Origin: Clostridiaceae bacterium
Lineage (GTDB): Bacteria > Bacillota > Clostridia > Saccharofermentanales > Fastidiosipilaceae
Direction: 5' to 3'
DNA: 33,910 nt
Assembly (NCBI GenBank): GCA_012800515.1
Contig: JAAZJE010000053.1
Coordinates: forward strand, 1 to 33,910
Below, in pieces: positions 1 to 33,910 of the stretch. Positions within the stretch are counted from its first letter, which is position 1. Every line of letters starts with the position of its first letter. The notes under the pieces were generated by a model, which saw only the letters and a program-made list of their open reading frames with translations, was not told where the DNA came from and ran no database searches. A program made the position numbers and the translations under genes.

Positions 1-875
1 GCCCCGGTGGCACGCATCTGTTCCGCCCGCGCGGTAATCTCTCGTACCGAGTCGGCCTTGAAATCGCGCGGTTTCGACTGTTCGCTGAAGCTGTCAACCA
101 GTTGACGGTCCAGCTCCGTCATCCGCAGGCCGTTGATAGCGGGGATCTCGGAATTTTCCCCTTGACGGATTGTCTCCCACGTATAGGCACTAATCGCTAA
201 TTTTATCCCGCTAACTTCCTTGATGAGAATCGGCGATTCTTCCGGCGTAAGGCGCGCTCCGACCGTATCCAGGCCAGCCGCCCGCAGAACCTGCAGGGTC
301 CGTTGCAGACCCGCCGTTTTGCGGTCAAGAATATGATTGTTCGCCGTTACCGCACAATGGAAGCCGGCCGCGGCACAGGCCTCGGCCAACTCATCCGGTG
401 CTGAAAAGAGTGGGAATCCCTTGTAAGGTGCGCCTCCGAAAGTACCTTCCATATTGAAAATAGCGTAGTCGAGCTTAGCAATCTCCGGACGCAGATAGTC
501 GAACATATAGTTGTAATCATAGCTGCCGTCACCGGTGGCGCCGCCGCGGATTACGGGATCATGCATCAGCATATCGCCGACCATCCCGATCCGAATCCGC
601 ACTGTGGGCTCGGGCGTCGGGGTAGGGGTCGGCATCGGCGTCGGTGTCGGCGTCGGCGTCAGCGTCGGGGTAGGGGTCGGAGCCGGCGTCGGGGTCGGAG
701 AGGGAGACTCGGTAACAGCAGGCGAAACCGAACCGGAGTCCCCGCTTGGCAGGGGCAGGCGGGAGCAGGCCGTCGTCAAAAGCGATAGGACGATCAGTAG
801 CAGAAGCAAAAAAAACCCGGCAGACCGCCGACAGGCCTGAGCCTGCTTTCCGAGTCTGCCGGATTTACGAGTCAT
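1..875 (-). CDS. CapA-family (poly-gamma-glutamate synthesis/metallophosphatase-like) lipoprotein, N-terminal part; C-terminus runs off the window
   Basis: Manual translation from ATG at 875(-): [37 protein letters not shown] (signal peptide + lipobox), Pro/Thr linker ([17 protein letters not shown]), then [21 protein letters not shown]...[30 protein letters not shown]...[37 protein letters not shown], typical of CapA. Open to the window edge, so absent from the ORF track. Confidence 0.88.
808..862 (-). terminator. Rho-independent terminator downstream of rpoC, inside the capA-like 5' coding region
   Basis: On the - strand: CCGGCAGAC (862-854), 28-nt loop with inner CAGGC-TCAG-GCCTG hairpin, GTCTGCCGG (825-817), G, then T8 (815-808). 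Confidence 0.85.
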
Positions 876-900
876 ACTTTTCAAAAGATCCCGCCTATGT

Positions 901-4962
<4,062 letters not shown>

Positions 4963-4972
4963 CGTTTTCTCC

Positions 4973-7900
4973 TTAATCTTCCTCGTCTTCTTCCGCTTGC
5001 AGTTCCATCTGTGCGTCGAGATGCTTGCCCAGACGGTTGTAAAGCTCCATTGCGCTGAGATTGTCGAAGCTCAGCTCGCCGTCCTTGTTTAATTGGCCGG
5101 TGCTGTAGCCGCGACCTCCCGGATCGGACTGTAAGTCAGGTAGGAATACGCTGGGCAGGCCGGTTGGGGCACGGCCCGGTAGACGGTCGCCCGCCTCGTC
5201 TTCCTGATATTCGATCCGCACATCGAGACCCAGGCTCTGCATTTCTTTGACCAGAACCTTAAAGGACTCGGGAATGCCCGGATCGGGTATGTTCTCTCCC
5301 TTGATAATCGCCTCATAGGTTCGCGTACGTCCGCGGACATCGTCCGATTTGACGGTAAGGATCTCTCGTAGGGTGAAGGCGGCTCCATAGGCCTTGAGCG
5401 CCCAGACCTCCATCTCCCCGAAGCGCTGACCGCCGAACTGAGCTTTACCGCCCAGGGGTTGCTGAGTCACCAGCGAGTACGGCCCGGTCGAACGGGCATG
5501 GATTTTGTCGTCAACCAGGTGGAGCAGTTTCATGTAGTACATGATGCCGACCGTGATGCGGTTATCGAAAGGCTCGCCGGTGCGGCCGTCATAGACAACT
5601 GTCTTTCCGTCGGGATCCATGCCGGCCCGGGCAAAGATTTCACTGATATCGCTTTCGCTGGCGCCGTCAAAGACCGGGGTAGCCACCTTAATACCGAGGA
5701 TCTGCGCCGCCCGCCCGAGATGAACCTCAAGCAGCTGACCGATATTCATACGCGAAGGCACGCCTAGCGGGTTTAGAACCACGTCGAGTGGGGTGCCGTC
5801 GGCGAGGAAAGGCATATCTTCTTCCGGCAAAATCCGGGAAATGACGCCTTTGTTTCCGTGACGACCGGCCATTTTATCGCCGACCGAGACTTTGCGTTTC
5901 TGAGCGACGTAGACACGCACCATGCGATTGACACCGTGCTTCAACTCGTCGTCGTTCTCGCGGGTAAAAGTCTTGACATTGACCACGATGCCGGACTCCC
6001 CGTGCGGAACCCGCAGTGAAGCATCGCGGACTTCGCGGACTTTTTCACCGAAGATAGCCCGATAGAGGCGCTCTTCCGGGGTCAGTTCGGTTTCACCCTT
6101 CGGTGTAACCTTTCCGACGAGGATATCGCCGGACACTACTTCGGCGCCGACGCGAATCACGCCCTGGTCGTCGAGATGCGCCAGGATATCGTCGCTGACG
6201 TTGGGAATCTCACGAGTGATTTCCTCGGGCCCCAGCTTCGTATCGCGAGCTTCGCACTCATATTCCTCTATATGGATCGAAGTAAAGACATCGTCCCGAA
6301 CCAGACGTTCGCTGATCAGGACCGCGTCTTCATAGTTATAGCCTTCCCAGGTCATAAAGCCGACCAGGACATTGCGGCCGAGCGCTAACTCCCCGTTATC
6401 GGTCGAGGCTCCGTCGGCAATGATCTCTCCCTTCTCGACCCGGTCACCGACCTTGACCAGCGGGAATTGATTGACGCAGGTACCTTGGTTGGAGCGACGA
6501 TATTTCGAGAGACGGTAGACGTCCTGCTCCAGCGTGCCGGTCGTGATAACGATCTGGTCGGAGGAAATGGAATCGACCTCGCCGCCGCGACGGGCAATGA
6601 CGCAGGTCCCCGAGTCGCGGGCGGCACGGTATTCCATGCCGGTGCCGACGATGGGCGAATCGGTGCGAATCAACGGTACCGCCTGACGCTGCATGTTCGA
6701 GCCCATGAGAGCACGGTTGGCGTCGTCATTGCTGAGGAAGGGAATCAGCGAGGTGGCGACCGAAACCAGCTGCTTTGGCGAAACGTCCATATATTCGACT
6801 TCTGCCGGATTGACCTCAAGGAATTTGTCGAGCCAGCGCACCGTGACCTTTGGGGAGAGGAAATAGCCGTCCGCGTCCAACTCCTCATTGGCCTGGGCGA
6901 TATAGTAATTGTCCTCCTGATCCGCCGTCATGTAGCGAATCTGATCCGTCACACGTCCGGTCGCACTGTCGACGACGCGGAAAGGCGTTTCGATGAAGCC
7001 GTAGCGGTTAATCCGTGCGTAAGTGGCCAGGGAGTTGATCAGACCGATATTCGGTCCTTCCGGAGTCTCGATCGGGCAGATGCGTCCGTAGTGCGAAGTG
7101 TGAACGTCGCGGACTTCGAAATTTGCTCGGTCGCGGCTCAGACCGCCGGGGCCGAGAGCCGAAAGGCGGCGCTTATGCGTCAGCTCGGCCAGCGGATTGG
7201 GCTGGTCGAGGAACTGCGACAATTGCGAAGAGCCGAAGAACTCTTTAATTGCGGCACTGATCGGTCTAGTGTTGATCAGCGTCTGCGGAGTGGCGGCTGA
7301 GGCATCCGAGATCGTGCCCATACGCTCGCGTATCACCCGCTCCATGCGGGCAAAGCCGATGCGAACCTGGTTCTGGAGCAGTTCTCCAACCGAGCGGACA
7401 CGGCGGTTCCCCAGATGGTCGATATCGTCGGTATGACCGATACCCTCGGGGATACCGACCAGATAGCTGACGGTCGCGAGAATATCCTCGACAACCAGAT
7501 GACGCGGGCAGAGTTCGGAAGCGCGTTGCTCCATAAGCTCCATCAATTCGGCCGCGACATCCCCGTTGCCGGCCTTGACTTCTTCGATAATTTCGCTGAG
7601 GACGCGGAAACGCACCATTTCGTGCAGACCAATCGCCTCCGGATCGACAGCTTCAAGCTCCCCGGCGGTAAAGAAATTGGCCAGACAGGGAAGGATTTCG
7701 ACGCGATCGTTGCCCATGACCGGAGAGAGTGTCGATGTTTCGGTGATGACACTGCCCTCATGGCGACGTACCTTAATCACGATCTCATTGATACCGGCGT
7801 TCTGAATCCGGTGGGCGAGCGCATCCGTGATAACTTCATTGGCATCGGCCAGGATCTCACCATATGCGGTCACGACCGGATGGGTAGTTAGATGCCCCTT

Positions 7901-8758
7901 GATACGGGCGGCGAGGGAAAGCTTCTTGTTTACCTTATATATGCCGACTTTCGCCAAATCGTAGCGGCGGCGGTCGAAGAACATACTGCGAATCAGTTGC
8001 TCGGCGCTCTCAATCGTCACCGGCTCGCCGGGACGCAGCTTACGGTACAGCTCCTGGAGCCCTTCGATCCGATTGGTCGTCTGGTCTTTTTCGAGCGTGG
8101 CCATAATCAGGTCGCCGGAACCAAAAGCGGCGGTAATATCCTCGTTCGTACCGTAACCCAGTGCGCGTAGCAGAACCGTCAGCGGTATCTTGCGCGAACG
8201 GTCAACCTTGACATAGAGCACGCCCTTGTTGTCCATCTCGTACTCCAGCCAAGCACCGCGGTTCGGTATAATTGTCCCACCCAACAGGCGCCGCTCGGTG
8301 CGCGAATCTTTCGTAATTGAAAAATAAACACCCGGAGATCGAACCAGCTGGCTGATGACTACCCTCTCGGCACCGTTGATAATAAAGGTACCCGTATCGG
8401 TCATAATCGGGAATTCCCCAATATAAATCATCTGCTCCTTTATGCTGTTATCATTCTTGTTATGAAGCTGAACCTTCATGCGTAAGGGAGCGGCATAATT
8501 GGCGTCGCGCTCACGGCATTCGTCCATCGGATAGGTCGGATTATTCAGGTCAAATTCCGTCGCTATGAAAGACAATTCCATCGTCTTGGCAAAGTCCGTG
8601 ATCGGGGAAACGTCCCGCAACACTTCCATCAACCCTTCTTCAAGGAACCAATCGTAAGACTCCCGCTGTACCGCCACCAAGTCGGGGATATCCAGTACCT
8701 CCGTCAGGCGGGAGTAGGAATGCCGCTCGGCTTTTCCAAACTTAACAGGATGTATCAT
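4973..8758 (-). CDS. rpoB: DNA-directed RNA polymerase subunit beta
   Basis: 1261 aa; [83 protein letters not shown]. Confidence 0.99.
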
Positions 8759-8850
8759 CTCTTACCTCTCTTAAACTTCTGTTCACTGCGCCGGCCAAGC
8801 AGACGCTTTTGCTAAAAAGGGCACTTGCCGCCATTTTCAGCGCAACGCAT

Positions 8851-8879
8851 ATAGTAACATTCGGCCGAAAAACGATCAA
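8851..8879 (-). promoter_or_regulatory. Putative rpoBC promoter (extended -10)
   Basis: - strand TTGATC (8879-8874), 17-nt spacer, TACTAT (8856-8851) with upstream TGt (TGtTACTAT). Confidence 0.5.
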
Positions 8880-8917
8880 AGCTTTTTTTGCTCGGGTCGT
8901 TTTCGGCCTTTTTTTTT
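8863..8917 (+). terminator. Strong + strand intrinsic-terminator-like hairpin between rpoB and the upstream gene
   Basis: GGCCGAAAAACGATC (8863-8877) / GGTCGTTTTCGGCC (8895-8908), complementary with one bulged A and one G-T, followed by T9 (8909-8917). Confidence 0.65.
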
Positions 8918-8984
8918 GCATATTTTCTGGAATTATTCGGTCTTCACCGGAAAAAATTCGTGATTTTGTACAAAAGCTGCCCTT

Positions 8985-10739
8985 CTACTTGCGCTCTATA
9001 TAGCGTGCTCCGAAACCGCCATCGGTAATTTTATACTTCTCGGACGACCGGGCATCTTCCATAAACTTACTGTAGGCCTCTTCCCGCAACTGCTCGGTGA
9101 TCTCGAAATGCCACTGCTGCTGCGTACCGGGGTCAAGGTAGTAGTACATAACTACGGTATTTGCCTCGACCAAAACCGTCGCATCGCCAACCTTGCGCTC
9201 GGGGGAGAAAACCCATTTGCGCCCCTCCGTCGAGAAATAGGACGGCAGTGTCTTTTCCAGCACATCTCCGTTGGTCGCGCCGCTGTTTAGAGCCACTTCT
9301 ATCGCTCCCCGAAAAGTTGTCTCGTCGGTGGCTTTCTCGACCACCTCCTGCGCTAATTTGGCCAAGCGTTCTTTCTCAGCTTTGAGTGCCGTCTCGCGCT
9401 GTTCATCGAGTTTGGTCTTCTGCGCCTCCTGCTCTTTAGCGGAGAGCGTCACTCCGGGCGTTGGCACCGGTGTCGGAATATTCGGCTCCTTCACTCCCCA
9501 AGCGACATAGCCGATCCGCGGCAATACCGTCTCCGCTCGCTTCCGCTCTACGAAGTACAGCGCATAGACATTTCCGCTACTTTCGACCGCTGTCTTATCT
9601 CCGGGCTTACGCTCGGTGTCAAAGAGCCAGCCGGAAATCTCCTTCTGGTAAATTGAGCTGAGCCGCTGTTCGGACATCAGGCTGGTATCGACAGGCTCGG
9701 CTTTGGAATCATCCTTGGAATCTTTCTCGGAATCGTTCTTCTTAGCCTCCGCGTCGAGACGGGCATTCTCTTTGGCGAACTCCTCCGGGCTGTTAATCGC
9801 CGCCAGGAAATCCTCGGCTTCTTTTTTCGCCTTGGCCAGGTTCTCGGCAATCTGCTTTTCCCGCTCGGCAGCGGACAGCGTCGGGGTCGGCGCAGGCGTT
9901 ACGCCGCCGGTCACCGCCGGGCTCGGGCTCACTGACGGAGTCGGTGAAGCGCCGACCGCCGCCGGCTTGAACAGGCGCTGATGCCAGGTCACCTCATCAT
10001 AAGCATCCTTATGGTCGCCATAATATCCCTGCACCTCGTCGTCCGTAAAGGCAAAACCGGCTCTTTTTGTCTCGGCGTACTGACCGGCGAGCGCGGAACG
10101 CTCCAATATCGGCCGCAAAACCGCCGTCGTGATGCTGCGCCCGTATACTTGTTCCAGATAATTATCCGCTCCGAACTGCCCACCATAGCGCGTGCTAAGC
10201 TCATTAAAGAAATCGTCAATCTCAGCTCGATTTTCATCAGTAAGCGTTATATTCTCCGCCCGAGCCGCGTCGGACTGGATATAAATATCCCGAATACTCT
10301 CCGCTGCTGCTTTATCCAGAAAATCTCCCCACGTGTTGCTCTCACTGCTTTCGAGCCCGACCCCGGAATTGAGATCCAGTCGTCCGCTCGCATCCTGCGG
10401 CAACATTCCGTACGATGCCTGCTGGTCATAATAATAGCGCATATTATTCCAATAATAATTGTACTCGGCCGCATAGACATTATGCGAGCCGATCCGCAAA
10501 ACCGGGAATGCCGACCGGAAAACTCCCAGCCCGCTCAAAATCCAAAGTATCGCCGCCACAACCAGAACCGTAATGATAATCGGCAGGGCGATTCGCCATC
10601 CTCGCCCCTTGGGGGAAATCGGCTTATAACCGCCGTCCTTCGACCGCCGGGCGGCCAGCCGCTCGTCGCGCTCCCGACGAGCAACCTCGTACTTTCGTTC
10701 TTTATGTCGCGGCAAACTGCGCGCTCCTTTTTTACTCAC
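8985..10739 (-). CDS. Membrane-anchored SurA_N/parvulin-like foldase with two parvulin-like repeats
   Basis: 584 aa; GTG start after GGAGGT; basic N-terminus + TM helix (IALPIIITVLVVAAILWILSGLGV), SurA_N-like helical region, two segments ending WLFDTERKPGDKTAV...VYALYFVE and WVFSPERKVGDATVL...VVMYYYLD. Confidence 0.7.
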   Translation of the reverse strand: MSKKGARSLPRHKERKYEVARRERDERLAARRSKDGGYKPISPKGRGWRIALPIIITVLVVAAILWILSGLGVFRSAFPVLRIGSHNVYAAEYNYYWNNMRYYYDQQASYGMLPQDASGRLDLNSGVGLESSESNTWGDFLDKAAAESIRDIYIQSDAARAENITLTDENRAEIDDFFNELSTRYGGQFGADNYLEQVYGRSITTAVLRPILERSALAGQYAETKRAGFAFTDDEVQGYYGDHKDAYDEVTWHQRLFKPAAVGASPTPSVSPSPAVTGGVTPAPTPTLSAAEREKQIAENLAKAKKEAEDFLAAINSPEEFAKENARLDAEAKKNDSEKDSKDDSKAEPVDTSLMSEQRLSSIYQKEISGWLFDTERKPGDKTAVESSGNVYALYFVERKRAETVLPRIGYVAWGVKEPNIPTPVPTPGVTLSAKEQEAQKTKLDEQRETALKAEKERLAKLAQEVVEKATDETTFRGAIEVALNSGATNGDVLEKTLPSYFSTEGRKWVFSPERKVGDATVLVEANTVVMYYYLDPGTQQQWHFEITEQLREEAYSKFMEDARSSEKYKITDGGFGARYIERK

Positions 10740-10831
10740 AATAGGTTACCTCCGTTAAAAACAGAAACGCTATTATACACTCATTCGTAATTTATTTGAA
10801 TCGGGATTTATTGAAATCAAGTAACGCCGGT

Positions 10832-11482
10832 TCAGTCCTCTTTTCCTGTCTTTTCCCGTTTCTTCTTGTCTTTCGAAGCGTTTTGAGGGTAAAAACCGAG
10901 GCGACGAGCCCGGCTATAGAATGTCGACAGCTTCATATTGCATTTCTCGCAGATTTCCTGCGCCGTCATTCGCCGTTCCACCCAGGCCAAACACAATTGC
11001 GAAAATTTCTCCGGCAAAGGAGCGCGCGGCCGTCCCAATGGACGCCCTTCTTCCTTGGCTTTTTTCAGGCCAGCCTTGCGACGACGCGACCCGTAGTCGG
11101 CATCCAGGGAAACGAGGCTTCTTACCAGTCGCAGGATGCGGCGCCCCTCTTCCGTACGCGTGTCCAGGGCCGGCTCAATGAAGACAATGTCAACGCCTTT
11201 CCCCTGCAACCGATCCAAGGACGAAACCAAATCTATACTGTTTGCGCTCCAACAGGAAAAACAGTTTACGAAAACAACATCTCCCGGTCGAGCGTATTCC
11301 ATCAGCTTCTCCCGTTCTGCCAGTGACGGCCAGTTCAATGTTCCGGCGACATCTTTGTTCTCCTGCTCGACAAAGACTCTATCAAAGGGACCGTAAGGAT
11401 CTAGATTAACGGTCTGGCGCCCCATATCGCGCTCTTGGTCCTCCAGCCACACAAAAGCTATGCGCCGTCCGTTTTTTGCCAT
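10832..11482 (-). CDS. Serine-recombinase (resolvase) fold protein with C-terminal HTH, catalytic residues absent
   Basis: 216 aa; RPGDVVFVN, IDLVSSLDRLQGKGVDIVFIEPALDTRTEEGRRILRLVRSLVSLDADYGSRRRKAGLKKAKEEGRPLGRPR and HTH (MTAQEICEKCNMKLSTFYSRARRLGF) follow the resolvase pattern; the Y-x-R-V-S-T and D-R-x-x-R positions are not conserved. Confidence 0.75.
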   Translation of the reverse strand: MAKNGRRIAFVWLEDQERDMGRQTVNLDPYGPFDRVFVEQENKDVAGTLNWPSLAEREKLMEYARPGDVVFVNCFSCWSANSIDLVSSLDRLQGKGVDIVFIEPALDTRTEEGRRILRLVRSLVSLDADYGSRRRKAGLKKAKEEGRPLGRPRAPLPEKFSQLCLAWVERRMTAQEICEKCNMKLSTFYSRARRLGFYPQNASKDKKKREKTGKED

Positions 11483-11605
11483 CTTTTCACTCCATCTAAG
11501 TGGCGCCGTTCCACTACGCGCTCTCTCTTGCGCGCCGCTTCTCCCTGCGCCAACGCTCTAATCTGCACTGTATACCACTAACGCAGTATCTTCAACACAG
11601 GACTT

Positions 11606-13156
11606 TTATTCGTCCGGCGTTGCCCCTCGACTGCTGCGTTCACTCTCGTCAGTTACGTCATCCTCCGTTTCTTCCTGCTCCGGAACAATCTCCAGGAGCA
11701 GGCTGGCGATGCGCCTTTCCTCCATTTGCAGGACGGTGAACTTCATCCTGCCGACCTGAACCGAAGCCGGCTCTTCACAATCCGCATCGGGAATATAGCC
11801 CAACAGACCGATTACATAGCCGGCAACCGTGTCGTAGTCATCGTCCTCCTCGGGATAAACAAAATCGGGGATTTTGCGCGACGCTTCCGTTAAGTCGGTC
11901 AATCCGTCAATCGTCCAGCTTCCGTCCGGATTCTCCACAATTTCCAGATCCTCTTCGTCATACTCATCCTGAATGCTGCCTACAATCTCTTCCAGCAGAT
12001 CCTCAATCGTGACGATACCTGCGGTTCCGCCGTACTCGTCAATAACGATCGCCATCTGAATACGGCGATGCTGCATCTCGAAGAACAAGTCGTTGATGTT
12101 TTTACTCTCCGGGACAAAGAACGGCTCCCGGATTATCGCCTCGAGCCGGAAATCCGGTGTCAGGTCGGCATCGGCGGTTCGAGTCTCTCCGGGGTCGTCC
12201 GTCTGCTGCTTAAAAATGCGCTCGGCGACGCGCATAGTGTGACGCATCATATCCTTGACATAAAGCACGCCGATGATATCGTCGATCGTCTCGCGATATA
12301 CTGGAATTCGGCTGAAGCGCTCATTGACCGCCACATCGATGATTTCGTCGTACTCCGCCTCGATTTCCAGCGCAACGACATTTGTTCGGTGCGTCATAAT
12401 CTCCGAGACTTCCTTGTCGTTAAATTCAAAGACGTTCTCGATCATCTCCACTTCCGAGGAGTGAATCGAACCCGCCGCGAGTCCCACGTCAACCATGATG
12501 CGAATCTCCTCTTCTGTGACGTTTTGGGCGGCGTCGTCGGGCTTGATGCCGAACAGACGCAGCACTCCCCGCGTCGTCGCATCGAGCAACTTGGTTAGCG
12601 GCAGGAAAATGATATTGAAACTCCGCATTGTACCCGAAAGGCGGCGTGAGAGGATCTCGGGGTGGCGCAGAGCAATCTGCTTCGGAACCAACTCGCCAAA
12701 AATCAGTGAGATGAACGAGAGAATCAGGGTAACGAAGATAATCGAAATACTTTCGATCCAGGCACTGGCGCCGGTCGGATCGATCAGGTGCGCCAGATAG
12801 GTGGCAAAGCGATTGGCGGCAAAAGCGCTGGAGAGAAATCCGGTCAGGGTCACGCCGACCTGGATCGAAGCCAGGAAACGCCCGGAATTAGCAATCAGCC
12901 GCTGGAGACGCAAAGCGATTCTGTCTCCCTCTTCGGCCTGACGCTCTATTTTATTCTTATTCAGCGATATAACCGCCATTTCGGCGGCGGCAAACAGACC
13001 GTTAAGAAGAACCAGCAATAAAATCAGAAGGATATCCCCGAAAATCTGCCCCGCCGTCGGTGCGCTGTATACAACAGTTGTAGCGGACGCAGTCACGATC
13101 TCGATACGTACGCCAATCAACGAAAACAGATGGCGTATACTGTCACTTTCATCCAC
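11606..13156 (-). CDS. CNNM/CBS-pair/CorC_HlyC transporter-associated domain membrane protein
   Basis: 516 aa; N-terminal membrane segment (LILLLVLLNGLFAAAEMAVISLNKNKIERQAEEGD), FGELVPKQIALRHPE, CBS region, VIDEYGGTAGIVTIEDLLEEIVGSIQDEYDEE; AAGGAG RBS upstream. Confidence 0.93.
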   Translation of the reverse strand: MDESDSIRHLFSLIGVRIEIVTASATTVVYSAPTAGQIFGDILLILLLVLLNGLFAAAEMAVISLNKNKIERQAEEGDRIALRLQRLIANSGRFLASIQVGVTLTGFLSSAFAANRFATYLAHLIDPTGASAWIESISIIFVTLILSFISLIFGELVPKQIALRHPEILSRRLSGTMRSFNIIFLPLTKLLDATTRGVLRLFGIKPDDAAQNVTEEEIRIMVDVGLAAGSIHSSEVEMIENVFEFNDKEVSEIMTHRTNVVALEIEAEYDEIIDVAVNERFSRIPVYRETIDDIIGVLYVKDMMRHTMRVAERIFKQQTDDPGETRTADADLTPDFRLEAIIREPFFVPESKNINDLFFEMQHRRIQMAIVIDEYGGTAGIVTIEDLLEEIVGSIQDEYDEEDLEIVENPDGSWTIDGLTDLTEASRKIPDFVYPEEDDDYDTVAGYVIGLLGYIPDADCEEPASVQVGRMKFTVLQMEERRIASLLLEIVPEQEETEDDVTDESERSSRGATPDE

Positions 13157-13446
13157 TCAGGACTACTCCTTATGCAAATATTAAGCCTGGACGGCCGGAA
13201 TATACCTATTCTGGACTCAACCCAATCTTTGTACGCCTCATTCTATCCAAAAAGACGGACTTTATGCAAGCGGCATTTATTTATTGGGCTACGGGGCCGC
13301 GCACAGTGCCACTCACAAACAGCTCACAATCACAATTACAAACCGCCACTCACAAATAAAACCGCTCTCCCCTCACCAACCATCCAGTCCATTCCCCGCT
13401 ATTTCAGCTTTTACACAGTCAACTACAGGATTTCGGGTACTTGCCT

Positions 13447-13897
13447 GCATCGGCGACGCTCTTTTCGGCAACTTTACAGCTTGTGTCCCGCCGAAGAGCG
13501 TTGCCGATACCGCCGCAGGGACGTTAGTTGCAAAGTTGCCGAAAGCCCGTGGCGCTGGAGGCGCTAACAGATGTTTTTGGGAGCTGGCGACGCGGTTTTG
13601 GTGGCTGGCGACGGGGTTTTGGGCATCGGCGATGCTCTGTTCGGCAACTTTACAGCTTGTGTCCCGCCGAAGAGCGTTGCCGATGCCGCCGCAGGGACGT
13701 TAGTTGCAAAGTTGTCGAAAGCCCGTGGCGCTGGAGGCACTAACAGATGTTTTTGGAAGCAGGCGGCGCGGTTTTGGTGGCTGGCGACGGGGTTTTGGGC
13801 ATCGGCGATGCTCTTTTCGACAACTTTACAGCTTGTGTCCCGCCGAATAGCGTTGCCGATGCCGTCGCAGGGACGTTAGTTGCAAAGTTGCCGAAAG
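13447..13897. repeat. Tandem direct repeat, period 176 bp, about 2.5 copies, each with internal inverted repeats
   Basis: Units start at GCATCGGCGAyGCTCT: CAT at 13448, 13624 and 13800, both offsets 176 bp. Core TTCGrCAACTTTACAGCTTGTGTCCCGCCGAAkAGCGTTGCCGATrCCG...GCAGGGACGTTAGTTGCAAAGTTGyCGAAAG present in all three. Confidence 0.95.
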
Positions 13898-13932
13898 GCG
13901 TTCAGGCAGAAGCCCTAACGGCGTCTTGTGCC

Positions 13933-15183
13933 CTAAGTCCGCGGCGGCGGTGCGGAGTCAATAATCTTCACCTGGCTCTCCCGCCATTTGTGTGCCTTTC
14001 CGGCTATATTCTTCGTTCCGATCGCCACCGCAATCACGAATTCATAATTTTCCGGAAAGCCCAATGCTTCCTTGAGCTCGACGGCGTTCCGACGCTCAAA
14101 GGCCAGTGCCGGTAGCCCCATAATGCAGCTGCCCAGCCCCAGTGATTCCGCGGCCAGACATAGGTTCTGAACACCGATGCCGGCGTTCACATCGTCTGCC
14201 CCGCCGGACGGAGCGGTAATAAAGACCACTAAGGGCGCATTATACAGGAAGCTGCTGTGCCGTCCGGCAATCCGCCGCAACAACGCATGATTATCGGTTT
14301 CTCGAGCGCGTGCCAGACAGGCGCGATTCACCCGCTCCAACAAGCGTGCGTCTCGCACAAAGGAATAATGTGTCCGGCACAGATTCATCCCGGTAGGAGC
14401 TGCCAACGCTGCCTTGCGCAACCATTCCATCTGCTCGTCGTTGATCGGATTCTGTCCGAAATTACGACAGGAATAACGATTAAGTATATCTTCGAGTGTC
14501 CGATTAGGCACATGTTCCTCTGTCTCCAGTCCCTCGATTTTCAGCTGTGCATGCTCCAGCGCTTCATTCAGGCGTTCGAGGGCCGCGTCTACCTCCGTCT
14601 CACAACTCTCATCGAGTGTAAAGTACAGATATCGCGCCTCACTAGCGGCCTCATAAATTTCCTTCCACGTTTCCGGCGTGAAATGCTCCCTGGTCAGCGT
14701 GTCGACATAAGAGAGTGTATTATGCAGTTGTTTTGCTTGTTTCATCAATGTATCCTCCCGCTGTACGCGTTCGGTCAGCTCCGTAACGGACCAACCGAGA
14801 TTTGTCTCCGTAGACTGTATTGTAATCGGCAGGAACGCACCCCTATCAGTGCTCCGCGCCCCCGCGAGTCCTTTTAATTCGCTTGCCGCCGCGCCGGCCC
14901 GCGCATCCGTCACTCCTTTGAAGAGAAGCAGAACCTGCAGAGCTTGCTCCGGAACCTCGCCCACCTTAGCAGTTTCGGCAATATATTCGCCGATCGGCCG
15001 GAACTTATCATCCGCGGTAAAAAGATCCGCCACGCAAAAATCGCCGACGATAGCCGAATCTACTTCTCGCACCTGAATATCCTGCTCGAAGATCTTAGAC
15101 AGGCGGCACAGAACTTCTCCACGCCAAGGAGAAGCCTTCCAGTGCGCATCTTCGCTGATAATCAACAATCTGCCTTCATTCAT
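13933..15183 (-). CDS. Nitroreductase-family protein with a ~230-aa N-terminal extension
   Basis: 416 aa; C-terminal half NRYSCRNFGQNPINDEQMEWLRKAALAAPTGMNLCRTHYSFV...DDVNAGIGVQNLCLAAESLGLGSCIMGLP is nitroreductase-like; N-terminal region has a FIVAR-like helical segment. Confidence 0.85.
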   Translation of the reverse strand: MNEGRLLIISEDAHWKASPWRGEVLCRLSKIFEQDIQVREVDSAIVGDFCVADLFTADDKFRPIGEYIAETAKVGEVPEQALQVLLLFKGVTDARAGAAASELKGLAGARSTDRGAFLPITIQSTETNLGWSVTELTERVQREDTLMKQAKQLHNTLSYVDTLTREHFTPETWKEIYEAASEARYLYFTLDESCETEVDAALERLNEALEHAQLKIEGLETEEHVPNRTLEDILNRYSCRNFGQNPINDEQMEWLRKAALAAPTGMNLCRTHYSFVRDARLLERVNRACLARARETDNHALLRRIAGRHSSFLYNAPLVVFITAPSGGADDVNAGIGVQNLCLAAESLGLGSCIMGLPALAFERRNAVELKEALGFPENYEFVIAVAIGTKNIAGKAHKWRESQVKIIDSAPPPRT

Positions 15184-17060
15184 TGCTGAGCCTCCTTCAG
15201 TTCTATAAATTGCTTGAGATAAGCCTCAAAGACGTCCAGGGCTGCTCGTACCGGTTCGGGGGTAGTCATATCGACGCCGGCCGTCCGCAGAACTTCCACG
15301 GCAGGAGCCGAATTCCCCGCCCGCAGGAAATTGAGGTAGCGCTCGACCGCCGGCGCACCTTCTTCAAGAATTGCTTTGGCAAAAGCCGTAGCGGCGCTGA
15401 AGCCGGTTGCGTACTGATACACGTAATAGGCACGGTAGAAATGGGGAATGCGCGACCACTCCAGCCCGATTTCCGGACAAGGCGTCAGTGCCGGACCGTA
15501 ATAATTCTGGTTTAAATCCCCGTAGAATTTTATGAGATAGTCGGCGGTCAGCACCGTTCCCTCGGCCTCCGCCTTATGCATCGCATGCTCGAACTCGGCG
15601 AATTGGGTCTGCCGGAAAACAGTACCCTTGAATCCATCGAGATAGTGGTTTATCACCGCAAGCCGAACGAGCGGATCGGCATTTGCGGCCAAAAGGTGCT
15701 CGGTGAGCAGAATCTCATTCGTCGTCGAAGCAATTTCCGCCAGGAAAATACTGTAATTTGCGTTGAGTAGCGATTGCTTTTCCCAGGTCAAATAGCTGTG
15801 CATGCTGTGACCCAGCTCATGTGCCAAGGTGTAGAGGTCATCGAGACCCCCCTTCCATGTTATGAGAATGTAGGGAGGGGTGCCGTAGCAGCCGCTCGAG
15901 TACGCCCCGCTACGCTTGTTGCGGTTTTCCGCCCAGTCAATCCAGCGCTCGTCAGCAGCACGGCGCAGATTGGCGATATATTCCTCGCCCAGCGGAGACA
16001 GAGCCTCGCAGAGCAGATCCATCGCCTCGGTGAAAGTATATTTGAGCTTAACTTCCTTAACCAAAGACGGGTACAGGTCATACGGATAAAAGTCATCGAG
16101 CTCCAGGAAGCGCTTGCTCATTGCCGTGTATTCGTGCAACAGATCCAGTCGCTCCCGTACGGCTCCGACCAGGTTCTCCCAAACAGTCTCGGGTATCTCA
16201 TTTGCAAACAGGGCCTGCGCTCGCGCGCTCTCAAAGCCGCGGATCTCCGCCAACATATTATCGTTTTTCATTTGTGCGGCGAAGCTGGCTGCCAGCGTGT
16301 TTTTCAGCGCCCCGTAGGCCTCCCAAGTCGCCTTGAAAGCACCGGCCCGTACCTCGCGCTTGGAGCTCGTGATTAACTGCAAATAACGCCCGTGAGTCAG
16401 CTCAATCTCATTTCCGTCGTCATCGATAACCGTGCCGAACTTCAGGTCGGCATTGTTCAGCTGCGAGAAGATCGTCGAAGGAGCGTCGATCGCCTCGGAG
16501 GCCCGCGCCAACAGGCGCTCCTCGGGTTCAGAGAGCGTGTATTCGGCTTGGCGAATTACATCCTCCAACATGCGTGCTGCTGTCGTAAGACGCGGTTCTT
16601 CGGCCAAAAAGGCGCGTAGCCGTTCGGCGCCCACCGCAACCAGCTCGGGCTGCATGAAAGAAAGCCGACTCCCGAGCCGCGCCATTAGCGCTCCGAAGCG
16701 TGAATACAGTCGCAATCCTTCTTCGGCCGCCGTATCCTGATCGTGGTACAGATGCGCGTAAACGCCGACGTGCATTGCCGTCCGGTAAAAATCTTCATAC
16801 TTAGCGACGCAGTCGGCCAGCACCGCGGCGCTCTCGCCCAGGCGTCCTCTGAATGCCGCCACAGCGGCGCTCAGGTTTTCGAGCTTGGTAAGATCCGCCT
16901 CCCAAGTAGCGACATCCGGAAAAATCAGCGACAGGTTCCACGTCTGTTCCTCGGGCACTTCACTGCGCGCCAACAGAACCGACGCTCCCGTTGCGCCTTG
17001 CTCCGCCGCCTGAAACTTCCTTGCTTCACTGGTTATTCCAGCTTCATATTCGAATTCCAT
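15180..17060 (-). CDS. pepF: Oligoendopeptidase F (M3 family)
   Basis: 626 aa; TLAHELGHSMHSYLTWEKQ zinc motif and M3B features; stop overlaps the downstream nitroreductase start by 4 bp; RBS GAGGAGGTAAAG upstream. Confidence 0.95.
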   Translation of the reverse strand: MEFEYEAGITSEARKFQAAEQGATGASVLLARSEVPEEQTWNLSLIFPDVATWEADLTKLENLSAAVAAFRGRLGESAAVLADCVAKYEDFYRTAMHVGVYAHLYHDQDTAAEEGLRLYSRFGALMARLGSRLSFMQPELVAVGAERLRAFLAEEPRLTTAARMLEDVIRQAEYTLSEPEERLLARASEAIDAPSTIFSQLNNADLKFGTVIDDDGNEIELTHGRYLQLITSSKREVRAGAFKATWEAYGALKNTLAASFAAQMKNDNMLAEIRGFESARAQALFANEIPETVWENLVGAVRERLDLLHEYTAMSKRFLELDDFYPYDLYPSLVKEVKLKYTFTEAMDLLCEALSPLGEEYIANLRRAADERWIDWAENRNKRSGAYSSGCYGTPPYILITWKGGLDDLYTLAHELGHSMHSYLTWEKQSLLNANYSIFLAEIASTTNEILLTEHLLAANADPLVRLAVINHYLDGFKGTVFRQTQFAEFEHAMHKAEAEGTVLTADYLIKFYGDLNQNYYGPALTPCPEIGLEWSRIPHFYRAYYVYQYATGFSAATAFAKAILEEGAPAVERYLNFLRAGNSAPAVEVLRTAGVDMTTPEPVRAALDVFEAYLKQFIELKEAQQ

Positions 17061-17142
17061 TATCTTTACCTCCTCTTCCTGTATAAATTACACCTTGTCA
17101 GTTTGCATTGCGTTGAGCCGCGCTTACATGCATTAAGCGTTA

Positions 17143-17709
17143 TTATATATCTTTCTTCACGTCCAAAGTGGTACGCGAAGCACGCCGACGGTAAGCAGAA
17201 CGAAACCTCCGCCCGAGCGCTCCGATAATCGTCGCAATAAGTAGGATAAGGCCGGCGCCCAACACGTTTTCGATTATATCGAGCAAATCGACCACCCTAT
17301 AGCGCAAGCCGAAATGCAGCGAGAGTGCCAACTGCGCCAGCTCAATCCCGACGCTGACCAGGCCGCAAATCAGCCAAATACGCAGCTTCCCGATTTTCGG
17401 CGGTAAAAAATAACACAAAAACATAGCCAAAGGCATCAGCAGGACCAAATTCCCGGTGTGATTGAAAATAAAGAGACGCAAAGGAACTCGATTGCCACGC
17501 CCCAACCCCCAATTAACATGACCGAGGCTACGGCGGATACTGTCCAGCGGATCCAGTTCAACGGCGGCCATGATTTCTTCCGTCGTCTGTTGTCCGCGAG
17601 ATTCCGACGCGGGAAAAGGAAAAAAAGTAAAGTGAATCAGAAGCACAATATAGACTGCCGCCATAATTACGATAACCCACCGACCGATTGTTCTCCAAGT
17701 CTTTCCCAT
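17143..17709 (-). CDS. VanZ-like family membrane protein
   Basis: MGKTWRTIGRWVIVIMAAVYIVLLIHFTFFPF...NLVLLMPLAMFLCYFLPPKIGKLRIWLICGLVSVGIELAQLAL...RYRVVDLLDIIENVLGAGLILLI. Start moved from TTG 17748 to ATG 17709, preceded by AAAGGGATAGGT. Confidence 0.85.
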   Translation of the reverse strand: MGKTWRTIGRWVIVIMAAVYIVLLIHFTFFPFPASESRGQQTTEEIMAAVELDPLDSIRRSLGHVNWGLGRGNRVPLRLFIFNHTGNLVLLMPLAMFLCYFLPPKIGKLRIWLICGLVSVGIELAQLALSLHFGLRYRVVDLLDIIENVLGAGLILLIATIIGALGRRFRSAYRRRASRTTLDVKKDI

Positions 17710-17778
17710 ACCTATCCCTTTTTCACCTGTTTTCGGGACAAAAAGCAAAAAAAATTACTTTCTTATTTCCCCGCTCTT

Positions 17779-17787
17779 TGATACAAT
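17779..17787 (+). promoter_or_regulatory. Putative dnaA promoter, extended -10 TGaTACAAT
   Basis: TG 17779-80, TACAAT 17782-17787, about 80 bp upstream of dnaA ATG 17867. Confidence 0.5.
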
Positions 17788-17866
17788 AACACATCCCGCG
17801 GAAAAACGACCCGTCTTCGGAGCGCTTTTTTGTATGTGGCAAAAAAAGAAGAGGATTTATCGCGAA

Positions 17867-19210
17867 ATGGACATCCGCCTTGATGAGATTTGGGAAAAAG
17901 CCAAGGAATTTCTGGCTCATGAATTATCGGCAATCAGCTTTAACAGTTGGATAGCTCCTCTTAAACCAGTCTCCACACGAGACGGAATTTTGACCTTTCA
18001 GGCCCCTAATCGTCTTGTGAAGGAAAACGCCGACACATACCGCAAGCAAATGGAAGCGGCTTTAACCGGGGTTATTCCGATAAAATTCACCGTTCGAATC
18101 GAAGCTCCGGACACACAAGGCTCTCCGGTTTCATATCCTTCCGCCCGCCCTTCGCTCGAATCCGATCTTTTGGACAACGGCTCCGAATTTAATTCCAACT
18201 ACACATTTGAGAACTTCGTTGTGGGTGACTCGAATCGAGTTGCCTACGCCGCTTGCACTTCTGTGGTCAAACCGAACGGCGGACCTCAGTTCAACCCGGT
18301 CTTTATTTACGGCGGCTCCGGCCTCGGTAAAACGCATCTCATGCACGCGATCGGTAATCACTCGCAAGACAATACGCCGGACAGACACGTTCTCTACGTA
18401 ACTTGTGAATATTTTTTTAACGAATTTATACGGGTGGCAATCAATCAACGCCGTTACGACGAATTCCGCGCCAAATACCGAAACTGCGACATTCTGCTCA
18501 TCGACGATATCCAGTTTATGGAAGGTAAGGACCAGATGCAAATCGAGTTCTTTAACACTTTCAATACTCTTTACGAAGCTGGCAATTCGATCGTTATTAC
18601 CTGCGATAAGCCCCCGCAACGTCTTTACGAACTTGAAGAGCGCCTCCGCACCCGTTTCGCCTCCGGTCTGATTGTTGACATTAAGTCTCCGGACTACGAG
18701 ACCCGCGTCGCCATCCTGGAAAATCTCGCCAAACAAAACGGCTCGATCATAGGTTTCGACGTCATCGACTACATCGCTTCTAATATCGTCTCCAACATCC
18801 GTGAGCTCGAAGGCGCCTTCTCTACAGTTCTGGCCTACGGGATCCTAACCGGCTCCATAACCCTCGACATCGCCAAGGAAGCCCTTAAAGGCATAATCCA
18901 TCCCGCCGCAAAGAAAACTACTTCTTCGGAAATAATTATCGAAGTTGTCGCCCGCTACTACAACGTTTCTCTCGAGGAGATGCGATCCTCGAACCGTAGC
19001 CGCGAAGTCGCCGAACCGCGTCAAATCGCCATGTATCTCTGCAAAACAATAACCGATGATACTTATGTCTACATCGGCCAGATTCTCGGTAATCGCGACC
19101 ACACCACAATCCGGCATGGATACCAAAAAATTAAAAAAGAGATAGATAACGCAAATACCGACCTCATCTCTCATATTGAAGACATAAAGAAGAGAATCTC
19201 TGCCCGCTAG
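17867..19210 (+). CDS. dnaA: Chromosomal replication initiator protein DnaA
   Basis: MDIRLDEIWEKAKEFL..., Walker A GGSGLGKTHLMHAIG, Walker B ILLIDDIQF, C-terminal NRDHTTIRHGYQKI. ORF track starts at 17834; internal ATG 17867 is a better start. Confidence 0.98.
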   Translation: MDIRLDEIWEKAKEFLAHELSAISFNSWIAPLKPVSTRDGILTFQAPNRLVKENADTYRKQMEAALTGVIPIKFTVRIEAPDTQGSPVSYPSARPSLESDLLDNGSEFNSNYTFENFVVGDSNRVAYAACTSVVKPNGGPQFNPVFIYGGSGLGKTHLMHAIGNHSQDNTPDRHVLYVTCEYFFNEFIRVAINQRRYDEFRAKYRNCDILLIDDIQFMEGKDQMQIEFFNTFNTLYEAGNSIVITCDKPPQRLYELEERLRTRFASGLIVDIKSPDYETRVAILENLAKQNGSIIGFDVIDYIASNIVSNIRELEGAFSTVLAYGILTGSITLDIAKEALKGIIHPAAKKTTSSEIIIEVVARYYNVSLEEMRSSNRSREVAEPRQIAMYLCKTITDDTYVYIGQILGNRDHTTIRHGYQKIKKEIDNANTDLISHIEDIKKRISAR

Positions 19211-19612
19211 AATTCTTTACACGGAAATTTTTCCTTGAAGAGGACTTTTACCTCAAAAGTTATCCACATTTTGTGGATAATTGGTATAAGTTTATGTGGA
19301 TAACTAAGATATCCTTTTTATCCACATCTTATCCCTCTCACGGAAAAAACTTATCCCCAAAAATGTGGATGCGCAACGCCTAGGAAAATAAGGCACGAAA
19401 GCACTTATCCCACTTATCCACAGAGTATAAGAAGAATAAGAATAAAACCATATTATTAAATAATGATTTATATATTTTCTCTCTGGACCGAAAATATCAT
19501 GTTTGCACTGATTAAGATACTACTAAGAAAGCAGCAAAGATGAAACATACCAAATACCGCTAACGCCGCAAGCTATATTTTATGGTAAAATAGCACAACA
19601 ATATCAGAACGA
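19211..19612. other. oriC: Replication origin (oriC) between dnaA and dnaN
   Basis: Exact DnaA boxes (TTATCCACA): 19260-19268(+), 19272-19280(-), 19295-19303(-), 19318-19326(+), 19414-19422(+); near-matches at 19329, 19351 (TTATCCCCA) and 19405; AT-rich stretch about 19430-19480. Confidence 0.93.
19583..19591 (+). promoter_or_regulatory. Putative dnaN promoter, extended -10 TGgTAAAAT
   Basis: TG 19583-84, TAAAAT 19586-19591, no recognizable -35. Confidence 0.45.
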
Positions 19613-19642
19613 AAAGGAGGCAGGTAAGGCTCTTTCTCTGTC

Positions 19643-20779
19643 TTGCCGAGTTTTATGCATTTTATATGTTCTCTTGAAGAAATAAGGAGAGGTGTTTCGG
19701 CCGCGGCAAAGGCCACTATTGCCAAGTCTCCCAACGCGATGTATGAGGTTTTGCTGATTCAGGCCTTTGACGGAGAAGATCCCCGCGTGGTAATAACCGG
19801 ATATTCCGGTGACATCAGCATAGAAACAGTCACGCCGGCGGAGGTGCGTAGTACCGGATCCGTTGTTGTATCGGCACGTTTTTTATCAGAGATAATTGCC
19901 AAACTCGACGAGCAACGAGTAAGTTTTTATCTGCGTGAAGAGACGATGATGATCATCGAGAGTGGTCAGGGTATGTACAATATCTATTGCGAATCAGGAG
20001 ATATCTATCCGCCGGTCAATTGGTTGGAGACAGATGAGGTTATCGATCTGCCTCTGCCCGCAATGATTGACATGATTCGCCGAACCTTGTTCTCGGCCAG
20101 CAGTGAGACCGTGCGCCAGACTTTCAGCGGATGCTTCTTCTACAGCGATGGAGTTAAGTTCGATGTCGTCGGAATAGATGGTTTCCGCATGGCCCTGCGG
20201 CGTCGGCGTAGCACGGACGAAGAGCAGTATCCCGAGATGAGTTTTAATGTTCCCGGCCGTACATTGCGCGAGCTGGCTTCGATTTCCTTCCGTCACGATC
20301 GTATGAAGGTGGCTCTCAGCGGTAATCGCATTGTTTTTGCTACTCCATCGATTCGTGTCGGTTCGCCGCTAATTTCGGGAGACTATATCAATTACGAGAG
20401 CATTATTCCTCAAGCGCCGACGACTCGCATGACTGTTAACCGCTCTGAGATGTTGGCCGCTATCGAACGTTCGTTGCTCATTGTTCCCGAGGATAATCGC
20501 AAGCTGAATGTACAGATCTCGACGCCTGACAACCAGACGTTGATTATGGATATTGCCTCGAGCCGCGGCACTTTCCATGAGAGCATTCGAGTGGACGTAA
20601 CCGGCGAATTAATCAATCTCTTTTTCAATCCTAACTATATTTGTGACGCCCTGAGAGCAATTGATGAGGAGAAAATTGAGATGGCCTTCACCGGTATGGT
20701 CGGTCCGACGGTCCTCCTGCCACTGGAGGGTGACGGATGGCTCTATCTCCTCCTGCCTTTGCGTAGCGTTCAACCCTAA
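19643..20779 (+). CDS. dnaN: DNA polymerase III beta sliding clamp
   Basis: 378 aa; beta-clamp sequence ending EIEMAFTGMVGPTVLLPLEGDGWLYLLLPLR. Start is TTG 19643 or ATG 19655 (MHFICSLEEI). Confidence 0.97.
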   Translation: MPSFMHFICSLEEIRRGVSAAAKATIAKSPNAMYEVLLIQAFDGEDPRVVITGYSGDISIETVTPAEVRSTGSVVVSARFLSEIIAKLDEQRVSFYLREETMMIIESGQGMYNIYCESGDIYPPVNWLETDEVIDLPLPAMIDMIRRTLFSASSETVRQTFSGCFFYSDGVKFDVVGIDGFRMALRRRRSTDEEQYPEMSFNVPGRTLRELASISFRHDRMKVALSGNRIVFATPSIRVGSPLISGDYINYESIIPQAPTTRMTVNRSEMLAAIERSLLIVPEDNRKLNVQISTPDNQTLIMDIASSRGTFHESIRVDVTGELINLFFNPNYICDALRAIDEEKIEMAFTGMVGPTVLLPLEGDGWLYLLLPLRSVQP

Positions 20780-20806
20780 ACAGGGCGGAGTCGAAAACGG
20801 AGAGCA

Positions 20807-22015
20807 ATGCAAATAGCACGCCTGGAATTGCGTGATTTTCGCAATTACGAAAGTCTAAATCTAGAAATAAACCGAAAAACCAATCTGTTTTTCGGACAGA
20901 ACGGTCAGGGAAAAACCAATCTCCTCGAGGCTGTGTATATGTGCTCTTGTGCCCGATCCCATCGTACGGCCCGGGATCAGGACTTGGTGCGTCGGAGCAG
21001 CGAAAAATACTACATAAAAGTCTCTTTTGCCGAAAAAGGGAAATACGCGGAATCGGTCGCGCTGGCCTGTGATTTAAGCGGGCGAAGTCGCCGCTTTTGG
21101 CATGACGATATTCCGATTCGCCGCTCTTCGGACTGGGTCGGGCTCTTCCATACCGTTATGTTTTCTCCGCAGGATCTGCAACTTATATGCGGTAGTCCGT
21201 CGGTACGGCGGCGCTTTCTAGATATGTTTATATCACAGTTGTGGCCGGCCTATTTTCGAGATTTACAATTATTTAATCGTCTGTTGTCGCAGCGTAACAG
21301 CCTCCTGAAATTATTTCGCGATCTTCCTTCCGGAGAACAGCGTGAACGCCGTCTGGAACTCAGTATATGGGATGAGCAGTATGCCCTGGCCGCGGCGCGA
21401 ATAATGCAGCGCCGCCAGACCGTGGTCAATCGTCTTTCCGCCTATGCCGAAAAAAACCATACGTCAATCGCCGGTTGTGATGAGACGCTAGGCATCGAGT
21501 ATCGTCCGTCGGTTCGCAGCTTGATTCCCGACCCGGCGGAACCGGAAACGGAGAAGATCAGCCGCCTACTACTTGCTCGACTGTCCGCCAATGTCGACGA
21601 CGATGTCCTGCGCGGCTGGACCGGAGTCGGGCCGCATCGCGATGATTTAACAATTCAAATTGACGGTGTCGATGCGCGCCTCTACGCATCGCAGGGTCAA
21701 CAGCGCACCGCCGTTCTCGCTCTCAAACTTGCGGAAATAAAATTGATGCGGGAAGTGACCCGTACTGCCCCCGTTCTTCTGCTCGACGACGTCTTATCCG
21801 AGTTGGATTCCGTCCGCCGTCGTGCCCTGATGGATAGCATCGGAGATATTCAGGTGCTCATTACCTGTACGGATCGGGATTGGTTCGACCTTAACTGGCA
21901 GTCACTATCGGACACATCCACGAATATTGCGTATTTCTTCGTTCGAGACGGCAAAGTTTTTCCCGAAGGAGTCGTCCCGGAAGAGAGCGTCGTTACGGCG
22001 GACATTTCGGAATGA
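20807..22015 (+). CDS. recF: DNA replication and repair protein RecF
   Basis: 402 aa; MQIARLELRDFRNYESL, FFGQNGQGKTNLLEAVY, GPHRDDL, SQGQQRTAVLALKLAEIKLM, LLLDDVLSELD. Confidence 0.98.
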   Translation: MQIARLELRDFRNYESLNLEINRKTNLFFGQNGQGKTNLLEAVYMCSCARSHRTARDQDLVRRSSEKYYIKVSFAEKGKYAESVALACDLSGRSRRFWHDDIPIRRSSDWVGLFHTVMFSPQDLQLICGSPSVRRRFLDMFISQLWPAYFRDLQLFNRLLSQRNSLLKLFRDLPSGEQRERRLELSIWDEQYALAAARIMQRRQTVVNRLSAYAEKNHTSIAGCDETLGIEYRPSVRSLIPDPAEPETEKISRLLLARLSANVDDDVLRGWTGVGPHRDDLTIQIDGVDARLYASQGQQRTAVLALKLAEIKLMREVTRTAPVLLLDDVLSELDSVRRRALMDSIGDIQVLITCTDRDWFDLNWQSLSDTSTNIAYFFVRDGKVFPEGVVPEESVVTADISE

Positions 22016-22025
22016 GGGAATGGCG

Positions 22026-22274
22026 ATGTACGTAAATATCGGAGCAGATATCGTTATGTCGGCAAAGAACATTATCGGCGTTTTCGACCTGGACTTACTG
22101 TCCGCCGAGTCGGTGCAGCCAACCAACCTAAAGCTCCTGAAAATGTACGAAGACAGCGGATTTCTGCATATTATCGGCGATAAAATTCCCCGAATGGCCG
22201 TCCTTACCCTGACCGGGGTCTGGCTTAGTCCCCTGAGCCCGGAGACATTGCGCCAGCGACTCGAGAAAAGCTGA
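22026..22274 (+). CDS. DUF370/RemA-RemB-like regulator
   Basis: MYVNIGADIVMSAKNIIGVFDLDLLSAESVQPTNLKLLKMYEDSGFLHIIGDKIPRMAVLTLTGVWLSPLSPETLRQRLEKS; location between recF and gyrB matches B. subtilis remB (yaaB). ATG 22020 also possible; the 21927 start overlaps recF. Confidence 0.85.
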   Translation: MYVNIGADIVMSAKNIIGVFDLDLLSAESVQPTNLKLLKMYEDSGFLHIIGDKIPRMAVLTLTGVWLSPLSPETLRQRLEKS

Positions 22275-22422
22275 GACACCTTTAAAAGAACACTTCTCCC
22301 TTCCTCCTAGAAGGTATAAAAACTTCACTTTTATAGACTTTATGGCACGAAAGACAGAGACGAAGAAGTCGCTTCCGGTGAGCGTTCGGTCGGGCGTTCG
22401 GTTGGCTTGCGTTCTGGCTTTC

Positions 22423-22443
22423 CATGCAGTTGCATGATATAAT
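22423..22443 (+). promoter_or_regulatory. Putative gyrB promoter (extended -10 TGaTATAAT) overlapped by palindrome CATGCAgtTGCATG
   Basis: Palindrome 22423-22436; TG 22435-36, TATAAT 22438-22443. Confidence 0.5.
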
Positions 22444-22519
22444 TACGAGGATTTGAAGGAATAAAAAGACGCAAAAAAGCCGTCGGCACAGCCTGTGGAT
22501 TTAGCGTAGAGGATAAAAG

Positions 22520-24574
22520 ATGACGAGAGACAAAGAAGATCAGGACATCATTTTAGAGGAAGAACAACGTCAGGAAAATCAGGAGTTGTTGGACGGCGAC
22601 GAACCGTTCGAGGAATCCGAGCAGGATGCGACTCTACTCAATTCACAGGATGCCTTCAGCACGGTAAGCACGGCGCGTTACGACGAGAGAGATATCCAGG
22701 TGCTGGAAGGACTCGAGGCGGTGCGCAAGCGCCCCGGCATGTACATCGGCGACACGACGATGCGCGGTTTGCATCACCTTATATATGAGATCGTGGCGAA
22801 CTCAATAGATGAGGCTCTGGCCGGACGGTGCACAGATGTGTGGGTGACCCTGCGCCCGGATAAAAGCATCGTTGTTGAGGATAACGGTAGCGGGATACCG
22901 GTCGGCATGCACCCGACCGCCGGAATACCGACGGTTGAGGTGGTCCACACGGTGCTGCATGCCGGCGGTAAGTTCGGCGGCGGCGCGTACAGCATCAGCG
23001 GCGGTCTGCACGGCGTCGGTGCCTCTGTAGTCAATGCGCTTTCCAAGGCCATGCGCGTTACGGTAAAGCGGGACGGCAAAATCTATCAGATCAGTTTTGA
23101 GCGCGGCGAGACGACCGAGCCGCTTGAGGTCATCGGTGAAACCGATCCCGCCGATACCGGCACAAAAACGGAGTTTTGGCCCGACCCGGAAATCTTTGAC
23201 GAAGTAGAGTTTGACTTTGACACAATGCTAAAACGCTATCGGGAAATGGCCTTCCTTAACAAGGAGATCATAATTACCCTGATTGACGAGCGCGATCCGG
23301 AGAATATCGTCCGCAAGAAATTACACTATGACGGCGGAATAATATCCTTCGTCGAATATCTCAATCGCAGTCGCCAGGCGCTGTTCTCGCCGCCGATATT
23401 CATTGCCAAACGCACGGACAATGAATACGTTGAAGTAGCAATTCAGTACAATACATCATACGCAGAGAGCATATATTCATATGCAAACAATATAGCTACG
23501 GTAGAGGGAGGAACACATATGACCGGCTTCCGCTCCGCCCTGACCAAAGTGATAAACGACTATGCCCGTAAATATAAATACCTCAAGGACAATGATAAAA
23601 ACTTCGCCGGAGAAGACGTGCGCGAAGGCATAACGGCAATTATCAGTGTAAAGCTCCCCGTCCCGCAGTTTGAAGGCCAGACCAAGAGCAGGCTCGGAAA
23701 CGCAACAATGCGTACCCTGGTTGAAACGACGATGAATGAGCGCTTGGCGTTGTATTTAGAGGAAAACCCCGCCGTCGCGCGCCAGATTATCGATAAATGC
23801 CTGGCAGCGTCGCGAGCCCGTGATGCTGCGCGGAGAGCGCGTGATTTGTCGCGAGCCGCCAGCGCTTTTGAAACGGTTTCTTTGCCCGGCAAACTCGCCG
23901 ACTGTCAGTCAAACGATCCCACGCTCTCCGAACTCTTCATCGTTGAAGGAGACTCGGCAGGTGGCACCGCCAAGAGCGGGCGCGAGCGCAAGTATCAGGC
24001 GATTCTGCCGCTTTGGGGAAAAATGCTCAATGTCGAACGTTCCCGCGTCGACAGAGTATACGCGAATGAAAAGCTCCAGCCGGTAATTATGGCCATCGGA
24101 GCCGGGATCGGCAGTGATTTTGACATTGATCGTGCCCGTTACCACAAGGTCATCATCATGGCCGACGCCGATGTCGACGGATCGCATATCCGCACCCTGC
24201 TACTGACTTTCTTTTTCCGTTATATGCGTCCCCTGGTCGAAGCCGGCTGTGTCTACATCGCCTGCCCGCCCCTTTATAAGGTTCAGGAAGGCAATAAGTT
24301 CTTCTACGCCTATGACGAGGAGGGTGTCGAGCAGATCAAAACGGAACAGGGTTGGTCCAAGCCGCGCCTGCAACGTTATAAGGGCTTGGGAGAAATGGAT
24401 GCCGAGCAGCTCTGGGAGACGACCATGAATCCCGCCACCCGCAAGTTGCTTAAAGTGACCGTAGAGGATATCCAGAGTATCGACGAAACCGTCGCACTCC
24501 TGATGGGGCCCGAAGTTCAGCCCCGCCGCGAATTTATTATCGAGAATGCCCAATACGCCCGTCTCGATCTTTAG
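22520..24574 (+). CDS. gyrB: DNA gyrase subunit B
   Basis: 684 aa; LEGLEAVRKRPGMYIGDT, SGGLHGVGASVVNALS, FIVEGDSAGGTAKSGRERKYQAILPLWGKMLNVE, MADADVDGSHIRTLLLTFFFRYM, QRYKGLGEMDAEQLWETTMNP. Confidence 0.97.
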   Translation: MTRDKEDQDIILEEEQRQENQELLDGDEPFEESEQDATLLNSQDAFSTVSTARYDERDIQVLEGLEAVRKRPGMYIGDTTMRGLHHLIYEIVANSIDEALAGRCTDVWVTLRPDKSIVVEDNGSGIPVGMHPTAGIPTVEVVHTVLHAGGKFGGGAYSISGGLHGVGASVVNALSKAMRVTVKRDGKIYQISFERGETTEPLEVIGETDPADTGTKTEFWPDPEIFDEVEFDFDTMLKRYREMAFLNKEIIITLIDERDPENIVRKKLHYDGGIISFVEYLNRSRQALFSPPIFIAKRTDNEYVEVAIQYNTSYAESIYSYANNIATVEGGTHMTGFRSALTKVINDYARKYKYLKDNDKNFAGEDVREGITAIISVKLPVPQFEGQTKSRLGNATMRTLVETTMNERLALYLEENPAVARQIIDKCLAASRARDAARRARDLSRAASAFETVSLPGKLADCQSNDPTLSELFIVEGDSAGGTAKSGRERKYQAILPLWGKMLNVERSRVDRVYANEKLQPVIMAIGAGIGSDFDIDRARYHKVIIMADADVDGSHIRTLLLTFFFRYMRPLVEAGCVYIACPPLYKVQEGNKFFYAYDEEGVEQIKTEQGWSKPRLQRYKGLGEMDAEQLWETTMNPATRKLLKVTVEDIQSIDETVALLMGPEVQPRREFIIENAQYARLDL

Positions 24575-24697
24575 GCAGAAGACGAATTGGAAACAGAGCC
24601 GGTCGCAAACCTTGTGAGGCATATTTTTGTCATATTTATGCTGTAGAGACCGCATATAATCGTGCTCCCCAAAAACTTATTGCAAAGGCACGGAAAT

Positions 24698-26839
24698 ATG
24701 CGTCGTTATATTTTAAGCGATGACGACGATATCGTCATTAAGGAAAGCCAATTTAAAACAGTCGGTTATGAACTGTTATACTATTATACTTTTTGCTATT
24801 TAGACTTACCAAAGCACTTAACAAATCTTAGCTTCAGCAGACAAGAGATAATCATGGTTATAGTGCTGCTTTTTGCAAGGCTTCATTCAAAGCTGGCACT
24901 GAATACAAAAACAGCAAAAATAAGAGTACTTCTACGTGAGACAGGTCTCGAGGAAATCATCTTAAGCGGGCACAGCGCCCTTCGAGAAAGGGAAGCGCAT
25001 GGTTCTCTCCAAAAGACAGAGGCGCAAGATCTCCTTCGAAAGGCAGAAATACAAAAGTATCTTCATGAAATAGTTACCGAGTTGGAACGAGTAAATGTTG
25101 TAGGCGATGTCAAAGGCTTTTTTGCCCTACAGCATAAACTTGGCAAAAGTATTCCTTCCCTAGTTAGTAACCTACGCAGAAACTACCCCCAAATAGTCAC
25201 TGCTAATATGGCCTTCTTATTGAGCTCTCAAGGCCAAAGAGTCTCCGAAACGCCCTTATTCAAGGCGAGAACTCAATATGTGCGGCTCTTCCCTCGAAAG
25301 GGCTTCGTGTTGCCGTGCCGAATCAGCAACATTCCTATGAAAACATGGCGAATCGAGTGTTACCGAAAGGGAGAATCCCGTTTAAGGAGAAATAAGGTAA
25401 ATCCGGTCGATATAATTTTATTGCGACGTATTCTTCCTCAGCGAGAATATTTTCTCCGCCTGAATTTACGCGAGACGGAAATGCCGCTGATATTTTGCCG
25501 GGATCAAGCCGCCTCAAAAGACATGACAAAGCGAGATTTTACTGCCGGTCTAAAAACAAAATACGGTGAGACACCGGTTTTTGCCCTGTTCTTGTTCTCG
25601 CGGGCATATAATTTCCTGTTTTCTCGCGGTATTGCGGCTTTCCGCAAGACTTTAAATAAAATGACGACTGGTTCACTAAAGAAAACCCGTAGAAAGAAGA
25701 AAACATCCGGAAGAGCTTTACGGCTCCGTATAGAGAACAGCACTTCGGACTCCAAAGAGAAGCACAGAGTAAAGAAAATGGATCGACTCAAATACTTTGT
25801 GATGAGAAAAAACACGACAGCAATAATAAATCGTTTGAGAGCACATCCACTCTTTCTCTATTTCTCGTTACCGCTCCTACGCCGTCTGGAGATATCAGAC
25901 ATATTCAAGAAAAAAGATCCGAAGAGGATCAACAGAAGAAGATTCAAGAATAATGCCCCGGAGAGTGACAGCGAAAGCAAGGCAAAAGGTGCGAGCAGAA
26001 TTATTGTGGCGGCACGCCTGGCGATATTACTGCTGGAAAAGCTATTGGCACTAAAATTCAAGGTCAAGCGTAATCGAATACTGAAACTTTATCTCATGTC
26101 CGCCGATAAGGAGAACTTACTGCGAGAAAACAACGGACTGGAACTGCTGTATGAACATCTGAAGAGCCTCGAAATGAGAGCGGAGAGTATATCGGCAACT
26201 GAGTATGAATCAAATCGTAACAATCTATATGCGATTCAGGGATTAACGGAGCTGCAAAAGATCGTTCAACGCGGCATTTTAATCAGATTATTGGAAACAA
26301 AAGCATTATTGCACGAAAGCAATCTCGATTTTCCCTTTTCCGGGGTTTATATGCGGAAAATCTTGTTGGCCGACATAGATGGCAATTTAACAGAGATCCG
26401 ACAGATTGGAGGACTAAACGGAGAAATACGACGAACCTTTGCCACGCTGGGAATAGAGCTTCCTCCCGGTTATCAGACCGATCGGACACCGAAAAGAAGC
26501 CGAAGAGGAGCAAAAAGACAGTTGTTTGCAACGAGAGAAGGCGCTATTACTGCCCCAAGGAGAAAAAAGCGAGGGAAAAGGCCATTGAGCCTGCCGGAGC
26601 ATAGAGCATCCGGGAAATGCTTTATCTCTCTATATGCCGACAGATGTCCGTTCTACAGCGTTGGGGAGAAAAGATGCGGCAAAGTTTGCGCTCAGCGTAT
26701 TCCAATGAAGGGCATCCCGTTTGTTTCCCGTACTTTAGCGAAGAAATATCCGAACGTGGCGGAAGAAGTGCCGGAGTATGGACTTGCAAGATGTGGGGAA
26801 CAACCCGAAGAGCAGCTCTCACGCTATCTTCCCGACTGA
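24698..26839 (+). CDS. Large basic protein of unknown function (orphan), C-terminal four-Cys motif
   Basis: Uninterrupted ORF of up to 725 aa (GTG 24662) or 713 aa (ATG 24698, MRRYILSDDDDIVIKESQF). Lys/Arg-rich blocks (KKTRRKKKTSGRALRLR; PRRKKRGKRPLS) and C-x8-C-x9-C-x3-C. No family recognised. Confidence 0.85.
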   Translation: MRRYILSDDDDIVIKESQFKTVGYELLYYYTFCYLDLPKHLTNLSFSRQEIIMVIVLLFARLHSKLALNTKTAKIRVLLRETGLEEIILSGHSALREREAHGSLQKTEAQDLLRKAEIQKYLHEIVTELERVNVVGDVKGFFALQHKLGKSIPSLVSNLRRNYPQIVTANMAFLLSSQGQRVSETPLFKARTQYVRLFPRKGFVLPCRISNIPMKTWRIECYRKGESRLRRNKVNPVDIILLRRILPQREYFLRLNLRETEMPLIFCRDQAASKDMTKRDFTAGLKTKYGETPVFALFLFSRAYNFLFSRGIAAFRKTLNKMTTGSLKKTRRKKKTSGRALRLRIENSTSDSKEKHRVKKMDRLKYFVMRKNTTAIINRLRAHPLFLYFSLPLLRRLEISDIFKKKDPKRINRRRFKNNAPESDSESKAKGASRIIVAARLAILLLEKLLALKFKVKRNRILKLYLMSADKENLLRENNGLELLYEHLKSLEMRAESISATEYESNRNNLYAIQGLTELQKIVQRGILIRLLETKALLHESNLDFPFSGVYMRKILLADIDGNLTEIRQIGGLNGEIRRTFATLGIELPPGYQTDRTPKRSRRGAKRQLFATREGAITAPRRKKRGKRPLSLPEHRASGKCFISLYADRCPFYSVGEKRCGKVCAQRIPMKGIPFVSRTLAKKYPNVAEEVPEYGLARCGEQPEEQLSRYLPD

Positions 26840-26929
26840 AAGCAGGCGCCAAATGAATTTTCTTTCTTGATAGAGGCCTCGCGCCATATGTTCCCTTTAT
26901 CGGAGAGGGGAGGAGAAGGTTAGAAGGAA

Positions 26930-26945
26930 TGTTTCACGTGAAACA
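26930..26945. promoter_or_regulatory. parS: parS site 1
   Basis: TGTTTCACGTGAAACA, exact match to the ParB/Spo0J parS consensus (TGTTnCACGTGAAACA). Confidence 0.97.
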
Positions 26946-26966
26946 TTTTTATGCCTCTCTCGGGAA

Positions 26967-26982
26967 TGTTTCACGTGAAACA
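26967..26982. promoter_or_regulatory. parS: parS site 2, within a 32-bp near-perfect palindrome (26959-26990)
   Basis: CTCGGGA a TGTTTCACGTGAAACA c TCCCGAG; 37 bp centre to centre from site 1. Confidence 0.97.
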
Positions 26983-27035
26983 CTCCCGAGAACAGTATGA
27001 AAAACCCCAAAAGGATGCCTGTAAGCGGCAAATAC

Positions 27036-27044
27036 TGTTATAAT
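27036..27044 (+). promoter_or_regulatory. Putative parAB promoter, extended -10 TGtTATAAT
   Basis: TG 27036-37, TATAAT 27039-27044, 26 bp before parA ATG with AGGAG in between. Confidence 0.6.
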
Positions 27045-27070
27045 CAGCGTAATAGGGTAAGGAGTAGCGC

Positions 27071-27856
27071 ATGGCATACATAATAGCGGTAACAAATCAA
27101 AAGGGAGGAGTGGGGAAAACTACCACTACACTCAATCTCGGGGCATACCTTGCCAGAAGAGGGAAAAGAGTACTAATTATTGATTTAGACGCTCAGGGAA
27201 ACGCGACATCGGGCTTAGGCTTTGACAAGACAAAGCAAACACCCAACATATACCACTGCTTGATCGACGGGTTGCCGATCGATTCCGTAATTCGCGATAC
27301 CGGCCGCCGTAATTTATCACTTTGTCCGGGGAATATTGATTTAGCCGGGGGAGAGGTTGAGTTGGTAAGGATACCTAGTCGCGAGTTTCGCCTGCGCGAG
27401 GTTCTGACGGGAATGCAGCAGAAATTCGATTTTGTTCTTATTGACTGCCCGCCCTCCTTGGGGCTCATGACAGTTAACGCTCTGACGGCGGCTCAAGGCG
27501 TCCTGATCCCGATTCAGGGGGAATACTACGCCCTGGAGGGAGTGTCGCAGCTAATGAATACAATTGAGCTGGTCCGTTACCAGCTTAATCAGAATTTGAT
27601 AGTTTTCGGGGTTGTGGTTACGATGTATGACGTGAGGACTCAGCTCTCGGCTCAAGTTGCCGAGGAAGTTAGAAAATATTTTAAGGAGCACGTTTTCAAT
27701 ACAATTATTCCACGTAATGTTAGATTAAGTGAGGCTCCCAGTTTTGGAAAGACTATAGATGAATATGAAAAAAAGTCTAAAGGTGCGTTAGCATATCATG
27801 AACTAGCCAAAGAGGTTATAGAAAGAGAAAAAAAGACACGTTTTTTATATGCATAA
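27071..27856 (+). CDS. parA: Chromosome partitioning ATPase ParA/Soj
   Basis: 261 aa; AVTNQKGGVGKTTTTLNLGAYLA deviant Walker A, VLIIDLDAQGNATSGLG, FVLIDCPPSLGLMTVNAL. Confidence 0.97.
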   Translation: MAYIIAVTNQKGGVGKTTTTLNLGAYLARRGKRVLIIDLDAQGNATSGLGFDKTKQTPNIYHCLIDGLPIDSVIRDTGRRNLSLCPGNIDLAGGEVELVRIPSREFRLREVLTGMQQKFDFVLIDCPPSLGLMTVNALTAAQGVLIPIQGEYYALEGVSQLMNTIELVRYQLNQNLIVFGVVVTMYDVRTQLSAQVAEEVRKYFKEHVFNTIIPRNVRLSEAPSFGKTIDEYEKKSKGALAYHELAKEVIEREKKTRFLYA

Positions 27857-27893
27857 AAGAAGCAAAGAATAAGGAAGAGAGGAGCAGAGAAAG

Positions 27894-28808
27894 ATGAACC
27901 GAGAAGATACGGCGGATAGGACGGAAAAAAGGCGCACGAAAGGGCTCGGCCGCGGTCTGGGTGCTCTGCTGGGCTCGGATATAGCAATAGAACCGAGGCA
28001 AACGCCGGCTAATCAGATCGTTGATTTGCAGATAACGCTAATAGAGCCCAATGAAGATCAGCCGCGCAAGAGCTTTGATGAGGGGAAACTGGCGGAGCTG
28101 GCAGCTTCAATAAAAGAAAACGGTATTATCCAGCCGATTATAGTGACTCGCAAAGACGGCCGCTACATTATTGTTGCAGGAGAGCGGCGTTGGCGGGCAG
28201 CTCAAATGGTCGGCCTGAAGACAATTCCGGCCATTATCCGTGAATTGACCGATAAGGAAGTGGTGCAACAGTCGCTGATTGAAAATATTCAGCGCCAGGA
28301 TCTCAATCCGATCGAAGAAGCTGAGGCCTTTTCGATGCTGATGACGGAACATAATATGACTCAAGAAGAGCTCGCACAGATACTTGGGCGAAGCAGACCG
28401 GCGGTGGCCAACACTCTGCGTCTCCTGCAGCTGGGAGCGAGGACAACGGAGTATGTGATTAGAGAACAAATTTCCGCGGGGCATGCCCGTGCGCTGTTGG
28501 CAATTTCCGATCCGGTTCTCCAGGCATCCATGGCGGAGGAAATTATGCGCCGAGATTGGAGTGTAAGGCAGACCGAAAACCGTATCAGGCAAATGCAGCG
28601 GCAGCAGAAGCAGGAAAAACCGGAGGTCCAGGATGAGGATGAGGCGTATAATCTTGCTCTGCAGACTGTAACGGAGCGCCTTACCGAGCTCTTGGGAACC
28701 AGAGTAAAACTACAGGATCGCAAAAACAAAGGCGACATTGTGATTAGTTACTCTTCTTTAGATGAGCTGAACCGCATTTTGGATCTGATTGTAGGTAGGA
28801 TAAAATAG
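27894..28808 (+). CDS. parB: Chromosome partitioning protein ParB/Spo0J
   Basis: 304 aa; KGLGRGLGALLG, NEDQPRKSFDE, GERRWRAAQMVGLKTIPAIIRELTDKEVVQQSLIENIQRQDLNPIEEAEAF, HTH MTQEELAQILGRSRPAVANTLRLL. Confidence 0.97.
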   Translation: MNREDTADRTEKRRTKGLGRGLGALLGSDIAIEPRQTPANQIVDLQITLIEPNEDQPRKSFDEGKLAELAASIKENGIIQPIIVTRKDGRYIIVAGERRWRAAQMVGLKTIPAIIRELTDKEVVQQSLIENIQRQDLNPIEEAEAFSMLMTEHNMTQEELAQILGRSRPAVANTLRLLQLGARTTEYVIREQISAGHARALLAISDPVLQASMAEEIMRRDWSVRQTENRIRQMQRQQKQEKPEVQDEDEAYNLALQTVTERLTELLGTRVKLQDRKNKGDIVISYSSLDELNRILDLIVGRIK

Positions 28809-28817
28809 GAGGCACGG

Positions 28818-30389
28818 ATGCTGGACTGGAACCGGTTGCTGATTCAGGAGCGGATACGCAAATCGCGCAGCGTAACTCCGGAAGAGCGCAGTGAATTTGA
28901 GCGCGACTACCATCGGATCATTATCAGTGCCTCCTTTCGGCGCCTGCAGGACAAGACCCAGGTCTTTCCTCTGGATCCGAGTGATTTCGTGCGCACCCGC
29001 CTGACCCACTCGCTGGAAGTGTCCTCTCTGGCTAAATCTCTCGGACTGCAAGTCGGGATCCGTCTGCAAAAGGAAGCGGACGACTTGCGGCAAAAATTCG
29101 CCGCTTCACAGAGAGCTTCCGCTGATTCGCCGAAAGATTTTCCCGCCTCCTATACCTTCAGCGTTGCCAAAGGCCTAGAAAGCGACGGCGCGGATCTGTC
29201 GATCCCGAGCGCGGCGCAGCGGCAGCATATCGGTAATATATTGCTGTGCGCCGGCCTGGTACATGATATCGGCAATCCGCCTTTCGGACATTACGGCGAG
29301 ACGACGATTCGGGCCTGGTTTGCCCGCAGTCTCGTCCGGCTACACTTTAAAGGCCGCCCGCTGTCGTATTGGCTGAGCCCGCAGATGCAACAGGACTTTC
29401 TCAAGTTCGAAGGCAATGCGCAGGCCTTGCGATTGTTGAGCAAGTTGCACTTTGTTGTCGACGAGTACGGCATGAATTTGACGATTCCGCTCCTGGCCAC
29501 GATTATTAAGTACCCGTATTCCTCGATAGATCGTTTGTCCGACGGAACGGAGCCGAAAAAGATCGGATATTTCTTCAGCGAGCAGACGACCTTTGCGGAG
29601 CTCGTCCGCCAGTGCGGCTTGCAATCGGATCGATCCGCGGCGAGTGTTGCCGGCACGGCAGATGCGGTCTGCCGTCACCCGCTGTCCTTTCTGCTCGAGG
29701 CGGCGGATGATATTGCTTATGCGACGGCGGATATCGAGGACGGCTATCGCAAGGACAAGTTCTCATTCATGCAACTGGTTGCGGAGGTAGAGTTCTGTCG
29801 CCGGCAGAATGAAACGGTACCGGAAACGGCGGACTTTGTCGTGCGGCTCAGGGACAAACTGAATCAGTTGCTGGACGAGGGTCACGGCAAAGGCATACAC
29901 AAGCCGGAATACTATGCGCTACAGAATTGGCTGATTTATTTGCAGTCTGTTCTGATGCAATATACGGAAACGGCCTTTATCGACAATTATGTCGCGATCA
30001 TGTCGGGCGCTTTTACAACTCCGTTACTAGAAATAAATCCTTACTCTAAGGTGTTGATTCATCTGCTCGGCGATATTGCCCAGAAGTATATATTTTCTTC
30101 CCGCCAGATCGTCCAGATGGAAATCGCCGCCGATAAAATTATCAGCAGTCTGCTGGACAAGTTCATTCCGGCGGCGATCGACTTCGACACGGATGTTGAA
30201 CTGCCGCCGGTACGCAAGCGCCTGATGGCCATCGTTTCCGACAACTACCGCCAGAACTATTTCCGCGAGGCGGCGGGAAAATCGGAAGAGGAGCGGCTCT
30301 ATCACCGTCTGCTTTTAATCACCGACTATATCAGCGGAATGACCGACGGCTTTGCCAAGGGACTTTTCCAACAAATGAGCGGCTTTTAA
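28818..30389 (+). CDS. dgt: Deoxyguanosinetriphosphate triphosphohydrolase (HD domain)
   Basis: 523 aa; FRRLQDKTQVFPLDPSDFVRTRLTHSLEVSSLAKSLG, LVHDIGNPPFGHYGE, LEAADDIAYATADIEDGYRK. Confidence 0.93.
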   Translation: MLDWNRLLIQERIRKSRSVTPEERSEFERDYHRIIISASFRRLQDKTQVFPLDPSDFVRTRLTHSLEVSSLAKSLGLQVGIRLQKEADDLRQKFAASQRASADSPKDFPASYTFSVAKGLESDGADLSIPSAAQRQHIGNILLCAGLVHDIGNPPFGHYGETTIRAWFARSLVRLHFKGRPLSYWLSPQMQQDFLKFEGNAQALRLLSKLHFVVDEYGMNLTIPLLATIIKYPYSSIDRLSDGTEPKKIGYFFSEQTTFAELVRQCGLQSDRSAASVAGTADAVCRHPLSFLLEAADDIAYATADIEDGYRKDKFSFMQLVAEVEFCRRQNETVPETADFVVRLRDKLNQLLDEGHGKGIHKPEYYALQNWLIYLQSVLMQYTETAFIDNYVAIMSGAFTTPLLEINPYSKVLIHLLGDIAQKYIFSSRQIVQMEIAADKIISSLLDKFIPAAIDFDTDVELPPVRKRLMAIVSDNYRQNYFREAAGKSEEERLYHRLLLITDYISGMTDGFAKGLFQQMSGF

Positions 30390-30418
30390 ATAATAGTGGC
30401 TTTTAAATCATGTTCCCT

Positions 30419-31354
30419 TTAGATATAGCCCAGGGATTTCATCAGCCAGATCAGCAGAAACATCGTAACGATGGAGAAGGAGGACGTGTAGACCAGGGTC
30501 TGACCGGGCAACACGGTGTCACCGCCCATCTCCTGCGCTATGCTGTAGGAGCTGACTGCGACCGGACCGGCGAAAACGACCATGGCGGCGACCATTTCCG
30601 GGCCGCGGAAGCCGAGCGCGGCGGTGATCGGCAGGAAGATTGCCGGAACGATCAGGAGACGTGAGGTGACGGCCCAGACCAGCTCGCGCCAGCAGGCGGA
30701 GGCAGCCTTGAATTCAAATTGAGCTCCGAGGGCGAAGAGGGCAAGCGGTGAGGCCATTTGTGCAAGATAGGAAATAGATTTGTCGATGGCATAGGGAAAA
30801 CGAATGCGCAGGAGCCAGGCCGCCAGGCCGAGCAGAGTGGAAACGATGATTGGATTGAAGACAATTCCTTTGAACAGCTTTTTATAGTTGAACTTCTGTT
30901 CGCCGTAGTATTCAAATAGGAAAATAGCGAAAATATTGTACAGCGGCATGGCAACAACGGAAGGCAGCATGACCTGGCCGAGGAGTTGCGGCGAGAGCAG
31001 GCTCTGCGCGAGAGGAATGCCGAAGAGAACGTAATTGCTACGGAAGACCGCCTGGGCGAGGGAGGCGCGGTATTCGCGCCGGACCGTAAAGTGGACAATT
31101 ATTGTGGCAACAATAAAGATAAGAGTCAGACTGACTGCGGTCCAAATCAAGAAATCGGTATTGATCGGAGAATCATAATCCATCTTGTAGATGCCGTAGA
31201 AACAGACTGCCGGTAGAAAGATGCTGTACACAACCCGATTGCTGTCGATGGCGGTCTGTTCGCCGAACCAATTCTTATGACGCGCGACGAAGCCGGTTAG
31301 CATGAGAATCAGCATGGGAAAGATCGTATTGAATGCCAACAATAAGCTATCCAT
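30419..31354 (-). CDS. AEC-family auxin-efflux-carrier-like transporter
   Basis: 311 aa hydrophobic protein; FNTIFPMLILMLTGFVARHKNW, SNYVLFGIPLAQSLL, QEMGGDTVLPGQTLVYTSSFSIVTMFLLIWLMKSLG. Confidence 0.85.
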   Translation of the reverse strand: MDSLLLAFNTIFPMLILMLTGFVARHKNWFGEQTAIDSNRVVYSIFLPAVCFYGIYKMDYDSPINTDFLIWTAVSLTLIFIVATIIVHFTVRREYRASLAQAVFRSNYVLFGIPLAQSLLSPQLLGQVMLPSVVAMPLYNIFAIFLFEYYGEQKFNYKKLFKGIVFNPIIVSTLLGLAAWLLRIRFPYAIDKSISYLAQMASPLALFALGAQFEFKAASACWRELVWAVTSRLLIVPAIFLPITAALGFRGPEMVAAMVVFAGPVAVSSYSIAQEMGGDTVLPGQTLVYTSSFSIVTMFLLIWLMKSLGYI

Positions 31355-31400
31355 AAAAGAGCAAGCTCCCTAAAGAGAACGACCTTTCTAACTATAAGAA

Positions 31401-32951
31401 CTACATTTTGAGCAGATTACGCAGGTCTTTGTAATATGCGTATTTCTGCCTATAAAGCCGGGTATTATCGCTATCCGGCCGATATGTCGAGATCTTGATA
31501 CCGGTACCGGACCAGTCATAAGGGCGACCGGCTGCAAGTTGCGCTGCGCCCAAGAGCGCGAGCTCACTGTCTTCGGAGACCTCGATAGTTTTTTCCAATA
31601 TATCGGCCATGATTTGGCTCCAGAGCGGACTCTTGCCGCCGCCGCCGAAGAGGCGCAGGGTTGAGGCCTCATCCTGTCCGGGGAAGGTCTCCAGCTTGAG
31701 CTTCATTTCGAAGACAACTCCCTCCATGACGGCCCGCGCCATCGCGCCGACATCGCTGTTGAGGGTTAGGCCGGTGAAGCAGGCGCTTGTCCCTGCGTTC
31801 CCGCTGAGCAGCGGGAGAAATACAGTTCTGGGAGCAATCGGCACTTCGAGAGCCAGCGCATCGATCTGCTTATAGTTCAAATGTGAAGCGCAATTGTCAC
31901 GGTACCAACGCAAGGCCGCTCCAGCCGTACCGATACTGGTCTCCATGACCTGTTTGCCGGGAAAGAGCCAGCAGAATCGGGCCGGCAGACTTCCCATAGA
32001 GGCAAAGAGATGGGTATCGATAATTGAGGGGGCGTCTACGTCGATCAGCATCTCGGAAGCGGCGGAGGTTCCCATGGAAAGGGTAATGCTCTCGGCGCGA
32101 ATGCCGGCGCCGTAAGCAGCAACCTTCTGATCCTGGCCGCCCATCATCAGTGAAACGGGCTGTTTCGCATAGACGTCGGGGTCATAGGCCAGACCCATTT
32201 CACGTGCTGCGGCAAAGCTAACCTCGCCGACAAAAGTGCCGCTGTCCTGTAGTTCGGGCAGAATATCGGCAGAGATCTCGAGTTTCTCAAGAATCTCATA
32301 ATCCCAGTCGCGGGCGGCGAGGTTGTGGAACATTGTACCGCCGGCAATAGTATGGTCGGTTGCCAGATGTCCGCACATCCGTAGGTTGAGATAGTCCAGA
32401 GGGAAGGCTATTTTTCGCGTCCGACTCCAGATTAGTGGTTCGTTTGTGCGCCACCAGAGCAGCTTCGTCAAGACGTAAACTCCGCCCCGAAGAACCTTTC
32501 CGGTACGCCGATAGATGTCTTCGATTGTGAAATGCGAAGTTATGGTCGGAACTTCGCCGCCGCCCCGCCCGTCCAGCCAGGAGATTGCGTTGGCGAGCGG
32601 ACGCATGTTCTCATCCAGAGGGAGGACGGAAATGCTTTGCGAACTGACGGAAACGGCCTGGACTCGGCGTGCGGTTTCAGCCAAATAGAACTCGTCAGCC
32701 GAATTTGTTTCGGCGGAGGAGTAGAGTGTATCTGATGCTTTGTGTAAAGCGGCACGGACGGTCTTACAACTCACCTGCCACCACTCCTCGGGATCCTGCT
32801 CGATGTAACCGCGATCGTCGGTCAGCAACGAATACTCTTCTGCGGCTATACCGACGCACCGGAGTTCGGAGTCGTAAATAGCGGCCTTACAAGTGGTCGT
32901 GCCCAGATCCAGGCCGATGTACAGGGCGTCATCATGAACATTAGTCTGCAT
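31401..32951 (-). CDS. FGGY-family carbohydrate kinase (xylulokinase-like)
   Basis: 516 aa; YIGLDLGTTTCKAAIYD, IEQDPEEWWQ, SWLDGRGG, LMMGGQDQKVAAYGAG, LRLFGGGGKSPLWSQIMADIL. Confidence 0.92.
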   Translation of the reverse strand: MQTNVHDDALYIGLDLGTTTCKAAIYDSELRCVGIAAEEYSLLTDDRGYIEQDPEEWWQVSCKTVRAALHKASDTLYSSAETNSADEFYLAETARRVQAVSVSSQSISVLPLDENMRPLANAISWLDGRGGGEVPTITSHFTIEDIYRRTGKVLRGGVYVLTKLLWWRTNEPLIWSRTRKIAFPLDYLNLRMCGHLATDHTIAGGTMFHNLAARDWDYEILEKLEISADILPELQDSGTFVGEVSFAAAREMGLAYDPDVYAKQPVSLMMGGQDQKVAAYGAGIRAESITLSMGTSAASEMLIDVDAPSIIDTHLFASMGSLPARFCWLFPGKQVMETSIGTAGAALRWYRDNCASHLNYKQIDALALEVPIAPRTVFLPLLSGNAGTSACFTGLTLNSDVGAMARAVMEGVVFEMKLKLETFPGQDEASTLRLFGGGGKSPLWSQIMADILEKTIEVSEDSELALLGAAQLAAGRPYDWSGTGIKISTYRPDSDNTRLYRQKYAYYKDLRNLLKM

Positions 32952-32978
32952 GCGAAGTTACCTCCTCAATCAAGGGAT

Positions 32979-32987
32979 ATTGTACCA
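32979..32987 (-). promoter_or_regulatory. Putative promoter for the kinase/AEC genes, extended -10 TGgTACAAT
   Basis: - strand TGgTACAAT; GAGGAGGTAAC RBS follows before ATG 32951. Confidence 0.5.
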
Positions 32988-33013
32988 GTCCTGCGTATAA
33001 AATTCAGGTGGAA

Positions 33014-33022
33014 TGATATAAT
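33014..33022 (+). promoter_or_regulatory. Putative amidohydrolase promoter, extended -10 TGaTATAAT
   Basis: TG 33014-15, TATAAT 33017-33022, 41 bp before ATG 33064. Confidence 0.55.
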
Positions 33023-33063
33023 ATGAGTATATAAACCAAACAAAGAACGAGGAGCGAACAAAT

Positions 33064-33910
33064 ATGTCACTTTTTCCAATCACAGCATACGACAAATCGG
33101 TATACCGGGACGAGTTAGCGGACTTTCTGCCGACTAAAATGATCGATATTCACGCACACTGCTATGCAGCCAGCGGAAAGAGGGAGCCGGTTCCCGGAGA
33201 GGTCAAGCGCACGGTCAGCTGGCCCTCGAAAGTGGCTTCGGTCAACCCGATTGAGGACTTGCTCGAAACCTATAGTCTTTTGCTGCCGGAACAAGAGGTT
33301 GTACCATTGATTTTTGCGAATGCAATCAGCGGTCCCGGCGCACAGGAGTATCTGCGCGACGGGAATAATTACTGTGCCGAAGTAGCGGCGGAGCACAAGA
33401 TCCCCGCCCTGTATTTTTCGCACCCCGCGGAGAGCGGTGCGGAGCTGGAGCGTGCGGTTGCGGCCGGCGGCTTCTGCGGCCTGAAATCATATCTTAATTT
33501 ATCTCCGACCTATTTGCCTGAAGCGGAAATTCGCATTTTCGATTTCTTTACACCCGAGCAGCTGGAAACGGCCAATAAGAACAAGTGGGTCGTGATGTTG
33601 CACATTCCGCGCCATGGACGACTGGCCGATCCGATAAACTTGGCTCAGGTTGAAGAAATAGCCGCACGTTGGCCGAATTTGAAGCTGATTCTCGCTCATA
33701 TCGGACGCGCCTATTGTCCCGGCGATGTCGGCGAAGGACTGAAACGGATTGCTCCGCTGAAACGGGTGAGCTTCGACTTCAGCGCCAACTGTAATGCGGG
33801 GGTGATTCGCGATACGATTGACGCGGTCGGTCCGCACCGGGTGCTCTGGGGCAGTGATTTGCCTATTCTGCGGATGCGGACGCGTCGGATTTGTGAAAAC
33901 AACTTCTATA
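33064..33910 (+). CDS. Amidohydrolase-family metal-dependent hydrolase, N-terminal part; runs off the window
   Basis: Manual translation from ATG 33064: MSLFPITAYDKSVYRDELADFLPTKMIDIHAHCYAASGKREP...KLILAHIGRAYCPGDVGEGLKRIAPLKRVSFDFSANCNAGVIRDTIDAVGPHRVLWGSDLPILRMRTRRICENNFY; DIHAH and LWGSDLP are amidohydrolase hallmarks. Confidence 0.87.
   Translation, partial: MSLFPITAYDKSVYRDELADFLPTKMIDIHAHCYAASGKREPVPGEVKRTVSWPSKVASVNPIEDLLETYSLLLPEQEVVPLIFANAISGPGAQEYLRDGNNYCAEVAAEHKIPALYFSHPAESGAELERAVAAGGFCGLKSYLNLSPTYLPEAEIRIFDFFTPEQLETANKNKWVVMLHIPRHGRLADPINLAQVEEIAARWPNLKLILAHIGRAYCPGDVGEGLKRIAPLKRVSFDFSANCNAGVIRDTIDAVGPHRVLWGSDLPILRMRTRRICENNFY

Follow-up and report, generated by a model that had tools for sequence, protein, structure and literature searches.

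A genus-restricted, fast-evolving basic protein encoded between gyrB and parS-parAB in a member of Fastidiosipilaceae

The window analyzed here is a stretch of 33,910 nucleotides of a Clostridiaceae bacterium (assembly GCA_012800515.1, contig JAAZJE010000053.1) that carries dnaA (17834), dnaN (19643), recF (20807), a weak RemA-like ORF (21927), and gyrB (22520–24574, plus strand; Pfam DNA_gyraseB, Toprim, and HATPase_c). gyrB is followed by an orphan gene, downstream of which lie two parS sites identified as exact matches to the TGTTTCACGTGAAACA motif (26930–26945 and 26967–26982), parA (27071–27856; Pfam AAA_31), and parB (27894–28808; Pfam ParB_N, HTH_ParB, and ParB_C), all on the plus strand. 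The gene order proposed in the first-pass annotation, dnaA-dnaN-recF-remB-gyrB-orphan-parS-parA-parB, was recovered here with the weak RemA-like ORF in the remB slot. A series of DnaA boxes resembling TTATCCACA, noticed by eye only in the interval between dnaA and dnaN (19260–19430), likely marks oriC. Upstream of rpoB, a 584-aa ORF on the minus strand (8985–10739) gave a sub-threshold match to SurA_N_3 (E 0.00086) and perhaps encodes a diverged peptidyl-prolyl isomerase-type protein.

The ORF listing and translation gave an uninterrupted frame at 24662–26839 on the plus strand, comprising 725 codons when counted from GTG 24662. The probability of 725 stop-free codons arising by chance is ~6e-20 at the base composition of the ORF itself, and the remaining five frames of the region contain 23–45 stops. 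In the alignment of the upstream regions, GTG 24662 is replaced by GTT in the congener described below, and a 1-nt indel between this codon and the conserved stretch TTGCAARGGCACGGAAATATG puts it out of frame there. Because the congener lacks GTG 24662 and has that position in another frame, the gene most likely starts at ATG 24698 and would encode a protein of 713 aa (24698–26839 including the stop codon), an extent consistent with the translation and the conservation in the congener. Thus, the open frame annotated initially is present, while the 725-aa protein deduced from it is probably to be shortened to 713 aa. A candidate ribosome-binding site, AAAGG (AAGGG in the congener), is located at 24684–24688, 9 nt upstream of ATG 24698. 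GTG 24662 abuts a TATAAT box (24655–24660, plus strand) that is common to the congener and could serve as a −10 element, albeit a weak one, as a good −35 element is absent; the consensus promoter scan did not list this box.

The search of GTDB contigs for relatives of the orphan retrieved one match (L001), which belongs to the metagenome-assembled genome AS21ysBPME_159 from a biogas-reactor survey (PMC7038595). Among the genomes searched, this is the only other species of the genus, and its orphan occupies the same place between gyrB and parS-parAB; the searches of other genera did not find the gene. The two proteins share 73% identity from end to end. Their alignment contains four indels, every one a multiple of three, and no stop codon. 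The 383 substitutions are distributed over the first, second, and third codon positions as 113, 104, and 166, respectively, with an excess at the third position; a neutral simulation of the same number of substitutions gave 10.7 expected stops (minimum of 2 in 2000 runs) in contrast to none observed. As only two orphan sequences exist, conservation was measured on this one pair, which yielded a dN/dS of 0.32; the corresponding values for gyrB, parA, and parB in the same species pair were 0.034, 0.036, and 0.084, respectively, and dS was close between the orphan (0.47) and gyrB (0.50). With a dN/dS of 0.32, no stops, and in-frame indels, the orphan is a genuine protein-coding gene under purifying selection. 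We rejected the possibility of an RNA gene, as Rfam gave no match in the window and the coding statistics were clear.

No Pfam family matched the orphan at E ≤ 1, whereas the neighboring true ParB scores 2.4e-36, and a Pfam search including fragments with E up to 10 gave just two chance-level matches (E 0.011 and 0.017), both below the cut-off and each found in one of the two species. Neither NCBIfam, PHROGs, PADLOC, nor PDB sequences provided a match at useful scores, and none was found in plasmids, phages, or IMG/VR. A profile built on the two sequences, and thus of limited reach toward distant homologues, detected the orphan in the two carriers only among 190 genomes of the order, and gave no convincing match in 391–392 genomes of the class or 398–399 genomes of the phylum. 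Two class genomes passed E ≤ 0.01 with 15–16 bits, one over unrelated short frames and the other over a short stretch with two stops. The weak match in G014 was rejected, as the 742-aa ORF containing it is unrelated and looks like an AMP-binding synthetase, and those in G121, G144, G116, G164, G491, and G131 were rejected for want of a matching long protein; the remaining weak matches were all of 7–16 bits and short or interrupted by stops. No paralogue was detected in the genome of the window or that of the congener (G007), and a search of open-access papers brought up none on an orphan gene between gyrB and parA. Altogether, across the family, order, class, and phylum, the GTDB contigs, and the viral, plasmid, and phage sequences, the orphan appears to have no homologue outside its clade. 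The first-pass annotation had regarded the protein as lineage-specific and of no recognizable family, and the database and whole-genome searches agree on both points, the gene being confined to two species of one genus. It had also named two findings that would speak against its reading, namely a confident match to a known family, of which none was found in the family databases searched, and absence from the same locus in close relatives, which is not what the congener displays.

The orphan protein was described initially as strongly basic with an acidic N-terminus, and this description holds: its pI is 10.3, Lys and Arg amount to 140 residues against 72 Asp and Glu, and an acidic patch is present at the N-terminus. 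The N-terminal region (24698–25306; residues 13–215 in the 725-aa frame) shares 78% identity with the congener and is predicted to be helical by low-confidence models. It is followed by a Lys/Arg-rich linker at 25658–25780 (approximately residues 333–373 in the same frame), recognized from the charge profile and showing the lowest amino acid identity (~60%), and by a 24-residue basic stretch that the alignment shows to be missing in the congener (25889–25960). A second basic linker in the charge profile (26462–26617), overlapped by a segment of near-neutral dN/dS, precedes a C-x8-C-x9-C-x3-C cluster (26618–26689; Cys 653, 662, 672, and 676). All four Cys residues are kept in both species, and the cluster is a candidate metal site, for which Pfam including fragments gave no family match. 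The basic linkers are thus the least conserved part of the sequence, while the helical parts and the C-terminal Cys cluster are kept. The AlphaFold models based on the two-sequence alignment were uninformative (pLDDT 32 for the full length and 43 for the N-terminal part) and too poor for any surface reading, but they suggest that the N- and C-terminal parts are helical. Foldseek searches of these models against PDB returned nothing at E ≤ 0.001, and the TM-scores, mostly 0.1–0.2, were regarded as noise. No fold, domain, or motif, including any DNA-binding domain, was recognized by the Pfam and model searches. An association with nucleic acids would fit the blocks of Lys and Arg, the pI of 10.3, and the four Cys residues kept in both species, and the orphan may be a protein of modular build that binds nucleic acids and possibly holds a metal. 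Ribosome-binding and membrane-binding proteins are basic too, so that nucleic-acid binding does not follow from a basic composition by itself.

We surveyed the gap between gyrB and parA in the order, counting the genomes in which the two genes are neighbors that share a contig and an orientation. In 127 such genomes among the matches listed, the median gap was 288 bp; 108 gaps were of 600 bp or shorter and 15 exceeded 900 bp, two of the latter being those of the orphan carriers and 13 those of others. The other long gaps examined hold unrelated genes in different lineages, with Pfam identities tested on one example of each and extended to the others by sequence likeness. In the family f2, the gap contains a gene for a beta-eliminating lyase (PF01212), in some genomes together with one for a LigT phosphoesterase (PF02834), and parS sites lie alongside in the f2 genomes L031–L037; we therefore rejected these gaps as containing a remote homologue of the orphan. 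Double-zinc-ribbon proteins (DZR, PF12773) were found in the family f3, and an MFS transporter (MFS_1, PF07690) in G009, a member of the window's own family, while several short gaps contain parS arrays only. The orphan resembles this cargo in occupying the same slot, where several cargo genes likewise have parS alongside, but is unrelated to it in sequence, and the cargo genes belong to recognizable families. Thus, the gyrB-parA gap of this order repeatedly takes up cargo, and the neighborhood is therefore weak evidence for a partnership. An association of the orphan with parAB or gyrB conserved across genera was not found: the association is seen in one genus, and elsewhere the gap is either filled with different genes or free of them.

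As the best explanation, to which we give about an even chance, we propose that the orphan encodes a genuine, genus-restricted, fast-evolving, basic protein that is probably cytoplasmic and binds nucleic acids. Helical N- and C-terminal parts would be joined via the Lys/Arg-rich linkers, through which DNA or RNA may be bound, and the C-terminal four-cysteine cluster may hold a metal. The gene would have arisen in or entered the genus and then settled in the cargo-tolerant gap between gyrB and parS, so that its place beside parS would reflect the permissiveness of the site and not a part in the work of ParABS or gyrase.

The orphan could instead have come to lie between gyrB and parS by insertion, either as a defence gene or as a domesticated gene or remnant from a phage or mobile element. 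Its confinement to one genus, fast evolution, and C-terminal Cys cluster are consistent with such an origin, as are a GC content of 44.3% in comparison with 54% in gyrB and a codon use unlike that of rpoBC. We nevertheless regard this origin as unlikely. The high use of AGA noted in the first-pass annotation is indeed above that of rpoBC, and of gyrB as well, but it is not distinctive: AGA makes up 33% of the Arg codons in the orphan and 35% in parA, which is also similar in GC content (45.5%). Since parA uses AGA equally, neither the AGA use nor the GC content is evidence of foreign origin. Furthermore, the phage, plasmid, IMG/VR, PHROGs, and PADLOC searches were all negative, and we rejected a viral or phage origin on the basis of those against viral and phage sequences. 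We recognized neither target duplications nor inverted repeats at the termini, though old insertions lose such marks.

The first-pass annotation suggested an organizer of the origin region or a partner of ParABS or gyrase, and a lineage-specific protein working there with ParB-parS or gyrase seems improbable to us. The orphan is basic and, in both species, has gyrB on one side and parS-parAB on the other, and its 3′ end is ~90 bp from parS, which would place it within any ParB-spreading zone. It resembles organizers of the ParB/Noc type in adjoining parS and in its suspected DNA-binding character, but differs from them in having no ParB_N or HTH_ParB match in Pfam at E ≤ 1. The proposal was based on the location, yet the same gap is filled with unrelated cargo or parS alone in other genera, and other genera of the window's family possess parAB and parS without the orphan. 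In addition, the dN/dS of the orphan is ~4–9 times those of gyrB, parA, and parB, its supposed partners. The slot had also been taken as a frequent place of gyrA, but gyrA is on another contig of the same genome (G000:C18) and does not adjoin gyrB there or in the five relatives checked. We thus rejected the orphan as a replacement of gyrA, and nothing suggests that it displaced that gene.

There is also a small chance that the orphan belongs to a known family, ribosome- or replication-associated, but has diverged so far that the similarity is eroded. The fast evolution and the little reach of a two-sequence profile would allow for this, whereas the Pfam fragment search yielded chance-level matches only and the gap of other genera contains no equivalent. 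Improbable, in our opinion, is a new family of chromosome-associated proteins with an unseen fold, invented in this one genus and acting at the parS region beside ParB.

Returning to a genus-restricted nucleic-acid-binding protein in a cargo-tolerant gap, the orphan can be compared with the FESNov catalogue, which comprises 404,085 families of unknown genes with a restricted taxonomic range in uncultivated taxa (PMC10849945). Like those families, it has no known homologues, is under purifying selection, and is syntenic, and it is known here from fragmented genomes only, at least one of which is metagenome-assembled. Unlike them, it is long (713 aa) and adjoins core origin genes, and two genomes are too few for clade coverage. 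We regard the orphan as a clean case of a large, selected, genus-restricted gene within the most conserved neighborhood of the chromosome, and the repeated uptake of cargo by the gyrB-parA gap of the order as a caution against inferring function from such an address.

Several minor observations were made in the gene and the gap. The inverted repeat TTTTCTCGCGGTA / TACTGCGAGAAAA occurs inside the orphan, at 25617–25631 and 26118–26132 in the window and at 5949–5970 and 6391–6412 in L001, with the arms ~420–490 nt apart in both species. It may be a coding coincidence, and we claim no role for it since it lies in coding sequence. Gaps of ~800 bp with no long gene were found in L008 (G008), which contains six exact parS sites, and in L007 (G010), where repeated GTTCCACGTGGAAC-type palindromes are possible variant parS sites. 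In L006 (G011), from the window's family, the orientation of parAB with respect to gyrB is reversed at this place, unlike in the remaining family members.
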